A DNA stretch of 64,000 nt from Actinomycetota bacterium. GTDB lineage: Bacteria > Actinomycetota > Actinomycetes > Streptosporangiales > Streptosporangiaceae. The first letter of the stretch is position 1. Each line of letters begins with the position of its first letter. The stretch is from positions 1 through 64,000 of the forward strand of contig PMSU01000020.1 of the NCBI GenBank assembly GCA_003168255.1, in the 5' to 3' direction. Positions 1-64,000 of the stretch are shown here, in pieces. The position numbers and the translations under genes are program-made. The notes beneath the pieces are model-generated. The model saw only the letters and a program-made list of their open reading frames with translations, did not search any database and was not told where the DNA came from.

Positions 1-183
1 GCGCACCGTCATCCGCGTCGACCCCAGCTCCGCGGCCACGCGCGCCACGCCCGACGCCGGCTCCGCGCACGCCAGCACGATCCGCGCCCGCTCCGCCAGC
101 CACGGCAACCCGCCCTGCAACCAGCGGACAAGCTCAGCGCGATCCTCAGCGGTCAGCACTAAAGGTGCAGCAGTCTGCGGCAT
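1..183 (-). CDS. IS630-family transposase, N-terminal part (runs off window)
   Basis: The reverse strand from the ATG at 183 stays open for 61 codons to the window edge; it is absent from the ORF track because no stop is reached. The visible protein has the pattern of an IS630-type transposase N-terminus: an LTAEDRAEL helix, a basic 'ERARIVLACA' helix and the start of a helix-turn-helix (VARVAAELGSTRMTVR). The DDE catalytic part would lie outside the window, so completeness cannot be judged. Family membership is inference from this short region; another HTH transposase is possible. Confidence 0.6.
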   Translation of the reverse strand, partial: MPQTAAPLVLTAEDRAELVRWLQGGLPWLAERARIVLACAEPASGVARVAAELGSTRMTVR

Positions 184-316
184 GCCAGAAGACTACAGAC
201 TTAACCCAACAATTTCAGGCGCGGCATACTAGTGCGGCATCAACCAACGTTTGCCCTGCTCCTGGCAGTTTGCCCTGGGCCCCCGCGTGGAGAGGCAGCA
301 CTGGCAGACTAGAAGC

Positions 317-1207
317 GTGTTCGAAGGCTTCAAGACGGATCAGATCGACGTGGGAGCGGCATCGATCCATGTGCGCCACGGCGGCGACGGCCCTCCCGTT
401 CTCCTGCTGCACGGACACCCTCGGACCTCGGCGACGTGGCATCGAGTCGCCCCGCAGCTCGTCCAGCGCGGCTTCACGGTGGTATGTCCTGACCTGCGAG
501 GTTACGGGCGCTCACGCGGACCGGCGCCGACCTCAGATCACACCGCGCATTCCAAGCGCGCAGCAGCAGGTGACCTGACGACGCTCATGCGTTCGCTCGG
601 CCACCGCCGATTCGCTCTCGCCGGACATGACCGAGGGAGCTATGTCGCGCTCCGGCTCGCGCTGGACCACCCCGGCGCGGTATCACGCCTCGCGCTGCTG
701 GACTGCATCCCGATCAGCGAGCACCTGTCCCGGATCACCTCCGAATTCGCCACTCGCTGGTGGCACTGGTTCTTCTACGCTCAGCCAGGGGTTCCCGAGC
801 GGGTCATCAACGCCGACCCCGACAGCTGGTACCGCGGCGACCCCGAAGCAATGGGGCAGGAGAACTACGACGAGTGGCGGAAGGCCACGCGGAACCCTGA
901 CGTGGTGCGTGCGATGATCGAGGACTACCGGGCCGGCCTCACCGTCGATCGACAGCACGAGGAAGCCGACCGTGCGGCCGGCAACTGTCTCCGGCCGCCG
1001 CTGCTGGTGCTGTGGTCCCAGCGCGACGACCTTGAGGATCTCTACGGCGACCCGCTCGCGATCTGGCGAGACTGGGCCAGCAACGTGCGCGGCCACGGCA
1101 TCGACTCTGGGCACCACATGGCCGAGGAAGCACCCGGCGCACTTGCTGCTTCGCTGGGCGACTTTTTCTCGATAGGGGATCGACTGACCGAGGCAGACGA
1201 TGACTGA
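317..1207 (+). CDS. Alpha/beta hydrolase, haloacetate (fluoroacetate) dehalogenase type
   Basis: A 296-residue alpha/beta hydrolase closely patterned on haloacetate dehalogenases, which hydrolyse the carbon-halogen bond of haloacetates to glycolate and halide. Visible motifs are the oxyanion HGHP near residue 32, DLRGYGRS near 59, the nucleophile elbow GHDRG with Asp about 105 in place of the usual Ser, the halide-pocket WWHWFF near 150, and a late SGHHMAEE giving the catalytic His near 266. The Asp nucleophile together with the His-Trp pair is what separates this group from epoxide hydrolases and esterases. The ORF opens at 251, but the GTG at 317 gives the family's usual start (V/M-FEGF). 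It stands alone downstream of the IS630 fragment. Defluorinating activity is not provable from sequence. Confidence 0.88.
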   Translation: MFEGFKTDQIDVGAASIHVRHGGDGPPVLLLHGHPRTSATWHRVAPQLVQRGFTVVCPDLRGYGRSRGPAPTSDHTAHSKRAAAGDLTTLMRSLGHRRFALAGHDRGSYVALRLALDHPGAVSRLALLDCIPISEHLSRITSEFATRWWHWFFYAQPGVPERVINADPDSWYRGDPEAMGQENYDEWRKATRNPDVVRAMIEDYRAGLTVDRQHEEADRAAGNCLRPPLLVLWSQRDDLEDLYGDPLAIWRDWASNVRGHGIDSGHHMAEEAPGALAASLGDFFSIGDRLTEADDD

Positions 1208-1592
1208 AGCGGCACTTGCGTGCGCCAAGCACACGAATATCGCTTGACTATGCCGCCGGCATCCTGGCTGGGCGCCACCCCCGCCGGCCCCCGCCACTCG
1301 ATGACCAAGGCCGAGCTGATCAAGGCGCTGCGCAATCACTGAGCGAACCGGGATGGTCACAGATAGGTTAGAGGCCGACCTGGCAAGCTCCGCCCGGCCG
1401 GCCGCCGCCACCCCGAGTAAACCATTGATGTAAATAGGAAAAAGTACGTGATATCTTAACGCCACAGCGTGGCCGGACGTGCTCAGCCGGGCCCACGTCG
1501 CTGCCTCATCGACCCGGCCCTGGCGGGCACCAGCCTCGTCCGAACGTCCTGATTGATGGACGTGGCCTTGGACAACAGAAAGCGGTCGTGAG
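1208..1592. other. Intergenic region with AT-rich promoter zone of the sugar ABC operon
   Basis: No convincing gene. A 30-codon reading frame at 1250-1342 ends in a basic helix (KAELIKALRNH) and could be a remnant of a larger gene. The stretch around 1418-1463 is much more AT-rich than its surroundings and is the likely promoter and operator area for the ABC importer starting at 1593. I see no clear LacI-type palindrome there and no regulator gene next to the operon. Confidence 0.4.
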
Positions 1593-2930
1593 ATGCAGAC
1601 AGGAACGGGGCCGAGAACTTCCCTGCGGCGCAGCCTCGCCGCCATCGGCGCGATCGGCCTTGCCGCCGCGGGACTCGCCGCCTGCGGTTCGCCAGGAGGG
1701 TCGAGCAGCGGCGCAGGCACCCTCAAGATCATCACCTGGGTAAACCCGCCGGCCGTGACGGCCATCAAGAAGATCGACGCCGAGTTCCAGCAGAAATACC
1801 CGAACATCAACGTCCAGCTACAGACGGCGGCGAACGTCACCGGTCCCTACGCCACCCTTCAGGAGACGACCGTCGACTCCGGCACGGCCGACATCATCAG
1901 CAACGTGGCGCCGATGCAGCCGCTGCCGCTGAAGCTGACGAAAGCCAACCTGACCGACTGGCAGTACTGGAGCACCAACAACGTGTTCCAGTCGCTGAGC
2001 GGCCAGCCCTGGCTCAAGGACGTGAGCCCGAGCGCTGTGGCGCAGGAGACCTACAAGGGACAGGTGGACGGGCTTGAGTCCGGCTCCTACCAGGAAGGCG
2101 TCTTCTACAACGAGGCGGACTTCGCCAAGTACCACCTGTCCGTCCCGACGACCTACAGCCAGTTCCTCACGGTGCTGAACACGCTCAAGGCACATCACGT
2201 CACGCCGATGTTCGACGGGCTTGGCGACGTCGGACCCATCTACCTCCAGTTCCTGTACTACACGCTGATGGGAGATCTCTGGTATCCGAGCGCACCGGGT
2301 CACAACCTGGCGCTGGATCTCGAGAACGGCACGGTGAAGTGGACCAGCCCGGCCTTCACCACGGCCATGCAGGAGGAGAAGACGCTGGCCGGCTACCTCG
2401 AGCCCAACTACACCGGTGTCCCGTGGGAGAGCATGCCCGGCCAGTTCGCCAACGGCTCGGCCGCCATGCTGCTGGACGGCTCCTGGGACCTGTCCTCGGT
2501 GCACACGGCCAACCCCAAGCTGAAGGTCGGGTTCTTCCCGCTGCCGGGCAGCCAGACGGCCAGCGCCAACCAGCCGTTCCTCGGCGGCAACCTGACGTTC
2601 TCGGTACTCAAGAACGCCCCCAACAAGGCGGCCGCGATGAAGTGGCTGGCATTCTTCGCCACCAGCAAGATCTACGACCAGTACGTGGACATCACCGGGA
2701 TCTCGCCGGCCGAGACATCGGGCAGCTACTCCAGCTTCGCCGCGACCGTCCTCGGCACGTGGTTCGGCAAGGGCGTCAACCAGAGCGTGCTGTACCCGTC
2801 ATTGCCCACCAGCGGCGCTTACTGGGACGAGGCAGCCAACTGGCCGACGCTCCAGCTCGACGTCATCCAGGGCAAGATGACCCCGCAGCAGGCGGAGGCC
2901 AAGTACCAGAGCGGATGGCAGACGGGGTGA
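1593..2930 (+). CDS. Sugar ABC transporter substrate-binding lipoprotein
   Basis: A 445-residue family 1 extracellular solute-binding protein. The N-terminus is a lipoprotein signal: basic RRS, a hydrophobic stretch, then the lipobox LAAC-G near residue 31, so the mature protein is anchored outside the membrane. The rest shows the usual fold: 'LKIITWVNPPAV' first strand, 'FANGSAAMLLDGSWDL' hinge region and a C-terminal 'PQQAEAKYQSGW' helix typical of MalE/UgpB-like proteins. It overlaps the first permease by a GTGA junction, so the two are translationally coupled. The ligand, probably an oligosaccharide, cannot be named from the sequence. Confidence 0.93.
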   Translation: MQTGTGPRTSLRRSLAAIGAIGLAAAGLAACGSPGGSSSGAGTLKIITWVNPPAVTAIKKIDAEFQQKYPNINVQLQTAANVTGPYATLQETTVDSGTADIISNVAPMQPLPLKLTKANLTDWQYWSTNNVFQSLSGQPWLKDVSPSAVAQETYKGQVDGLESGSYQEGVFYNEADFAKYHLSVPTTYSQFLTVLNTLKAHHVTPMFDGLGDVGPIYLQFLYYTLMGDLWYPSAPGHNLALDLENGTVKWTSPAFTTAMQEEKTLAGYLEPNYTGVPWESMPGQFANGSAAMLLDGSWDLSSVHTANPKLKVGFFPLPGSQTASANQPFLGGNLTFSVLKNAPNKAAAMKWLAFFATSKIYDQYVDITGISPAETSGSYSSFAATVLGTWFGKGVNQSVLYPSLPTSGAYWDEAANWPTLQLDVIQGKMTPQQAEAKYQSGWQTG

Positions 2931-3916
2931 CATCCCTGCGCCTCGCGTCTGGCCGCGGCGCCGCGACAGCCGCGGCCAGGCGCCGGCGCCGGTCTGGATG
3001 GGCCCGGCGGCCCGGCTCGGCACCGGGCCGCCTGCTGTCCGCGGGGTCGTCCTGGACGATGCGCCTCGGCTTGTTCATCGGGCTGGCGGTCTACTTCGTG
3101 TTCGGCATCCTGCCGGCCCTGGCCAACGTGGTCGTGTCGCTGACCAACTACTCGGGCCTGGCCGGCTCGACGACCTCGTTCTCCGGCCTGTCCAATTACC
3201 GGGCGCTGCTGACCACGGAGCGGCCGGGGTTCATGTCCGCGCTGTTCACCACCATCTTCTTCGTGCTCGGCGTGACCGCAGCGCAGAACGCCTTCGGCCT
3301 GCTGCTGGCCCACCGGCTGCAAGGTGGCCGCCGAGTCGACAGCGTGCTGCGGGTGCTGGTGTTCCTGCCGATCGTGCTCGGCGTCACCGTGGTCGGGCTG
3401 ATCTGGATCCTGATCTTCGACCCGTCCCAGGGGCCCGCCAGCTCGCTGCTGAGCGCGTTCGGCACCAGCTCGGCCTTCTTCGGCGCGTCGGGCATCGCGC
3501 TGCCGCTGGTCATCGGCGTGCAGATCTGGCAGAACCTCGGCTTCACCACGCTGGTGTTCATCGGCGGCCTGAAGTCGATCAGCCCGGAGATCTACGAGGC
3601 GGCCAGCATGGACGGGGTCGGCCGCTGGACGCGGCTGCGGCGCATCAGCCTGCCGCTGCTGGCGCCCGCCATGACGATCAACGTGCTGCTGGCCGTGATC
3701 GGCTCGTTCACCACCTACAACCTGATCTACATCCTCACCGACGGGCAGGCCTCGACCATGACCCTCGGCATGCTCTCCTTCAACAGCGCCTTCGGCAACT
3801 CGGCCGATCTTGGCTATGGCGCCGCGGTGAGCGTGGCCCTGTTCGCGGCGACCCTGATCGTGGCGATGCCGCTGGTGCGGTTCCTGCGGATGCGGGAGCG
3901 GAGGATCTTCTCATGA
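2927..3916 (+). CDS. Sugar ABC transporter permease (MalF type)
   Basis: The first inner-membrane subunit of the importer, 329 residues. The start is the GTG at 2927, overlapping the TGA of the binding protein; the ORF track start at 2339 is a shadow reading. After an Arg-rich cytoplasmic tail come about six membrane helices, the first at 'GLFIGLAVYFVFGILPAL'. The coupling loop carries the EAA motif (EIYEAASMDGVGRWTRLRRI) that docks on the ATPase. No ATPase gene is present in the cluster, so a shared MsmK-like ATPase elsewhere in the genome is expected, as is usual for actinomycete sugar importers. Confidence 0.92.
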   Translation: MTSLRLASGRGAATAAARRRRRSGWARRPGSAPGRLLSAGSSWTMRLGLFIGLAVYFVFGILPALANVVVSLTNYSGLAGSTTSFSGLSNYRALLTTERPGFMSALFTTIFFVLGVTAAQNAFGLLLAHRLQGGRRVDSVLRVLVFLPIVLGVTVVGLIWILIFDPSQGPASSLLSAFGTSSAFFGASGIALPLVIGVQIWQNLGFTTLVFIGGLKSISPEIYEAASMDGVGRWTRLRRISLPLLAPAMTINVLLAVIGSFTTYNLIYILTDGQASTMTLGMLSFNSAFGNSADLGYGAAVSVALFAATLIVAMPLVRFLRMRERRIFS

Positions 3917-3943
3917 CCGGCAGCCAGCAAAGGAACGGCCATC

Positions 3944-4789
3944 GTGCAGGCTGAGCTGCCAGGCCGACAGCAGGCCAGCCGCTACGCCACCTTGTCCAAG
4001 CTGGCCGGCGGCGCGCTGATCGTGCTGCTGTTCTTCGTCCCCGTGCTGTACATCATCATGGTGGCCTTGGAGCCGTCCGCGCACTTCCTGCGCGACCCGA
4101 TGGCGCCGCCGACCCGTCCGGCACCGTCCAACTTCTCGCAGGTCTGGGCCCAGGGCGATCTAGGCCCCGAGCTGGTCAACACGGTGATCTACTCGGTCTG
4201 CGCGGCCGCCCTGACCACTGCGGCGAGCCTGCTGATCGCCTTCCCGATCGCCCGCCGCCTGGTCGCCGCGTCCGGTGCCCTCTACGCCTCGATCGTGGTG
4301 GGCCTGTTCCTGCCGCTGTCGATCATCCCGCTGTTCATCGAGGCGCGGGACCTGCACCTCTACGACAACCGGATCGGCTACATCCTGCTGCACGTCGAGC
4401 CGGGGCTGCCGCTCGGCGTAGTCCTGCTCACCGGGTTCATCGCCGCCGTCCCGCGCGAGCTCGACGAGGCAGCCTGGAGCGACGGCTGCGGCTACCTGCG
4501 CTACCTGCTGCGCGTGATCGCCCCGCTGACCTGGTCCGGCCTGCTGATCACGTTCCTCTACTCGATGCTCGGGGTGTGGAACGACATCATCGGGCCCGTC
4601 GTGTTCCTGGTGAACCCCGCGCTGTTCCCGATCAGCCGCGGGCTGTTCTCCTTCTTCGGCTCCAACGAGAGCGACTGGACGCTGCTGGCGGCCGGCATCG
4701 TCATCGCCAGCCTGCCGATCCTGGCCCTGTTCATCGCCACCCAGCGCTACTTCATCCGGTCCGCGATGGGCGGCGCCATCAAGATGTGA
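3944..4789 (+). CDS. Sugar ABC transporter permease (MalG type)
   Basis: The second permease, 281 residues, about six membrane helices, with the EAA loop 'ELDEAAWSDGCGYLRYL' near residue 165 and the C-terminal 'RYFIRSAMGGAIKM' typical of MalG/CarbG-like subunits. The start is the GTG at 3944 behind AAAGGA. An ATGA junction with the upstream permease at 3913 would look like the natural start but leads only to a 13-codon frame, so this gene is read from the later GTG. It ends 6 bases before the convergent flavoenzyme stop, leaving no room for a separate terminator. Confidence 0.92.
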   Translation: MQAELPGRQQASRYATLSKLAGGALIVLLFFVPVLYIIMVALEPSAHFLRDPMAPPTRPAPSNFSQVWAQGDLGPELVNTVIYSVCAAALTTAASLLIAFPIARRLVAASGALYASIVVGLFLPLSIIPLFIEARDLHLYDNRIGYILLHVEPGLPLGVVLLTGFIAAVPRELDEAAWSDGCGYLRYLLRVIAPLTWSGLLITFLYSMLGVWNDIIGPVVFLVNPALFPISRGLFSFFGSNESDWTLLAAGIVIASLPILALFIATQRYFIRSAMGGAIKM

Positions 4790-4795
4790 CAGGCT

Positions 4796-6229
4796 TTATT
4801 TTCTTCCGAACGCACGCTTCAGCACCGCCCGCGCAGCGTGATACCCGCACATGCCATGCACCCCGGGACCCGGCGGCGTCGCCGCTGAGCACAGGTAGAT
4901 CGCCTTGTTCGGGGTGGCATAGGGAACCCGGCGCAGCACCGGCCTGGCCAGCGCCTGTAGGCCTGCGAAGCTGCCGCAGCCGATGTCACCGCCGACGTAG
5001 TTGGAATTGCCGGCCGCGATGTCGGCCGGCCCCGCCACGTGACGGGCGAGCACGAGATCGCCAAATCCCGGGGCGAACCGCTCCAGCTGGCGCTCGATGG
5101 CCGCGGTGGCGTCGCCGGGCCACCCGTTCGGCACGTGGCCGTAGACCCAGAGCACGTGCCTGCCTGCCGGGGCTCGCGAGGCGTCGGCTACCGACGGCTG
5201 GGACACGATCAGGAACGGCGGATCCGGCGCGGCGCCGCGCCTGGTGGCCCGCAGCGCGGCGGCGATGTCGCCGTACTCCGGGCCCAGGTGTACCGTGCCG
5301 GCCCGGCGGGCCTCGGCGGCGGTCCACGGCACCGGGCCGGCCAGCGCGTAGTCGATCTTGAAGACGCCGGGACCGTAGGCGTAGCCGCGGAGCTGCCTGA
5401 CATAGCGCGGCGGCAGCAGGTGCGCAGCTAGCTCGGTGAGCGTCGCCGGCGAGGTGTCGAAGAGGAAGACGTGTGCGTTCGGAAGATCCGACCAAGATCG
5501 AACTGGATAGTCGGTCACGATCTCGCCACCGAGCTCGGTCAGGTGCCCGGCTAGCGCATCCGAGATCGCCTGCGATCCGCCGGCCGACACCGGCCAGCCG
5601 ACCTCATGGCCGGCGATCGCGAGCAGCAGCGCGATGGCTGAGGTCGCGGGTGAGGTCAGCGGGACCATGCCGTGCGCGGCCAGCCCGGCCAGCATCGCCC
5701 GGCCCTGGCGGCCGCGAAAGAGCGTGCCGGCCAGGGCCGCGGCGGGCAGCCCCGACCGCAGGGCGAACCTGGCCAGCGGCAGCGGGCTGGCTGGCAGCCC
5801 GGCCAGCTGGGGACGCAGCAGGCCGTCAGCGAGCTGCTCCCAGTGACCGCGGAACGGCGCCATCAGCAGCCGGTAGGCTCGCGCGTCGCCGCCGAGACTG
5901 GCTGCGGTCTGGCGCACCGAGCGGTCCAGCACGGCGGCCGACCCGTCAGCGAACGGGTGCGCGAGCGGCAGCGGCGGATGCAGCCAGCGCAGGCCGTGCC
6001 GCTGTAGCGGCAGCCGGGTCAGCACCGGGGAGCCGATGCCGAGCGGGTGCACCGCGGAGCACGGGTCGTGCCGGAAGCCGGGCAGCGTCAGTTCGCTGGT
6101 GCGCGCGCCGCCGCCGACAGTCGGCGCCGCCTCGTAGACGCGTACCGCGAGGCCGTTGCTGGCCAGCGTGATGGCCGCGGTGAGCCCGTTCGGCCCCGCT
6201 CCGATGATGATCGCGTCCAGGCTCGGCAT
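4796..6229 (-). CDS. FAD-dependent oxidoreductase, PYROXD2 / phytoene-desaturase-like
   Basis: A 477-residue flavoprotein with the N-terminal dinucleotide-binding motif IIIGAGPNGLTAA (residues 7-19) followed by the adenine-ribose Glu in 'VYEAAPTVGGG'. The C-terminus ends in a second flavin-contact segment, 'GVHGMCGYHAARAVL', characteristic of the CrtI/CrtN and PYROXD2 group. These enzymes dehydrogenate or isomerise hydrophobic polyene-like or unknown substrates. There are no carotenoid genes around it, so a phytoene role is not supported. It is convergent with the sugar importer and divergent from the dehydrogenase remnant at 6324, probably from its own promoter. Confidence 0.85.
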   Translation of the reverse strand: MPSLDAIIIGAGPNGLTAAITLASNGLAVRVYEAAPTVGGGARTSELTLPGFRHDPCSAVHPLGIGSPVLTRLPLQRHGLRWLHPPLPLAHPFADGSAAVLDRSVRQTAASLGGDARAYRLLMAPFRGHWEQLADGLLRPQLAGLPASPLPLARFALRSGLPAAALAGTLFRGRQGRAMLAGLAAHGMVPLTSPATSAIALLLAIAGHEVGWPVSAGGSQAISDALAGHLTELGGEIVTDYPVRSWSDLPNAHVFLFDTSPATLTELAAHLLPPRYVRQLRGYAYGPGVFKIDYALAGPVPWTAAEARRAGTVHLGPEYGDIAAALRATRRGAAPDPPFLIVSQPSVADASRAPAGRHVLWVYGHVPNGWPGDATAAIERQLERFAPGFGDLVLARHVAGPADIAAGNSNYVGGDIGCGSFAGLQALARPVLRRVPYATPNKAIYLCSAATPPGPGVHGMCGYHAARAVLKRAFGRK

Positions 6230-6323
6230 GGCCTCATCAGGTTAGACGGAGGGGGCCGAGTGCATGCATCTAGCCGGCCAGGAGGGGCAGTATGCGTACT
6301 GGCCGTCAACGAAGGGAGCGGGC

Positions 6324-7125
6324 ATGACTGGAGATGGCGCCCCAGGGCCGGCAGTGGCACTGCTGGGGACAGGGATCATGGGCGCCGGGATGGGCCGCAG
6401 CATGCTGCGGGCAGGGCTTGCGCTTCGCGTCTGGAACAGGACGCAGGCCACGGCGGAAGCACTTGAGCGCGACGGCGCCGTCGTTGCCTCGACACCTGCC
6501 GACGCCGTACGCGGCGCCGATGTCATCGTGACCATGCTTCCCGATGGCGACGTGGTGAAAGACGTCATGATCGCCGCTGGCCCGGGATTGCGACCTGGTG
6601 TTCGTGGACTCACCGGTGCTCGGCACCCGCCAGCCCGCCGAGCACGGAGCCCTCACCGTTCTCGCGGCCGGCCCGGACAGCGCCAGGGAACGCGTCCAGC
6701 CGGTGTTCGACGCGATCGGCCGCAAGACAATATGGCTCGGTACGGCCGGGACGGCGTCGCGGCTCAAGCTGGTGCTGAACAGCTGGGTGCTGGCGGTTAC
6801 GACAGGAGTGGCGGAGACGCTGGCCCTCGCGCGGGGACTGGACGTCGATCCTGCGGAGTTCCTGCAGGCCATCTCTGGCGGGCCACTCGATTGCGACTAT
6901 CTCCAGACGAAGGCGGCGGCCATCCTGGCGGACGACCTTAGCCCCAGCTTCACCGTAGAACTCGCGGGTAAGGACGCGGAACTCATCGTGGCGGCCGGCC
7001 GGGCAGCCGGGATCCGGCTGGACATGGCGGAGGCGATTGTCCGCCGCTTCCGCCGGGCGGCCGAGCTCGGTCACGCCGGAAAGGACATGGCGGCCACCTA
7101 CTATGCGAGCTTCGACGACTCCTGA
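6324..7125 (+). pseudogene. NAD(P)-dependent 3-hydroxyisobutyrate-dehydrogenase-like gene, broken
   Basis: Two reading frames together make one beta-hydroxyacid dehydrogenase. The first (from ATG 6324 after GAAGGGAG) gives the Rossmann part: ALLGTGIMGAGMGRSML, NRT and TMLPDGDVVKDVM. The second, in another frame from about 6595, gives 'FVDSPVLGTRQPAEHGALTV', the catalytic-Lys region 'SRLKLVLNSW' and the C-terminal helical domain to 7125. Between them the segment that normally carries the substrate-binding motif (DxSTVxP) is missing: roughly 30 codons are lost and the frame changes. The result is almost certainly inactive. An assembly gap error would look the same. Confidence 0.75.
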
Positions 7126-7146
7126 CGAGCCAGCCATCCGGTTAAA

Positions 7147-8241
7147 TCACGCCTCTTCCCGGACCACGTCGATAGGAGCCTTGTCGCGCCGCAGGCCCTG
7201 GAACCTCGGGTGCCGGAGCTGGCCGGCGGCGGTCCATTCGGTGAATCCGATCTGCCCGACGAGGCGCGGCTCGACCCAGTGCACTTGCGACCGCGGCAGG
7301 CTGCCGCGCTCGAACGGCGGATGCTCGCGCTGGATGCCTGCCATTTCGTCGTGCAGGCTCCGCAGGGTCTCATCGTCGAAACCGGTGCCTACCTTGCCCG
7401 CGTAGGTCAGTCGTCCTTCCTCGTCGTAATAGCCGAGCAGGAGCGCGCCGAAGCCCGAGCGAGACCCCTGCGGGTCGGTGTATCCGCCGATGACAAGCTC
7501 CTGCGCGTTCTCGCACTTGAACTTCAGCCAGTCCGGGCTTCGCCCCGGCCGGTAAGGCGCGTCCGCGCGTTTGGCGACCAGCCCCTCCCAGCCGTCCCGG
7601 CAGGCCTCGTTGAAGTACGCTTCGCCATCGGTGTCGCGATGCACCGTGAACCGCAGCGGGTCGTGGAAGGAAAGCAGCGTGCGCAGCAGTTGCTTGCGCT
7701 CAAGCAGCGGGCTCGTCCTGACGTCCTCGCCGTCAACGTAGAGAAGATCGAAGAGGTAGAAGTAGACCGGAACCTGTACTCGCAGGTCCTGCGATGGCTG
7801 CCTGACGTGAATTCGCTGCTGAAGCCGGGCGAAGCTGGTCTTGCTGCCCTCGAAGCTGACTACCTCGCCGTCCACGATGAAATCGTCGGCACGCTGCGCG
7901 GCGAGAGCCTCCACCAGTTCGGGGTAGGCGTCGTTTGCCTGCTTCTTGTTGCGCGTCAGCAGCCGTACCTGCCCGCCGTCACGGTAGGCGAGGCAGCGCT
8001 CACCGTCGTACTTGTGCTCGAAAATCCATTCAGGATCAGAGAACCTGTCGCGTGTCAGCGTGGCTAGCTGCGGTTCCAGCCATGCTGGCGGCCGGCGGCG
8101 TTCGCCCCCCGATGCTCGCTGCCTGGGGGCCGAGGCTGCGCCGGTCACTTCGGCCGCCCGGCGTTGGCCGCCATCTGCGCTAAGGTCTTCCCCGACTTCA
8201 CCGATCTGCGCCACCCCCCAGGTCTGGCTATCGGCACGCAT
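7147..8241 (-). CDS. ATP-dependent DNA ligase, LigD ligase-domain type
   Basis: A 364-residue ligase with the nucleotidyltransferase motifs in order: motif I EHKYDGER with the adenylated Lys near residue 78, motif III 'YLFDLLYVDG', motif IV 'EGLVAKR' and motif V 'WLKFKC', followed by an OB-fold ending 'QLRHPRFQGLRRDKAP'. This matches the stand-alone ligase part of bacterial LigD, which seals breaks in non-homologous end joining or base repair. No Ku, polymerase or nuclease domain gene lies in the window, so its pathway partner must be elsewhere. The N-terminal ~50 residues are poorly conserved looking and the true start may be a later codon. Confidence 0.9.
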   Translation of the reverse strand: MRADSQTWGVAQIGEVGEDLSADGGQRRAAEVTGAASAPRQRASGGERRRPPAWLEPQLATLTRDRFSDPEWIFEHKYDGERCLAYRDGGQVRLLTRNKKQANDAYPELVEALAAQRADDFIVDGEVVSFEGSKTSFARLQQRIHVRQPSQDLRVQVPVYFYLFDLLYVDGEDVRTSPLLERKQLLRTLLSFHDPLRFTVHRDTDGEAYFNEACRDGWEGLVAKRADAPYRPGRSPDWLKFKCENAQELVIGGYTDPQGSRSGFGALLLGYYDEEGRLTYAGKVGTGFDDETLRSLHDEMAGIQREHPPFERGSLPRSQVHWVEPRLVGQIGFTEWTAAGQLRHPRFQGLRRDKAPIDVVREEA

Positions 8242-8274
8242 AGGCCGAAACTAGCTCGCGGCCGCGGCGGGCAG

Positions 8275-9570
8275 TTACCTGGTGCCCGGCTCTTGCGGGT
8301 CGTCGCCGACGATGAGCCCGCCGCCATGCCCCCAGGCGAGATAGCGCCAGGATAGATTGATCAGGGCCGAGATGCGGTTCCTGTTACCCATCAGCGTGAC
8401 CAGGTGCAGGGCGAGCCAGGCGAGCCAGGCGAGCGTGCCCCGGACCCTGATGCCGCGCGGCAGCTGGACGACCGCGCTTCGCCGCCCGATGGTGGCCATG
8501 ATGCCCTTGTCGTGATAGCTGAACGCCGTCGTAGCCTGCCCGGTCAGCAGTCGCCTGATCTGGGCGGCGGCGTGCCTGCCGCATTGCAGGGCCGGCTGGG
8601 CAAGCTGCGGCAACGGCGCGTCCTCGACGAGGGCGATATCGCCGATGGCGAAGATGCGCTCCTGACCCTTCACCCGCAGGTCCGGCTGGACGAGGATCCG
8701 GCCCCCTTTACCCTGCGGCAGTCCCCAGTCTTCGATGGCCGCGGGCGCGGCCACACCGGCAGCCCACACGGTGATCTCACTGGGCAGCGATTGCCCGTCG
8801 GCAAGGACTACGGAGTCGGGGCCGACCTCACGGATGGTGGTTCCCAGCCGGACATCGACGCCGCGGCGGGCTAGCTGCTGCTTGGCATAGTCACGGAGTG
8901 CTGGCTGGAACGGCGTGATCAGATCCGGTCCGAGCTCGACCAGGCTGATATGCACCCGGGCGGGGTCGACCTCGGGCAAGACAGCCGATAGCGCGATGTT
9001 ACGCAGCTCTGCCAGGGTGCCCGCGATCTCGACGCCGGTGGCACCGCCGCCCACGACGGTGACGACCACATTGTCCTGCCTTTTGTCCTGTTCGTCGGCG
9101 ATGCTCAGCCGCTCGAGGCCGGCCATCAGGTGGTCGCGCAGCGCGATGGCGTCACGGCGGGTATAGAGCGCGAGGCTGTTCTTGGCCGCCCCCTCGATCC
9201 CGAAGTAGGCTGCCGACACCCCGGTGGCGAGGATCAGGTAGTCATAGCCGAGCTGGCCGCCGTCCGCCAAGGTCACCCGCTGTGCCGCCGCGTCGATTCC
9301 GGTCAGGGCTCCGCGCCGGAACCTGACACCGTACTTACGCGTGAAGCTCCGGATCGGGTAGGCGACGTCGCCGGGATTGAGCCCCCCGGTCGCCACCTGG
9401 TAGAGCAGCGGCTGGAAAGTGCTGTAGATGTTCTGATCTACCAGGGTCACGCGCAGACCGCCACCGGCCAAGGTGCGCAATGTCGCCAGCCCGCCGAAGC
9501 CGGCGCCCACGACAACGACATGCGCGGCATCGGGCCCTGGGCTGCGCCTGCGCCTTCCCAACCTGACCAT
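8275..9570 (-). CDS. ndh: Type II NADH dehydrogenase (NDH-2)
   Basis: A 431-residue flavoprotein that passes electrons from NADH to membrane quinone without pumping protons. Two dinucleotide folds are visible: FAD site VVVVGAGFGGLATLRTL near residue 18 and NADH site 'VTVVGGGATGVEIAGTL' near 168. The family signatures 'FQPLLYQVATGGL', 'IFAIGDIA' with the flavin Asp, and 'YHDKGIMATIGRRSAV' are intact. The C-terminus carries an amphipathic and partly hydrophobic helix (LAWLAWLALHLVTLMG) for membrane attachment. It lies 34 bases upstream of the ligase on the same strand and may share its transcript. Confidence 0.93.
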   Translation of the reverse strand: MVRLGRRRRSPGPDAAHVVVVGAGFGGLATLRTLAGGGLRVTLVDQNIYSTFQPLLYQVATGGLNPGDVAYPIRSFTRKYGVRFRRGALTGIDAAAQRVTLADGGQLGYDYLILATGVSAAYFGIEGAAKNSLALYTRRDAIALRDHLMAGLERLSIADEQDKRQDNVVVTVVGGGATGVEIAGTLAELRNIALSAVLPEVDPARVHISLVELGPDLITPFQPALRDYAKQQLARRGVDVRLGTTIREVGPDSVVLADGQSLPSEITVWAAGVAAPAAIEDWGLPQGKGGRILVQPDLRVKGQERIFAIGDIALVEDAPLPQLAQPALQCGRHAAAQIRRLLTGQATTAFSYHDKGIMATIGRRSAVVQLPRGIRVRGTLAWLAWLALHLVTLMGNRNRISALINLSWRYLAWGHGGGLIVGDDPQEPGTR

Positions 9571-9602
9571 CTACACTCCTCACGGCGCCGCTCGCCCGCA
9601 GG

Positions 9603-9914
9603 TCAGGGTCGCGTGTCGACCTCGCCATCGGGCTTGCCTGGGACGGCATTGGCAACGTACCCGATCCGGCCGCCCTGATCTTCATTCTCCGCGGCGGCGA
9701 TTTGGGTGGCCGGCGCGTCGGGCTGATCGCTGTCGGCCCGGTGGCTGGCCGGCAGCGGCTCATCCCGGTGCTGGTTGACCCAGGGCTCGTGGTCCGCGGC
9801 CGCCCGTTCGGCATCCTGGTCTTGGCTGGTTGGCTGCTCAGCTCCCTTGCGGTCCTGGGCATGCTTGCCGACTTCCTGCTCGTGGCCCTTCTTGCGCTCA
9901 TGACGTCCGGCCAT
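9603..9914 (-). CDS. Small highly hydrophilic protein, unknown function
   Basis: A 103-residue frame starting at ATG 9914 behind GGGGAGGGGTGACG, which is a good ribosome-binding site. The product is almost entirely polar (Glu, Asp, Gln, His, Lys, Arg) with a basic start 'MAGRHERKKGHEQEVGKH' and no hydrophobic core, so it is probably intrinsically disordered. Such proteins often accompany stress genes in actinomycetes, and this one lies next to the WhiB/sigma pair. No domain is recognised. The opposite-strand frame 9702-10175 looks like a shadow. Confidence 0.5.
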   Translation of the reverse strand: MAGRHERKKGHEQEVGKHAQDRKGAEQPTSQDQDAERAAADHEPWVNQHRDEPLPASHRADSDQPDAPATQIAAAENEDQGGRIGYVANAVPGKPDGEVDTRP

Positions 9915-9972
9915 GTGCGTCACCCCTCCCCTTTTTCTTCTCGGCTCTGCCCGCGTGCGCTAGCGCCGTCAG

Positions 9973-10272
9973 TTAGCTGCGTGGTGCCGCGAGACGGCGG
10001 TACGGCAACCCGCTACGGCGCATCGCCCGCCGCTCCTGCTCGCTCATACCGCCCCAGATGCCAAAGTCCTGACCACTGTCCAGGGCGAATTCCAGGCACT
10101 GTGCCCGCACCGGGCAGCACGCGCAGACAGCCTTGGCCTTGTCCAGTTGCCCGCGGGCAGGTCCTTGCGACGTGATGGGAAAGAACAGCTCCGGGTCGCT
10201 GTCCTGGCATGCCCCGCTGGCAGCCCAGCCAGCCGGGTCCGCATGGCCGATAGCCGATGCGCGCGTCTGCAT
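9973..10272 (-). CDS. WhiB-family iron-sulfur transcription regulator
   Basis: A 99-residue WhiB-like protein. Four Cys that should bind a [4Fe-4S] cluster are present: one in 'ACQDSDPELFF' and three in 'AVCACCPVRAQC' (CxxC-x5-C). The turn GIWGGMSEQERR and the basic tail 'RRSGLPYRRLAAPRS' that contacts DNA follow. WhiB-like proteins bind region 4 of a primary sigma factor and respond to NO or redox change. The start at 10272 has a strong GGGAGGT site; the much longer ORF in the track is an unsupported extension. It is divergent from the sigma factor gene at 10649, suggesting shared control. The exact Wbl subclass is uncertain. Confidence 0.93.
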   Translation of the reverse strand: MQTRASAIGHADPAGWAASGACQDSDPELFFPITSQGPARGQLDKAKAVCACCPVRAQCLEFALDSGQDFGIWGGMSEQERRAMRRSGLPYRRLAAPRS

Positions 10273-10648
10273 GCGGACCTCCCGAAACTCCTGGATTCCG
10301 AACGGAATCGGAACTCCCATTTGCCCAAAGCTCAGCGAAGTACTCCTCCCCTCTTCTCTTTCCGGGCTGGTAGCTGTCTTCGGGCCAGGACGCAACACTC
10401 CTGTTCGGGGCCCGGACCTCATGGCCGGGGATGAAACAGCTGCGCCCGGGTAGCGCTGTCTCACCGCACGAACGCGCTCGGCTCGCCGTGCTAACCCGTG
10501 GCGATGAAGGACGGAGGCGCTGACGTCGATCACGAGGCGGACCGTCCGGTCGGAAACCGCCGCGCAAGTTGACATGTTTATTTCCGGCAGAGCGGGAACC
10601 ACCTCTCGCGTCAGTACGCACGACCCGCCGGTTTCCCGGGAGATGACC
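10273..10648. promoter_or_regulatory. Divergent control region of whiB-like and sigma factor genes
   Basis: A 376-base region without a gene between two divergent regulators. Just upstream of the WhiB start is a 7-bp inverted repeat, GATTCCG-AA-CGGAATC (10294-10309), lying in the leader or promoter of that gene and possibly a protein-binding site. No clear -35/-10 pair could be assigned on either strand; the stretch 'GTTGACATGTTTATTT' near 10568 is the most promoter-like sequence towards the sigma gene. Confidence 0.4.
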
Positions 10649-11488
10649 ATGATCGTGACGACAGCCCCGCAGCTGGGTTTCCGGCCCGCAGATGACCTCG
10701 GCGACCTCGACGACCTCGAGCTGCTCGGGGTAATGCGGTCGCTGCCCCAGCAGAGCGATCGCCGCGCGGCAGCCTGCGACATCCTCGTCGGCCGGTACAA
10801 GAATCTGGTCCGGTCCTGCGTCCGCCGGTACATGGACAGCCCAGAGCCGACCGAGGATCTGATGCAGGTCGGATACGTCGGGCTGCTGAAGGCGATCAAC
10901 AACTTCGACCCGGTCGTGGGCAGCAGCCTCACCGTCTATGCGCAGCCATGCATCAGCGGCGAGATCAAGAGGCACTTCCGCGACAAGCGCTGGCAGGTTC
11001 ACGTCCGCCGGGCTGCCCAGGAACTGCTGCTGGAGGTCCGGAAGGCGTCTGAGGTGCTGACCCACCGGCTTGGCAGGAATCCCGCGGATCCCGAGCTCGC
11101 GCAGTTTCTCGGGGTTACCGAGAGCGAACTGCTCGAAGCGCGCCGCGCGGACGTCATGTTCCACGTCTACTCGCTGGACGCGCCGCTGTCAGAGCGGGAG
11201 GACAGCGCCGATCTCGCCGACCTACTCGGCGCCGAGGACCCTGAGGTACAGCACACGATCGACATGGAAGCCGTCACGGCGCACTGGAAGGAACTGCCGG
11301 CTCGCGAGCAGCGCATCCTGCTGCTGCGCTTCTACGGCAACCTGACCCAGGCCGAGATAGGCGAGCGCCTCGGCATATCCCAGATGCACGTCTCGCGGCT
11401 GCTGGCCCGGGCACTTAGCTATCTCCGGCAGTGCCTGGCTGGCTGCGAAGAGCAGGCTGCGGGTGAAAATGCAGCCATTGCGAGATGA
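10649..11488 (+). CDS. RNA polymerase sigma factor, SigB/SigF/SigG stress type
   Basis: A group 3 sigma factor of about 279 residues. Region 2 is visible as 'LVRSCVRRYMDSPEPTEDLMQVGYVGLLKAINNFDP', region 3 as 'EVLTHRLGRNPADPELAQFLGV', and region 4 as the HTH 'NLTQAEIGERLGISQMHVSRLLARAL'. This family drives general stress and developmental genes and is normally held by an RsbW-like anti-sigma kinase released by a STAS antagonist. Candidates for both (STAS at 15913, MEDS-HATPase at 16493) lie 4-6 kb away. Start 10649 has CGGGAG six bases upstream; the track start at 10574 lacks one. In region 2.3 'SLTVYAQPCISGEIKR' replaces the usual 'FATYAxPTIxGEIKR', a modest deviation in the melting region. 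Confidence 0.93.
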   Translation: MIVTTAPQLGFRPADDLGDLDDLELLGVMRSLPQQSDRRAAACDILVGRYKNLVRSCVRRYMDSPEPTEDLMQVGYVGLLKAINNFDPVVGSSLTVYAQPCISGEIKRHFRDKRWQVHVRRAAQELLLEVRKASEVLTHRLGRNPADPELAQFLGVTESELLEARRADVMFHVYSLDAPLSEREDSADLADLLGAEDPEVQHTIDMEAVTAHWKELPAREQRILLLRFYGNLTQAEIGERLGISQMHVSRLLARALSYLRQCLAGCEEQAAGENAAIAR

Positions 11489-11588
11489 GAGCCGCGGCCG
11501 GCCGCACTCGCCGACACCACGGCGAAGGGATGACCATGAAAACCGCCACCGGACTTACCCTGCTGCGTCGGCCAAGCCTTGCCCGGAC

Positions 11589-11612
11589 GTTTGACATCGC
11601 CGTGCCGGGTAT
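11589..11612 (+). promoter_or_regulatory. SigB/SigF-type promoter
   Basis: GTTT (11589-11592), a 14-base spacer and GGGTAT (11607-11612) match the SigB/SigF stress promoter consensus (GNNT or GTTT, 14-16 bases, GGGTAT/C) exactly. Transcription would begin about 20-25 bases before the ribosome-binding site AAAGGAG of the small membrane protein at 11642. The sigma factor immediately upstream is the natural candidate to use it. Confidence 0.7.
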
Positions 11613-11641
11613 GAGAACCGGCAAGGAAAGGAGAATCTACG

Positions 11642-11800
11642 ATGGGCCTCATACTGGTAGTCCTGCTCCTGGCGCTACTCCTGGGCAGTCTTGGTTTCGC
11701 CCTGCACGTGCTGTGGGTCATCGCCGCCATCGTGTTCGTTGGCTGGCTGATCGGGTTCGGGATCCGGATGGGCGAAGGAAGCCGCTGGTACCGCTGGTAG
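11642..11800 (+). CDS. Small hydrophobic membrane protein ending RWYRW
   Basis: A 52-residue protein too short for the ORF track, with AAGGAG well placed before ATG 11642. It is almost one long hydrophobic segment that can form two helices (MGLILVVLLLALLLGSLGF and 'HVLWVIAAIVFVGWLIGF') with a short polar tail ending GSRWYRW. The same architecture recurs at 17619. Actinomycetes carry such 'hydrophobic protein' genes near general stress loci; their job is unknown. It sits directly behind a near-perfect SigB-type promoter and just before the GlsB gene, with which it may be co-transcribed. Confidence 0.8.
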   Translation: MGLILVVLLLALLLGSLGFALHVLWVIAAIVFVGWLIGFGIRMGEGSRWYRW

Positions 11801-11870
11801 CCCGGACCGCGTGCCGATGTAGGGGATACCGGCGCATACGATGAGATCTCGGTAATTAGGGGGGTCCGTC

Positions 11871-12134
11871 ATGGTTTTCGTGGTCTTCGCGTGGCTGGTG
11901 ATCGGCCTGGTAGTCGGCGGTCTAGGCCGGCTTCTGATCCCGGGGCGCAATCGCATCGGCCTCATACTCACCATCCTGATCGGCGTCGTGGGAGCGGTGG
12001 CAGGCGGATCCGTTACCCGAGCCATGACAGGTGCGGGGCATGGGGTCATATCGTTTGTCGTCTCTCTGGTAATCGCTGCCGTGCTCGTCGCCCTGATCAG
12101 CGGGCCCCGGCGCTTGGGCAGGTACCGCAGGTAG
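11871..12134 (+). CDS. GlsB/YeaQ/YmgE family stress membrane protein
   Basis: An 87-residue protein with three predicted membrane helices and the family pattern: 'WLVIGLVVGGLGRLLIPGRN', 'ILTILIGVVGAVAGG' and a last hydrophobic helix before a basic RRLGRYRR tail. Members (older name transglycosylase-associated protein) are induced by general stress and membrane perturbation in many bacteria; biochemical function is not known. It starts 70 bases after the small hydrophobic protein behind TAGGGGGG and probably belongs to the same SigB-dependent unit. Confidence 0.88.
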   Translation: MVFVVFAWLVIGLVVGGLGRLLIPGRNRIGLILTILIGVVGAVAGGSVTRAMTGAGHGVISFVVSLVIAAVLVALISGPRRLGRYRR

Positions 12135-12146
12135 GAAGCTTCCTGA

Positions 12147-12596
12147 TCAGGCTGGTTCGCTGGGCTGCTGAACCGGCGCCACTTCCTGCTGGGTGCTTGC
12201 CGGCGACACGGCTGGCGCGGCATCCAGATTGCGATGGCGGCGCGCGGTCATCCGCAATTGTATGATCCGGCCGGTCCCCGGGATGATGACCAGCAGCGCC
12301 CCGGCGACCGCGGCAAGCAGCAGGGCGACGCCGAGCGGCAAGTGTCCGTGCACGCCGAAGTAGCTGATGTCCGCTCGCTGCTCGTTCTCCAGGATGAATA
12401 CCAGCAGAAGCAGCAGGACCACTGCGGAAAGAGCAAGCCCGACCCACAGGCCGCCCACCCTGGTGCGACGTACTACATGCTGCGCCCGCACAGCGGGCGC
12501 CGCTGCGGCCGCAGGCGCCACAGGTTGCACTGGGGGCGTCGCGGCCTGATCGGCCACGGGCTGCACCGGCCCGTCGGCATCGCGTTGTGACATCAT
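12147..12596 (-). CDS. LapA (DUF1049) family membrane protein
   Basis: A 149-residue protein. An Ala/Pro/Gln-rich cytoplasmic start is followed by two membrane helices (VGLALSAVVLLLLLVFILEN and 'LGVALLLAAVAGALLVIIPG') flanking the short external 'QRADISYFGVHGHLP' that is typical of LapA domains, then a basic and disordered tail. In Enterobacteria LapA helps regulate lipopolysaccharide assembly; actinomycete homologues have no LPS, so the role here is unknown. The start has GGAGGGAG upstream, and a SigB-like promoter lies at 12657-12681. It is convergent with GlsB. Confidence 0.85.
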   Translation of the reverse strand: MMSQRDADGPVQPVADQAATPPVQPVAPAAAAAPAVRAQHVVRRTRVGGLWVGLALSAVVLLLLLVFILENEQRADISYFGVHGHLPLGVALLLAAVAGALLVIIPGTGRIIQLRMTARRHRNLDAAPAVSPASTQQEVAPVQQPSEPA

Positions 12597-12656
12597 CGAT
12601 CCACTCCCTCCGCTTACCGGTGGCTAGGCCCATTCCGCCTGCCGGTGCACGCACCT

Positions 12657-12681
12657 CTACCCGCTCAGGCAGCCTCGGAAC
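12657..12681 (-). promoter_or_regulatory. Candidate SigB-type promoter of the LapA gene
   Basis: On the minus strand GTTC is followed by a 15-base spacer and GGGTAG, matching GNNT-N14-16-GGGTA(C/T) apart from the fourth base of the -35 and the last base of the -10. It lies about 60 bases upstream of the LapA start. Weaker than the 11589 site. Confidence 0.4.
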
Positions 12682-12871
12682 ACGTGGCGTAACTACATTT
12701 AAAGCCTAGGGGTTCACGGCAGGTACATCCCCGATCGACACCCGGTCACAGTCCCTGCGCCATCGGTCCGGCACGTTTGGGCCTTGCCCGTCAGGGCAGT
12801 CGAAAGTAGCCCCGGTAGGTCGGGCAAGCCTGGCGGTGCCGCTTTAAAAACCGGCGCAGCCAGCATCGACC

Positions 12872-13150
12872 TTGCGCACTGCCGAAGACGAGCGGATCGA
12901 TGCTGAGGCGAAGCTCCGCGACGCGGTCCGCGACGCCCTTGGTGACCAGGCAGACAGCGTGCAGGTGCATGCGGTCCTCGGTCTGGCCGGCCGGAAGATC
13001 GTGGAGATCGCGCACAAGGTCAACGCCCAGCTCATCGTCCTGGCTACCCGCGGAAGCACGTCTATGCTGCTGGGCACTGTGAGCCTGTACGTGCTGCGCA
13101 AGGCGCCATGCCCGGTCCTCGTCGTCTCGGCCGGTCATGTACCTGGCTGA
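12872..13150 (+). pseudogene. Universal stress protein, C-terminal half only
   Basis: The frame encodes only the second half of a UspA domain: 'VNAQLIVLATRGSTSMLLGTVSLYVLRKAPCPVLVV' is the family's nucleotide-loop and last strand. The N-terminal first strand with 'VGVDGS' is missing; a stop at 12845 closes the frame just upstream and the only start is a TTG without a ribosome-binding site. A complete UspA is about 140 residues or more, against 92 here. I read it as a decayed gene. It overlaps the end of the convergent phosphatase gene by 16 bases. Confidence 0.6.
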
Positions 13151-15093
13151 CCAGCCTGCAGGGCGAGCATGGTCAAGTCGTCACGGAATTCATTCCGGCA
13201 GAAGTCCTGGACCAGTTCCCTGACACGGGACACCAGCACCGCGGGGGGTTCGCCGGCCAGCGCGGCCAGCTCGTCGGTGAGCCGGTCTTCGAAGTAGACC
13301 ATGTCCGGGCCGCACGCGCTTGTCAGCCCGTCGGTGAAGAGAAACAGTACGTCGCCGGGTTCCAGGATTAGCTCCTGAACCGCGGGCTCTGCATCGGGAA
13401 AGATCCCTAGCGGGAGCCCCCCGCCCTGCAGGGTCCGGATCCGCCCGTCGGGCCTCATCAACAGGGCTGCCGGATGACCGGCGCTGCCGAGCGCGATTCG
13501 CAGGACACGGCCCCGCCATTCCAGATGGGCAACAGCCGCGGTGACGAACCGGCCGCCGAACTCCTCGGCCAGCATGATCTCGTTCGTGCCCTGGAGCACG
13601 GCCGCTGGATCAGCATGCAGGTGCGCCAGCGCCCGGATTGAGTGCCGCGCCGCTGCGGTCACGGCCGCGGCGTCCTCGCCTTTCCCGCAGACGTCACCGA
13701 TCGCGATCCCCCAGCCGTGGGCGGCCGGATAGACATCGTAGAAGTCCCCGCCGACTTCCTCGTCGGCTGTGGCGGCAATGTGCACGGCCGCTATCTGGGT
13801 ACCGGGAATCTGCCTCACCTGCCGTGGCAGCAAACTGGCCTGCAGCGCATCGGCGACCTCGCTGCGGTGACGGAACAGGCGGTCGATCCTGATCGCCAGC
13901 GCGAGCTGCTCCCCCAGCTCCTCCACCAGGCCGACGTCGGCCATGACGAAGTGTCCCTGGCCCGCCTGCCTGGCAAGCGTCAGCACTCCATAGCTGCGCT
14001 CTCCGTCGGAGATCGGAACGCACAACAGGGATGTCGCGCCAAGAACCATGAGCAGCGGGACGCCATCAGGACGGTCACCAAGGACGCGAGGATCCTCGGC
14101 GTGAGCAACCAGCATCGCGCTGCCCGACTCATGCACCTGTACCGGTGCCGAACCCGGCTGCGGGTCTTCGGCAGCCACCACCCCGGCCAGTTCCTCCGCC
14201 TGCTGGGTCTCCGGTCCGGTCACCATCTGCCGCCGAAGCCGCTCGCCACGCTCCACATCGATGATGACCCAGGCGCTGAGTTCCCGCGATAGCAGCCGGG
14301 CGTACTGCTGTAGCGCCACCTGCTCGCTGTAGGTAACGTTCTCCAGCAGGATCCTGGTAGCCGCGATCACCAGGTCAAGCCGCCGGGTGATCGCCCGGAC
14401 CGCCCCGGCCGCCTGATCGCCGTGCTGCCCGGCCTTCTCGCCCTCTCCTGCGCCCCCCGCCCCGGCTCCGGTCGGAGCCGGCCCGCGCGACCCGGCCGGA
14501 GCCGGCCCGCGCGACCCGCGCGACCCGACCGCCACCATCAGCTGGCCCGCGTCCCCCCTGGTGCTAACCGGCCGCACGGTGAGCGCGCAGTCCGCCGGGC
14601 CCGCCCTCGCAAGCAGGCGGCAGCGTATCTGCTGGGTCTCGCCGGTGCGGAGCGCGGCCGCCAGCTGCGTCTGCACGGTAGCCCTGGCCGACAAATCGAC
14701 GAAGGCCGTGAATAGCTTGCCCGTCGCGTAGCCCGGGCCTGAGCCAAGAAGGGTACCGGCTGCCGTATTGACGCGCCGGACCGTCCCGTCGCGGCCAAGC
14801 AGGAACAACGGAACAGGCACCTGCTGGAATACCGCATGCAGGAGCCGCCGCTCAGCGTGCATGGCGCCAGTTGGGTCACCCTGCTCTACCCCTGTACCTG
14901 CCCGGGCTGCCGCGCCCAACGCGTCGAGTGCCGCGTCAAGCTCGGTGAGCGCGGCCTGCAGCAGCGGCCGGAGCTCCGCACCCTGGAGCGTCGCAGCCTG
15001 CCGAAGCGCATCGCCTCGCGCCCTCAGGGCTGCGATTTCGTTTCCCGGTGCGTCCAGATTCGGAGACTGCTCCATCACAACCTTGGTCTGCAT
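13135..15093 (-). CDS. SpoIIE-type protein serine phosphatase with PAS and GAF domains
   Basis: A 652-residue cytoplasmic sensor phosphatase. After an N-terminal helical region comes a PAS domain (about 85-190, 'VPVPLFLLGRDGTVRRVNTAA'), a Gly/Pro/Ala-rich linker with short repeats of GSRGPAP, a GAF domain (about 230-400, 'SLLCVPISDGERSYGVLTLA') and a PP2C/SpoIIE domain. The metal-binding motifs are intact: VGGDFYDVY, 'GDVCGKGEDAA', 'FTDGLTSACG' and 'FRDDLTMLAL'. Such RsbU/RsbP-like enzymes dephosphorylate a STAS anti-anti-sigma protein and so activate a stress sigma factor. The STAS gene on the same strand at 15913 is the obvious local substrate. Confidence 0.92.
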   Translation of the reverse strand: MQTKVVMEQSPNLDAPGNEIAALRARGDALRQAATLQGAELRPLLQAALTELDAALDALGAAARAGTGVEQGDPTGAMHAERRLLHAVFQQVPVPLFLLGRDGTVRRVNTAAGTLLGSGPGYATGKLFTAFVDLSARATVQTQLAAALRTGETQQIRCRLLARAGPADCALTVRPVSTRGDAGQLMVAVGSRGSRGPAPAGSRGPAPTGAGAGGAGEGEKAGQHGDQAAGAVRAITRRLDLVIAATRILLENVTYSEQVALQQYARLLSRELSAWVIIDVERGERLRRQMVTGPETQQAEELAGVVAAEDPQPGSAPVQVHESGSAMLVAHAEDPRVLGDRPDGVPLLMVLGATSLLCVPISDGERSYGVLTLARQAGQGHFVMADVGLVEELGEQLALAIRIDRLFRHRSEVADALQASLLPRQVRQIPGTQIAAVHIAATADEEVGGDFYDVYPAAHGWGIAIGDVCGKGEDAAAVTAAARHSIRALAHLHADPAAVLQGTNEIMLAEEFGGRFVTAAVAHLEWRGRVLRIALGSAGHPAALLMRPDGRIRTLQGGGLPLGIFPDAEPAVQELILEPGDVLFLFTDGLTSACGPDMVYFEDRLTDELAALAGEPPAVLVSRVRELVQDFCRNEFRDDLTMLALQAGQPGT

Positions 15094-15142
15094 ATGTCGC
15101 TAGCGGCGTCCTGGCTCGCGACGAATCGGTCCCGCCGCCAGG

Positions 15143-15856
15143 TCAGGTAGCCGACGGTGGTTTCAAGCTATCGGTCCCGCCGGACGTGACGATCTTTCTG
15201 GCGATGTCAGCGACCCTTATGTTGCGTTGCTGGGAGGCCTTCCGCAGCCACTGGAGGGCCTCCTCAGCAGTGCAGCCAAATGCTTGCATCAGCATGCCCT
15301 TGGCCTGGTCCACGAACTCCCGGGACTCGGCCCCGGCACGCAGTTGCAGCGCGGTCCGTTGGGCGTCGCCGTAGTCTGCCGCGTTGCCCACAACCGTGTC
15401 GCCGAAGGCGATGAGAAGCTCGGCCAGCTCAAGCTGGCTGGATTCCAGTAGCCGCGGGCGCGCGCCGAACAGCGAGAGCGTCACGGCCTCAGCACCATGC
15501 CGGGAGGCTAGGGTGACCGAGCAGCGTACGCCGCGGCGCAGGGCCGCGCTCGCGTACTCCGGCCAGCGGGTTTCCTCCAGCGTGTCGGGGCAGCTGACCG
15601 GCCCGCCGTCGGCAAGTGCCTCAAGCACCGGCCCGCGGCCGGCGCTGAGCTGCATTTCGATCAGCTCCGGGAGATCTGGATGGCTGGCCACCAGCACCAC
15701 CGGCTCCCCGTCCCGCCACATCCCGGCCGTAGCGCCCGAGCACGCTCGTACCTGACGGGTCGCGAGGACCACCAGCTGGTTCAGCGACCGCGGCTCCGAG
15801 GCATTCGCGACGCTCAACAGCTCGGCTGTCTCGTGTGCCAGATCCGAACCGGGCAT
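15143..15856 (-). CDS. GAF-ANTAR domain RNA-binding regulator
   Basis: A 237-residue protein with a GAF domain (about residues 10-150, with 'SGATAGMWRDGEPVVLVASHPDL') and a C-terminal ANTAR helical bundle: 'REFVDQAKGMLMQAFGCTAEEALQWLRKASQQRNIRVADIARKIV'. ANTAR domains bind paired hexanucleotide hairpins in nascent RNA and prevent termination. Start 15856 has GGAGGTGACG upstream; the longer track start is unsupported. It follows the STAS gene by 56 bases on the same strand and precedes the phosphatase by 49, so the three probably form one operon in the order STAS, ANTAR, PP2C. What RNA it reads is unknown. Confidence 0.9.
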   Translation of the reverse strand: MPGSDLAHETAELLSVANASEPRSLNQLVVLATRQVRACSGATAGMWRDGEPVVLVASHPDLPELIEMQLSAGRGPVLEALADGGPVSCPDTLEETRWPEYASAALRRGVRCSVTLASRHGAEAVTLSLFGARPRLLESSQLELAELLIAFGDTVVGNAADYGDAQRTALQLRAGAESREFVDQAKGMLMQAFGCTAEEALQWLRKASQQRNIRVADIARKIVTSGGTDSLKPPSAT

Positions 15857-15912
15857 CGTCACCTCCACGGCCGCCCCTTTGCCACGATCGCAGACCGTAG
15901 CATTCCACACAT

Positions 15913-16395
15913 TCAGGATGCCGGGGCGCCGGCAGCATCCCCCTGGCCGGCACCGTCCTCCTGGCCCGTCCCGGCACGCCCGGCGGCGACCGCTTTATCG
16001 ACGGTGTCGTAGAGCGGCAGCCGGTCAGCGAGCCCAGTGATCCAGAGCGACTTCGTATAGCGGTACCGCGCACCTGCCAGGGACAGCGTTCCGCCGGCCG
16101 CCAGCAGGCCCTTCCAGTGACCGACGATCACAGCCAGGGCACTGGTGTCCATGAAGTCGACAGCCGACAGGTCGAGCACTATGCGGTCGTGCTCCTCGCG
16201 GGCCATCGTCAGGTATTCGTCGAACTGACGGCCCGTCACGACATCAAGATCCCCGCGTACCTCGACGATCATGCTGTCGCCTCGGCGCTGAGACGAGAGC
16301 TGAAGCCCTTCCACCCGCGCTCCAGGATGTCGGTCTAGCCGGAAGATAGCGTGGCTCAATCGTATGACCATCCGTTGTTCGCGCGAGAGTGGCAT
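15913..16395 (-). CDS. STAS-domain anti-sigma factor antagonist
   Basis: A 160-residue protein with one STAS domain (about 30-135): 'MIVEVRGDLDVVTGRQFDEYL', the phosphorylation loop 'LDLSAVDFMDTSALAVIVG' with Ser in DTSAL, and 'LPLYDTVDKAVAA'. In partner switching the unphosphorylated antagonist binds the RsbW-like kinase and frees the sigma factor. A 30-residue N-terminal extension and a Gly/Ala/Asp-rich tail are unusual additions. It is the first gene of the minus-strand unit with ANTAR and SpoIIE phosphatase, and is divergent (97-base gap) from a HATPase protein that could be its kinase. Confidence 0.92.
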   Translation of the reverse strand: MPLSREQRMVIRLSHAIFRLDRHPGARVEGLQLSSQRRGDSMIVEVRGDLDVVTGRQFDEYLTMAREEHDRIVLDLSAVDFMDTSALAVIVGHWKGLLAAGGTLSLAGARYRYTKSLWITGLADRLPLYDTVDKAVAAGRAGTGQEDGAGQGDAAGAPAS

Positions 16396-16492
16396 GATCG
16401 GGCTTTCTCGGGGAACCTAGCGGCGGATGAGTTGTATATCCCAGCTAGCCGCCTGCCGCGGGCATAGCCGGGCCGAGGGGTGACGATGGACG

Positions 16493-17419
16493 ATGGCTGC
16501 GGCTAGCCATGCGATGAGCCATCACGCGCTGTTCTACCGCGATCAGCGCGAGTACCTGGCGTGTATCGCCGACTTCGCCCGGGCGAGGCTGGCAAGCGGC
16601 GAGCCGGTCCTCATCGCCGTACCAGGACGCAGGGTCCACCTGGTGCGTGCGCAGTTGGGCGAGGACTCCCGGCACGTGACCTACGCCGACATGGCCGAGA
16701 CGGGCCGCAACCCGGCGCGGATAATTCCGGAGGTCAGGGAGTTCGTCGATCACCATCCCGGGCAGCGGGTCCATATCATCGGTGAGCCAGTCTGGCCCGG
16801 GCGGTCGGCCGCGGAGCTGTGCGAGGCGAGAAAGCACGAGGCGTTGGTCAACCTGGCATTTGCCCACACGGCAGCCAGCATCCTGTGTTTGTACGCCGAC
16901 GGACTGGCGCGCCCCGTTATCGGCGGAGCCCGGCGCACCCACCCGGCGATTCTCTGCGACGGGCTAGTGACGGACAGTGCCAACTACGCCGGGGCGGATG
17001 GCATGCCGGCCGAATGCGAGCGGCCGCTGCCGAGCGCGCCTGCGCATGCCGAGTCCCTCAGCTACCGCACCGACCTGCGGCCGATGCGACGCCTAGTGGC
17101 GCATCATGCCCGCCGCGGCGGCCTATCCGACGACCGCACCGCCAGTCTGGTACTGGCAGCCAGCGAGATCACCGCGAATACGCTGCGCCATACCAGCGCT
17201 GGTGGCACACTGCACGTCTGGCGCACCCGACTCGAGATCCTCTGCCAGGTGCAGGACCAGGGCTGGATCGTCGATCCACTGGCCGGGCGCAGGCGCCGTC
17301 CCGCTGCCGAGCCCGGGCACGGCCTCTGGGTAGTCAACCAGGTGTGCGACCTAGTGGAGCTAAGAACCGGACAGGCTGGAACCACCGTGCGCCTGCATAT
17401 GCGCCTTCCCCGGGCCTAG
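16493..17419 (+). CDS. MEDS sensor fused to RsbW-like HATPase (anti-sigma type kinase)
   Basis: A 308-residue protein. Residues ~8-165 form a MEDS (DcmR-type sensory) domain: 'SHHALFYRDQREYLACIADF', 'GEPVLIAVPGRRVHLV', 'VTYADMAETGRNPARII' and 'GEPVWPGRSAAELCEARKHEAL'. Residues ~185-305 form a GHKL ATPase with N-box 'LAASEITANTLRHT' and ATP lid 'GHGLWVVNQVCDLVELRTG', lacking a histidine phosphoacceptor box, as in RsbW/SpoIIAB kinases. It is therefore probably a Ser/Thr kinase acting on a STAS protein such as 15913. A paralogue occurs at 28193. The MEDS ligand is unknown. Confidence 0.9.
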   Translation: MAAASHAMSHHALFYRDQREYLACIADFARARLASGEPVLIAVPGRRVHLVRAQLGEDSRHVTYADMAETGRNPARIIPEVREFVDHHPGQRVHIIGEPVWPGRSAAELCEARKHEALVNLAFAHTAASILCLYADGLARPVIGGARRTHPAILCDGLVTDSANYAGADGMPAECERPLPSAPAHAESLSYRTDLRPMRRLVAHHARRGGLSDDRTASLVLAASEITANTLRHTSAGGTLHVWRTRLEILCQVQDQGWIVDPLAGRRRRPAAEPGHGLWVVNQVCDLVELRTGQAGTTVRLHMRLPRA

Positions 17420-17561
17420 GCCGACCAGCACACCTCCTGGCCGATCGCGCGCGATGCCAGCTGTACCTGCCGCCACACCTGGAAATCACCTGGTCAGTTC
17501 GCCGCCGGTTCGTCCCGCGCGAGCCGCCCGACGCTAAATCAGAGACTGGCGGCCATTTGCC

Positions 17562-17585
17562 GTTTAATCCGCCCGTAACGGGCAG
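17562..17585 (+). promoter_or_regulatory. Weak SigB-like promoter of second small hydrophobic gene
   Basis: GTTT (17562-17565), a 14-base spacer and GGGCAG (17580-17585). The spacing is identical to the strong site at 11589, but the -10 has two deviations from GGGTAT. It lies 33 bases before the start of the paralogous small protein at 17619. Confidence 0.35.
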
Positions 17586-17618
17586 TAGGGACAACGGCTC
17601 AAGCGAAAGGAGCTTGCG

Positions 17619-17792
17619 ATGGTCCTCATTGTGGCGGTCCTACTGATCGCGCTCATCCTCGGTAGTATTGGTTTCGCTATTCACATCCTGTGGTGGATAG
17701 CTCTGGTGGTGCTGGTGTTGTGGCTGGTGGGATTTCTCTTCGGGGCGGCCGAGACGACGGGCAGCAGGCGCCGTCGCTGGTACAGGTGGTAG
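17619..17792 (+). CDS. Small hydrophobic membrane protein, paralogue of 11642
   Basis: A 57-residue protein missed by the ORF track, with AAAGGAG before ATG 17619. It parallels the 11642 product: 'LILGSIGFAIHILWWIAL' corresponds to 'LLLGSLGFALHVLWVIAA', and both end RWYRW. It differs by a longer polar segment (GAAETTGSRRR). Two membrane helices with a short basic Trp-rich tail are predicted. The same spacing of GTTT to a GGG box upstream suggests co-regulation. Function is unknown. Confidence 0.8.
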   Translation: MVLIVAVLLIALILGSIGFAIHILWWIALVVLVLWLVGFLFGAAETTGSRRRRWYRW

Positions 17793-17947
17793 CAGGACGC
17801 GACCGCTGGGCGGCAGGACGCGACCGATTGGTCGCAAGGCACGACCGCTGGGGTCCGCAGGACTGATTTCCCGATGACCAGGCAGCGCACCCCCTTGAGC
17901 AGTCGCGCCGCAGGCGCTATCATTTCGGCAACGGTGCTTATGACGCA

Positions 17948-17993
17948 GGCACACCCTTACGCCGTCATGGCGTAACGGAGGGTGTGCCTTTTT
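17948..17993 (+). terminator. Rho-independent terminator
   Basis: A 10-bp stem GGCACACCCT / AGGGTGTGCC encloses a second perfect 6-bp stem TACGCC / GGCGTA with loop GTCAT and a 4-base bulge, followed by TTTTT. This is a rare textbook intrinsic terminator in such GC-rich DNA. It lies about 155 bases beyond the 17619 gene and 85 bases before the glycosyltransferase, so it can end the former or act as a leader attenuator of the latter. Confidence 0.8.
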
Positions 17994-18079
17994 CTATGGC
18001 CGACCGCGGCACCCGTGCCGATGTGCCGGGCCGACACCTCCCAGTTACGCCGAAGTGCGGCTACTACTGAGGAGGCAGC

Positions 18080-19381
18080 GTGATGAGGATCGCCCTCGTC
18101 GCCCAGAACGGCAGCCCGCTTACCCCCACCACAGACCCGAACGCGGATGCCCAGGCCGCGGCGGTGACGTCGCTCGCGCAGACCCTTGCCGGGCTCGGCC
18201 ACCGCACTACCGTCTACGCCCGCAGGGATTCAGCCGGCCTTCCCGGCAGCGCGATCCTCGCCCACGGCGTGACCGTTGAGCATCTGACCGCGGGCCCGCC
18301 TGCTCCGCTGACCGCAGACCAGCTCACGGCTCACATCAAGGAGTTTGGCGACAGGCTGGCCAAGCGCTGGAGCCGGAACCGCCCCGACGTCGCACATGCC
18401 CACTTCTGGACAAGCGGGCTCGCCGCCCTCGCGGCCGCGCGCGGCCTGGAGGTCCGCGTTGTGCAGTCGTTCGGCTCGCTCGGCATCGCGGAGCGCCGGC
18501 ACCGCTTGCCTGGCAGCGGGCCCGCCGCGCGGATCCGCCTGGAGACCTGCATCGGCCGAAGCGCCGAGTCCGTCCTGGCAGGCACCTCAGCCGAGGCGTC
18601 GGACCTTTTCCGCATGGGAGTGCCCAGGGCATCGGTCAAAGTGGTGCCCAGCGGAGTAGACACGGCGAGGTTCTCACCCGACGGACCGGTCGCAGACCGG
18701 ACGCAGCGGCCCCGGCTGCTCGCCGTGACGCCGCTGGCTGAGGGCCAGGGCCTGGATGTCCTGGTACGCATGCTTCCCGGCGTACCAGAGGCCGAACTGG
18801 TAATCGCCGGCGGCCCGCCGCAGCCCAAGCTGCGCAATCAGAAGGTCTACCGAGACCTGATGCGGCTGGCCAGGAGCCTGCAGGTACACCGCCGGCTCGT
18901 CTTCGCGGGCCAGATCCTCCCGCCGGACCTGCCTGCCCTGCTCCGCTCCGCGGATCTGCTGGTGAGCGCCGCGCCATACGACCCGAGCGGCATGATCACG
19001 ATAGCGGCGATGGCATGCGGCATCCCGGTCGCCGTATCTGCCGTGGGCGGCAACCGGGATGCCGTCCTGGACGAGACGACGGGGCTACTCGTCGCACCCG
19101 GCCGACCCGACCTGCTCGCCCGCCGGGTGCGCCGGCTGCTGGCCGCCCCGATGCGGCGAGAGGCGTTCGGGATCGCTGCCGCGGACCGGGCTAGTGCCAG
19201 GTACTCCTGGGACCGCATCGGCCGGGAGACGGTGGCTGCCTACCAGCGTTGCCTGCCGCCCAGCGCCGCGGACGCGGCAGCTATCGCCGCCGATACGGCC
19301 GCTTCCGCCCTGGATATGGCGACTCTCGTTGCCGATCTGCCGCTACAGCCAGTCCAGGCGGCGGAAGCGGCACTGGCCTAA
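18080..19381 (+). CDS. Glycosyltransferase family 4 (GT-B)
   Basis: A 433-residue retaining GT-B transferase. The N-terminal acceptor domain starts MRIALVAQNGSPL, with the His loop 'DVAHAHFWTSGLAAL'. The C-terminal nucleotide-sugar domain has 'VVPSGVDTARFSP', 'LLAVTPLAEGQGLDVLV' and the EX7E-like segment 'YDPSGMITIAAMACGIPVAV', in which the first Glu is replaced (DPSGM), a deviation from the classical E-x7-E. It resembles sucrose/trehalose-type or D-inositol-phosphate transferases by organisation, but the substrate cannot be assigned. The start is GTG 18080 or ATG 18083, both behind GAGGAGG. A poly-Ala C-terminal tail of ~45 residues is unusual. Confidence 0.88.
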   Translation: MMRIALVAQNGSPLTPTTDPNADAQAAAVTSLAQTLAGLGHRTTVYARRDSAGLPGSAILAHGVTVEHLTAGPPAPLTADQLTAHIKEFGDRLAKRWSRNRPDVAHAHFWTSGLAALAAARGLEVRVVQSFGSLGIAERRHRLPGSGPAARIRLETCIGRSAESVLAGTSAEASDLFRMGVPRASVKVVPSGVDTARFSPDGPVADRTQRPRLLAVTPLAEGQGLDVLVRMLPGVPEAELVIAGGPPQPKLRNQKVYRDLMRLARSLQVHRRLVFAGQILPPDLPALLRSADLLVSAAPYDPSGMITIAAMACGIPVAVSAVGGNRDAVLDETTGLLVAPGRPDLLARRVRRLLAAPMRREAFGIAAADRASARYSWDRIGRETVAAYQRCLPPSAADAAAIAADTAASALDMATLVADLPLQPVQAAEAALA

Positions 19382-19425
19382 CGGGCCCGGCCGGTCACCG
19401 GCCGCGAAGCTCCTCGCTCGGGTCG

Positions 19426-19465
19426 GCTCACCACGCTGGAAGAACATCAGGCCAGCGTGGTGAGC
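19426..19465. terminator. Hairpin between convergent genes
   Basis: A perfect 14-bp inverted repeat (GCTCACCACGCTGG / CCAGCGTGGTGAGC) with a 12-base loop lies in the 215-base gap between the convergent glycosyltransferase and response regulator genes. There is no T-run on either side, so it is a terminator-like or transcript-end-protecting hairpin rather than a classical terminator. The rest of the gap shows no gene. Confidence 0.5.
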
Positions 19466-19596
19466 AGGTGGCTGAAGCCCTGCGGCGCACGAGCACGGCG
19501 GCGGGCAGAGGTCACGACGGTGACGTCGGTGGCCGCGGTAATCCGCCTGCTGCGTGACTGACGGGTGCCCACCGCCCCGGGGTTACCGCCGCGGGG

Positions 19597-20037
19597 TTAC
19601 TGCCGCGGCAGGCGCACCACGGACAGGAAGAACTCGTCGATCTGCCGGACGGCAGCGATGAACTGATTGACATCGACTGGCTTGGTCACGAAGGCGTTGG
19701 CGTGCAGCTTGTAGCTGCGCAGGATGTCTTCCTCGGACGAGGAGGTAGTCAGGATCACCACCGGCATGTGGGTGAGCTCGGGATCAGCCCTGATCCGCTC
19801 CAGGACCTGCCGCCCGTCGTACTTCGGCAGATTGAGATCGAGCAGGATCAGGTCAATCCGAGGAGCCTCGGTGTGCTTGCCTCGTCGGTAGAGAAAGTCC
19901 AGCGCCTCCTCTCCATCGCGCGCTACGTGGAGCCGGTTGCCGATCCTGTTGTCCTCGAAGGCCTCGCGGGTCATCAGCTCATCGCCGGGGTCATCCTCGA
20001 CGAGCAGGACCTCGATCGGCTGGAGTGGAGGGGTCAT
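19597..20037 (-). CDS. Single-domain response regulator (Rcp1/CheY-like)
   Basis: A 146-residue receiver with no output domain. The acidic pocket is 'LLVEDDPGDELMTREAF', the phosphorylated Asp is in 'LILLDLNLPKYDG' near residue 67, then 'VVILTTSSSEEDI' and the Lys of 'VTKPVDVNQF'. The insert around 'YRRGKHTEAPRIDLI' is typical of phytochrome-associated Rcp1-type regulators. Start 20037 overlaps the stop of the upstream kinase by ATGA, so translation is coupled and it is the probable phosphoacceptor of that kinase. The longer ORF in the track is a shadow extension. Confidence 0.93.
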   Translation of the reverse strand: MTPPLQPIEVLLVEDDPGDELMTREAFEDNRIGNRLHVARDGEEALDFLYRRGKHTEAPRIDLILLDLNLPKYDGRQVLERIRADPELTHMPVVILTTSSSEEDILRSYKLHANAFVTKPVDVNQFIAAVRQIDEFFLSVVRLPRQ

Positions 20038-21686
20038 GCGGGGATCCCTTCGGTGCTTGAGGCGCTGGTCCTGGAGATATCGCTGTTCTCCCCGGCCTGA
20101 TCCGGCTTGGCTGGGTCCATCCGGGGCAGGGTGAAGCAGACGCGGGTTCCCTCGGCGTATGCGGCGTCCAAGCTGATCTCGCCGCCGTGATGCTCGACGA
20201 TTCTCTTGCAGAGCGCGAGGCCGATCCCGGTGCCCGGATAGGCGTCGCGACCGTGCAGGCGCTGGAAGATGACGAATACCTTCTCGGCGAACTCGGGGGG
20301 GATCCCGATTCCATTGTCCTCGACGCAGAACTGCCACATCCCGCCGGGCGGCTCCGCGACAGTGACCCGAACGACCGGTGCCCGGTCAGGCGAACGGAAC
20401 TTGATGCCGTTGCCCAGCAGGTTCTGCCAGAGCATGGCCAGGAGCGTAGCGTCGCCCATCACCTCGGGCAGGTGCTCAGGACGCTCGATGACTGCGCCGG
20501 ACTCCTCGACGGCGGTCCCGACCGCGGCGATGGCGACGTCCAGTACCTCGTCGAGTGGTAGCTGAACGCGGACCTCGTTCGCCCGGCCGACGCGCGAGAT
20601 GGTCAGCAGGTCGTTGATCAGGATCTGTAGCCTCTTCGCCCCGTCGACCGCGAAGTCGATGTACTGACGGCCGCGGTCGTCCAGCCGGTCACCGTAGCGT
20701 TTCTCCAGCAGCTGGCAGAACGAGGCGACCTTGCGCAGCGGCTCCTGGAGGTCATGGGAAGCGACATAGGCGAACTGCTCGAGCTCGGCATTGGAGCGCA
20801 GCAGCTCCGCCGCCTGGGCATCGAGATCGGCAGCCTGGCTGGCGGCGATTTCCTGGGCGGAGCGGGAATCGTCCAGGGCCGTGACCAGCTCGCTGCGCAT
20901 CGCCTCGACATCAGCGGCGACCGCCCGCAGATCCGCGGGGCCTGTCGCCTCTATGTGATGGCCGAAGTCGCCCCCCACCACGCGCCTGGAGGCAGCGCGC
21001 AGCCTGTTCAGCGGCCGGACAACGGCGCGGTGCAGCACCAGCGTCAGGGCGGCCGCTGCGAGCAGGAAGGCGGCAAGGATGAGGATGAAGGCCCAGTTAT
21101 TGGCGCTGCGAGTACGGCGTACGCTGGCGCTGTCGCGCGCCGCGGCGGTCGCCAAGTGGACATTCTGCACGGCAAAGAGCGTCCGCAAGTGGTCGAATGA
21201 CTGCTTGCTGCGGTCCAGCAGCGAAAGGTCTTTGCCGTTCAGCGGCCCGCGCCTGGCCAGCGCGATCAACGGAAGGGCATAGGAGCGGCGCCAGGCGTTC
21301 GCCGCCTGCTCGAGGTTGCTGAGGTCAGCCGAAAGCTGCTTGTTACGGCCGATCAGCGACCGCAGCTGGGCTGCCGCGGCAGCCTCGGTGGCGAGCCCGG
21401 CGGTATACGGCTGGAGAAAATCCGGCTTGCCGGTGATTCCGAAGCCGCGGACCCCGGTCTCCTGGTCCAGCAGCGCGCCCTGTAGTCGGTACGCCTGGGC
21501 CTGGGCCGGCAGGATTCCGCCCTGTAGGTCGCTGGACGCCGTGCGACCCTGCGCGAGCAGCTGGGCGATGATCACGGCGGCGGCCACCACCAGGATCGCG
21601 AGTACCGCGAAGACCACCCCGAACCAGCCCAGGACCGTCAGCACTGGAAGCCGGCGCAGGCTAGCGGTTCGCCTGGCCGTGGTCAT
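20034..21686 (-). CDS. Sensor histidine kinase with CHASE3 and HAMP domains
   Basis: A 550-residue membrane kinase: first membrane helix at ~15-40, an extracellular CHASE3 domain to ~190 ('LLDQETGVRGFGITGKPDFLQPY'), second helix 'WAFILILAAFLLAAAALTLVL', HAMP, a coiled coil and the kinase core. Phosphoacceptor His is in 'YVASHDLQEPLRKVASF', the N-box is WQNLLGNGIKFRSP, and the G-boxes are 'VEDNGIGIPPEF' and 'PGTGIGLALCKRIVEHHGG'. This is the phytochrome-type kinase core usually paired with Rcp1-like receivers. Both neighbours overlap it by 4 bases. The sensed signal is unknown. Confidence 0.93.
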   Translation of the reverse strand: MTTARRTASLRRLPVLTVLGWFGVVFAVLAILVVAAAVIIAQLLAQGRTASSDLQGGILPAQAQAYRLQGALLDQETGVRGFGITGKPDFLQPYTAGLATEAAAAAQLRSLIGRNKQLSADLSNLEQAANAWRRSYALPLIALARRGPLNGKDLSLLDRSKQSFDHLRTLFAVQNVHLATAAARDSASVRRTRSANNWAFILILAAFLLAAAALTLVLHRAVVRPLNRLRAASRRVVGGDFGHHIEATGPADLRAVAADVEAMRSELVTALDDSRSAQEIAASQAADLDAQAAELLRSNAELEQFAYVASHDLQEPLRKVASFCQLLEKRYGDRLDDRGRQYIDFAVDGAKRLQILINDLLTISRVGRANEVRVQLPLDEVLDVAIAAVGTAVEESGAVIERPEHLPEVMGDATLLAMLWQNLLGNGIKFRSPDRAPVVRVTVAEPPGGMWQFCVEDNGIGIPPEFAEKVFVIFQRLHGRDAYPGTGIGLALCKRIVEHHGGEISLDAAYAEGTRVCFTLPRMDPAKPDQAGENSDISRTSASSTEGIPA

Positions 21687-22978
21687 GGGCCGGCCCGCCA
21701 GCCGAGGTGAACGACGGCGACGTCGTCGGCGAGGCCGCCGTACGGCGCGGTCGCTGCCTCGGTCCGCTCGATCAGTCGATCGACGAACGCGGCGGGCGGT
21801 AGCGCGGCCAGCTCCCTGGCCATGTTCAGCAGGCCCTCCTCGCCGAGCCGCTCGCTGCCCGGCCCGATGCGTCCCTCGAACAGCCCGTCGGTGAATAGCA
21901 CCAAGCTCGCTCCCGCAGGCAGCGGCATCTCTTCCTCCCGCCAGCCGAAACCAGGAACCAGGCCCAGGGCCGGCCCCACCTCCCCCTCGACCAGCTCGAT
22001 GCCGCCGGCCACCCGCAGCAGCAGGCCAGGGTGGCCAGCCCGCAGGATCCGCACGCTGCGGCGATCTGGTGCGAAAGCAAGGTAGGTGAGGGTGGCGAAC
22101 ACGCGGTCGCCCTCCCGCTCAGCGACGAGCATCTGCTCGAGCAGCTCGATCAGCGCCGGCGCGAGCGTCCCGGCCAGGACAAGCGACCGCCAGGCGACCC
22201 GCAGGCAGACCCCGGTGGCCGCCTCCGCGGGGCCGTGCCCGGCGACGTCGCCGATCACCGCGTGCACCGTCCCGTCGGCGGTCTCGACAACGTCGTAGAA
22301 GTCGCCGCCGAGCAGCGCCTGCGCCCGGCCTGGCCGGTAGCGGGCCACTACCTCGATCATGTCGGTGCGCACCAGTGGAGTAGGCAGCAGCCCGCGTTCC
22401 AGCCGGGCGTTCTCCTCCGCCCGCAGCGCGCTGACCTGAAGGGCAGCGGACGCCTGCTCGACGTGCTTGCGCTGGACCGCATAGCGGATCGCGCGGCTGA
22501 AGACGTCCGGCGCCGCCTGGCCCTTGATCAGGTAGTCCTGCGCTCCGGCCGCGACCGCCGCGAGCCCGGCGTTCTCCTCTGCCAGGCCGGTGAGCACGAC
22601 GACCGGCGCAGCCGGGGCAGCGGCAAGCACCTGGGTAACCGCTTCCAGCCCGTGGGCGTCGGGAAGGTGCAGGTCCAGCAGGATGCAGCCGGGGATGCCG
22701 TCGCGCCGCAGCATCTCGTTCGCCTCGGCGAGCGAGCGCGCCCAGCTGAGAGTCGCGCGGACACCGCTATCAGCAAGTAGCTCTTCGACGAGAACGGCAT
22801 CTCCGGCGTCGTCCTCGACCAGCAGCAGCGTCTCCGGGTCCACGAGCCATGCTGAACGCAGCTGCGCCTGCGACCCCGCGGCCTCCGGCGTTGCGGCCTC
22901 CAGCGGTGCAGCCTCAGGCGGCACGGCCTGCGGCGGTGCGGGAGGTCGCAGGGTCGGGGCGCCGGTGGGAACTGTCAC
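21683..22978 (-). CDS. Response regulator with SpoIIE-type phosphatase output
   Basis: A 431-residue fusion. An Ala/Pro-rich N-terminal tail of ~45 residues precedes a receiver domain ('LLVEDDAGDAVLVEELLADSG', Asp in 'CILLDLHLPDAHG', Lys in YLIKGQA), a short helical linker and a PP2C/SpoIIE phosphatase with intact metal motifs (LLGGDFYDVVE, IGDVAGHGPAEAAT, LFTDGLFEGR, LADDVAVVHLGW). It is built like RssB/IcfG-type regulators that convert a two-component signal into dephosphorylation of a STAS protein. The GTG start at 22978 follows AAGGAGG. It is the first gene of a three-gene set joined by two ATGA overlaps. Confidence 0.92.
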   Translation of the reverse strand: MTVPTGAPTLRPPAPPQAVPPEAAPLEAATPEAAGSQAQLRSAWLVDPETLLLVEDDAGDAVLVEELLADSGVRATLSWARSLAEANEMLRRDGIPGCILLDLHLPDAHGLEAVTQVLAAAPAAPVVVLTGLAEENAGLAAVAAGAQDYLIKGQAAPDVFSRAIRYAVQRKHVEQASAALQVSALRAEENARLERGLLPTPLVRTDMIEVVARYRPGRAQALLGGDFYDVVETADGTVHAVIGDVAGHGPAEAATGVCLRVAWRSLVLAGTLAPALIELLEQMLVAEREGDRVFATLTYLAFAPDRRSVRILRAGHPGLLLRVAGGIELVEGEVGPALGLVPGFGWREEEMPLPAGASLVLFTDGLFEGRIGPGSERLGEEGLLNMARELAALPPAAFVDRLIERTEAATAPYGGLADDVAVVHLGWRAGP

Positions 22979-23195
22979 GACCGCCTCCTTACCTCGCGCC
23001 CGGCCACAGCCGACTAGCTGATGTATTCCGCGACAATACTTACCACCGGGCTGGCCGCAAGCCCTGGGCTGATTGCGTGGCGTCCGCCTCAGGGGGCGGC
23101 TCGCCCGTCCCGCTACCTGCGCAGGAACATGACAACCAGCACGATGATCACGATTGCGCCGGGATGAGTCCGCCGTCTGGGGGTAGGCGTCATCC

Positions 23196-24719
23196 ATGGT
23201 TACCGAGCACCGCGAGACGGAACGCAAGTACGAGGCCGACTCGACGGTCCTTATGCTGCCGTCGCTGGAAGGTCTGCCGCAGGTCACGTCGGTATCCGAC
23301 GTCCAGGAGGAGACCCTGGAAGCCGAGTACTACGACACCGGCGATCTGCGGCTCATCCGGGCCGGCATCACCCTGCGGCGGCGCAGCGGCGGCGCGGACG
23401 AGGGCTGGCACCTGAAGCTGCCTGCCGGAGATGATTCGCGCCGTGAGCTGTGGCAGCCGCTAGGAACGCCCGGATCCGTGATCCCCGCCGAGCTGGCCGG
23501 CCTGGTCCGCGCTTACAGCAGGGGACAGCCGCTACAGCCGGTTGCGCACATCACTACCGTGCGGCGACGCAGGATCCTGAGGGACGCGGACGGAGTCTCG
23601 CTCGCCGAGGTGGTCGCCGACGACGTCTCGGCGCAAACCCTCGGCCGGTCCACGACGATTTCCGGGTGGCAGGAGGCGGAGATCGAGCTGACCGGCGGGG
23701 ATACAGGCCTGCTGGAGGTGGCAGACAAGCGGCTACGGCGCGGCGGGCTGCGCCGGGCGGGTCACTCGGCAAAGCTGGAACGGGCCCTCGCCGACCGGCT
23801 GCTCCCGGCCGCGCCCCGGGACCGGCTGACCCAGAAATCCACGTCGGCGGAGATAGTGCTCGGCTATCTTCGCGCGCAGTCCGACGCGATGAAGGAGTCC
23901 GATCCGCTGGTCCGGCGCGACGAACCCGGCTCGGTACACCGGATGCGGATCGCCACCCGGCGACTGCGCAGCACGCTTCAGTCCTTCGGCAAGACCCTGC
24001 GAGCCGCGGACACCCGGCACCTCCGCGATGAGCTGCGCTGGCTGGGCGGGGTTCTCGGCGAATCCCGCGATGGCGAGGTTCTCGCCGGGCGCCTGGAGGC
24101 GCGCTTGGAGCAGACGCCGGGGGAACTCGTCATGGGTCCGGTAGCCGCGCGCGTCCAGGTACATTTCGCGCCGCTGCAGGCCGCCGCCCGCCGCGCCGTG
24201 CTCGAAGCCCTGGACTCCGAGCGCTATGTCACGGTGCTCGATGACCTGGACCGCTTGCTGCACGATCCTCCGCTGACCGCGGCGGCCGAGCGGCCAGCCG
24301 CGCAAGAGCTACCGGAGGCGGTTGCCCGTGCCTACCGGCGGGTCCGCCGGCGGATGCGCCGGGCGCGGCGGGCGGCTGCTGGCCGGGACCGCGAGATCGC
24401 ACTGCACGAGACCCGCAAGGCGGCCAAGCGCGCCCGCTATGCCGCGGAGGTGCTACGCCCGGTCGCTGGCTCCCGCGCCCGGCGATTCGGGAAGCACATG
24501 AAGAGCGTCCAGTCGGTGCTCGGCGATCACCAGGATGCGATCATCGCCCGCGGTTGCGTCCGTGACCTTGCCGTGAGCGCTTTCCTGGCGCAGGAGAACT
24601 CGTTCGTCTACGGCCTGCTGTACGAACGCGAGGACGCCGAAGCGCGCCAGCTCCAGGACCGGTCCCTGCGGGTCTGGAAGCACGCGTCCGCTGGCAGGTA
24701 CCTCCGGTGGATGGGATAA
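23196..24719 (+). CDS. CYTH and CHAD domain protein
   Basis: A 507-residue protein with a CYTH domain (residues ~5-205) containing the ExExK metal/triphosphate motif ETERK and the 'AEYYDTGDLRLIRAGITLRRR' strand pair, joined to a CHAD domain (~225-505) with conserved His-containing helices 'SVHRMRIATRRLRSTL' and 'LHETRKAAKRARYAAEVL'. CYTH enzymes hydrolyse or make triphosphates; CHAD domains bind polyphosphate granules. The fusion is usual in actinobacteria and suggests polyphosphate metabolism or targeting. No ppk/ppx gene is nearby. It is transcribed divergently from the phosphatase operon across a 217-base gap. Confidence 0.92.
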   Translation: MVTEHRETERKYEADSTVLMLPSLEGLPQVTSVSDVQEETLEAEYYDTGDLRLIRAGITLRRRSGGADEGWHLKLPAGDDSRRELWQPLGTPGSVIPAELAGLVRAYSRGQPLQPVAHITTVRRRRILRDADGVSLAEVVADDVSAQTLGRSTTISGWQEAEIELTGGDTGLLEVADKRLRRGGLRRAGHSAKLERALADRLLPAAPRDRLTQKSTSAEIVLGYLRAQSDAMKESDPLVRRDEPGSVHRMRIATRRLRSTLQSFGKTLRAADTRHLRDELRWLGGVLGESRDGEVLAGRLEARLEQTPGELVMGPVAARVQVHFAPLQAAARRAVLEALDSERYVTVLDDLDRLLHDPPLTAAAERPAAQELPEAVARAYRRVRRRMRRARRAAAGRDREIALHETRKAAKRARYAAEVLRPVAGSRARRFGKHMKSVQSVLGDHQDAIIARGCVRDLAVSAFLAQENSFVYGLLYEREDAEARQLQDRSLRVWKHASAGRYLRWMG

Positions 24720-24817
24720 ATGTGACCGGGGGTCCTGAGACGCGGCCCGCGACCTCCTTGTCTGTGTCTGGGGTAAGTAGTGGAACCCAGTGAGCTGAAG
24801 TAGCAGCACCGGCCGTG

Positions 24818-24840
24818 GCCTGAGCCGCGCGGGCTCAGGC
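24818..24840. terminator. Convergent-gene hairpin
   Basis: A 9-bp perfect stem GCCTGAGCC / GGCTCAGGC with loop GCGCG lies between the convergent CYTH-CHAD and flavoprotein genes and overlaps the stop codon of the latter. It has no T-run. It probably serves as a bidirectional transcript end. Confidence 0.4.
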
Positions 24841-26220
24841 TAGTTCGGCCGCGAGCTGGCGCAACGGAATTTCATACACCTCGCAGAAGGTCGGGAACGG
24901 GTGCACTACGTCGGCCAGCAACGTGATGGGGACGCGGGTCAAGATCGCCAGGGTGGCTTCTGAGATCCACTCGTCCGCGGCCGGCCCGATGGCGCAGGCG
25001 CCGATGAGGACACCGTGCGCGCGGTCGGCCACCAGGACCAGCTGGCCGGCACTCGCGCCGTCGGTCGATGAGCGGGCCACCTGCGATATGTCGATCGTGG
25101 CCGTTGTTACCTCGATGCCCGCCTCGCGCGCTTGCCGCTCGGTCATGCCGACGCTGGCCAGCGGAGGATCGGTGTAGATCACCCGCGGCATCGCCCGGTA
25201 GTCCGCCGCCCGGCTGCCGCCGAGCAGGTTCTCCGTCACCACCCGCGCCTGGTAGTTCGCACCGTGGGTATATGGCGCTATCGCGGTGACATCACCGGCC
25301 GCCCAGGCGTGCGCCTGACCCTCGATGCGGCAATGGTCATCGACCCGCAGCGCGCCGCTCTCCGCCGTCGTGACGCCGATGGAATGCAGGCCAAGGCCCT
25401 TGGTGGCCGGGGCGCGGCCCGCGGCGAGAATCACCCGGCCCGCCTCGATGGCCGTGCCTCCGGCTAGCAGCGCACGCGCCCCGCCGTCGCCGGTGACCTC
25501 CATCCGTGTCACCTGAGCGCCGAGCCGTACATCGACTCCGTCGCCGCGCAGCACGGCTGCAAGCTCCGCGGCGATGCGGGGGTCCTCATGCCCGGCAAGC
25601 TGGCCGGCCGCCTCCACGAGCGATACCCGTACGCCGAAGCCGGCGTAGGCCTGGGCGAGTTCGGAGCCGACAGCGCCGCCGCCCAGCACGATCACCGATA
25701 CGGGGTACTCCGGAGCTGACAGAGCTTGATCACTTGTCCAGGCCGGTACCGCGTCGAGCCCTTCCACCGGCGGGATAACCGGCGACGATCCCGTTGCCAC
25801 GACCAGATCGCGGTAACCGAACTCTCGCCCTGCTACGTCGATGACGCCGGGGCGGCTGATCCGGCCGGTGCCGCGGACCAGCGTCACGCCGCGCCGTTCG
25901 ATGCTCGCCGCCGCGCCGCTGTCGTCCCCTGCTCCGGAAAGCCGGTCCCGGCGGCGCACCGCCGCCCGGAACGCATCCCGGTCCTCGTCTAGCCCGGGCG
26001 ACACCGACGCCCCGCCCAGATCGGTGAGGTGGCGGGCCTGCACGCGCGCATGCGCGCTGCGCAACATCGCCTTGCTCGGGATACACGCGACGTAAGGGCA
26101 CTCACCACCCACTCGCAGCGCCTCGACGAGCACGACCGAACCGCCTTTGTCGGCTACGCCGCCCGCGATCCATTCACCAGCCGAGCCCGCGCCGAGCACG
26201 GCGACATCGAAAGTCTGCAT
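24835..26220 (-). CDS. Pyridine nucleotide-disulfide oxidoreductase (Lpd/MerA family)
   Basis: A 461-residue class I flavoprotein disulfide reductase. FAD site VAVLGAGSAGEW near residue 6, redox-active pair in 'GGECPYVACIPSKAML' (CxxxxC) near residue 40, NAD(P) site 'VIVLGGGAVGSELAQAY', and 'AWAAGDVTAIAPYTHGA'. The C-terminal dimer domain has 'VVHPFPTFCEVYEIPL' in place of the usual HxHPTxSE; the expected base His is replaced by a Val-His-Pro-Phe arrangement, so it is not a normal lipoamide dehydrogenase. Mycothione reductase or a quinone reductase-like role is possible but unproven. Confidence 0.9.
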   Translation of the reverse strand: MQTFDVAVLGAGSAGEWIAGGVADKGGSVVLVEALRVGGECPYVACIPSKAMLRSAHARVQARHLTDLGGASVSPGLDEDRDAFRAAVRRRDRLSGAGDDSGAAASIERRGVTLVRGTGRISRPGVIDVAGREFGYRDLVVATGSSPVIPPVEGLDAVPAWTSDQALSAPEYPVSVIVLGGGAVGSELAQAYAGFGVRVSLVEAAGQLAGHEDPRIAAELAAVLRGDGVDVRLGAQVTRMEVTGDGGARALLAGGTAIEAGRVILAAGRAPATKGLGLHSIGVTTAESGALRVDDHCRIEGQAHAWAAGDVTAIAPYTHGANYQARVVTENLLGGSRAADYRAMPRVIYTDPPLASVGMTERQAREAGIEVTTATIDISQVARSSTDGASAGQLVLVADRAHGVLIGACAIGPAADEWISEATLAILTRVPITLLADVVHPFPTFCEVYEIPLRQLAAELA

Positions 26221-26257
26221 GCGCCGAAGCTAGCCCAGCCCTGTCGGTGCCGGGACG

Positions 26258-26734
26258 TCAACCTGCGAGAGCATCCTTGGCGACCGCGAGACGTTGCTCC
26301 TCGACCGCGGCCAGCTGCTCGTCGGCGCGCTGCTCGAGCTTGCTGAAGTCGAACTCGGCCAGCCGGGAGTCGCTCAATGTGCCCAGCGTCCGCCACAGCG
26401 CATGCTTGCCCTGGATGCCCAGGTAGAGCAGTTCCAGCTCAAACAGCAGGCTCAGCTCCGGACTGCCCGTCATCCGCTCGTCGATCTTGAGCCGGCTGAG
26501 CCGCTCTATCGCCACGGCTCCGGCCTGCTTCAGCGCGCTTGGCTGAGTGCCGACACGTTCCGCGATCTCCTCCAGAGTCCGGCGGTCAACCTCGATCTCA
26601 CGCGCCAGGTCAGCGAAGAACTGGCCCAGCGGGCCGGTGTTGTTCTTCGCACCGCGCCTGGCCATGTCAACGGCGGATACCGACCCAGCCATGTGATCCG
26701 TGAGATAGGCATCTAGTGCCGTGCCTTCTGGCAT
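26258..26734 (-). CDS. Helical protein of unknown function
   Basis: A 158-residue, largely alpha-helical protein. A conserved-looking start 'AYLTDHMAGSVSAVDMARR' is followed by 'LGQFFADLAREIEVDRRTLEEIAERVG' and 'LELLYLGIQGKHALWRTL', patterns reminiscent of ferritin-like four-helix bundles but without an obvious ExxH iron site. Homologues are familiar to me only as hypothetical actinobacterial proteins. It is 37 bases upstream of the flavoprotein on the same strand, so the two may be co-transcribed from the promoter region near 26804. Confidence 0.75.
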   Translation of the reverse strand: MPEGTALDAYLTDHMAGSVSAVDMARRGAKNNTGPLGQFFADLAREIEVDRRTLEEIAERVGTQPSALKQAGAVAIERLSRLKIDERMTGSPELSLLFELELLYLGIQGKHALWRTLGTLSDSRLAEFDFSKLEQRADEQLAAVEEQRLAVAKDALAG

Positions 26735-26803
26735 TTACGGCCTCCATTCCAGCCGGGCCACATAGCCTCGGCCTGACGTCGCCTGAGCTGAGAATACTCC
26801 TCA

Positions 26804-26833
26804 CTACCCACGTCACGCGTTTCACGCATGACG
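26804..26833 (-). promoter_or_regulatory. Inverted repeat overlapping a possible SigB-type promoter
   Basis: CGTCACGCGT-TTC-ACGCATGACG (26811-26833) is a 10-bp inverted repeat with one mismatch. On the minus strand GCGT, 14 bases and GGGTAG (26804-26809) fit GNNT-N14-GGGTA. The site lies 70 bases upstream of the 26734 gene. The repeat covers the promoter spacer, so a regulator could block it. Confidence 0.35.
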
Positions 26834-26849
26834 CGCGGCGAACGAGTGC

Positions 26850-27863
26850 CTAGTTCGCCTGCGCAGTGTGCGCAGCGGGCACAGTTTCGTGCGGAGCCGG
26901 CGGCGACGGCGGCGTGCCGGCACCGAAGGGGCGGCCGCCGAGTCGTTCCCGGTCGTGCGGGTGCAGCCATCCGGCCAGGTCCGGGCCTACGGGGACGATC
27001 CCGGTGGGGTTAATGCTGCGGTGGACCTGATAGTAGTGGCGTTTGATGTGGTCGAAATCTATGGTGTCGCCGAAGCCCGGAGTTTGGAAAAGGTCCCGGG
27101 CATACGCCCACAATATTGGCATTTCAGCCAATTTCTGCCGGTTACACTTAAAATGTCCGTGATAGACGACGTCGAACCGGACCAGGGTGGTAAATAGCCG
27201 CACGTCGGCCTCCGTGATCGTCTCGCCCACCAGGTAGCGCTGGTGTGCCAGCCGGGCGCAGAGCCAGTCGAGCCGACTGAAGAGGCGACGGTAGGCGGCC
27301 TGGTAAGCATCCTGCGCGGTCGCGAAGCCGCAGCGATACACGCCGTTGTTGACGTCCTTGAACACGAGCCGTGCGACCATGTCGATCTCGTCGCGGTGCT
27401 CCTGCGGGTACAGGTCCGGGGCGCCGTCGCGGTGATGCGCCCGCCACTGCGTGGACAGGTCGAGAGTGATCTGGGCAAAGTCGTTCGTTACGACCTGGCC
27501 GTTCGGAATATCAATGATCGCGGGGACGGTGATGCCCCGCTGGTAGTCAGGGAAGCGGGCGAGGTACGCCTCCTGGAGGCGCTCAATGCCCAGCACCGGA
27601 TCCCGGCCGCCCGGATCAAGATCGAAGGTCCAGCTCCGCTCGTCATGAGTCGGCCCGGCGATGGCCATCGATACCGCGTCCTCCAGGCCGAGCAGGCGGC
27701 GGACGATGATGGCCCGGTTGGCCCACGGGCAGGCCCGGCTGACCGCGAGCCGGTAGCGGCCCGGCTGCACCGGGAAGCCGTCCCTTCCGTCTGCCGTGAT
27801 CCGGGTCGAGATGTACTCCTGGTCGCGGCTGAATTCCCCGCGGGTGCTGCCTCGATCGGACAC
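26850..27863 (-). CDS. Xi-class glutathione transferase-like (thionyl-hydroquinone reductase)
   Basis: A 337-residue protein of the YqjG/ECM4 family: N-terminal thioredoxin fold with the catalytic Cys in 'SRACPWANRAIIVRRLLGL' near residue 45, then an all-helical domain with 'DLYPQEHRDEID', 'VNNGVYRCGFATAQDAYQ' and the Tyr-rich 'HIKRHYYQVHRSINPTGIVP' that shapes the Xi-class active site. Family enzymes reductively remove glutathione from hydroquinones. Actinomycetes use mycothiol rather than glutathione, so a mycothionyl-hydroquinone is the likelier substrate (inference). A Pro-rich tail of ~25 residues is added. Confidence 0.9.
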   Translation of the reverse strand: MSDRGSTRGEFSRDQEYISTRITADGRDGFPVQPGRYRLAVSRACPWANRAIIVRRLLGLEDAVSMAIAGPTHDERSWTFDLDPGGRDPVLGIERLQEAYLARFPDYQRGITVPAIIDIPNGQVVTNDFAQITLDLSTQWRAHHRDGAPDLYPQEHRDEIDMVARLVFKDVNNGVYRCGFATAQDAYQAAYRRLFSRLDWLCARLAHQRYLVGETITEADVRLFTTLVRFDVVYHGHFKCNRQKLAEMPILWAYARDLFQTPGFGDTIDFDHIKRHYYQVHRSINPTGIVPVGPDLAGWLHPHDRERLGGRPFGAGTPPSPPAPHETVPAAHTAQAN

Positions 27864-28192
27864 GTCGGCATCGCTCCCTTCGAGGGGCAGGATCTCGATC
27901 GTAACGGCCCAGCCTCAGCCGGCAACGGGCAGGCAAACCTGGATGACGCCGCCCGCAACCCGGGTCTGGAGCACCGGCTGCGCAGCGGTGGCGGGCCGTG
28001 CCCGGCCGTGCCCGGCCGGGCTCGCTGGCTTGACGCGTGGCAACTGGGTGATAATTAGGGCCGTCCAGACATCTGAGCGCAAGGCGGGGAGCCTTCGCCC
28101 GCACCCGAACGGTTGGTGAGTATGCAGTCGGTGGCGACAGGTCCCTTCGTTGTCACCACGCTGGCTGCCGGGGCCGGGCCTGGCGGTAACCG
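27864..28192. promoter_or_regulatory. Divergent intergenic region (GST-like / MEDS-otsA)
   Basis: A 329-base gap without a gene between divergent units. The segment 'TTGACGCGTGGCAACTGGGTGATAATTAGGG' around 28030-28060 contains TTGACG and a TAATTA-like box about 19 bases apart and is the best promoter candidate for the MEDS-otsA pair. No convincing SigB-type site or long palindrome was found. Confidence 0.35.
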
Positions 28193-29158
28193 ATGAATGA
28201 CGTCCTCGCCGACGGTGAGCCGAGGCTTTATCACGCAGCGGTCTTTTACCACGACACCGGCGAGTACCTGCGCGAGGTGTCCGGGTTCGTTCAGGCCGGG
28301 CTTGACGGCGGCGAACCAGTCTTCGTCGCGGTACCTGAGACCAGGATCAGATTGCTCCGTGACCACCTGGGCGCGCAGGCCGGCCGGGTCACTTTCGCTG
28401 ACATGACCCGGATGGGCGCCAATCCGGCCTGGATCATCCCGGTGGTGCGCGAGTTCGTCGATGCGTACCCCGGCCGGCCGGTCTGCTATGTCGGCGAGCC
28501 TGTCTGGGAGACGCGCACGACCGAGGAACTCAACGAGGCCACCCGGCACGAGGCGCTGATCAACCTGGCGTTCGCGGATGCTCCCGCGAGGATCTTGTGC
28601 CCCTATGACACCGCCCGGCTGGGCCCGGCCGCCCTCGCGGCCGCCGAGCACACTCACCCCGTGGTTATCCGCGGCGGATGCCCGCGGCCCAGCCCCGACT
28701 ACACCGGGACCGCAGTGCTCCCCGCCGAATGCGACCAGCCGCTGCCCGCTCCTCCCGGGCACGCCGCCGCCCTGGCCTACCACCACAGCCTCGCCCCGGT
28801 GCGGGCGTTCGTCGCCTACCATGCGTCCCGCGCCGGGCTCGCTCCGGCCCGGACCGCTGACCTCGTCCTGGCGGCGCATGAACTCACCGCCAACACCCTG
28901 CGCCACACCGAGGGGGGAGGCACCCTGCACGTTTGGGCCGCCCCTGGCGAAGTCATCTGCCAGGTCCGCGACAGCGGCCACATCCACGACCCGCTCGTCG
29001 GTCGACGGCGCCCCGCCGCCGAGGCCAGCCACGGTCAGGGCATGTGGGTCGTCCACCAAGTCTGCGACCTTGTTGAACTACGCACCGGACCTGATGGCAG
29101 CACCATCCGACTGCACATGCGGTACACCGAGGCAGCGCCGACCGGATACCAGCAGTGA
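28193..29158 (+). CDS. MEDS sensor fused to RsbW-like HATPase, second copy
   Basis: A 321-residue paralogue of the 16493 product with the same two halves: MEDS ('YHAAVFYHDTGEYLREVSGF', 'GEPVFVAVPETRIRLL', 'VTFADMTRMGANPAWII', 'GEPVWETRTTEELNEATRHEAL') and GHKL ATPase ('LAAHELTANTLRHTEGGGTL', 'GQGMWVVHQVCDLVELRTG'). There is no histidine phosphorylation box. Its stop overlaps the otsA start (GTGA), which ties a stress-sensing anti-sigma-type kinase directly to trehalose synthesis. The target STAS protein or sigma factor for this copy is not identified in its immediate neighbourhood. Confidence 0.9.
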   Translation: MNDVLADGEPRLYHAAVFYHDTGEYLREVSGFVQAGLDGGEPVFVAVPETRIRLLRDHLGAQAGRVTFADMTRMGANPAWIIPVVREFVDAYPGRPVCYVGEPVWETRTTEELNEATRHEALINLAFADAPARILCPYDTARLGPAALAAAEHTHPVVIRGGCPRPSPDYTGTAVLPAECDQPLPAPPGHAAALAYHHSLAPVRAFVAYHASRAGLAPARTADLVLAAHELTANTLRHTEGGGTLHVWAAPGEVICQVRDSGHIHDPLVGRRRPAAEASHGQGMWVVHQVCDLVELRTGPDGSTIRLHMRYTEAAPTGYQQ

Positions 29159-30723
29159 CAGGCGGGGTGCCAGACCTGACTGAGAAGGCGCAAGGCAACG
29201 GCCCTGACTCGGCGTGGGGAGTCGGCGACTGCGGTTTCGTGGTAGCCGCCAGCCGACTGCCGGTGGACCAGGTCGACGGTCCGGAGGGCCAAGTCGAGTG
29301 GCGGCCGAGCCCGGGCGGGCTGGTCAGTGCTCTCGAGCCGATAATGCGCGACGCCGACGGTGTATGGATCGGATGGTCGGGCGCAGCCGGCGATCCGCCT
29401 CAGCCATTCGACGTGGCGGGTATGCACCTGGTTGGCGTCGGTCTTTCCGCCGACGAAGTCAGGGACTACTACGAGGGCTTCTGCAACGCCACGTTGTGGC
29501 CGCTGTATCACGACGTTATCGCTCCGCCAGAGTTCCATCGCCCCTGGTGGGAAGCCTACGTGCGGGTCAACCGCCGCTTCGCGCAGGCGGCGGCGCAGCA
29601 GGCAGCCATCGGTGCGACAGTGTGGGTGCACGATTACCAGCTTCAACTGGTTCCGGGGATGCTGAGAGAGCAGCGAAGCGACGTGCGCATTGGCATGTTC
29701 ACCCACATCCCGTTTCCCGGCTACGAGATCTTCGCCCAGCTTCCCTGGCGCCGGCAGATCATCGAGGGCCTGCTCGGCGCGGACCTGCTGGGATTCCAGC
29801 GGCATGGTGATGCTGCGAACTTCCTGCGCGCGTGCCGGCGGACGGCGAGACTGGCGACCCGAGGCTCCCTGGTCCGGGTGCCGGCCACCATGTCCGGGGA
29901 CGCACGCACCGCCGTCGCCGCTCAGCGCCAGGCGGCGGATGTCTCAGGCACGGGGCGCGATGTCAGGGTCGGAACATTCCCTATCTCGATCGACTCGGCG
30001 GCCTTCGAAAAGATCGCCAGCCGGGAAACCGTCCGGGCGCGGGCGAAGGAGATCCGCCACGCCCTGGGCAATCCCCGCGTCGTCCTGCTTGGCATCGATC
30101 GCCTCGACTACACCAAGGGCATACTTCATCGCCTCAACGCCTACGGCGAGCTGCTCAGCGAAGGCCGCCTAACCCCCGCCGAAGCTGTGCTCGTCCTGGT
30201 GGCCAGCCCTAGCCGGGAGCGCGTTGAGCATTACCGCGTGCTACGGGATGAGGTCGAGGTGACGGTCGGCCGGATCAACGGGGAGCACGCAGAGCTTGGC
30301 AACGCCCCCATTCACTATCTCCATCAGACCTACCCGCGGGAGGAGATGGCCGCCCTCTACCTGGCCGCGGACGTGATGCTGGTGACCTCCTTGCGGGACG
30401 GGATGAACCTGGTGGCTAAGGAGTACGTCGCCTGCCGCCGCGATGAGACCGGCGCGCTGGTGCTAAGCGAGTTCACCGGCGCCGCAGACGAGCTGGGCAG
30501 TGCGTTGCTGGTGAACCCGCACGACATCGAGGGGCTGAAAGACGCCATCATCCGGGCAGCAACGATCTCGCCGGGCGAAGCCAAACGCCGGATGCGTTCC
30601 ATGCGACGACGAGTGCGCGAACACGACGTCGGGCACTGGGCGGAGACCTTCCTCGATGCCCTGGAACAGGCGCCGGCGCCGGCCGTCCTGACCGAGTCAA
30701 CTGGCCAGCTCTCGGGTAGCTGA
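29155..30723 (+). CDS. otsA: Trehalose-6-phosphate synthase
   Basis: A 522-residue GT20 enzyme that makes trehalose-6-phosphate from a nucleotide-glucose donor and glucose-6-phosphate in the cytoplasm. Visible signatures: 'ASRLPVD' and 'SPGGLVSAL' for phosphate binding, 'VWVHDYQLQLVPGML', 'FTHIPFPGYEIFAQLPWR', 'GIDRLDYTKGILHRL' and the donor site 'SLRDGMNLVAKEYVACR'. It is somewhat longer than E. coli OtsA because of an N-terminal extension. The GTG start overlaps the stop of the MEDS-HATPase gene. The phosphatase OtsB is not encoded in this window, so the pathway is completed elsewhere. Confidence 0.93.
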   Translation: MTGGVPDLTEKAQGNGPDSAWGVGDCGFVVAASRLPVDQVDGPEGQVEWRPSPGGLVSALEPIMRDADGVWIGWSGAAGDPPQPFDVAGMHLVGVGLSADEVRDYYEGFCNATLWPLYHDVIAPPEFHRPWWEAYVRVNRRFAQAAAQQAAIGATVWVHDYQLQLVPGMLREQRSDVRIGMFTHIPFPGYEIFAQLPWRRQIIEGLLGADLLGFQRHGDAANFLRACRRTARLATRGSLVRVPATMSGDARTAVAAQRQAADVSGTGRDVRVGTFPISIDSAAFEKIASRETVRARAKEIRHALGNPRVVLLGIDRLDYTKGILHRLNAYGELLSEGRLTPAEAVLVLVASPSRERVEHYRVLRDEVEVTVGRINGEHAELGNAPIHYLHQTYPREEMAALYLAADVMLVTSLRDGMNLVAKEYVACRRDETGALVLSEFTGAADELGSALLVNPHDIEGLKDAIIRAATISPGEAKRRMRSMRRRVREHDVGHWAETFLDALEQAPAPAVLTESTGQLSGS

Positions 30724-30807
30724 CCGGCCATGTATGTGGGAGCAAATCCATGTCGCCAGGGATCCGCCTTACCGGGCGACCAGGGCACGCGACGAAAGGT
30801 ACGCCGC

Positions 30808-31824
30808 ATGTTCCAGCGCAGACTGCCCATATCTATCCTCGCGGCGGCAGCCGCCATCGCAGTCACTGCCGTGCTCGGATTGACAGCTAGCGCCAGCGTG
30901 GCCGCCACCCGGCAGGCCCCATCCTCCGACTTCACCCTGTACACCCTGCCCGACCAGGGAATCAGCTGGTTCGACAACCTCGTCAAGGGGGCCAAGACGA
31001 GCATCGACCTGACGATGTACGAGCTCCAGGACACCACCGCGGAGGACGATCTCGGGGCTGCCGCGGCGCGGGGCGTCGATGTCCGGGTCATTCTCGACCA
31101 GCAGGAGAAGAGCGAGAACCAGTCCGCCTACAACTACCTCAACTCGCATGGTGTCGACGTCGTCTGGTCCTGGTCCAAGTACTACTACACGCACGAGAAG
31201 TGCATGGTGGTCGATGGCACTACTGCCGCCATCATGACCCTCAACCTACAGAGCCAGTACTACTCCACCACCAGGGACTTCGGCGTGCTGGACACCGACG
31301 CCAAGGACATCAGCGCCATCGTGAAGGTCTTCAACGCCGACTTCGCGCACAAGAGCGTGACGCCTGGCGACGGCGCCGACCTGGTCTGGTCGCCCACCGA
31401 CTCGCAGACGCAGCTTGTCAGCCTGATCAAGGGCGCCAAGACCAGCCTGAAGATCTACTCGGAGGAAATGGACGACACGACGATCACCAATGATCTTGCC
31501 AGCGCAGCCAAGCGCGGCGTCGACGTCCGGGTCGTGGGCGAGAACACCGATGGCGAGTACGACAGCGAGTACAACACGCTCTACAAGGCGGGCGTGCAGA
31601 TCAGCTATTACAGCTCATCCACCGGGTTCTACATCCACGGCAAGGTCATCATGGCCGACTACAACACCTCGACCTCGAAGATCTTCATCGGCTCGGAGAA
31701 CTTCTCCGCTACCTCACTCAACGAGAACCGGGAACTCGGGCTGATCATCAATGACCAGGCCATCGAGTCCTCCGTCAACTCCAGCTTCACCAGCGACTTC
31801 GCCGGCGGGACTCGCTGGACGTAA
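30808..31824 (+). CDS. Secreted phospholipase D-family protein
   Basis: A 338-residue protein with a signal peptide (residues 1-32, Ala-rich core ending 'ASVAATRQAP') and two HKD half-sites: 'THEKCMVVD' in the first half and 'IHGKVIMAD' in the second, each followed by the Asn/Glu segment ('MTLNLQSQY' and 'FIGSENFSATSLNENRELGL'). Both motifs are complete, so phosphodiesterase or nuclease activity is likely; the short size resembles Nuc-type and bacterial PLD-like enzymes rather than large phospholipases. It follows otsA by 84 bases on the same strand and may share its transcript, though a functional link is not obvious. Confidence 0.88.
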   Translation: MFQRRLPISILAAAAAIAVTAVLGLTASASVAATRQAPSSDFTLYTLPDQGISWFDNLVKGAKTSIDLTMYELQDTTAEDDLGAAAARGVDVRVILDQQEKSENQSAYNYLNSHGVDVVWSWSKYYYTHEKCMVVDGTTAAIMTLNLQSQYYSTTRDFGVLDTDAKDISAIVKVFNADFAHKSVTPGDGADLVWSPTDSQTQLVSLIKGAKTSLKIYSEEMDDTTITNDLASAAKRGVDVRVVGENTDGEYDSEYNTLYKAGVQISYYSSSTGFYIHGKVIMADYNTSTSKIFIGSENFSATSLNENRELGLIINDQAIESSVNSSFTSDFAGGTRWT

Positions 31825-31840
31825 GCCCAGCCGAACTCCC

Positions 31841-31895
31841 GCGCTGACCGGGCCGTCCGCGCGCCGCGCGACCGCGTGTCCGGCCCGGTCAGCGC
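31841..31895. terminator. Convergent hairpin between phospholipase and BrkB genes
   Basis: A perfect 15-bp inverted repeat (GCGCTGACCGGGCCG / CGGCCCGGTCAGCGC) with a 25-base loop that is itself CGCG-rich. The right arm overlaps the end of the minus-strand gene, and a further copy of CCGGCCCGGTCAGCG follows at 31896-31910. It probably stops both convergent transcripts. Confidence 0.55.
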
Positions 31896-32902
31896 CCGGC
31901 CCGGTCAGCGTCCGGCTTGGCGCTTGGCCCAGAGTCGTCGGCCTCGGGCAGGCGGCTCTCGATTTCCTGCTCAGGGCGGCGCTGCTGCACCTTCGCGTAC
32001 AGCTCGTAGGCCCGCCGGTCCGCCTCGGTCAGCGGCGGCGGGAACATGCTGCGCGGCCACAGCCTGCGGGCGTGCACGGCGCTGGCTTCCACCGCGTACA
32101 GGGTGAGCTCGGCCTGTAGGTACAGGAAGGCCAGCAGCCCGAGCACCAGGGCGAACGTGGCGTTCGTGGTGTTGCTCGTGTGCGCGGCGTGGCGGATCAG
32201 GCCAGCGCCGACGCTTTGCAGCACCTGCCACGCGATCGCGCTGAGCACGGCGCCGAGCCACAGGTCGCGCCCGGCCACCTCGGCTGCCGTGCCCAGCCGG
32301 AACGCGAGCCAGAACACGCCGACGTTGAGGATCAGCGAGACCGCGGTGGTGGCTATGTACGCCCCCACGCCGGTGAACACGGTGCCGACGCCGCCGGCGA
32401 AGCCAGCCAGCGTGAACGAGACGATCTCGCCGATCCCGATCACCAGGATCATGCCGAGGCTGCGCAGGATCGACCCGGGGAATCCCGGGCGCCGGGTCAG
32501 CGGCACCTCCCAGACCGCGTTGAGCGCGTTCTGGATGGCGGTGGCCACCCCGCGCCCGCCGATGAACGCGAAGATCAGGCCGATGGCCAGCGCGATACCG
32601 GTCCCGCTCTTCGCGTGCACGCTGCCGGTCAGCAGGCTGCCGATCCCCGGGAAATTGTGCGCGACGTCGTTCAGCACCCTCGTCTGCAATGCCGGATGGT
32701 TACGCAGCACGACGCCGAGCACCGTGATCAGCACCAGCAGCAGCGGGAAGATCGACGCGAACGCGTAGTAGGCGATCAGCGCGGCCAGGCTGCCCGCCTG
32801 GTCATCGCCGAACTTCTTCCACACCGCGATCGGGAACGCGAGAACTGGCCGCTGTTGCTGAAAATTATCCATGCCTTTGAGCAGGAGTTTTACCCGTTTC
32901 AT
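31889..32902 (-). CDS. YihY/BrkB-family membrane protein
   Basis: A 337-residue integral membrane protein with about six helices and the family hallmarks: 'SLAALIAYYAFASIFPLLLVLITVLG', 'GGRGVATAIQNALNAVWEVP' and 'TNATFALVLGLLAFLYLQAELTLYAVE'. The family was once called ribonuclease BN, wrongly; export of small molecules or lipid-related roles have been proposed, none proven in actinomycetes. A charged C-terminal tail of ~60 residues is cytoplasmic. It has its own upstream region (112 bases) and is convergent with the phospholipase gene. Confidence 0.9.
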   Translation of the reverse strand: MKRVKLLLKGMDNFQQQRPVLAFPIAVWKKFGDDQAGSLAALIAYYAFASIFPLLLVLITVLGVVLRNHPALQTRVLNDVAHNFPGIGSLLTGSVHAKSGTGIALAIGLIFAFIGGRGVATAIQNALNAVWEVPLTRRPGFPGSILRSLGMILVIGIGEIVSFTLAGFAGGVGTVFTGVGAYIATTAVSLILNVGVFWLAFRLGTAAEVAGRDLWLGAVLSAIAWQVLQSVGAGLIRHAAHTSNTTNATFALVLGLLAFLYLQAELTLYAVEASAVHARRLWPRSMFPPPLTEADRRAYELYAKVQQRRPEQEIESRLPEADDSGPSAKPDADRAGR

Positions 32903-33014
32903 CCGTCCAGCTCCCCCTCAAATGATCATGATTATTCCGAACGAAGCGGCACCAGCACCTGCGTAGCGTAGAACAGGCGGGCGTGCCGCCAGCCGGCTGG
33001 GCAGCGACTGGGCA

Positions 33015-34283
33015 TCAGCGGTCGATCAGCACGAGCTCGGGGTCCTGGCAGAGCTGTCCCGACGCGGTCGCGATGCGCTGCGGGCAGGCAGTGAGAAGCA
33101 CCGTGGCGTTATCGGGATCCGCGCTGCCGCCGATACCGGACAGGTCCACGAAGTAGTGCGGCCAGGGCAGCGGCCGGGTGGTCCAGATCACCCGCTGGCT
33201 GGTCACGTCATATCCCCACGCTTCGCCGAGCGGCCCGAGGTCGAGCCCGAGCGCCACGCCATTGCGCACCCCGTACACCCCGCCGGAGTCCGCGCCGTTG
33301 ACCCCGGTCACCCTGGCCTGCGTCCGCCCGGTCCACGGCTGTACGCCGGTCAGGGTGCTGCCGACGGTGAGATAGAACAGCCCCGCTGTCACGTCCACGC
33401 TCTCCGGCACCGCGCCAGCCCGCCGCCACAGAAACTGCCCTGTCGTGCCGCTGTAGGCACTGACCCCCTGCGCACCGGAAAACAGGACGACATCGCGCAG
33501 CACCGCGCTAAGCCTGCCGTTGAACGAGCCGCCGGACGGACGGACGATCTGCTCAGCCCCGGTCCGCAGACTGATCTTGCGAAGCGCCGTCACCGGCCCG
33601 GTTCCCAGGTATCCGCCCGCGGCCTGCGCCACATACACGTGGCCGCTGTCGGACCGCCAGTCCTGGCTGGCGTGCCCGGTGGCGCGCGACCAGCTGACCC
33701 GTCCGGTCGCGTTGTCGTAGCTGGTGACCGCCGTAGACCCGACTACCACCGTGTTCCGGGTGTCCGCGGCTATGGCTCCGCCGAACGGCGCTGCCGGATA
33801 GGAGTGCAGTTGCCGCCCGGCACCCGCGGTGAGGATCACGGTGCGCTGGCTGCTGCTGGCGGCATCCAGTTCCGGCCCGCGGGCCACCCCGACCGTGACG
33901 ACGCCAGGCCAGACCCGGACCGACACGATCTGCGAACCGGCCGGGAAGCCGGTCAGCTCCTTCGCCCAGAGCGGGTCTCCGGAGCGCGCGCTATAGGCGT
34001 ACACGGTCATGTCGAAACCGATGGCCGCCACGTCGCGGCCTGCCGCCGCATACGCCTGCCCGCCACCGCCCTGCGCGGCCCGAACGGTACCAAGAACGTC
34101 GCTTGTCGCGGTCCAGGATCCGGGTAGCGGGCGGACCCAGCGCACGATGCCAGCCGCCCCGCAGCGCGAGGCGGTGCAGCCAGAAGAGGAAGAGCCGGAT
34201 GCCTGACCTGGGGTAAACGCGACCGCGACGAGCGCACCTGCGAGCACGCCGCGGCGCAGCCAGCCGTGCCATCCGCGCGCCAC
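33015..34283 (-). CDS. Secreted PQQ-like beta-propeller protein
   Basis: A 422-residue exported protein: signal peptide to about residue 28 (GWLRRGVLAGALVAVAFTPGQASG), a Ser/Cys-containing linker, then repeating four-strand blades with the PQQ-like pattern (e.g. 'VYAYSARSGDPLWAKEL', 'TSYDNATGRVSWSRATG', 'SAYSGTTGQFLWRRAG', 'WGYDVTSQRVIWTTRP'). There is no lipobox and no enzyme motif; such proteins act as scaffolds or sensors at the cell surface. The propeller probably has seven or eight blades. No partner is evident next to it. Confidence 0.8.
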   Translation of the reverse strand: MARGWHGWLRRGVLAGALVAVAFTPGQASGSSSSGCTASRCGAAGIVRWVRPLPGSWTATSDVLGTVRAAQGGGGQAYAAAGRDVAAIGFDMTVYAYSARSGDPLWAKELTGFPAGSQIVSVRVWPGVVTVGVARGPELDAASSSQRTVILTAGAGRQLHSYPAAPFGGAIAADTRNTVVVGSTAVTSYDNATGRVSWSRATGHASQDWRSDSGHVYVAQAAGGYLGTGPVTALRKISLRTGAEQIVRPSGGSFNGRLSAVLRDVVLFSGAQGVSAYSGTTGQFLWRRAGAVPESVDVTAGLFYLTVGSTLTGVQPWTGRTQARVTGVNGADSGGVYGVRNGVALGLDLGPLGEAWGYDVTSQRVIWTTRPLPWPHYFVDLSGIGGSADPDNATVLLTACPQRIATASGQLCQDPELVLIDR

Positions 34284-34510
34284 AGCTACGCCTCCGATTG
34301 GGGACCCTGCGCCCTGGGTGCCCTTGCTGCCCCTGGTTCTCGTCAGGCCCTCCAGTGATCCGGCCGACGACCTCTTCCCCTTAAAGATATTGCCAAACGC
34401 GCCGCCCCGTCACGCCGACAGGAGTGAAAGCGGATGTCTCGCGTGGCGGCACGCCCGCGCCCGGTAGCGTTGTCCTGGCCGCGCGCGCGGCCCAGCCGCG
34501 AGGAGGAAAG

Positions 34511-35047
34511 ATGTCAGAGCGGGCACCGCTGCCCTACGACTTCCATCCAGATGTCCCGTCCTTCACCGTCGAGAGCGACGACGTCACGCATGGCGAGCAG
34601 ATGAGCCAAGCGCAGGTGTTCAACAGCTTCGGCATGACCGGGCAGAACCTCTCGCCACACCTGCGGTGGTCCGGCTTTCCGGCGGAGACCAAGGGGTTCG
34701 CGATCACCTGCTTCGACCCGGACGCCCCGACCGGGTCCGGCTTCTGGCACTGGGTCGTGCTTGGCCTGCCGGCCTCGGTCACCGAGCTGCCGGCCGGCGC
34801 GGCGGGCAGCGGGAACCCGGACCTGCCCGGTGGCGCGTTCTGCGTCCGAAATGACTACGGGGCCAAGGACTTCGGCGGTGCCGCTCCGCCGCAAGGCGAC
34901 CCGGCGCATAGGTACGTATTCGCCGTGCACGCGCTCGACACGCATGACCTCGGTGTCGACTCCGACATCTCACCCGCGGTGGCCGGGTTCAACCTCAGGT
35001 TCCACACGATCGCCCGCGGGCTGCTCGTCCCCGTTTACGGTCACTGA
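34511..35047 (+). CDS. YbhB/YbcL-family PEBP protein
   Basis: A 178-residue phosphatidylethanolamine-binding-protein homologue with the ligand-pocket motifs '[20 protein letters not shown]' and '[22 protein letters not shown]'. No signal peptide, so it is cytoplasmic. Bacterial members are sometimes annotated as Raf-kinase-inhibitor-like, but their role is not known. ATG 34511 has a strong AGGAGG site; the earlier start in the ORF track is not supported. Confidence 0.92.
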
Positions 35048-35122
35048 GCGGCTTGGTGCCGCCGCCCGGGGGCAGCGCCGGCCCGGAGCCGATGCCGGGT
35101 GCGGTCGCCTGACCAGCCACAG

Positions 35123-36250
35123 TCAGAGCGTGCCGACGCGCTCGCCGCAGTGGCTCGCGTCGTAGCCGGGCAGGCTGTCGAGCTGCGCATGCAGCCACGG
35201 CGATGACAGCACCCTGACCATGCTCTGCACCTCGCGGGAATCGGCTACGGCGCGCGGTATGACCAGATCGAAACGCTCGTCGGCGAGCGGCACGAAGGGC
35301 AGGCCGTAGGCGAGGGCGGCCGGCTCGGCGGAGACGCCGGCCTCGGCCAGCCCGGCCGCGATCGCCGACGCCACCTGGAGGTGGCCGCCGACCCTGGTGT
35401 CATAGCCGGGCAGCGCGGCAGGCTCAAGGCCGAGCCTGAGCAGTTCCCTGTCAAGCACCTGTCTCGCCTCCGAGCCGGCCTCCCTGTTGACCACGCGCAG
35501 GCCGAGCCGGGCCAGGTCGCCTACGCCCGACACGTCACCGGCCAGCCGGGGCGCGAGCGCGAGTCCTTCCCGCCAGGCAGAGAATCCGACGATCTCCGCA
35601 CCCTGGCCGCCGAGCAGCCCGCTGACCTGTCCGGTGTTGTACTCTCCGCTCGGGTCGCGCAGGTGCGCGCCTGCCGCATGCACCAGGCCGTCGGCGGCCA
35701 GCCTGAGCGCCTGCTCGCTCCCGCATGGCCACCAGGCGAAGGCGACGGGCGGGTCCAGCAGCGCCAGCGGGGTCTCGAGCAGCGGCAGCGCCGGATCGCA
35801 GCCCGCCACCACCAGGGTGGGGCGCGGCGGCCCGATCGGCCGCACCGAGCCTGTCCGCCGGCCGACCAGGCCGCCGGCCGGCAGGAAACCCGCGCGCGTC
35901 GCCGTGTCGCCGGCTAGCGGCAGGGCGACCAGGCCCTCTCCCACCGGCGCAAGCGTGACCCTGGCGCCGGCGGCGCCGAGCCTGGCCAGCGAGCGGGCCT
36001 CGACCTCGGCGGGAGGATCCCCGGGGCCGAACACCTCCTCGACCGTCATGCCGAGCGCCTGGGCGAGCGCGAAGGCGACCCGCAGCGACGGGTCGGAGTT
36101 GCCGGATTCGACCGCGGAGACGGCCTGCCTCGACACGTCCGCCATCCCGGCAAGCTGCTGCTGCGAGAAGCCGCGGGCCTGGCGGGCGAGCCTGAGCCGC
36201 ATTCCGCCGCCCAAGGTCACCCGCACACCGCCGCCCGAAGTCCTGCCCAT
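35123..36250 (-). CDS. XRE-family regulator with periplasmic-binding-like sensor domain (oxyanion response)
   Basis: A 375-residue one-component regulator. N-terminal HTH of the XRE type ('LRLARQARGFSQQQLAGMADVSRQAVSAVESGNSDPSLRVAFALAQALG', with EEVF after it) and a C-terminal PBP-like domain (about 115-370) with 'GYDTRVGGHLQVASAIAAGLAEAGV' and 'DLVIPRAVADSREVQSMVRVL', the pattern seen in molybdate-type binding domains fused to HTH proteins. It follows the tungstate/molybdate ATPase gene by 40 bases on the same strand and very likely controls that operon in response to the cytoplasmic oxyanion (inference). Confidence 0.88.
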   Translation of the reverse strand: MGRTSGGGVRVTLGGGMRLRLARQARGFSQQQLAGMADVSRQAVSAVESGNSDPSLRVAFALAQALGMTVEEVFGPGDPPAEVEARSLARLGAAGARVTLAPVGEGLVALPLAGDTATRAGFLPAGGLVGRRTGSVRPIGPPRPTLVVAGCDPALPLLETPLALLDPPVAFAWWPCGSEQALRLAADGLVHAAGAHLRDPSGEYNTGQVSGLLGGQGAEIVGFSAWREGLALAPRLAGDVSGVGDLARLGLRVVNREAGSEARQVLDRELLRLGLEPAALPGYDTRVGGHLQVASAIAAGLAEAGVSAEPAALAYGLPFVPLADERFDLVIPRAVADSREVQSMVRVLSSPWLHAQLDSLPGYDASHCGERVGTL

Positions 36251-36290
36251 CCCACCCCCGTGGTCGCTGTCGCACCGGCTTGTCCGCCTG

Positions 36291-37352
36291 TCATGCGCTC
36301 ACCTGCTCTGGCCAGGCCTGACTTTGGTCTCCGGCCGCGACCGGCAGCTCGGCCCCATCGGGACCGAAACATGGCGGCGCCAGCGCGGTCACCACCAACT
36401 GCCCGCCTTCCGCCACCGGGCGCTCGGGCAGCCGGCAGATGACCACCGCCTGCCCTACCCGGAGGCCGACCTCCCAGCCAGCCCCGGCTGGCAGGCAAGC
36501 GGTCACCGTCCCGGCGAGGACGACGCCACGTTCCGGATGCGCACCCGTGATCACCCGGTCTGGATGCACCCCGGCCACCGTATGCCCCGGCCCGGCGCCG
36601 GCGGCGCCAGCCTTGCCGCCGCTTCGCGTGCTCCGGACTTGGACGAAGCCGAGGTATCCGACCAGCTCGGCAACCCGCCGCGAGGCCGGCCGCAGCACCA
36701 CGTCATGGGGTGTCCCGATCTGTAGCAGGCCACCGCTGTCAAGCACCGCCAGCCGGTCGGCGAAGGCCTGCGCATCGGGGAGTTCGTGCGCCACCATGAT
36801 CGTCGGCACCCGGCGATCCTGCACCAGCCGGCCCACCAGGTCGGTGAGCGTCCGCCGCAGGGCGGCGTCCAGCCCGCTGTATGGCTCGTCGAGCAGCAGC
36901 GCGTCGCAGTCGGCCAGGAGCAGCCGCCCCAGCGCCACCCGGTGCGCTTGCCCGCCCGACAGCCGGGCGGGCATGGCCGACAGCAGGCCGCCGATCTCCA
37001 GCATGTCGGCGAGCTCGGTCAGCTCGGAGCCACCAGGGACCGCCGTCGGCGCGTAGCCGAGGTTGCCGCGCACCGACAGGTGCGGGAAAAGGCCCGGATC
37101 CTGACGCAGCAGGCCGACCCGGCGCTGCCAGGCCGGCACCGCCCGCACTGGCGGCGCCGTCGAGGTCAGCACCCGCCCGTTAAGGATGATCTGACCATGC
37201 CGCAACGGCACCAGCCCGGCGATGGCCTCCAGCAGCGTGGTCTTCCCGGCGCCGGAGGGGCCGAATAGGGCCAGCCGCTCCCCCGGCGCGACCGACACGG
37301 CGACGTGCACGGTGAAATCCCTGCGGTCAACCTCGACGTCGGCGTCCAGCAC
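36291..37352 (-). CDS. Molybdate/tungstate ABC transporter ATP-binding protein
   Basis: A 353-residue ATPase: Walker A GPSGAGKTT near residue 33, Q-loop 'LLRQDPGLFPHLSV', signature LSGGQAHRVALGR, Walker B 'DALLLDEPYSGLD', switch His in 'IMVAHELPDA'. The last ~110 residues form a TOBE domain that can bind the oxyanion and inhibit transport. Its start lies inside the end of the permease gene (26-base overlap), so the two are coupled. The closest family is ModC/WtpC. Confidence 0.9.
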   Translation of the reverse strand: MLDADVEVDRRDFTVHVAVSVAPGERLALFGPSGAGKTTLLEAIAGLVPLRHGQIILNGRVLTSTAPPVRAVPAWQRRVGLLRQDPGLFPHLSVRGNLGYAPTAVPGGSELTELADMLEIGGLLSAMPARLSGGQAHRVALGRLLLADCDALLLDEPYSGLDAALRRTLTDLVGRLVQDRRVPTIMVAHELPDAQAFADRLAVLDSGGLLQIGTPHDVVLRPASRRVAELVGYLGFVQVRSTRSGGKAGAAGAGPGHTVAGVHPDRVITGAHPERGVVLAGTVTACLPAGAGWEVGLRVGQAVVICRLPERPVAEGGQLVVTALAPPCFGPDGAELPVAAGDQSQAWPEQVSA

Positions 37353-38226
37353 GGGCGCTCCAGGTGTAGGCGGCCAGCGGCAGCGGTAGTGCGACCACCA
37401 GCAGGACCAGGGCGAACGGCAGCGCGGAGGCTAGGCCGGTCTCCTGTAGCGTCGTATAGATCTGCAACGGTATCCCGAACGGGTGGTAGGCGATGATGAT
37501 GACCGCCCCAAAGGCTCCCATCGCCCTGGCCCAGGCGACAGCAAGGGACATGGCCAGGCCGGGCGCGGCCAGCGGCAAGGTCACCCGGCGGAACACCCGC
37601 CGCGGCCTGTCGCCCAGCAGCCCGGCCTGCTGTTCCAGCCGCGGATCGACGCTGCCGAAGGCCGATTGCGCGCCGAGCACGTAATACGGAGCCGACTCGT
37701 ACACCTCGGCGATGACCAGGGCGAGGAAGGTGTTGGTCGCCGACTGGTGCACGTCGTTCAGCAGTTGCCCGATCGGCGTGTACGGCCCGACCATGAAGAC
37801 CAGCAGCAGGCCGATCACCAGCGGCGGCAGCAGCAGGCTACAGAGCACCCCCGCCTCCCAGACCCGCGGGAACGGGAGCCTGCCGCGCGCTAGCATCCAG
37901 GCCAGCGGCGTGCCGAGCAGAACCAGCACGCCCAGGGTTACCGCCCCTGACTCGATCGAGACGAGAAGCGGGTCGAGTGCGCCCGGCGCCGTCAGCGAGC
38001 TCACGATGGCGCCGCGGGACAAGTGCATGAGCAGGGCGATCACCGGCCCTAGCAGGGCGATCCAGATCACGCCTGCCCCGGCAACGGACACAAACCCCGA
38101 CAGGGAACCGATCGTCCGCAGGCCTGCCTTCGCCCGGCCCGGCCCCCGCCGACCGGGCTGTCCGGGAGGTTCATCCCCCCGGACAGCGCCGCCGGAAGCT
38201 GCCGCCGGGCTAGCTGCCCAGCTCAC
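37327..38226 (-). CDS. Molybdate/tungstate ABC transporter permease
   Basis: A 299-residue permease with about six membrane helices and the EAA-like loop 'QQAGLLGDRPRRVFRRVTLPL' that contacts the ATPase. The motif 'SAPYYVLGAQSAFGSVDPRLE' is typical of ModB/WtpB/CysT-type oxyanion permeases. A Gly/Arg/Pro-rich N-terminal extension of ~45 residues precedes the first helix. The start overlaps the end of the binding-protein gene by 17 bases. Confidence 0.9.
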   Translation of the reverse strand: MSWAASPAAASGGAVRGDEPPGQPGRRGPGRAKAGLRTIGSLSGFVSVAGAGVIWIALLGPVIALLMHLSRGAIVSSLTAPGALDPLLVSIESGAVTLGVLVLLGTPLAWMLARGRLPFPRVWEAGVLCSLLLPPLVIGLLLVFMVGPYTPIGQLLNDVHQSATNTFLALVIAEVYESAPYYVLGAQSAFGSVDPRLEQQAGLLGDRPRRVFRRVTLPLAAPGLAMSLAVAWARAMGAFGAVIIIAYHPFGIPLQIYTTLQETGLASALPFALVLLVVALPLPLAAYTWSARAGRRRRG

Positions 38227-39214
38227 TACTTATCGCGGAGGGGACCCCGCTGCCGACCGCCGTGGTCGGCAGTAGCGTGAATCCTCCCGTCTTGTACAGG
38301 GCCAGGCCCGTCGTCGAGAGCGTGTACTTGACGAACGCGATCGCGGCCGCGGTGGGCTTGCCGACGATGGTGATGTCGATCACCTGCGGCGAGCCGGACT
38401 TCATCACGCCGCCGGTGATCGTGATGGTTGCCTTGGCGTACTGCGCGGCGTCCGCGGCACTGCCGAGGTTGATGGCGGTCGGCAGCGGGATGTAAGGCAG
38501 GTGCAGCTCGATCGCCTGGGTGATGAACGCGCTGGAGGCGTCGAGCTGGCCCGATTGCAGTGTCGAGTCCAGCGTGGCCTCGTTATAGATCTGAGACGAC
38601 GACGTCGAGGCCAGCGGGCCACCGAGGATCTTCGTGACCGTGTTGCTCGGCAGGTGGTAATTGGACTGGGCGAGTTCGAGCATGTAGATGAAATCCCGGC
38701 CCTGCGGGTCGATGTTGGGGTCAGTGCGGCCGAGCTTGAAGCCAGGCGTCTCCATCAGGGTGAAGAGGTCCTTCAGCGGCTCCTTTCCGCTGGCAATGGC
38801 TGCGAACTGGCTGGCGTACTTGCTCTTGGGGTTATAAGCCACCACCATCGAGGTTCCCGCGTAGGGGACATACCACTTGGTGTACTTGGGCTCCAGCGGC
38901 GTGATGTTGTCGGAGCCGACGCTCTCGAAGACGTTCGGGTGAGTCTCGCCGGAGGCGATGTCCGCCTCCAGATCACCGGAGGCCCCGGCCATGCCGGTGT
39001 ACTTGTAGCCCTCGGCCTTCGTGAAGGCCGGAGCGTTGACATGCTCGTTGAGGTACTCAAGCGAGGACGCGTAGGCGACGCTAACCGTGCCTGTCGGCTT
39101 CTTGCTGCTGCTGCTCGGTGAGGAGCTGCCGCAGCCGGCCGCGGCGACCGCGATGCATGTGATTCCCAGCAGGGCGCCCAGCCGGACGCCGCTCTTTGCG
39201 TTAAGAACAATCAT
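38210..39214 (-). CDS. Tungstate/molybdate-binding lipoprotein (WtpA-like)
   Basis: A 334-residue binding protein, first gene of the operon binding protein, permease, ATPase, regulator. Signal peptide with lipobox AAAGC near residue 27 and a Ser-rich linker. The motif 'GRTDPNIDPQGRDFIYMLELAQ' matches the DPNxDP segment of the WtpA/ModA group, whose members bind tungstate or molybdate with high affinity; residues that separate W from Mo cannot be judged here. ATG 39214 is preferred to the track start at 39250 because the lipoprotein signal begins there. Palindromes upstream (39237-39297) may control expression. Confidence 0.88.
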   Translation of the reverse strand: MIVLNAKSGVRLGALLGITCIAVAAAGCGSSSPSSSSKKPTGTVSVAYASSLEYLNEHVNAPAFTKAEGYKYTGMAGASGDLEADIASGETHPNVFESVGSDNITPLEPKYTKWYVPYAGTSMVVAYNPKSKYASQFAAIASGKEPLKDLFTLMETPGFKLGRTDPNIDPQGRDFIYMLELAQSNYHLPSNTVTKILGGPLASTSSSQIYNEATLDSTLQSGQLDASSAFITQAIELHLPYIPLPTAINLGSAADAAQYAKATITITGGVMKSGSPQVIDITIVGKPTAAAIAFVKYTLSTTGLALYKTGGFTLLPTTAVGSGVPSAISSELGS

Positions 39215-39236
39215 TTGCCGAGAATAGCCATCCACA

Positions 39237-39297
39237 CTTGCGTGACGCAAGAAAACACGACGGTGTCTGCGGCCGCAGACCCGCGGGCGGCGGGTCT
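39237..39297 (-). promoter_or_regulatory. Palindrome and competing hairpins upstream of the oxyanion operon
   Basis: Three dyads crowd 61 bases upstream of the binding-protein gene: CTTGCGT-G-ACGCAAG (39237-39251), the perfect 16-base palindrome GTCTGCGGCCGCAGAC (39265-39280), and AGACCCGC-GGGCG-GCGGGTCT (39277-39297). The last two share four bases and cannot form together in RNA. The first is a fitting operator for the XRE-PBP regulator; the others may form an attenuator-like leader. Function is inference. Confidence 0.5.
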
Positions 39298-39484
39298 ACT
39301 AGATTTCCGGCCGACTTCATTGACATGCCGGGCCTCGGGGCGCGCGGCAGTCACGGTGATGGTTACGACTACACCTGGCTTGAAAGTGCTGCAACCATGA
39401 CAATCCGTAACAACTTGCCCAAAGACGGCCACCGGGCGGACCTGAGCAAGGACGACTGTCGGATGTCCGTGCCATGATCCGGTC

Positions 39485-39994
39485 ATGGCAGATGCACTAG
39501 ATGAGGAAAGGCGATGCCTGTTGCACTTCCTCGAATACCAGCGGGCTTGCGTGCTTTCCATCGTCGAGGGGCTCTCCGAGGAGGCGTGGCACAAGGCGGT
39601 TGTGCCGTCAGGCTGGACGCCAGCCGGTCTCGTCGAACACCTGGGCGGCGCGGAGCGGCACTGGTTTCAGCAGGTAGTGGCCGGCTCCGATCTCGACTTG
39701 CCCTGGGACGAGGGTCGGCCCGCATATGACCCGGAGGCGGCGTTCACCTGTGACCGGCCGGCGGCGGACGTCATCGCCTACTACCGCGAGCAATGCAAGC
39801 GCTCCGACGCGGTGCTGGCCGTGACGCCCATGTCAGCGTCGCCACTCGGGAAACACGACGACCCGGACATGTACGAAGTCCCAAGCGTGCGCTGGGTCGT
39901 GCTGCACATGATCGAGGAGACAGCCTCCCACTCCGGCCATCTCGACATCGCCCGCGAACTGCTCGACGGCCGGACCAACCTGGGTCTGCGCTAA
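39485..39994 (+). CDS. DinB-family (DUF664) protein
   Basis: A 169-residue four-helix DinB-type protein. Likely metal-binding His residues occur in 'LVEHLGGAERHWFQ' and in 'HMIEETASHSGHLDIARELLDG', the signature of DUF664. Related proteins are mycothiol- or bacillithiol-dependent transferases, others have no known activity. Its stop overlaps the start of the next gene (TAATG), so the two are coupled. Confidence 0.9.
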   Translation: MADALDEERRCLLHFLEYQRACVLSIVEGLSEEAWHKAVVPSGWTPAGLVEHLGGAERHWFQQVVAGSDLDLPWDEGRPAYDPEAAFTCDRPAADVIAYYREQCKRSDAVLAVTPMSASPLGKHDDPDMYEVPSVRWVVLHMIEETASHSGHLDIARELLDGRTNLGLR

Positions 39995-40806
39995 TGCGGA
40001 GCGGGTTCGTCCTTCCAGGGGGGACGGCCAACGAGCAGCTCGACCTGGCGGTTCTCGCCGAGCAGTCCGGCTGGGACGGCGTCTTCGTATGGGAGGCAGC
40101 CTACGGCATCGACGCCTGGGCACTGCTGTCCGCCATGGCCGTCGGTACCTCACGGATCAGGCTCGGCACCATGCTCACGCCGCTGCCTTGGCGACGACCG
40201 TGGAAGGTGGCGAGCCAGGTTGCGACCCTCGATCAACTCTCGGGCGGACGGGCGATCCTCGCGGTAGGGCTAGGCGCCTTGGATACCGAGCTGCCGTCGA
40301 CCGGCGAGATCACCGACCTGGCTGGCCGCGCGGAGTGCCTCGACGAGGGCATCGACCTGATCCGCGAGCTGTGGGCAGGACAAAGCAGCTATCACGGCAA
40401 GCACTACACCTACGAGACGGGACGGATGGATCTCGCGCAGGTAGCCACGCCAGTTCAGGAACGGATCCCCATCTGGGTAGTCGGTGCGTGGCCCAGGCCC
40501 AAGTCAATGCGCAGGGTCCTGCGCTGTGACGGGATCATTCCCCAGTACCAGCAGGAGGGGACGCCCGGCGACGCACATGACCTGAAGGCCTGGCTGGTCG
40601 AGCGCGGCGCCACCCCCGGACTTGATGTGATCTCGGAGGGCGAGACGCCAACCGGTGACCACGGCGCAGCCGCGGCAGCGGTCGCCCCGTGGGCGGAAGC
40701 GGGGTGCACATGGTGGCTGGAGACGCGCTGGGCGATGCCGCACCACGACCAGGAGCGACTGCGCCAGGTTCGAGAACGGCTGACCGCCGGCCCGCCGACA
40801 GGGTAA
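39994..40806 (+). CDS. LLM-class flavin-dependent oxidoreductase
   Basis: A 270-residue luciferase-like TIM barrel ('VFVWEAAYGIDAWALLSAMAVGTSRIRLGTMLTPLPWRRP', 'LDQLSGGRAILAVGLG', 'IPIWVVGAWPRPKSM'). These enzymes use F420 or FMN for diverse oxidations; the actinomycete setting makes F420 plausible. The ATG at 39994 overlaps the stop of the DinB gene; the earlier ORF start in the track reads through that gene in another frame. The C-terminal half is somewhat shorter than in full-length F420-dependent members (usually ~300). Confidence 0.9.
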   Translation: MRSGFVLPGGTANEQLDLAVLAEQSGWDGVFVWEAAYGIDAWALLSAMAVGTSRIRLGTMLTPLPWRRPWKVASQVATLDQLSGGRAILAVGLGALDTELPSTGEITDLAGRAECLDEGIDLIRELWAGQSSYHGKHYTYETGRMDLAQVATPVQERIPIWVVGAWPRPKSMRRVLRCDGIIPQYQQEGTPGDAHDLKAWLVERGATPGLDVISEGETPTGDHGAAAAAVAPWAEAGCTWWLETRWAMPHHDQERLRQVRERLTAGPPTG

Positions 40807-40958
40807 CTATGCACGGCATGCCCCCGGTCCTGACCCGGCTGTGGGTCAGGCTGTGGATGAGCCGGTGGAGAAATGACCAGTATCGGGGGATAACCCGGTC
40901 CGTTCTGTGGACGACATGTGGACAGCCAGAAAATCATGAGAATACTGGCCGGAAACCC

Positions 40959-40988
40959 TTGTGCCGTGCTGTCGGTAGGCAGTAAAAA
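40959..40988 (+). promoter_or_regulatory. Candidate promoter of structured RNA
   Basis: TTGTGC (40959-40964), an 18-base spacer and TAAAAA (40983-40988) lie just upstream of a run of hairpins and would start transcription near 40995. The -10 is AT-rich against a GC-rich background. Neither box is a perfect vegetative match. Confidence 0.4.
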
Positions 40989-40994
40989 TGCACT

Positions 40995-41190
40995 CACCAC
41001 CGGAAACGGTGACCAGGCCGGGGGCAACCCCGGAACACCGGAAAGGCCGGGAAACCGGCAGTTTAGGTGGGTCGCTGGCCCTGGTGACAGGTCGCGCAGT
41101 GCACCGCTGCCGGGCAACCAGCTTGCTGGTGCCGCGAGACTGGGCGGGGCCCCTCCATCTCATACATGGAGGGGTCCCGCCTTATTCTCT
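40995..41190 (+). ncRNA. Candidate structured noncoding RNA with tetraloop hairpins
   Basis: About 190 bases with no convincing reading frame contain a series of compact hairpins: CACCG-GAAA-CGGTG (40998-41011), CCGGGG-GCAA-CCCCGG (41018-41033), GCCGG-GAAA-CCGGC (41046-41059), CCTG-GTGA-CAGG (41080-41091), each with a GNRA loop; then GGC-A-ACCAG-CTTG-CTGGT-GCC (41113-41133) and a terminator hairpin at 41143-41181. Four GNRA loops in 95 bases, a promoter-like pair before and a terminator after point to a real RNA. The IS110 remnant downstream raises the option that it is a relic of an IS110 bridge RNA. A free-standing small RNA is equally possible. Confidence 0.5.
41143..41187 (+). terminator. 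Strong terminator-like hairpin
   Basis: GGCGGGGCCCCTCCAT and ATGGAGGGGTCCCGCC pair over 16 bp with one G-U, loop CTCATAC, followed by TTATTCT. It is the strongest simple hairpin in this region and closes the candidate RNA. On the opposite strand there is no T-run. Confidence 0.65.
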
Positions 41191-41429
41191 ATGTCCATTC
41201 TCCCCCGCCACAACGCCCCGTACTCACACCGACACGCGGGCAATAAATCAGGCGCAGTTCCTCCGTCACGCAGCCTGGCCATTGCAGTTAGCGTTCCCGG
41301 GTTTCTGATCTGGTACGCGGCGGCATTCGGCCGCAGTGCGGACTGCCACCGCCATCTGCCGGGCTGTTTTCACTGCGACCGCCGTCCCGGCCCCCAGACT
41401 GTTTCGACGACTGCCGTTCCGACCTCTCT

Positions 41430-41684
41430 GGGCTGCTAGGCGACGCCTGCAGCAGGCGCGGCAACCGCCGGCTCAAGAACGCAATGTCCCTCGCCGCCTT
41501 CGCGTCCCTGCGCGACCCATCCTCCAATGCCTTCTATGACCGCAAGCGGGCCGAGGGCAAACGCCGCAACGCCGCCCTGATCTGCCTGGCCCGCCGGCGC
41601 TGCGACGTCATCCTGGCCATGCTCCGCACCGGCCAGCCCTACCAGCCCGCCCGGCCAGGGATCGGCCTGGCCGAAGCAGCCTGA
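41430..41684 (+). pseudogene. IS110-family transposase, C-terminal remnant
   Basis: The frame reads 'GNRRLKNAM', 'LAAFASLRDPSSNAFYDRK', 'GKRRNAALICLARRRCDVI' and 'LAMLRTGQPYQP', which is the conserved end of IS110 transposases (the Tnp_20 domain). Only about 80 residues remain; the DEDD N-terminal domain and the catalytic Ser region are absent upstream. No clear element ends were found. The 41182-41429 stretch before it holds no recognisable gene. Confidence 0.75.
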
Positions 41685-41731
41685 CCGGCCTGAGCCAGGC
41701 CGCGGCAGCGTTCCTGGGAAATACTGCGCTC

Positions 41732-42325
41732 ATGAACGCTGACTATCCCGAGAACCTGCTGGCAAGGGAACCAGCGCCCCCATACCAGGGAGAAGGTCCC
41801 TTCGCCCTGTGGCACTTCAGCGAAAACGCGGCTCTCAGCCAGTTCCGGCCGCACACGCCGACCACCAACCCCACGGCGCCGCCGCTGGTCTGGGCAGTCG
41901 ACACCCGCCACGCGCCGACTTTCTGGTTCCCGCGGGACTGTCCGCGAGGATGCATCTGGCCAGTATCGGCGACCACAGCCGAAGACCGCGAACGTTTCTT
42001 CGGCCAAAGCGGCACCAGCCGCATCCATGTCATCGAGGCCAGCTGGCTGGAACGGATGCGGGCCTGCCACCTCTACACCTACCGGCTGCCCGCCGAGACC
42101 TTCCGGCCGCACGAGGTCGGCGGCTACTGGGTCACGGACCAGCAGGTGGAGGCAATCGAGCGAGTCCTCATCGATGATCTCCTGGCCCGGCACGCGCACG
42201 CCAGGATCGAACTTCGGATCACACCCTCCATCTGGCCATTCTGGCGGCAGGTCACCGGCTCAACCATCGAGTTCAGCGGCTCACGGCTGCGCAACACCGC
42301 CCCACACCCTCAGCAATTCAGCTAG
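41732..42325 (+). CDS. DUF6886-like protein
   Basis: A 197-residue soluble protein with the pattern 'LWHFSENAALSQFRPH', 'VWAVDTRHAPTFWFPRDCPRGCIW' and 'RIHVIEASWLERM', which I associate with the DUF6886 family of unknown function. The Trp/Phe/His-rich N-terminal half suggests a compact beta-rich domain. No signal peptide or membrane helix. ATG 41732 is the only good start. It stands between an IS110 remnant and a degraded regulator region, in an accessory patch. Confidence 0.75.
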   Translation: MNADYPENLLAREPAPPYQGEGPFALWHFSENAALSQFRPHTPTTNPTAPPLVWAVDTRHAPTFWFPRDCPRGCIWPVSATTAEDRERFFGQSGTSRIHVIEASWLERMRACHLYTYRLPAETFRPHEVGGYWVTDQQVEAIERVLIDDLLARHAHARIELRITPSIWPFWRQVTGSTIEFSGSRLRNTAPHPQQFS

Positions 42326-42411
42326 TAGGGCTTGACGGAACGGTTGGCGAAAGCTAGCAAGATCATCCGCACACTGGCCCCGTGGCGTGTACCTGATGTG
42401 AGCCCGTTGCA

Positions 42412-42630
42412 GTGCTAGAACATGATCCATGGTTCAGACGGAGTCGCGGGACAGTCGTTGCCATCTTCGGGGCAACATCAGGACTCAGCGCCTTGGTCCT
42501 GGTCTTCCTGGGCTTGATAGCCGGGGGGCTTGGATCCGGCACAGCAGTGGTCATCGCTGAGGCCGAGCACAAACACCAGGAGATAGACGCGCGGGACCTA
42601 TCGCTCGACCTCGAAGCACAGCCAGCCTGA
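42412..42630 (+). CDS. Small one-helix membrane protein, doubtful
   Basis: A 72-residue frame from GTG 42412 with a basic N-terminus and one hydrophobic helix ('LSALVLVFLGLIAGGLG') followed by a charged tail. There is no good ribosome-binding site and no recognised family. The amphipathic layout and lack of overlap with other genes are the only support. Confidence 0.3.
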   Translation: MLEHDPWFRRSRGTVVAIFGATSGLSALVLVFLGLIAGGLGSGTAVVIAEAEHKHQEIDARDLSLDLEAQPA

Positions 42631-42821
42631 ACTCCCGGCTAACTCTGGACACCGTTCCCCAGATGTCGCGCCTCTCGTCCCAGAACGGCCGGACGTGCTG
42701 AACCGCGCTCACAGGGCAAGCTCGGGTCTACGCTGAGTAGAGGGTCAGGCCATACGGCCAGCAGGTGCCCGCCACGAGGCGGCCCGCGCCAGCGGATGCC
42801 GAACACTGCGAGGCAAGAGCG

Positions 42822-43662
42822 ATGACGGACAACGGTGACCGCAGCAGGACGCCCGAAGGGGTGTTCGGACGTGAACTGCGCTACTACCGGGAGCGCGCCG
42901 GCTTGTCTCAGATGGAACTGGCCGCACTTGTCCACTGCTCGAACGATGTCATCAGCAAGATCGAGACCGGCCAGCGTCCGCCCGCCAAGGACTTTCCCGA
43001 ACTGCTGGACGCCGTGCCGGAACTGGACACCAGGAACGGCGTTGCCCGGCTGTGGGGCTGGCTGAAGGAAAGCGCGCGCCTCCGGGCATACCCCCGGATG
43101 GTTCCAGGCGTGGCCGGACTTCGAGGAACAGGCGCTCGCGCTCCGCTGGTATGAGCCGCTCCTGGTGCCCGGCCTGCTGCAAACCGAGGACTATGCGCGC
43201 GCTGTTCTGCGCGGAGTGCAAGCCAGCGCGAGCGATGATGAGATAGAGCGGCAGGTCGCCGCGCGGCTTCAGCGGCAGGACATCCTCTCACGGGGGAACC
43301 CGCCTCATCTGTGGGCCGTGATCGATGAAGGTGTGCTGCACCGCACAATCGGCGATGCCAAGACCATGCTCGACCAGCTCTGGCACCTGACCCGCATGTC
43401 CGACCAGTCGAAGGTATCGCTACAGGTCATCCCGTTTACGGCTGCCGCCCGTACTGGCCTGCTCGGGCACTTCGTGATCGCCAGCCTGAGCGAAGCCGCC
43501 AGTGTCGCGTACCTGGAAACGGCTGCGGACGGGCAGATCGTGGAGACGCCCTCCGTGATCGAACAGGTAACTTTGACCTGGGAAGCGCTCCGCTCGGAAG
43601 CCCTGCCGTGCGGGGCATCCAAGGAGCTGATCATCAAGATTGCCGAGGCGAGATGGACCTGA
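42822..43662 (+). pseudogene. XRE-family regulator with DUF5753 domain, frameshifted
   Basis: The first frame (ATG 42822 to the stop at 43154) gives the HTH: 'GRELRYYRERAGLSQMELAALVHCSNDVISKIETGQRPP'. The DUF5753 part continues in another frame: 'FQAWPDFEEQALALRWYEPL' begins near 43098 and runs as 'VPGLLQTEDYARAVL' to 43662. The switch lies at the run 'TACCCCCGGATGG' near 43090, consistent with one extra base. The gene would otherwise be a complete ~280-residue Scr1/WhiJ-type regulator paired with the DUF397 gene that overlaps its end. A base-call error in the C-run must be excluded before calling it dead. Confidence 0.75.
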
Positions 43663-43856
43663 CCCGCGCCGAGTGGCGCAAGAGCGGCTACAGCGGCGGG
43701 AATGGCGGCACATGCGTTGAGGTGGCGCGCGACCTCCCGCACATTGTCGCTGTCCGCGATTCCAAGGACCCGCGCGGTCCGGTCCTGGCTGTCGCGCCCG
43801 CCGGCTGGCGGGACTTCATCGCTGACGTGAAGGCCGCACAGCACCGCCTGACCTGA
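43653..43856 (+). CDS. DUF397 protein
   Basis: A 67-residue DUF397 protein: 'EWRKSGYSGGNGGTCVEVARDL', 'VAVRDSKDPRGPVL' and 'WRDFIADVK'. DUF397 genes nearly always follow XRE-DUF5753 regulators and the pair behaves like a regulator with its small inhibitor (BldB/WhiJ-associated, Scr1/Scr2). Start ATG 43653 overlaps the preceding gene by 10 bases. The partner is frameshifted here, which would leave this protein alone. Confidence 0.9.
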   Translation: MDLTRAEWRKSGYSGGNGGTCVEVARDLPHIVAVRDSKDPRGPVLAVAPAGWRDFIADVKAAQHRLT

Positions 43857-44290
43857 CGCGCCGGAATGCCGGGGGCCGGATCGGGCACCGGAGCGCCTCG
43901 CGGAGTTCCGCCAAGCGTTCCGCCAGTCGATGGCCGCCGGAAAGCGCGAGGGTAACGATCAAGGAATCCTGAGGTAGGTCATGATCAATTATCCGCTTAA
44001 CCGCAGGTCAGACTCTATCGCCAAGGGCTCCTAGCAAATCTCCACTCTCACGATCCACCCACCGTGACTTGACAAGGAACATGGGGGCACCCCCGGTTGC
44101 TAGGCGGCGACCGCTGGGCGTTTTTCGCAGGATCCGGGATGTCGGCCAGCTAACCGACTCACGCCCCGAGAGCCTGGCCTGGACAGCATCTGTCGGCGTG
44201 TCGTGCGTGATGTGCCCGCAGCGGCTAGCTACATACGATATAGTGTTCGAAGAACGTGACTGGTCATGGCCTGGACGGAGGTGAGTCGTC
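43857..44290. other. Intergenic region upstream of DUF222 gene
   Basis: No gene recognised in 434 bases; the frame at 44069-44284 has no homology I recognise and is probably chance. The last 60 bases include a possible SOS box (44235-44250), and the region is less GC-rich than its surroundings, as is common around accessory genes. Confidence 0.4.
44235..44250. promoter_or_regulatory. Degenerate LexA/SOS box
   Basis: ACGATATAGTGTTCGA matches the actinobacterial SOS operator TCGAAC-N4-GTTCGA at 9 of 12 positions, with the right half perfect and the left half weak. It lies 41-56 bases before the DUF222 gene. 13E12/DUF222 genes in mycobacteria are known to be damage-induced, which supports the reading; the poor left half speaks against strong LexA binding. 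Confidence 0.35.
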
Positions 44291-45724
44291 GTGTCCGCAG
44301 CGCAGCAGCCCGGCCCGTGGGACGACCTCATGGATGCCCGCCTGGCCGCGCTGGCCGCGCATGACATCCCCCCCCACGACGAGGGGTGGGGCGGGCCGGA
44401 TCCGGACTGCGGCCGCCCGGCGGAGCTGGCCGGGCTGGACGCCGCGGACCTGGCCGCGCTGATCGCCGCGGCGCCGCCCCCGGTAGCGGAGGCGTCCGGG
44501 GCGGGGTTCCTGCCCCGGGACGGCTCGGGCGGCGGGTGCGGGTTCGCGGACGGCGGGGACCTGGACGTGCTGGCTCCGGGGGTGGCGCTGGCCGGGTTCG
44601 CCGACGACGCCCACGCCCGCCTTGGCGGGCTGGATGACGACGCGCTGATCGGGGTGCTGCGGGCCTGGCGGCGGCAGACGTCCTGGGCCCAGGCCCGGGA
44701 ACTGGCCGCGGTCGCCGAGCTGGCCCGCCGCCGTCCCGCCGACCGGACCCCGGCCGCGGCCCCCGGCCAGTTCCCCCGGCAGCTGAGCGAGTTCATCGCC
44801 GACGAGATCGCCGCCGCGCTGACGCTGGCCTGCCGCACCGCCGGATACGAGCTCGACCTCGCGCTGGACCTGGCGCAGCGGCTGGCCGGCACCGCCGCCG
44901 CGCTGGCAGCCGGGCAGATCGACCTGACCAAGGCCCGGGCCATCGCCGCCGGCACCGCCGGCCTGACCGCCGCGCACGCCGCCGCCGTCGAAGCCGCGGT
45001 CCTGCCCGACGCCCCCGCCACCACCGCCGGGCAGCTCCGTGGCGCCGTCGACCACGCCGCCATGGCGCACGACCCGCAGGCCCTGCGGCGGCGCCGCGAC
45101 GCAGCGGAGAAGAACGCCCGGGTCGAGTACTGGCGCGATCCCGAGGGAACTGCCACCCTGGCCGGCCGCTACCTGCCCCCCGCCGCCGCGATGGCCGCCG
45201 ACAAGCGCGTCTGCGGCATCGCCGCCGCCTGGAAGACACACGGCGCCATCGGCGGCGCCGACCTGCTCCGTGCCCGCGCCTACCTCGCCCTGCTCCTCGG
45301 CCACGACACCACCGTCCCGCCCGCCGACCTGCTCCCGGCCGGCCCGCCCGCCCCCGGCAGCCGCCCCGGCCACCCGGCCGGCCCGCAGGCCCCGGCCGGG
45401 CTGCGCCGCCCCAGCCGCGCAGCCGGGCTGCCGCCGCTGGCCGGATCGGTCTGCCTGACCCTCCCGCTGCGGACCCTGCTCGGCTGGGCCGATGCCCCCG
45501 GCGACGCGGCCGGCTACGGACCCCTGCACGGCGACATCGCCCGCGACCTCGCCAACGCCGCCGCCGCCCACCCCGCCACCCAATGGCACCTCATCATCAC
45601 CGACCCCGACGGCCACGCCCTCGGCTACGCCCACACCCCCCGCCGCCGCCCCGCCCCCCACACCCCCGGCGGCTGGACCATCACCCTCACTACCGAACCG
45701 CTCGCGCGCGAGCGATCACCGTAA
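44291..45724 (+). CDS. DUF222 (13E12 repeat) protein that lost its HNH domain
   Basis: A 477-residue frame with a DUF222 region (about 120-400: 'RRQTSWAQARELAAVAELARR', 'GYELDLALDLAQRLAGTAAALAAGQIDLTKARAIA', 'DPQALRRRRDAAEKNARVEYWRDPEGTATLAGRYLP'). Intact family members continue into an HNH nuclease. Here the frame ends at 45724, but the next frame reads 'LRHLIQVRSVTCTFSDGCRT' (to 45813), which is the start of the HNH domain, then stops; the His-Asn-His residues are not present further down. So the nuclease end was lost by a frameshift plus deletion. The Pro/Gly-rich linker before the break is expanded. Regulation may involve the SOS box upstream. Confidence 0.75.
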   Translation: MSAAQQPGPWDDLMDARLAALAAHDIPPHDEGWGGPDPDCGRPAELAGLDAADLAALIAAAPPPVAEASGAGFLPRDGSGGGCGFADGGDLDVLAPGVALAGFADDAHARLGGLDDDALIGVLRAWRRQTSWAQARELAAVAELARRRPADRTPAAAPGQFPRQLSEFIADEIAAALTLACRTAGYELDLALDLAQRLAGTAAALAAGQIDLTKARAIAAGTAGLTAAHAAAVEAAVLPDAPATTAGQLRGAVDHAAMAHDPQALRRRRDAAEKNARVEYWRDPEGTATLAGRYLPPAAAMAADKRVCGIAAAWKTHGAIGGADLLRARAYLALLLGHDTTVPPADLLPAGPPAPGSRPGHPAGPQAPAGLRRPSRAAGLPPLAGSVCLTLPLRTLLGWADAPGDAAGYGPLHGDIARDLANAAAAHPATQWHLIITDPDGHALGYAHTPRRRPAPHTPGGWTITLTTEPLARERSP

Positions 45725-46020
45725 CCGGGAACCGCCGGGCCGGGCCGTGGCTACGCCACCTAATCCAGGTCCGCAGCGTGACGTGCACTTTCTCTGACGG
45801 CTGCCGCACGTAGCCCGGCATCCTTTCCGGCTGGAGACCGGTACCTGCGGTTTGGCCGCGCTCGGGTCGCCTTCGCCCCAGATCGCATGGTCTGATAGCC
45901 ATCGTCTGATTGTGACCACAGTGAGCCTGAGATGCATTCGTTTACTGTTATTGTCTTGATCATCCGATGCCCAGGTGCGGCTCACGTTTGGCGTCGCTAA
46001 CTCATTCCGGAGGGAAGCTG
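45725..46020. other. HNH-domain relic and promoter of the sedolisin gene
   Basis: Positions 45725-45813 carry the frameshifted beginning of an HNH domain. Beyond it, 45890-45965 is AT-rich ('TTCGTTTACTGTTATTGTCTTGATC') and is the likely promoter of the protease at 46021. TCTGAT occurs twice (45890 and 45904 region). No gene is seen. Confidence 0.4.
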
Positions 46021-47937
46021 ATGCGCACTCGAGGTCATATCAGCACCGCGGTTCTCGCGGTGACGGCGGCATCGGCGCTGTTCGGGAGCGGAGTGGCCAG
46101 CGCGGCAACGATCCGGACGGGAAACGGCGCACGCGAGGTGCTGGCCAGCACAACACCCGAAGCTGGGCAGGATTCCGCACTGAGCGTGCTGCCGCTGACG
46201 AGCCGGGTACGCGTCAGCGTATTTGTCGGCCGCGATCAGGCGGGCCTCGCGGCACTGGCGAAGGCGGTGTCTGATCCGGCGAGCTCGCAGTATGAGCATT
46301 ACCTCAGCCCCGGGCAAGTCCAGGCGGGCTTCGGCGCCACGGCTGCCCAGCAGAGGGCAGTCAGCGGCTGGCTGCACGGATCCGGCCTGGCAGTGACGCA
46401 CCACGACGGATTCGTCATCTCCGCGGCTGGGACTGTGGCGCAGGCGGAGTCGGCGGTGCAGGCGAAGCTTGAGCTGAGCCGCCCCAGGAACGCTGTTGAG
46501 CAGGTCGTGTCCACCCAGGCGATGTCGGTGCCGATGTCAGTCGCCGGCTCGATCAGCACGATCCAGGTGGCTCCGGCGGCTGCTGCGATGGGTCAGCACG
46601 AGCCGATGAAGAAGCTTGTCGGCGTGGCGCCGGGCTCGAAGCCCGCAGTGAAGATCCAGGAGCAATGCTCGAGCTTCTATGGCCAGAAGAAGGCCAGCCA
46701 GGTGCCGGGCGCCTTTGGCAAGACGCTCGCCTGGGCTCCGTGCGGGTACCTGCCGACACAGCTCCGGCGCGCGTACGGCGCGACGAAGTCCGGGCTGACC
46801 GGAGCCGGCGTCAGCGTCGCGATCCTGAGCGAGGACAACGACTCGACCGCGCTCAGCGACGCTAACCGCTGGGCCAAGTCTCGCAACTTCCCGCCATTCG
46901 CGCCCGGCCAGTTCACGGCCAACATCGCCAAGGGCGCCTACAACGGCGTCGGCGATGGCGAGAGCGCCCTTGACGTCGAGTCCGTGCATGGTATGGCTCC
47001 CGCCGCACGGGTCAACTACGTCGTCGGGAACGGCGACATCACCGGCGACTTGCTGCTTGACGCGCTCGACACGGTCGTAACCTACAAGATCGCGGACGTC
47101 GTGAGCAGCTCGTGGTTCGAGGGCTACATGCCCGTGCCGCAGAGCATGATCGACGCCTGGGAAGGCGTGCTGCAACGCGCCGCTGTCGAGGGCATCACCG
47201 TCAACTTCGCCACCGGCGACTACGGAGACAGCACACCGCTGCAATACCCGGGATCAGACCCCTGGATCACCACAGTCGGCGGGACGAGCCTAGCCATCGG
47301 CGCCAAGGGCAACGCCCTGTGGGAGACCGGCTGGGAGACCGACGAAGCTGGGCTCAGCCACGACGGCACGACCTGGAACCCCGCGCCTCCAGGCAACTTC
47401 CTCGAGGGCAGCACGGGCGGCATCTCCAAGACGTTCGCCGAGCCCTACTACCAGGACGGCGTTGTGTCCGGGAACGTCATCGGCGGAAAGGCCATGCGGG
47501 ACGTGCCCGACGTGTCGGACCTCGGCGACTGGAACCTCGGCTACCAGATCGGCCTGACGATTCCCGTCACGAAGCACAGGTTCAAGTACATCAATGCCGT
47601 CAATGGCGGCACCAGCTTGTCATCGCCGATGTTCACTGGGTTCGAGGCGGACCTGATCCAGGGCCGTGGCGGCATCTCGCTGGGGTTTGCCAACCCGGCG
47701 CTGTACGACCTCGCCAACACCGCTGCGTTCCACGACATCACTAACAACCCGCAGGGCCAGGGCGTCACCGAAGCCGACGTGTACGGACCGGCTTACGATC
47801 AGGGACCGACGTTGTCCACCATGGGCCAGTGCGCGAGCACGAAGCATCTGGCCTGCGGCCCGGGCTATGACACCGTCAGCGGAATCGGTTCTCCCGGACC
47901 GGCGTTCTTCAGCTCGTTCGGCTCCCGGCCGAAGTAA
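46021..47937 (+). CDS. Secreted S53 (sedolisin/kumamolisin) peptidase
   Basis: A 638-residue acid-type serine-carboxyl protease precursor. Signal peptide (1-28, ending GVASAA), a pro-kumamolisin activation domain (about 50-190, 'YEHYLSPGQVQAGFGATAAQ'), then the catalytic domain. Catalytic Glu and Asp are in 'GDGESALDVESVHGMAPAAR', the oxyanion Asp in 'FATGDYGDS', and the nucleophile Ser in 'NGGTSLSSPMF'; the C-terminal Ca-site region has 'GPGYDTVSGIGSP'. All triad parts are present. Start 46021 has GGAGGG upstream; the track start at 45967 adds 18 residues before the signal. An insert with two Cys follows the propeptide ('QEQCSSFYG', 'WAPCGYLP'). Confidence 0.93.
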   Translation: MRTRGHISTAVLAVTAASALFGSGVASAATIRTGNGAREVLASTTPEAGQDSALSVLPLTSRVRVSVFVGRDQAGLAALAKAVSDPASSQYEHYLSPGQVQAGFGATAAQQRAVSGWLHGSGLAVTHHDGFVISAAGTVAQAESAVQAKLELSRPRNAVEQVVSTQAMSVPMSVAGSISTIQVAPAAAAMGQHEPMKKLVGVAPGSKPAVKIQEQCSSFYGQKKASQVPGAFGKTLAWAPCGYLPTQLRRAYGATKSGLTGAGVSVAILSEDNDSTALSDANRWAKSRNFPPFAPGQFTANIAKGAYNGVGDGESALDVESVHGMAPAARVNYVVGNGDITGDLLLDALDTVVTYKIADVVSSSWFEGYMPVPQSMIDAWEGVLQRAAVEGITVNFATGDYGDSTPLQYPGSDPWITTVGGTSLAIGAKGNALWETGWETDEAGLSHDGTTWNPAPPGNFLEGSTGGISKTFAEPYYQDGVVSGNVIGGKAMRDVPDVSDLGDWNLGYQIGLTIPVTKHRFKYINAVNGGTSLSSPMFTGFEADLIQGRGGISLGFANPALYDLANTAAFHDITNNPQGQGVTEADVYGPAYDQGPTLSTMGQCASTKHLACGPGYDTVSGIGSPGPAFFSSFGSRPK

Positions 47938-47986
47938 TGTCGCCGATCTAGCGAACGGGTCCGCTGGCTGCTCGCGGCCAGGCTCG

Positions 47987-49159
47987 TCAGCGGGCCCCCG
48001 CCGCTGCGCGGAGGTGACGGCGGACGGGACTCCCGTAACGACCCAGGTCGAGATCGGGCGGCGAGTCAGCCGATGCGGGGGGCTGAGGTGGCCGGATACC
48101 GGTGACGGCCCGGCTGAGATCGGCGATGAGCGGCTCAGCGAACTCGGGGCCGCCCGGGCCGTTGACCATGACGGCGATGGACATCCCGGCACCGGGAAAT
48201 ACGCGCAGGAAGGTATGGGCACCGCCGTCGTGAGCAAGCACGAGGACGCCCGACCACCACCGCGAGTTCCAGCCCAGACAGCTTGTCCGTGCCTCGTATT
48301 CGTAGCCCGGAATGGGAATCACCGGGCGCTGGAGCACATCGAGCCCTACGGCTTTCGTTCTACCAGCCGATGGCGGGCTATCGGCCAGTAGCGCGCTTAG
48401 CCGGGTACCCGGCAGGTGCAGGGCGCCAAACCGGGCCAGGTCGCCGGCCGTGGCATAGCTGGTAGATCCGCAAGGGGCGCAGCTGCGCCAGGTGGGGTAC
48501 TGGGCCACTGCGGTGCGAAGGCGTCCGTTCTCGTCAGGCAGGTGGGCACCGGTCACCTGACCGGGTGCGCCACTTCGCCCGCGAGCGGTGGTTTGTGAGA
48601 GTCCGCCTGGGCTGAGGATCGTGGCCTGCACCAGATCCTCCCAGGTCATGTCCGTCACCCGCTCGGCCAGCGCCCCCAGGACGATATAGCCGGCATTGCT
48701 GTAACCGTAGGCGCTACCCGGGGCGAACAGCTGGGTCACCCGGGCGAGTCCGTACACGTAGCGCTGCCTGCAGTCGTCTCCATCACCAAGATCGACGAAC
48801 GCGCCGCCATCGATGCCGCTGGTGTGACACAGCAACTGGGTGATGGTGATGTGGCCACGATCATCCCCGCACGCAGCGAGCTCTGGGAGGTACCGGCAGG
48901 CAGGGGCGTCGAGATCGATCTTCCCGGCCGCGGCAAGCACCGCGAATACGCTCGCGGTGACGACCTTAGCGACCGACCACATGCCGAACAGCGTGCGCGT
49001 GGTCACCGGCGTGCGCGCGTCGATGTCGGCAATTCCGGCGGCGATTTCCTGGAGCATGCCCTTTGCATGCACCGCCACGGCCGCACCTGGTGACTGCGAG
49101 CGGGCAAGCCGCTCTGGCACGGTGGCGAGAATCTGGGTGACCCGATCCGCTTCGGTCAT
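47987..49159 (-). CDS. Serine hydrolase, beta-lactamase class C / esterase-like
   Basis: A 390-residue cytoplasmic-looking member of the AmpC/penicillin-binding-protein fold. The SxxK motif is in 'FGMWSVAKVVTASVFAVL' near residue 62, the Tyr-x-Asn in 'AYGYSNAGYIVLGALAE' near 150, and a HxGG-type third motif in 'LAHDGGAHTFLRVFPG'. No signal peptide is visible, so esterase or D-amino-acid peptidase action inside the cell is likelier than beta-lactam resistance. The upstream 175-base gap should hold its promoter. Confidence 0.9.
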   Translation of the reverse strand: MTEADRVTQILATVPERLARSQSPGAAVAVHAKGMLQEIAAGIADIDARTPVTTRTLFGMWSVAKVVTASVFAVLAAAGKIDLDAPACRYLPELAACGDDRGHITITQLLCHTSGIDGGAFVDLGDGDDCRQRYVYGLARVTQLFAPGSAYGYSNAGYIVLGALAERVTDMTWEDLVQATILSPGGLSQTTARGRSGAPGQVTGAHLPDENGRLRTAVAQYPTWRSCAPCGSTSYATAGDLARFGALHLPGTRLSALLADSPPSAGRTKAVGLDVLQRPVIPIPGYEYEARTSCLGWNSRWWSGVLVLAHDGGAHTFLRVFPGAGMSIAVMVNGPGGPEFAEPLIADLSRAVTGIRPPQPPASADSPPDLDLGRYGSPVRRHLRAAAGAR

Positions 49160-49334
49160 CGAGCGACTCCGCTCTTGGACCAGGCCTGCGCGGATGGCCT
49201 AGTTGGTCTGTGTGCCAGGGTCAGCTCGACCCGTAGCTTGGCTATGTAATCTCTCTTCGGAGACGCGGGAGGAGCAAGCTCGGATTACACCGGCGCCAGA
49301 TTGGCTGCAAATTGGTGGCAGGCCGGCTCATCGG

Positions 49335-50651
49335 CTACGACACCTTGCTCGTCGGGCGGGTGCGCCAGGCCTCGGCCGCCATGATCAGCGCTATGCCCGC
49401 GACGATGCTGCCGAAGATCTCGAAGGTCGTCTCGAGCCCCAGATGGGTGACGACGACGCCGGCGATGACGGCGGGCACGGACAGCGACGTGTAGGCGACG
49501 ACGTAGAAGGCCGACATGACGGACGCCCTGTGCTCAGCCGGGATCACGCTGGCTAGCTGCCGCAAGCCACCGAGGAAGGCCACGCCGAACCCGGCACCGG
49601 CGATGAAGGTGCCAGCCAGGAACCAGGCGCTCGAGTTGGCCGCGGTCGCGATGACGATCAGCACCATTCCCGCGGCGAGCGCGGTCGAGCCGGCACTGGC
49701 GCCCAGCCAGGGTGCCGCCCGCTGGAACACCAGCTGGGCGAGCGCTGCCGACAACGTGAGCGTGATGCCGGCGCTGGCCGCGATGGTCACGTTGGTCGTG
49801 TTGAACAGGTGTGCCGACAGCTGGGCGCCGATGGAGAAGAACAGGCCGGCGATCGACCAGGAGCCGATGACGGCGAGACTGGCGAGCAGGAAGGGATGGC
49901 GGATCCCGGCGGGCACGCTCGGGCGCTGCGGCGTCAGCCGGAAGGCCGAGCGCTGGAGCACCGGCTCGGGCATCCAGTACGCGCCGACCAGGGCAACGGC
50001 GAACAGGACCAGCAACATCACGTACGGAAGAGTCCGGGGAGCCGTCCCGGCCTGGACCAGGATCGAGGAGGCTAGCGCGCCCAATCCCAGGCCGACGCAG
50101 CTGGCCACGGCGTTGGCCAGGCCGGCGCTCACCGGGTCACGACGCCTGTGCAGGTCCAGCAGGGCGGCGCTGGCGGCGCTCAGCGCGGCGCCGGTCGCCA
50201 GGCCCTGGACGCCACGGGCGACGAACAGCCATGCGGTCGAACGGGCGGCGATGAACAGCACGGACGAGACCATCAGCGTCCCCAGGGCCGCGAGAAGGAC
50301 CGGCCGGCGGCCAATCTGGTCGGAGACCCGCCCGGCGAGCAGCAGGGCGGCCAGCACGCCGAAGGCGTAGGTCGCGTAGATCAAGGTCAGGGTGAGGGAC
50401 GAGAAATGCCACGCCACGGCGTAGAAGTGGTACAGCGGCGAAGGCACCACCGAAGCGAACAGGCAAAGGCCGATCACGATGGCGGCGTGCCAGTAAGCGA
50501 CCCGTTGCGGCAAGGTCCGGCGGCGCGGCCCGGCGTCTGCCCGCGCCTGCCGAGCCATGGTGTCGCTGCGGCTGATCCTCGCCGACTCGCCCAGGTCGGC
50601 ATGCCGCGGCGAGCCCGCTCGGCCCGGACTCAGCAGAGCCTGGTCTCCCAT
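49335..50651 (-). CDS. MFS transporter (efflux type)
   Basis: A 438-residue major-facilitator protein with twelve predicted helices. Loop 2-3 carries the conserved 'GRVSDQIGRRPVLLAALG' signature, and helix 5 'GLANAVASCVGLGLGALASSIL' is motif C-like, which marks drug antiporters. The N-terminal ~50 residues before the first helix are polar. The start has GAGGAGAGG upstream. It is divergent from the HxlR regulator at 50736 across a palindrome-filled gap, so expression is likely induced by a compound sensed by that regulator. Confidence 0.9.
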   Translation of the reverse strand: MGDQALLSPGRAGSPRHADLGESARISRSDTMARQARADAGPRRRTLPQRVAYWHAAIVIGLCLFASVVPSPLYHFYAVAWHFSSLTLTLIYATYAFGVLAALLLAGRVSDQIGRRPVLLAALGTLMVSSVLFIAARSTAWLFVARGVQGLATGAALSAASAALLDLHRRRDPVSAGLANAVASCVGLGLGALASSILVQAGTAPRTLPYVMLLVLFAVALVGAYWMPEPVLQRSAFRLTPQRPSVPAGIRHPFLLASLAVIGSWSIAGLFFSIGAQLSAHLFNTTNVTIAASAGITLTLSAALAQLVFQRAAPWLGASAGSTALAAGMVLIVIATAANSSAWFLAGTFIAGAGFGVAFLGGLRQLASVIPAEHRASVMSAFYVVAYTSLSVPAVIAGVVVTHLGLETTFEIFGSIVAGIALIMAAEAWRTRPTSKVS

Positions 50652-50665
50652 GACCTCTCCTCACG

Positions 50666-50714
50666 GTTCGGTGAATGAACTTATGGCTTGATATTAGAGG
50701 TTCATTCACCGAAC
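50666..50714. promoter_or_regulatory. Double-palindrome operator between MFS and HxlR genes
   Basis: GTTCGGTGAATGAAC (50666-50680) and GTTCATTCACCGAAC (50700-50714) are perfect 15-bp inverted copies separated by 19 bases. Each arm is itself a small dyad (GTTC-N7-GAAC), so the site can hold two regulator dimers with centres 34 bases apart, about three helical turns. It covers the AT-rich promoter region of both divergent genes and is very probably the HxlR operator. Confidence 0.8.
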
Positions 50715-50735
50715 TGCAACCGATATACTGGCGGC

Positions 50736-51266
50736 ATGGCGCTGCCACGCGAATACACCAGTGAAGACTGCCCGGTTGCCCGGGCCTTGGAGATCGTCGG
50801 CGAACGCTGGACTCTGCTGATCGTGCGAGACGCGCTCTACGGCGTCAGCCGGTTCAGCGACTTCCGCGACCACCTGGGGATCCCGCGCGCGGTGCTGACC
50901 GATCGGCTGAACCTCCTGGTCGAGAACGGCATCCTGGCGCGAGTCACGGCCGCGAGCGGACGTGACGAATACTCACTCACCGCCAAGGGCGAGGGCCTGT
51001 GGCCTGCGGTCTGGTCGCTTATCACCTGGGGGAACGAGCACTACGTGTCCGAAGACGGGTGCCGCCCCTTCACCCATGTCGGCTGCGGGGGCACCTTGGC
51101 CGCCGATGGCCGGTGCGAATCATGCGGAACCAGGCCGCAGCCGGGTGAGCTCACCCTCCACCCCCGGGCAAAGACGTCGCCCGCCAGGAAGACCGACCCG
51201 GTCAGCCAGGCGCTGTCTGTCCCGCACCGGCTGCTCACGCCCATCGCGAGAACGCCGGCCCAGTAA
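50736..51266 (+). CDS. HxlR-family transcription regulator
   Basis: A 176-residue winged-helix repressor/activator: 'CPVARALEIVGERWTLLIVRDALYGVSRFSDFRDHLGIPRAVLTDRLNLLVENGIL' with the Cys near the N-terminus that in some HxlR proteins senses electrophiles. The C-terminal half carries an extra zinc-ribbon-like 'CGGTLAADGRCESCG' (CxxC-type pairs) and a basic Pro-rich tail, more than the usual ~110-residue HxlR protein. Start ATG 50736 chosen; the track start at 50688 would run through the operator. It is divergent from the MFS gene. Confidence 0.92.
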   Translation: MALPREYTSEDCPVARALEIVGERWTLLIVRDALYGVSRFSDFRDHLGIPRAVLTDRLNLLVENGILARVTAASGRDEYSLTAKGEGLWPAVWSLITWGNEHYVSEDGCRPFTHVGCGGTLAADGRCESCGTRPQPGELTLHPRAKTSPARKTDPVSQALSVPHRLLTPIARTPAQ

Positions 51267-51409
51267 GTGCGAGCCTGCCGCCGGTGCTGCCGACCAAGAT
51301 CGTGGCCGTGCACCTCAATCACCGCAGCCGGGCCACCGAGTCCCAGGTCACCCTGCCCGCCGCTCGGCGGGGACTGGGAATATCGCGGGATCCGGCAGCC
51401 GAGGCGGCC

Positions 51410-52801
51410 ATGAGCCGGGAGCCAGGCATCGATCTGCAGGACTGGCTGAGCCGCGCGGTGACCGCGGTCGGGCGCTGGGAGGACACCTTCGCGCCCTTTG
51501 ACCGGCATCGATCACTGCATGTCAGCGAGGAGCGGTTTGGCGCCGCGTTCGAGGAGTTCACGCAGCGGCTGCGGGCAAACTACCCGTTCTTCCACCCGTC
51601 CTACGCGGGGCAGATGCTGAAGCCGCCGCACCCGGCCGCGGTGGCCGGCTATCTCGCCGCGATGCTCATCAACCCCAATAACCACGCGCTGGACGGCTCA
51701 CCTGCCACTTCCCAGATGGAGAAGGAGGTGGTGGCCGCGCTCGCCGCGATGTTCGGCTTCGACGAGCATCTGGGGCACCTGACCAGCAGCGGCACGATCG
51801 CCAACCTGGAAGCGCTCTACGTCGCCCGCGAGCTGCATCCCGGTCGCAGCATCGCCTACAGCGCCGAGGCGCATTACACCCACGGCCGTATGTGCGGCGT
51901 GCTGGGCGTGCCGGGGACCGCCGTCGAGGTGGATGGTTCTGGCCGGCTGGACGTCGGCGCGCTGGCGGCCCTGCTGGCCGGCGGCCAGATCGGCACCGTG
52001 GTGGCGACGACCGGCACGACCGGGCTCGGCGCCATCGATCCCGTACACGAGATACTCGCCGTCGCCCGCAGATACGGGGTCCGGGTACACGTGGACGCCG
52101 CCTACGGCGGGTTCTTCACCCTGCTGGCCGGTCGGGCGGATCGGGCCGGGCTCGCCCCCGCACCATGGCAGGCCATCGCGCAATGTGACTCCGTCGTCGT
52201 AGATCCGCACAAGCATGGGCTGCAGCCCTACGGCTGCGGCGCCGTGCTGTTTCGCGACCCGTCGGTCGGCCGCCTGTACAAGCACGACTCGCCGTACACC
52301 TACTTCACCTCCGATGAGCTGCACCTCGGCGAGATCAGCCTGGAGTGCTCAAGGGCCGGCGCCGCGGCGGCCGCCCTGTGGCTCACCTTCCAGCTGCTGC
52401 CGCCGCGCCGCGGTGAGCCGGACGGACTTGGCGAGGTTCTGGCGGCTGGCCGCCGGGCAGCGCTGGACTGGTCGGAGCTGCTGGGCGCGTCGGACCGGCT
52501 TGAGCTGTACCAGCGCCCCGAGCTCGACATAGTCTGCTACTTCCCCGCCGCTGAGCCGCGCTCCCTGGCGGAGATCGACCGGGTGTCGGCCCGGATGCTG
52601 GCCGACGGCATGAACGACAAGGAGAACCCGGTGTTCCTCAGCACGCTGAGTGTGCCGGCGGATGCGTTCGGGCAGCGTCACCCGGATGTGGCGGCGGACC
52701 GGGACCGGGCGCGGATCCTGCGCAGCGTGCTGATGAAGCCAGAATCGGAAAGCTACGTCGCGGCGCTGCATTCCCGGGTGGAGGAACTCGCCGTCCGGTG
52801 A
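51410..52801 (+). CDS. PLP-dependent group II decarboxylase
   Basis: A 463-residue pyridoxal-phosphate enzyme of the aromatic/glutamate/diaminobutyrate decarboxylase fold. The internal-aldimine Lys is in 'VVDPHKHGLQPYGCGAVLF', the PLP-stacking His in 'AEAHYTHGRM', the phosphate-binding Thr-Ser in 'HLTSSGTIANLEAL', and the Asp-Ala-Ala-Tyr-Gly 'VHVDAAYGGFF'. Substrate (tyrosine, tryptophan, glutamate or another amino acid) cannot be decided. ATG 51410 follows GAGGCGG; the track start at 51284 adds a non-conserved Arg-rich leader. It follows the HxlR gene by 143 bases. Confidence 0.92.
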   Translation: MSREPGIDLQDWLSRAVTAVGRWEDTFAPFDRHRSLHVSEERFGAAFEEFTQRLRANYPFFHPSYAGQMLKPPHPAAVAGYLAAMLINPNNHALDGSPATSQMEKEVVAALAAMFGFDEHLGHLTSSGTIANLEALYVARELHPGRSIAYSAEAHYTHGRMCGVLGVPGTAVEVDGSGRLDVGALAALLAGGQIGTVVATTGTTGLGAIDPVHEILAVARRYGVRVHVDAAYGGFFTLLAGRADRAGLAPAPWQAIAQCDSVVVDPHKHGLQPYGCGAVLFRDPSVGRLYKHDSPYTYFTSDELHLGEISLECSRAGAAAAALWLTFQLLPPRRGEPDGLGEVLAAGRRAALDWSELLGASDRLELYQRPELDIVCYFPAAEPRSLAEIDRVSARMLADGMNDKENPVFLSTLSVPADAFGQRHPDVAADRDRARILRSVLMKPESESYVAALHSRVEELAVR

Positions 52802-52810
52802 GCCGCCTGG

Positions 52811-53695
52811 TCAGGGAGTGAGCGTTATCGCCTGAGGGTAATAGCCAACTTTGATCGGTTTCCCCGGCGCGTTGGTGGCGGTGGTGATCGGCGTTACCGT
52901 GTTCGAGCCGGCATTGGTGACGTATGCGGTTTCCCCATCTGGCGTGATCGCGATCGCCAAGGGGGAATTCCCGACTTTGATGGATTTTCCGGCTGTGTTG
53001 CTCGCGGTCGTGATCGGCGTCACCGTGTCGGAAGCATCGGTAACGTAGACCGTCTCCCCGTTCGGCGTGATTGCCATTGCTACCTGGAGGGGGGATAGCA
53101 GCTTGACCGTGATTGACTTGCCGGGGGCATTGGTGGCGGTGGTGATCGGCGTTACCGTGCCCGAGTCACCATTGGCGACGTAAGCGGTCTTCCCGTTCGG
53201 CGTGATCGCGATAGCGAGAGGGCCTCCCCCCACCTTGATCGCCGTTCCGGGCGTGTTGGTCGCCGTCGCGATCGGTGTCACCGTGCTCGAGCTAGAGTTG
53301 ACGACGTAGGCGGTCTTCCCGTTCGGCGTGATCGCGATCGTGAGAGGGGCCTTCCCCACCTTGATCGCCGTTCCGGGCGTGTTGGTCGCCGTCGCGATCG
53401 GTGTCACCGTGCCCGAGCCGTAGTTGGCGACGTATGCGGTCATCCCATCTGGCGTGATCGCGATCGCCGCGGGGGATGTCCCGACTTTGATCGGCTTTCC
53501 GGCGGTACTGGTGGCTTCCGTGATCGGCGTCACCGTGCCCGAGCTCCCGTTAGCGACGTAGGCGGTCGGCGCGCTCACCGTCGCGGCCACGGCGGGCCGC
53601 GTCTGCGCAGCCGCCCCAGCGCACGTCACCACCAGCGCGACCAGCGCCGCCGCAACAGCCATCCACGCCCGTGCCACCGTGCCAAGCCCGATCAT
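52811..53695 (-). CDS. Secreted YVTN-type beta-propeller repeat protein
   Basis: A 294-residue exported protein with a signal peptide (to about residue 38, AGAAAQTRPAVA) and six tandem 41-residue repeats of the kind 'AYVANGDSGTVTPI', 'TNAPGKSI', 'PLAIAITPNGKTAYV'. The repeats also agree at DNA level over ~120-base units. Six copies, with the first strand supplied after the signal and the last blade ending at 'PQAITLTP', may close one seven-bladed or six-bladed propeller. It is convergent with the decarboxylase (9 bases between stops). Role unknown; YVTN proteins are usually surface or extracellular. Confidence 0.85.
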   Translation of the reverse strand: MIGLGTVARAWMAVAAALVALVVTCAGAAAQTRPAVAATVSAPTAYVANGSSGTVTPITEATSTAGKPIKVGTSPAAIAITPDGMTAYVANYGSGTVTPIATATNTPGTAIKVGKAPLTIAITPNGKTAYVVNSSSSTVTPIATATNTPGTAIKVGGGPLAIAITPNGKTAYVANGDSGTVTPITTATNAPGKSITVKLLSPLQVAMAITPNGETVYVTDASDTVTPITTASNTAGKSIKVGNSPLAIAITPDGETAYVTNAGSNTVTPITTATNAPGKPIKVGYYPQAITLTP

Positions 53696-53861
53696 CGCAG
53701 CCCCGCCCTTCGTCGCCTCCGCTGCCCAGGCAATCCTGGGGCACGTGCCCGTCAGTTACAAGGCTGCCGGTATCCACCATGACCGCGATCGCTTGCGGGA
53801 GGAGCGCCCGATGCTCCGGGTAGGTGATCGCGGCGGTCACGGACGCCGATTCGTCTCGTGA

Positions 53862-54518
53862 TCACATGCCGAGCCAGCCGCGTTCCTCGGCGATCCGCAG
53901 CGCCTCGGCGCGGTTGCGGGCGCCGGTCTTCTGGATGCAGGCCGACAGGTAATTGCGCACCGTTCCCTCGGACAGAAACAGCCTGGCCGCGATCTCGCTG
54001 ATCATCGAGCCGTCGGCGGACGCCGCGAGCACATCGCACTCCCGAGGCGTCAACGGGCTATCCCCCTGGGCCAGCGCCGCTGCGGCCAGGTCCGGATCGA
54101 TGACCCGCCCGCCGGCCAGCACCGTGCGCACCGTCTCGGCCAGTTTGTCGGCCGGCGAGTCCTTAACCAGGAAAGCCGACACGCCCGACTCCATCGCGCG
54201 GCGCATGAAGCCTGGCCGCCCGAACGTGGTCAGGATCACGATCTTGAGGCCGGGCTTCGCGCGGTGTAGCGCGGACGCGGCGGTCAGCCCGTCCATGCCG
54301 GGCATCTCTATGTCGAGCAGCGCGACATCGACATCGTGCTCGGCCGCGGCGGCCACGACCTCGTCGCCCCTGCCGACCTGCGCGACGACCTCGATGTCGT
54401 CCTCGAACGACAGCAGGGCAGCCAGCGCCTCGCGGATCATGGCCTGATCCTCGGCGATCAGGACGCGGATGGGGCTGCCGGGCTGGCGCGGATCTCCGGG
54501 TGCGCGGCGATCGGTCAC
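53862..54518 (-). CDS. NarL/LuxR-type response regulator (DesR-like)
   Basis: A 218-residue receiver-HTH protein: acidic pocket 'LIAEDQAMIREALAALL', Asp in 'VALLDIEMPGMDG' near residue 66, Lys in 'AFLVKDSPADKL', and a GerE-type HTH 'LTPRECDVLAASADGSMISEIAARLFLSEGTVRNYLSACIQKTGARNRAEAL'. The DNA-binding part and the receiver are of the DesR subgroup. It follows the kinase gene by 24 bases on the same strand and is its likely partner. Confidence 0.93.
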   Translation of the reverse strand: MTDRRAPGDPRQPGSPIRVLIAEDQAMIREALAALLSFEDDIEVVAQVGRGDEVVAAAAEHDVDVALLDIEMPGMDGLTAASALHRAKPGLKIVILTTFGRPGFMRRAMESGVSAFLVKDSPADKLAETVRTVLAGGRVIDPDLAAAALAQGDSPLTPRECDVLAASADGSMISEIAARLFLSEGTVRNYLSACIQKTGARNRAEALRIAEERGWLGM

Positions 54519-54542
54519 AGCGGCACGGTAACGCGGATCACG

Positions 54543-56033
54543 TCACTCCGGCCGCACCGGCACGCTTGACGGCGGCGTGATCGGGCTGCGTCCGGCACCG
54601 TTCGGCTCGCCGCGTGCCGCAGCCTCGCCCCCCTCGGCAGCGTTCGACTCGCCGCGTGCCCCAGCCCCGCCCCCCTCGGCAACGTTCGACTCGCCGCGTG
54701 CCGCAGCCCCGCCCCCCTCGGCAGCGTTCGACTCGCCGCGTGCCCCAGCCCCGCCGCCCTCGGCACCATCCCCGTCTGCGGACCGCACCGGCGCCTCCGG
54801 CACGGTGGCGACGAGCCGGAGGCCGCGGCCACCGCTGGCCTTACCGTGCCCGAATGACAGCCGACCGCCGAGGGCGGTCAGCCGCTCGGACATACCGCGC
54901 AAGCCGCTGCCCGCCGGCTTCAAGGTGCCCGGCTCCAGCTCACCGCTGTCTTCGCCGGCCTGCCCGTTGCCGCCCGGCTGACCGGCCAGGCTCTGTAGCC
55001 CGCGGCCATCGTCGCTCACCTCGAGCGACAGTTCGCCGTCCCGCTGGGTCAGGCGTACCCGGCAGTTCTTCGCGCCCGAATGGCGGATCACGTTGGTGGT
55101 CGCCTCGCGCAGGCACCAGGCCAGCACCGCCTCGGCCTCGGCATCGAACGAGCCGGATCGCAGCGTCAGGCCAGGAGCATCGTCCAGATGGATATCAGCG
55201 GCATCCAGGGCAGTCCGGGCCGTGATGGTCTCGACGGCGAGCGTCGGACGCCGGTACCCGCTGACGGCCTCCCTGATGTCATGCAGCGTCTGCCTGCTGA
55301 CCTGGCTGATGTCACCGGCCTCGCGGAGCGCCGCGTCGCGCTCTTTTGACTGCGGCAGCCTGGATAGCAGCTTGCGAACCAGCTCCGACTTGAGTGTGAT
55401 CATGGATAGTGACTGGCCGGTCAGGTCGTGCATGTCGCGGGCAAGCCGCAGCCGCTCCTCGCTCGCGGCCAGTCCAGCCACCGTCTCGCGTGCCTGGCTG
55501 AGCTCGCGCACCAGCGTTGCCTGCATCCGGAAACCGGCCATGGCCCAGCCGATCAGCACGACCGGCAGCAGGTCACTGAGGAAGGAGACCATGCCGCCAT
55601 GCGTCAGCCATGCCAGCAGCGCGAAGCAGCATCCGAGTCCGAAGACCGCCCGCGTCGCGGGCTTCCAGCCGGGAAACACGAAGCCGGTAGCCGCGGACAC
55701 ATAGATCCATAGCGAGAGCCAACTCTTGCCATACACAACGCAGGCAAGCACCGCGAGGCCGAAGACGACCGCGAGGCCGACCTTCGTGATCGGCCTGCCC
55801 CCGTCCCGGGTGCCGATGACGCAGACGTAGATGACGCAGAACGCCGCGGCGATGACCAGCCCGCCGACCGTCCACAACTGCGTGTGGTGTTGGCCGAACA
55901 GATCGGAGACCGGCTCGATGAGATAGACGAGCCAGACCCCGGTGAACAGGAACCTGAGCTTGCTGCCCGATCCGGGTCCCCGCCTTGGCGCGTAAGGGCC
56001 GCGGGCGGATGTGCCGCCGCCAGAGTCCGTCAT
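54543..56033 (-). CDS. DesK-like sensor histidine kinase
   Basis: A 496-residue kinase. Several membrane helices (about four or five, residues 28-170) form the sensor, followed by a coiled coil, the HisKA_3 box 'RLRLARDMHDLTGQSLSMITL' with the phospho-His, and a GHKL ATPase ('REATTNVIRHSGAKNCRV' N-box, 'VSDDGRGLQ' and 'GSGLRGMSERLTALGG'). DesK-type kinases sense membrane fluidity or lipid-intermediates. Beyond the ATPase the protein has four 14-residue repeats rich in Glu, Gly, Ala and Arg, which is unusual. Start at 56033 is preferred over 56117, which needs an upstream extension. Confidence 0.88.
   Translation of the reverse strand: MTDSGGGTSARGPYAPRRGPGSGSKLRFLFTGVWLVYLIEPVSDLFGQHHTQLWTVGGLVIAAAFCVIYVCVIGTRDGGRPITKVGLAVVFGLAVLACVVYGKSWLSLWIYVSAATGFVFPGWKPATRAVFGLGCCFALLAWLTHGGMVSFLSDLLPVVLIGWAMAGFRMQATLVRELSQARETVAGLAASEERLRLARDMHDLTGQSLSMITLKSELVRKLLSRLPQSKERDAALREAGDISQVSRQTLHDIREAVSGYRRPTLAVETITARTALDAADIHLDDAPGLTLRSGSFDAEAEAVLAWCLREATTNVIRHSGAKNCRVRLTQRDGELSLEVSDDGRGLQSLAGQPGGNGQAGEDSGELEPGTLKPAGSGLRGMSERLTALGGRLSFGHGKASGGRGLRLVATVPEAPVRSADGDGAEGGGAGARGESNAAEGGGAAARGESNVAEGGGAGARGESNAAEGGEAAARGEPNGAGRSPITPPSSVPVRPE
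54601..54768. repeat. 42-base tandem repeat, four copies
   Basis: Four head-to-tail copies of a 42-base unit (54601-54642, 54643-54684, 54685-54726, 54727-54768) within the kinase gene; the middle two differ by only a few bases. They encode 14-residue units of the type AEGGGAGARGESNA. Being a multiple of three, copy number can change without breaking the frame. Confidence 0.85.
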
Positions 56034-56122
56034 CACGCCGTCGCCTCGATTCCCTGCGTGGTCGTGTACATGCTGCCATCCCCGCGGTGACCGGCGGCAG
56101 TGTCGTACCTCCATCACCGGTT

Positions 56123-56136
56123 ATGACATGTGTCAT
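56123..56136. promoter_or_regulatory. Palindrome upstream of the DesK-like gene
   Basis: ATGACA-TG-TGTCAT is a perfect 6-bp dyad with a 2-base centre, lying about 90 bases before the kinase start. NarL-family response regulators often bind this type of dyad, so it is a candidate autoregulatory site for the DesR-like partner. Confidence 0.45.
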
Positions 56137-56224
56137 GTGCTGCCGCGCCGCGTGCCGTGGAAGAGGGCTGAGTGGCAACAGCGCAGGATCGGCGCCTGCC
56201 CGTTCGGATAAATGATCTTGAAGG

Positions 56225-56902
56225 TCAGCCGGTGCTGGCGAGGCGGAACGCGGACTGGACCAGCCGGTCGGCCCGATCCCGCGCCGCAAGCTCCGCGGCC
56301 ACCGTCTCGGCGAGGAACCGGGCCGGGTCCTGCCCCGCCTGCTCGGCTTCGGCGCGCCCGCCGGCCTCCAGCCAGCGGCCGAGCTGCGCGCCATCGACCT
56401 CGGGGTGAAACTGGACGGCCAGGTGCCGGCCGAGCGAGAACGCCTGCACGCCGAGCTCGCTGCGGGCCAGCACCCGCGCCTGCTGCGGCGGGTGGCACTG
56501 ATCACCGTGGAACTCCAGCCACGGCCCTGCCGGGATGAGCCCGGGGTCGAGCGTGTCGATGACGCTCCAGCCGACCTCCTTGCGGGCTGCTGGCTCCACC
56601 CGGCCGCCGAACGCGGCAGCCAGGGCCTGCGCGCCGAAGCAGATCCCGAGCACGGGCACGCCCGCCTCGTCCAGCTGCCGCAGCCATGCCAGCTCAGCGG
56701 CGATCCAGGCTCTTTCCGGGTCCTTGTCGTACACCGAGAAGGTGGCCCCGAGCAAGATGACGTGATCGACGCCGGCGGGCGCGGGCAGCGGGCCTTCGCT
56801 GGGAAACATGCGCACGGTGAGCTCGGCGCCGCGGGCCTCGAACGCGTCACCGATGAAGCCTGCTGAGTCCTCTTCGTGATGGCGAACGACGGTGACGCGC
56901 AT
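56225..56902 (-). CDS. Class I glutamine amidotransferase-like protein
   Basis: A 225-residue protein with the triad of the GuaA/GATase1 fold: Cys in 'VLGICFGAQALAAAFGG' near residue 87, His-Glu in 'AVQFHPEVDGAQLGRW'. It is a stand-alone glutaminase-type domain as in the YfeJ/PuuD-like group that hydrolyse gamma-glutamyl compounds. No synthetase partner is adjacent. The start at 56902 has GGGAGAGG upstream. It is the first of the minus-strand genes after the AI-2E family gene (47 bases). Confidence 0.9.
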   Translation of the reverse strand: MRVTVVRHHEEDSAGFIGDAFEARGAELTVRMFPSEGPLPAPAGVDHVILLGATFSVYDKDPERAWIAAELAWLRQLDEAGVPVLGICFGAQALAAAFGGRVEPAARKEVGWSVIDTLDPGLIPAGPWLEFHGDQCHPPQQARVLARSELGVQAFSLGRHLAVQFHPEVDGAQLGRWLEAGGRAEAEQAGQDPARFLAETVAAELAARDRADRLVQSAFRLASTG

Positions 56903-56949
56903 CAGGTGGCCTCTCCCTTCATAAGCGGCGTATCGCCAAGCCGGCTGGC

Positions 56950-58110
56950 CTAGGTATGCGCGGCAGGCCCATGATCGTTAGCGGCGGCCTCGATCAGCGG
57001 CTGCGGGGCCGTCGCCTTCCAGAGTTCGCGGATCAGCACCTGGATCGCGCCGGCGGTGGGAATAGCCAGCAGCGCCGCGACGAAGGCGCCGAAGATTCCG
57101 CCGATCAAGCTGCCGACAGATGCCCCGACCAGGATGGATACCAGAACCAGCAGCGGGTTGACCCTGACCGTCCGGCTCATCACGACCGGGTTCAGTACGT
57201 GATTCTCGACCTGCGTGTAGATGGCGAATACCACCAGCGTGACGATGCCCGCCGTCAGTGAGTGGCCGACCGCGAACAGGACGGTGGGGATGCCCGCCAG
57301 GGCGCCGCCGATCATGGGCAGGAAGTCGACCAGCGCCACCCACAGCGCCCACAGGAAGGGGAACGGGACACCCAGGATCAGCAGGGTCACGAACACGACG
57401 ATCCCGGCGATGAGCGATGTCAGGAAGTTCCCGAGCATGTACCCGATGACCGAGCGATTGACCTCCCGCGCGACCTGGGAATAGCGCTCCGCCCGCGCTG
57501 GTGACATCAGCCCCAGCACGCCGGTCCGCAGCTTGGGGCCCTCGAGGAGCAGCAGCAACACGAGCACGAAAATGGTCACCAGCGCGATCAGCAGCGAAAA
57601 GGCGCCCTTGCCCAGGGAGAGGGCCGGTTTCGCGAGGCTTTTCCCGAAGCTCGCCAGCTTGGGCGCGTTGCTCTGCACCCACGCCTGAACGTGGTATTTG
57701 CGAACCAGGCGCCCGATCCAGCCCTTGCCATCCTTCGCCTGATTCACGTAAGTCGGCAGGTCGTGGGCAAGATGGGTGATCGCGTTGACCAGAGGGTAGC
57801 CGAACGCTACCGCTAGGCCCACGAAGACCAGCAGGCTGAGCAACGTCACGACGGCCACGGCCAGCCCGCGCCGCCGGACGAGCCGGCGTTGCACCGCCAG
57901 CACGACCGGGTTGAGGATCAGGGCGACGAATCCCGCGACGACCATGAGGAGGATGACGTCCCGTATCCGGTAAATCAGCTTGCCAGCCAGGTAGGTCACG
58001 ACCACCACGGCGACGGTGACCAGGATGGCCCGGAGCGGGACGTTCCTGGCCTCCGCAGCCTGCCAGAGGTGGGCCCGCCGGGTTTCGGGTGGCGGCAAGT
58101 CATCAGGCAC
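56950..58110 (-). CDS. AI-2E family transporter (UPF0118)
   Basis: A 386-residue membrane protein with about eight helices and the family core 'FVTLLILGVPFPFLWALWVALVDFLPMIGGALAGIPTVLF' and 'NHVLNPVVMSRTVRVNPLLVLVSILVGASVGSLIGG'. Members export AI-2-type or other small molecules or act as Na+/H+ antiporters; the substrate is unknown here. The central cytoplasmic segment 'NQAKDGKGWIGRLVRKYHVQ' is typical. It stands alone upstream of the amidotransferase. Confidence 0.92.
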   Translation of the reverse strand: MPDDLPPPETRRAHLWQAAEARNVPLRAILVTVAVVVVTYLAGKLIYRIRDVILLMVVAGFVALILNPVVLAVQRRLVRRRGLAVAVVTLLSLLVFVGLAVAFGYPLVNAITHLAHDLPTYVNQAKDGKGWIGRLVRKYHVQAWVQSNAPKLASFGKSLAKPALSLGKGAFSLLIALVTIFVLVLLLLLEGPKLRTGVLGLMSPARAERYSQVAREVNRSVIGYMLGNFLTSLIAGIVVFVTLLILGVPFPFLWALWVALVDFLPMIGGALAGIPTVLFAVGHSLTAGIVTLVVFAIYTQVENHVLNPVVMSRTVRVNPLLVLVSILVGASVGSLIGGIFGAFVAALLAIPTAGAIQVLIRELWKATAPQPLIEAAANDHGPAAHT

Positions 58111-58178
58111 CCGGCAATCATGACACCTGCGGTCGCCAGCGTTCCCGTATCCCGGAACGCCATCGGCTGACGACAGCG

Positions 58179-59114
58179 CTAGCGTTCCGCGCTTGGCTCG
58201 CTGTCACCAGCGCCTGGGAGTGCGTCGATCTGGCGTTGCGCCCCGGCCAGCACGTGCCCGACATCGCGGCCGAATTGCACGTCGCAGGGGTGGGTGACTC
58301 GTCCCGATCTGGCGTTGTCAGCCAGTTCGGTGAGGGCGACTCGCAACGCCGTTTCTGGCTGGTTCGTTGGTGCCGGCGCGTCTGACCGGCCGAGTTCGCC
58401 CCAGAGGTAAAGGTCGAAGCCTTCGGCGGCCTCAGGCGCGCTGAGGGTGACTGTCACCGTGCTGGTCGCTCCGCTGTGGTGGTGCAGGACAAGATGCGTG
58501 ACGTCGGCCCGGCCAGCATCGGCGGTAACCGACACGACCGGCCCCAGACAGGCCCACAGCAGCGAGACCGCGTGCGGCGCCAGGTCCCACAGGCCGCCCT
58601 TGTCGCGTCGCCAGGGGGTGTTGAACGGGCTGGATTCGTGCAGGGCCGACCCGAGCCAGACCGCGCACCCGCCGGCCCAGCCATCCTGCTTCGCGACGCC
58701 GGCCAGCCAGGCCCTGACGTCGGCCTGGAATCGCGCGGTGAAAAAGACGACCGATGCGACGCCGCTGTCCTGCACCGCGCGCACGAGCGTTCCGGCGTCC
58801 GCGTCGGAGGTGGCGATGGGCTTTTCCAGGAGCAGGTGCTTGCCGGCGCTGGCTGCCCGTACCGCGATCGCGCTCTGCACGTGCGGTGGCACCGAGAACG
58901 CGACCGCGTCGACGGCGGCGAGGAACGCGTCGAGGTCGCTGTAGGACGTGGCGGTGTGCTCGGCCGCCAGGGCGGCGGCCGCCTCGCGATTGCGACCCCA
59001 GACCGCAGCGAACTCGATGCCCTCAGTCGAGGTGAGAGCGGGGGCGTGCGTGATGCGCGCCCAGTGGCCGGTGCCGACCAGGCCGAATCTCAACGGTCGG
59101 GCGGGAGTTGCCAT
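58179..59114 (-). CDS. Gfo/Idh/MocA family oxidoreductase
   Basis: A 311-residue NAD(P)-dependent sugar-type dehydrogenase. Rossmann motif 'RFGLVGTGHWARITHAPAL' near residue 10, 'AFSVPPHVQSAIAVRAASAGKHLLLEKPIATS' with the catalytic Lys of EKP, and the substrate His region 'GLWDLAPHAVSLLWACLG'. Start 59114 has GGAGGCC upstream; the track start adds an unsupported leader. It is close to the VOC gene (46 bases) on the same strand and could be co-transcribed. Substrate unknown. Confidence 0.92.
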   Translation of the reverse strand: MATPARPLRFGLVGTGHWARITHAPALTSTEGIEFAAVWGRNREAAAALAAEHTATSYSDLDAFLAAVDAVAFSVPPHVQSAIAVRAASAGKHLLLEKPIATSDADAGTLVRAVQDSGVASVVFFTARFQADVRAWLAGVAKQDGWAGGCAVWLGSALHESSPFNTPWRRDKGGLWDLAPHAVSLLWACLGPVVSVTADAGRADVTHLVLHHHSGATSTVTVTLSAPEAAEGFDLYLWGELGRSDAPAPTNQPETALRVALTELADNARSGRVTHPCDVQFGRDVGHVLAGAQRQIDALPGAGDSEPSAER

Positions 59115-59160
59115 TCTTTGGCCTCCTACTGGTCGGGCGCAGTCTGGCCGGGCGCAGTCG

Positions 59161-59556
59161 TCAGGTGGTGGCTCCGGAGCCTGCCGGGTCTTTTGACAGG
59201 ATGCAGAACTCGTTGCCCTCGGGGTCGGCGAGCGTGATCCAGCCGCTGCCATCGGGCCGTCGGTAGTCAGCGAACTGCGACGCTCCCAGGGCGAGGATCC
59301 GTTCGACCTCCTGCTCGCGGGTGCGGTCCACCGGGCGCAGGTCGAGGTGCAGCCGGTTCTTCAGCTGCTTGTCGTCTGGAACCGTGATGAAGAGCAGGAG
59401 CTGGCTCCGGTCGCGCGAGGTGATCAAGCATTCCTCGTGTTCCGGCTCGTTGGGATCGTCGGGATCTTCAACGAAGTCCAGAACCTGCGACCAGAACACC
59501 GACTGCGCGTAGGCGTTGGCGGCGTCGAACGAGGTGTGCGAGATGCGGCTAGTCAT
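59161..59556 (-). CDS. VOC (glyoxalase fold) family protein
   Basis: A 131-residue vicinal-oxygen-chelate protein. Metal-pocket-like residues appear in 'RISHTSFDAANAYAQSVFWSQVLDFV', 'NRLHLDLRPVDRTREQEVERILALGAS' and 'ITLADPEGNEFCIL'. Two beta-alpha-beta-beta-beta units are implied by length. Such proteins resist antibiotics or transform small molecules; no specific function here. Upstream lies a short inverted repeat at 59583-59612. Confidence 0.9.
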   Translation of the reverse strand: MTSRISHTSFDAANAYAQSVFWSQVLDFVEDPDDPNEPEHEECLITSRDRSQLLLFITVPDDKQLKNRLHLDLRPVDRTREQEVERILALGASQFADYRRPDGSGWITLADPEGNEFCILSKDPAGSGATT

Positions 59557-59582
59557 GACGACAGCCTTGACTGTTCGCGGGA

Positions 59583-59612
59583 AAACCGTCAAACGGTTTG
59601 GTTTGACGGGTT
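59583..59612. promoter_or_regulatory. Inverted repeat upstream of the VOC gene
   Basis: AAACCGT-CAA-ACGGTTT (59583-59599) is followed directly by GTTTGACGGGTT (59601-59612), an inverted near-copy of the first half with one extra base. Three half-sites in 30 bases, AT-richer than the flanks, 26 bases before the start, look like a repressor site (possibly ArsR or TetR type). Confidence 0.45.
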
Positions 59613-59680
59613 GAGAGCGGGCGGGTGCAGGCGCGCTTCCAGTGCCCTCGCACCGGGATGCGGGCAGCCAGCCGGATGCT

Positions 59681-60157
59681 TCAGCCTTGCCGGACACTCC
59701 GCGCGGCCAATGCCGCTTCAATTTCGCAGCGGTGACTGTCCGGATGCCGGATCGCGATCTGCGCGAACCGCTGGACTATGCCGTCTGCGGCGTCCAGGTC
59801 GGCGGCGCTGAGACCCGCGATCAGCCCGCTGATGGCCGCGCCGCTACGGCGCAGGTGCCCGGCTGCCTCAGCCTTGCTCGCCGGCGCGGCCTGGGCGTGC
59901 TGCGCGTTGAGCGCGTCCACCATGTCGTTGTCCACCTCGACCTGCTGGCCAGCGACGACCTGGCGTATCCATCCCGCGAGGTACTCATACGAGTGCGCGA
60001 CGTGATCCACGACTACGCCTACCGGCCGGGGGTCACCATCGAGCGGCGCTGACTGCCACTCCTGGTCGGTGCAGCCCGCCATGAAGCCGATCAGCCGGTC
60101 CCTAGCCGCGTCGATGTCCGCTGCATATTCCGCCGGGCTCCGCGCGTCCTCCGCCAT
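59681..60157 (-). CDS. DinB / maleylpyruvate-isomerase-type mycothiol protein
   Basis: A 158-residue four-helix protein with candidate metal ligands in 'VVDHVAHSYEYLAGW', 'LNAQHAQAAP' and 'IRHPDSHRCEIEAAL'. It belongs to the mycothiol-dependent maleylpyruvate isomerase/DinB superfamily; specific reaction unknown. Its end is 125 bases from the VOC start. It appears to be a single gene or the distal part of a unit with the GNAT upstream (73 bases). Confidence 0.88.
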   Translation of the reverse strand: MAEDARSPAEYAADIDAARDRLIGFMAGCTDQEWQSAPLDGDPRPVGVVVDHVAHSYEYLAGWIRQVVAGQQVEVDNDMVDALNAQHAQAAPASKAEAAGHLRRSGAAISGLIAGLSAADLDAADGIVQRFAQIAIRHPDSHRCEIEAALAARSVRQG

Positions 60158-60229
60158 AAGGTCCAGCCTACGGGCCGGCCCGGGCCATATCCGTGCGCGG
60201 ACCGAGGCCGGCCAAGGGGCGGGTTCTGG

Positions 60230-60721
60230 TCAGGCAAGATCTTTTTCGAGAAGGACGACGCTGAGCCTGCCGTGAAAGTCCCGGGTGCCAACTTCGCGGA
60301 AGCCGAGCCGTGCGTAATAACGGCGAAGGCCGGCATTGGCCTGGACGCAGTCCAGGCGCAAGACGATGGCGCCCGCGTTGCGGCCCCGGTGCCCGGCCCA
60401 CGCGAGCAGGCTCGCTCCCAGGCCAGTTCCGGCGTGCTGACGGTCAATGACCAGCCCGTGCACGTACGCCGCGACGGTGGCATCGTCAGCGGCCTGCCAC
60501 ACCAGGCTGTCAGACCACAGCAGCCGCAGCCCGGCGCAGACGATGTCACCACTGCGGCATACAGGCCACTCGCCCCGGCCGATCTGACTGCGCACATCGG
60601 CCAGCGACACCTCGCCCATGCCCCACTGCTGGATGCCCCGTCCCGCCAGCCACTGCTCGGCGGCCACCCGCAGGCCATGAATGGCCTCAGCGTCGGGCCG
60701 GCTGGCCTGCCGCATGATCAT
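60230..60721 (-). CDS. GNAT-family N-acetyltransferase
   Basis: A 163-residue acetyltransferase: acetyl-CoA motif A 'VIDRQHAGTGLGASLLAWAGHRG' and motif B 'ANAGLRRYYARLGFREVGTRDF'. The N-terminal 'LRVAAEQWLAGRGIQQW' is shared with uncharacterised actinomycete GNATs. Starts at 60727, 60721 and 60715 are all possible; I prefer ATG 60721. Substrate unknown. Confidence 0.9.
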   Translation of the reverse strand: MIMRQASRPDAEAIHGLRVAAEQWLAGRGIQQWGMGEVSLADVRSQIGRGEWPVCRSGDIVCAGLRLLWSDSLVWQAADDATVAAYVHGLVIDRQHAGTGLGASLLAWAGHRGRNAGAIVLRLDCVQANAGLRRYYARLGFREVGTRDFHGRLSVVLLEKDLA

Positions 60722-61045
60722 GTGCACCTGATCGACGGTACCGGCCGAGGCCGGCCCTGCTGATCTCGCCGGTCCCTCGGCTCGGGCGGGTGAGGTCGGG
60801 AGGGATATCCAGGGCAGGTGGGGTTGGTGGTGACTGCTTGGCGCGCACGACGGGATGCACAGAAGCCAGGTTCAGGCGATCGAATGTCGTCGATGTGGCA
60901 ACGCTGCTGAAAGGACACGTCGTGGAGTAAACCGTCGTTTCCTGATCCGGACGATCTTGCAGTGCCCGCGGACCCTGCCGGCCGGGCTACTCCTGTCACA
61001 CCGGCACCATCGACCCCGTGAGCCGCGTCTTCCGTAGCGGCGCCG

Positions 61046-61099
61046 AAGATCGATGTGGCAGAGCCCACCACCGGTGGTGGGCTCCATCACATCGATCTT
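61046..61099. repeat. Large internal palindrome
   Basis: Outer arms AAGATCGATGTG / CACATCGATCTT (12 bp) and inner arms GAGCCCACCACC / GGTGGTGGGCTC (12 bp) are both perfect, separated only by 3-base unpaired steps, and meet without a loop. The dyad is 54 bases long, and would extrude as a cruciform or a hairpin with a tight turn. Confidence 0.75.
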
Positions 61100-61204
61100 G
61101 AAAAGGATGCGGAAGGAGGCGCCTCCGGACCGCCTTCCCCGGTCCGGGCGCCGGCTGTTCCAGGACTCCAGACGGCGGCGTGCCAGAACCGCCGCGCAGG
61201 GTCA

Positions 61205-61244
61205 CGCGCCGGCTTACGTCCTCGCGCCGGCTTACGTCCTCGCG
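61205..61244. repeat. 18-base tandem duplication
   Basis: CGCGCCGGCTTACGTCCT occurs twice head to tail (61205-61222 and 61223-61240) and CGCG follows, inside the element-like region. It has no coding meaning that I can see. Confidence 0.6.
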
Positions 61245-61436
61245 CTAACCAGCCCGCGGCCCGACCTGACGATCACGAAACCTGCGGCTTACTTCTCTGC
61301 GGGCCCAAGAGTGTCATTGTTGCCACATCGACGACATTCGCCAAGAGGCGCGGCTCACTTACGCCGAGAGAGCCGGACCCGTCGGGCTGGCACCGAGGGC
61401 CGTATCCGGGTAGGAGACGGCGGTAGGCTCGCAGAT

Positions 61437-61850
61437 GTGGCAGTCCCTCTACCCGATGACGTCAGGGAGTTGCTGGACGCCCCCAACTATGTGCACCTGT
61501 CTACCTTGCGGGCGGACGGCTCACCGCGTAACTGGGTGGTGTGGGCGGGCCTTGAAGGCGAGCGCATCTTGATATGCACCGGCGAGGCGACCTGGAAGGC
61601 CAAGGACATGCGCCGTGATCCCCGGGTCGCGCTGTCCGTCGTAGACCTGGTCAATCCCTACCGCATGGCGGCAGTCCAGGGCAGGGTCGTCGAGGTTCGC
61701 CCCGACGAGGACTGCAGGTACATGGATCCCATCTCGGTCAAGTACACCGGCGTCCCGTTTCCTAGCCGTGGTCCGGGCCGTGCGTGCTTTGTCATCGCGG
61801 TCGAGAAGGCCGGCCAGCGCACCCTCGGCTTCACCCACGCGCCCGGATGA
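61437..61850 (+). CDS. F420/PPOX-type (pyridoxamine-5'-phosphate-oxidase fold) protein
   Basis: A 137-residue split-barrel flavoprotein: 'LLDAPNYVHLSTLRADGSPRNWVVWAGLEGERILICT', 'KAKDMRRDPRVALSVVD' and 'YTGVPFPSRGPGRACFVIAV'. This is the pattern of PPOX-class F420-dependent proteins in actinobacteria. The frame extends far upstream in the track, but GTG 61437 gives the natural family start (PLPDDVRELLD). Reaction unknown. It lies just beyond the MITE-like element. Confidence 0.88.
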   Translation: MAVPLPDDVRELLDAPNYVHLSTLRADGSPRNWVVWAGLEGERILICTGEATWKAKDMRRDPRVALSVVDLVNPYRMAAVQGRVVEVRPDEDCRYMDPISVKYTGVPFPSRGPGRACFVIAVEKAGQRTLGFTHAPG

Positions 61851-61947
61851 TCGAAGGGGCTACCGCTTCATTTCGACGGTGACCTGAGCGCACATCATCC
61901 GGTGGGGACGCCTGCTGAGCCGTGATCCCGATGGTAGGGGTCGGCTA

Positions 61948-62601
61948 TTACTCGTCTGCGGCAGCGTCGGCATCCTCGGCAGCGGGTGGGCGCATGCGCA
62001 TCTGCGGCAGTTCGTACAGGCTGTCTATGCTGAGTTGCTGTGCGTCCGCAAGCACAGAGTCCTGCTGCTTCTGCGCTTTCTCGGCGGTTTGCTTGGCCAG
62101 CTCGGATGCCAGGCCACCCAGCTGCCGCACGCCGGTGTCATCCACCAGCACATGGCTCGTGGAGAGAATCGCGATGCCCTCCACCCGGCGCTTCGCCTGG
62201 TCGGGCAGCGATAGGGCTGCCCCCACCTTCGCCGCCTCAAATGGGTTCGCCGAATGGGTGGTAAGCCTATTGCGCTCCCCGATCACCCATTGATGGTATT
62301 TCATGACCTCACCCTGAAGAGGCAGCGCTCGTACATCTTCTGTCGCCAGCCCAAATTTTTTGCCATTGCCAAAGCAACGAGCATAAGCAACGAGAGCGGC
62401 CGACCATAGCGCCTGTGGCACAACTGCCTCCCGGCCTTCCTCAGGCTTATCCAGCTCGGTAAGCAGCCGCTTGCAACATTCCATGACGAATTGAAGATCC
62501 TGGATGATCGAGGCTTGATCGGCAAGGATTTGCGCTGATGGCACCTCAAGAGCCACAGTCAGCATCGGGACCTTCGACGATGCTGCGTTCGTCCCCACCA
62601 T
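61948..62601 (-). CDS. Helical protein with HEPN-like RNxxxxH motif
   Basis: A 217-residue protein of unknown family. The middle is helical: 'ALWSAALVAYARCFGNGKKFGL', then 'MKYHQWVIGERNRLTTHSANPFE', in which RNRLTTH fits the R-x4-6-H motif of HEPN RNases, and the preceding 'YARCFGNGKK' helix is found in HEPN-type proteins of phage-defence and toxin systems. A polar C-terminal stretch follows. Codon use is less GC-rich than neighbours (runs such as CCAAATTTTTTGCC), suggesting transfer. No antitoxin-like gene is adjacent. It may be a stand-alone defence RNase, or the motif may be chance. Confidence 0.65.
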   Translation of the reverse strand: MVGTNAASSKVPMLTVALEVPSAQILADQASIIQDLQFVMECCKRLLTELDKPEEGREAVVPQALWSAALVAYARCFGNGKKFGLATEDVRALPLQGEVMKYHQWVIGERNRLTTHSANPFEAAKVGAALSLPDQAKRRVEGIAILSTSHVLVDDTGVRQLGGLASELAKQTAEKAQKQQDSVLADAQQLSIDSLYELPQMRMRPPAAEDADAAADE

Positions 62602-62773
62602 GGCGCCTCGTTCCGGTTGCTGACCCTATGCCGACCTAAGCTTCCATGATCACATGGGGACGGTCCGAGTCTCGTCTCACATAGTGACAAGCCGCTCTCG
62701 TGATGTCGATCCGCTGACGGCAGCTGACGGCCGCGGCGTACTTGCAGGCCGAGGGCGATGACTCGTCGCCGAC

Positions 62774-63073
62774 GTGGGCGGCCACAGCATCACCGTCGTG
62801 TCCCCCGCGGCGACCGCCCTCGCCCTGGCTTTGCACCGCGGATACGTCGCGATCGTGCCCCGCATCACTGCGGCGCTAGAACTCCAGGCCGGATGGCTCG
62901 CGCCAGTAGCACTCCCGCTGCCGGGATTCACCGCACGGCTGGACTGCCTCTACCCGACCCGCCACCCGCGCCGCGACCACCTCGATGCCATCGCGCGTGC
63001 TGTGCGGCAAGCCATCCGCTCACCGACGCCCGGCCCGGACACGCGCCAGGCCACTGTCGGACCCCCCTCCTAG
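62774..63073 (+). pseudogene. LysR-type regulator remnant (effector domain end)
   Basis: The frame reads 'LALALHRGYVAIVPRITA', 'LQAGWLAPVALPLPG' and 'YPTRHPRRDHLDAIARAV', the pattern of the last ~90 residues of a LysR substrate-binding domain ending in the C-terminal helix. The HTH and first lobe are missing and there is no ribosome-binding site. I treat it as a relic; the 172 bases before it hold no gene. Confidence 0.4.
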
Positions 63074-63083
63074 ACTGTCGGTC

Positions 63084-63455
63084 ATGGACTGGAAGATCGA
63101 ACTCGTGGCCATACCCGTGACCGACGTCGACCGCGCGAAGGCCTTTTACGTGGACCAGGTCGGCTTCAACGCCGACCACGACTACCAGGTCAACGACAAC
63201 CTGCGGTTCGTGCAGCTCACTCCGCCCGGTTCGGCGTGCTCAGTGGTGCTCGGCACCGGCATCACGCAGATGCCGCCAGGTTCGCAGAAGGGGGTCCAGA
63301 TGGTCGTCGGCGACGTCACGGCCGCCCGTCAGGACCTCCTCAGCCACGGCGTGCAAGCCAGCGAGGTCGACGTACAGCCATGGGGCTCGTTTGTCACTTT
63401 CAGCGACCCGGATGGCAACACCTGGGCTTTGCAGCAGCTACCGCCACGGGGATAG
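63084..63455 (+). CDS. VOC (glyoxalase fold) family protein
   Basis: A 123-residue VOC protein: 'IELVAIPVTDVDRAKAFYVDQVGFNADHDY', 'RFVQLTPPGSACSVVLGTGI' and 'FVTFSDPDGNTWALQQLP', with the terminal Asp-Pro-Asp-Gly-Asn typical of the family. It is soluble and short (single domain). ATG 63084. Function unknown. Confidence 0.93.
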   Translation: MDWKIELVAIPVTDVDRAKAFYVDQVGFNADHDYQVNDNLRFVQLTPPGSACSVVLGTGITQMPPGSQKGVQMVVGDVTAARQDLLSHGVQASEVDVQPWGSFVTFSDPDGNTWALQQLPPRG

Positions 63456-63500
63456 GGCGCCCTGGTCGCGCCCGCACCCGGGTCTGGGCGAAAGGGCAGG

Positions 63501-63776
63501 TCAGTCCGGCGCACCGCCGGCCGCTGGCTGCCCGCCCCGCTCGCCCGCCGGGTGCCCGGCCCGCTCGCCCGCCGGGTGCTCGACCAGCGCGAGAATCCGG
63601 CTGGCCATGAACCGGGCGGTCCGGACCGGCGTCCCGGTGCGCGTGACTTCGCTCACCTCCACGACTGCCCGCCGCGTGGTGACGTCCACCCGTCGGCCGG
63701 CCCGCGTCGCGGTCACCTCGTAGGTCCGGCTGCCCTCGCCCGCATCGATCACGATCTCGACTCGGTCTCCCTTCAT
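63501..63776 (-). CDS. Small conserved-looking protein, unknown function
   Basis: A 91-residue frame behind GGGAGGG (start 63776). The first 60 residues look like a compact beta-alpha domain: 'EIVIDAGEGSRTYEVTATRAGRRVDV', 'VEVSEVTRTGTPVRTARFMASRILALVEHP', then a Gly/Arg/Pro tail with the repeat AGERAGHPAGERGGQP. It resembles small actinomycete proteins of unknown role. The coding direction is supported by the RBS and by composition. Confidence 0.6.
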   Translation of the reverse strand: MKGDRVEIVIDAGEGSRTYEVTATRAGRRVDVTTRRAVVEVSEVTRTGTPVRTARFMASRILALVEHPAGERAGHPAGERGGQPAAGGAPD

Positions 63777-63848
63777 GCCGCCCTCCCGGGAAATCGAACG
63801 TCATTTCGACCATACCCCGCTTGCGCCCATCGGAAACTGCCACGGGGT

Positions 63849-64000
63849 CTAAGCCGGTCCGCTGCTGCCGCCGCTGCCGCTGCCGCTGCCGTCGCCGCTG
63901 CCGCTGCCGCCGCTGCCGCTGCCGCTGCCGTCGCCGCTGCCGCTGCCGTCGCTGCCGCTGCCGCTGCCGTCGCCGCCGTCCCCGTCGCCGTCGCCGCCGT
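63849..64000 (-). CDS. C-terminal Gly/Ser/Asp-repeat tail of a gene running off the window
   Basis: On the minus strand the frame ending with TAG at 63849-63851 has no stop up to the window end (49 complete codons). It encodes GS and GD repeats ('GSGSGDGSGSGSGG') and finishes SSGPA. The plus strand reads as (GCCGCT)n. It has no start because the gene continues to the right. Disordered low-complexity tails like this are common on secreted or cell-wall proteins; the DNA is repeat-prone and could vary in length. A simple-sequence tract without coding function is the alternative. Confidence 0.45.
   Translation of the reverse strand, partial: GGDGDGDGGDGSGSGSDGSGSGDGSGSGSGGSGSGDGSGSGSGGSSGPA

What the first reader, a model, noticed from the sequence alone, without database searches (positions are those of the whole stretch)
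40959..41190. Candidate new structured RNA with four GNRA tetraloops
Directly visible: four perfect short hairpins with GNRA loops (GAAA, GCAA, GAAA, GTGA) within 95 bases, then a CTTG-capped hairpin and a 16-bp terminator hairpin with a T-rich tail. A promoter-like TTGTGC-N18-TAAAAA precedes them. No reading frame looks coding. Chance makes a run of such loops unlikely. The segment GGGCAACC...GGTGCC recalls the SAM-I core, but the rest does not fit. It lies 250 bases before an IS110 transposase relic, so a relic of an IS110 bridge RNA, or a novel sRNA, are the leading ideas.
Basis: partly seen in the sequence, partly recalled or inferred. Interest (0 to 1): 0.75.

Follow-up and report, generated by a model that had tools for sequence, protein, structure and literature searches.

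The report
New actinobacterial structured RNA family
A short stretch of a soil actinobacterium's DNA encodes a folded, non-protein-coding RNA of a family not found in the public RNA-family library, present in many related bacteria with its own unusual on-switch and off-switch, but with a job that is still unknown.

Summary
Window 40990-41182 (+) is one of three copies in this genome of a stand-alone structured RNA, about 190 nt long, which no family of Rfam 15 matches. I collected about 80 copies from at least six families of Actinomycetes, including Trebonia kvetii and Actinoplanes isolates. They share a sigma-70-type promoter, a three-way-junction domain with two GNRA-capped arms, a second GNRA-capped bulged hairpin, and an intrinsic terminator.

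All 27 pairs of the first domain show double compensatory changes (300 cells against 86 in shuffles). Some copies carry extra GNRA hairpins. The other two, and the CTTG hairpin, are local folds that compete with conserved helices.

Two features are unusual. An array of DnaA-box-like TGTGGA repeats, about one helical turn apart, lies upstream (148 seen, 2.8 expected). The terminator loop CUCAUAC is kept while its closing pair varies.

There is no shared neighbour gene, and the downstream gene is often convergent, so it is not a cis-riboswitch. The IS110 relic occurs beside no other copy, so it is not a bridge RNA. Best reading: a trans-acting protein-binding RNA whose transcription is gated by a TGTGGA-box protein, plausibly DnaA. 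No transcript has been measured.

The parts
40840..40922 (+). array of TGTGGA-type (DnaA-box-like) direct repeats: TGTGGG 40840, TGTGGA 40852, GGTGGA 40864, GGGGGATAAC 40885-40894, TGTGGA 40906 and 40917
   Evidence: sequence; conserved positions, 148 TGTGGA seen against 2.8 expected upstream of the copies
40930..40957 (+). A-tract region upstream of -35 (AAAATCATGAGAAT...GGAAACC), family consensus AAAGAATCTTGA at about -30 from the -35 hexamer; possible UP element
   Evidence: position frequencies over 70 copies
40958..40989 (+). sigma-70-type promoter CTTGTGC - N17 - GTAAAAAT, family consensus CTTGYGC...GTAGAAAT
40998..41086 (+). three-way-junction domain: P1 40998-41003/41081-41086, P1b 41007-41014/41070-41077, P2 41018-41023/41028-41033 (loop GCAA), P3 41036-41039, 41041-41043, 41046-41050 with 41055-41059, 41062-41064, 41066-41069 (loop GAAA)
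   Evidence: covariation in 67 distinct sequences
41090..41141 (+). P4: bulged hairpin capped by a GNRA loop (GCCGG GCAA CCAGC, about 41109-41122, one mismatch here; family consensus GCCGA GCRA UCGGC)
41142..41182 (+). intrinsic terminator, 17-bp stem, loop CUCAUAC at 41159-41165, short T-rich tail
41230..41239 (+). conserved downstream CGACACGC motif, typically 37-39 bp beyond the hairpin in other copies
   Evidence: exact in 21 of 74 copies; function unknown

Best explanation
This is a stand-alone, trans-acting structured RNA gene of a previously undescribed actinobacterial family. Shown by comparative sequence: its own promoter, a conserved three-way-junction domain, a GNRA-capped second hairpin, a terminator with an invariant loop, 1-3 or more paralogues per genome, and an upstream array of phased TGTGGA boxes. 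Inferred: a box-binding protein, most simply DnaA, controls when the RNA is made. The released RNA of about 190 nt (longer in some copies) then acts in trans by binding a protein through its GNRA-capped arms, as a scaffold or sponge, because the number of GNRA hairpins varies between copies while the cap is kept. The invariant CUCAUAC terminator loop is a second contact site, for an mRNA or a protein.
For: Covariation: 27 of 27 pairs with double changes, 300 cells against 86 +/- 9.6 shuffled, score 0.526 against 0.231, collapse when slid by 1-3 columns; first seen in 12 of 27 pairs with 14 sequences. Three copies in this genome; 21 of 299 genomes of the family, 14 of 395 of the class, only the own genome among 397 drawn across the phylum. 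Named carriers. Promoter and upstream boxes conserved; mean 1.2 boxes per copy with at most one mismatch to TGTGGATAA against 0.011 expected, nearly all on one strand. The tight TGTGGA pair occurs at seven places in the own genome, five of them at the three RNA genes and one beside rhomboid and peptidyl-prolyl isomerase genes with perfect TTATCCACA boxes. Loop conserved in copies found through the 5' domain alone. GNRA hairpins 2.85 per copy against 0.19 expected, up to 7. Diverse neighbours, often convergent, with syntenic positions between genera.
Against: No transcript, protein partner or target has been measured. DnaA is inferred from the box sequence alone; another TGTGGA-binding regulator would fit equally. 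Only 15 of 70 copies hold a perfect TGTGGAYAA box. In Trebonia kvetii the tight-pair pattern did not mark the RNA promoters, although looser GTGGATAAC boxes are there. Neither the sponge nor the scaffold mode was tested.
Confidence: 0.5

Rival explanations
1. It is a lineage-specific functional equivalent of Ms1 or 6S RNA: an abundant RNA that binds RNA polymerase and tunes its amount or activity.
For: Similar length, own strong-looking promoter, stand-alone gene, Actinobacteria. The published synteny search found no Ms1 in Frankiales or Geodermatophilales (PMC9130861), where this RNA occurs.
Against: No Rfam 6S match up to E = 10. Ms1 and 6S are described as one long bubbled hairpin (Ms1 with two extra short hairpins), not a three-way junction with GNRA arms. 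The HAD-hydrolase flank of Ms1 is absent at the copies examined. Two to three paralogues per genome.
Confidence: 0.15
2. It is a cis-acting riboswitch or attenuator whose terminator controls a downstream gene.
For: Compact folded domain directly followed by an intrinsic terminator. Trebonia and Actinoplanes copies share a downstream glyoxalase-like gene.
Against: No conserved downstream gene; in most of the examined loci the next downstream gene is convergent. No Rfam match.
Confidence: 0.1
3. The DNA element is what matters: a DnaA-titration or DnaA-reactivation site (like datA or DARS of E. coli) whose transcript is secondary.
For: Phased DnaA-box-like array beside an A-rich region; one of the two other tight pairs in the genome is a perfect-box site.
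Against: The RNA covaries strongly and keeps promoter, terminator and loop, which a titration site does not need.
Confidence: 0.08
4. Relic of an IS110 bridge RNA.
For: An IS110 transposase tail lies at 41484-41684.
Against: The tail is beside no other RNA locus. No match in the plasmid or phage collections, and none for the terminator pattern in viral contigs. Syntenic chromosomal positions.
Confidence: 0.01

Closest known systems
Ms1 RNA / 6S RNA
   Same: stand-alone abundant-type regulatory RNA genes of similar length; Ms1 is actinobacterial
   Different: different secondary structure; no Rfam 6S match; flanking genes differ; several paralogues with an upstream TGTGGA array
CsrB/CsrC/RsmZ sponge RNAs
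   Same: variable number of similar capped hairpins, own promoter, intrinsic terminator
   Different: caps are GNRA rather than GGA motifs; a fixed three-way-junction core is present; no CsrA link shown (comparison from general knowledge)
CcnA noncoding RNA of Caulobacter (PMC8959179)
   Same: a noncoding RNA that acts on master cell-cycle regulators (title), a precedent for an RNA tied to the cell cycle
   Different: different phylum; no structural similarity tested; a link of the present RNA to DnaA is inferred only
IS110 bridge RNA
   Same: structured RNA near an IS110 remnant in the window
   Different: no IS110 tail at any other copy

Membership tests
Any Rfam 15 family | covariance-model match at the gathering score | tested here: not met
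   none in the window; nothing meaningful up to E = 10; 20 homologous loci gave only a tRNA
IS110 bridge RNA | association with an IS110 transposase | tested here: not met
   tail found beside the window copy only
IS110 bridge RNA | two guide loops matching target and donor DNA | not tested
   made moot by the failed association test
SAM-I riboswitch | Rfam SAM model match and a downstream methionine or SAM gene | tested here: not met
   no match; neighbours unrelated
6S RNA | long hairpin with central bubble; Rfam 6S match | tested here: not met
   three-way junction; no match
Ms1 RNA | flanked by HAD hydrolase and oxidoreductase genes | tested here: inconclusive
   no HAD neighbour at the copies examined, but the window copy has a luciferase-like monooxygenase upstream
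Ms1 RNA / 6S RNA | binding to RNA polymerase | not testable with these tools
   needs immunoprecipitation
Type of element: stand-alone structured RNA gene | conserved structure with compensatory changes | tested here: met
   27 of 27 pairs
Type of element: stand-alone structured RNA gene | own promoter and terminator, no fixed neighbour gene | tested here: met
   by sequence only; transcription itself not measured
CsrB-type sponge | repeated hairpins bearing the binding motif of one protein | tested here: inconclusive
   repeated GNRA hairpins, 0-7 per copy; no protein known

The most novel reading that the evidence does not exclude
An RNA made under direct control of the replication initiator DnaA through a phased box array, whose terminator loop CUCAUAC mimics the methionine tRNA anticodon loop (CUCAUAA; variants keep a pyrimidine, CAU and a purine), so that it couples replication status to translation initiation.
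Probability: 0.07. Interest if true: 0.88.

Novelty: new variant of a known kind. Interest (0 to 1): 0.6.

Why it matters
Rfam 15 has no model that matches this RNA, and it occurs across several families of soil Actinomycetes, including cultured strains in which it can be tested. Its promoter carries a regular TGTGGA (DnaA-box-like) array that is rare elsewhere in the genome, which makes a link between chromosome replication and a noncoding RNA directly testable. A conserved loop inside a transcription terminator is also unusual and points to a function of the terminator hairpin itself.

Tried and rejected
IS110 bridge RNA: the tail is confirmed but present at no other copy. Known Rfam families: none. 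Phage or plasmid origin: no match. Cis-regulator: neighbours diverse and often convergent. Coding: promoter-to-terminator lengths of similar copies run 194-205 in all residues modulo 3, and the pairs covary. Published description: seven literature searches in the open library found none; most subscription journals are not covered. A direct pair of DnaA boxes (TTRTCCAC twice within 30 bases) was not found in the assembly, so the boxes could not be compared with oriC. RNAalifold over the whole P4 region recovered only the apical hairpin, so the base of P4 rests on single-sequence folds. The search that gave the named organisms required the terminator loop, so loop conservation was re-tested on copies found by the 5' domain alone.

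Full report
Observation. No Rfam family matches it at the gathering score, and nothing meaningful appears up to E = 10.

Homologues. A DNA search found two further copies in the same genome, in tandem at G000:C134, and matches in 16 of 100 genomes (own included or not, as the tool counts), some also in tandem. Aligning 14 copies of the 5' domain gave a three-way junction in which 12 of 27 pairs showed double changes. A covariance model found three copies in the own genome at E below 1e-17, 21 of 299 genomes of the family, 14 of 395 of the class, and among 397 genomes drawn across the phylum only the own one. A scan with the terminator pattern named carriers: Streptosporangiaceae, Frankiales, Geodermatophilaceae, Jatrophihabitans, Pseudonocardiales, Nocardioidaceae and Sporichthyaceae assemblies, and the isolates Trebonia kvetii 15TR583, Actinoplanes subtropicus and Actinoplanes sp. 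KI2.

Structure. With 77 model-aligned copies (67 distinct), all 27 pairs show changes on both sides; 300 cells are compensatory against 86 +/- 9.6 in shuffles, and the score falls from 0.526 to about 0.1 or less when partners are slid. The alignment was fitted to the model and so leans towards it, but the 14-sequence MAFFT alignment, made before the model, gave the same helices. Conserved helices are P1, P1b, P2 (GNRA), P3 (GNRA) and the apical part of P4 (GNRA), then the terminator. Some copies carry extra GNRA hairpins (up to seven counted).

Control region. About 80 copies share CTTGYGC - N - GTAGAAAT, A-tracts upstream, and boxes of the type TGTGGAY(A/G)(A/G) at about -117, -106, -52 and -41, plus GGGGATAAC at about -72, from the -35 hexamer: 148 TGTGGA against 2.8 in shuffles, spaced about one helical turn. 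They resemble DnaA boxes (TTATCCACA or TTGTCCACA read on the other strand), nearly all on one strand. The tight pair occurs at seven places in the 7.15-Mb assembly, five at the three RNA genes; one other lies between a rhomboid-protease-type gene and a small membrane-protein gene, near a peptidyl-prolyl isomerase gene, and has perfect TTATCCACA boxes (gene names by eye). From general knowledge such genes lie close to oriC in many Actinobacteria; this was not verified here. That DnaA binds the boxes at the RNA genes is inference.

Terminator. The 7-nt loop CUCAUAC is constant while the closing pair is U-A, A-U, G-C or C-G. Among copies found only through the 5' domain, 20 of 32 gave exactly this loop and six more a close variant; most of the rest are other, longer-stemmed hairpins chosen by the script, and several of those copies do carry the loop. 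The same hairpin ends a few other genes (L004, L028). It resembles the methionine tRNA anticodon loop (general knowledge); this is a lead only. A CGACACGC motif follows at about 38 bp in many copies.

Neighbourhood. Neighbours are unrelated, but positions are shared between genera with flanking proteins of about 50-85% identity: amidohydrolase (hutI-like) / flavin reductase, etf-like / DUF2332, and nadD-rsfS region / M48 peptidase (hutI, etf, nadD and rsfS named by eye). Vertical inheritance therefore explains at least part of the distribution. It was not found in phages or plasmids.

Mechanism. Shown by sequence: gene-like unit, conserved RNA fold, conserved control sites. Inferred: expression gated by a TGTGGA-binding protein (DnaA the first candidate), and action in trans through GNRA-capped arms and the constant loop. 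The existence of a conserved noncoding RNA family I hold at about 0.95; the mechanism as stated at about 0.3; 0.5 is the joint score given.

Noticed in passing
window 41484-41684: C-terminal remnant of an IS110-family transposase (68-74% identical to plasmid copies, some annotated as IS110), with no association with the RNA elsewhere.
   Followed up: yes
L004 1502-1526; L028; L029; L126; L138: The same terminator hairpin with loop CTCATAC or CTCATGC without the RNA promoter upstream, in L004 and L028 just behind protein-coding genes; possibly remnants of RNA copies or shared terminators.
   Followed up: partly
L144 4848-5384 and L114 6433-6966: Trebonia and Actinoplanes copies share a glyoxalase-like gene directly downstream of the RNA although the organisms belong to different families.
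   Followed up: partly
L156 (G000:C11 about 102840): Inverted pair of perfect DnaA boxes TTATCCACAGGCTGTGGATAATGATGTGGA between a rhomboid-protease-type gene and a small membrane-protein gene.
   Followed up: partly
window 41230-41239: CGACACGC motif about 38 bp past the terminator in many copies across families; no explanation.
   Followed up: partly
window 41732-42325: DUF6886 protein downstream of the RNA (Pfam E = 1.6e-60).
   Followed up: no
window 45967-47937: Large secreted-looking protein that reads like a pro-kumamolisin (S53) protease; identified by eye only.
   Followed up: no
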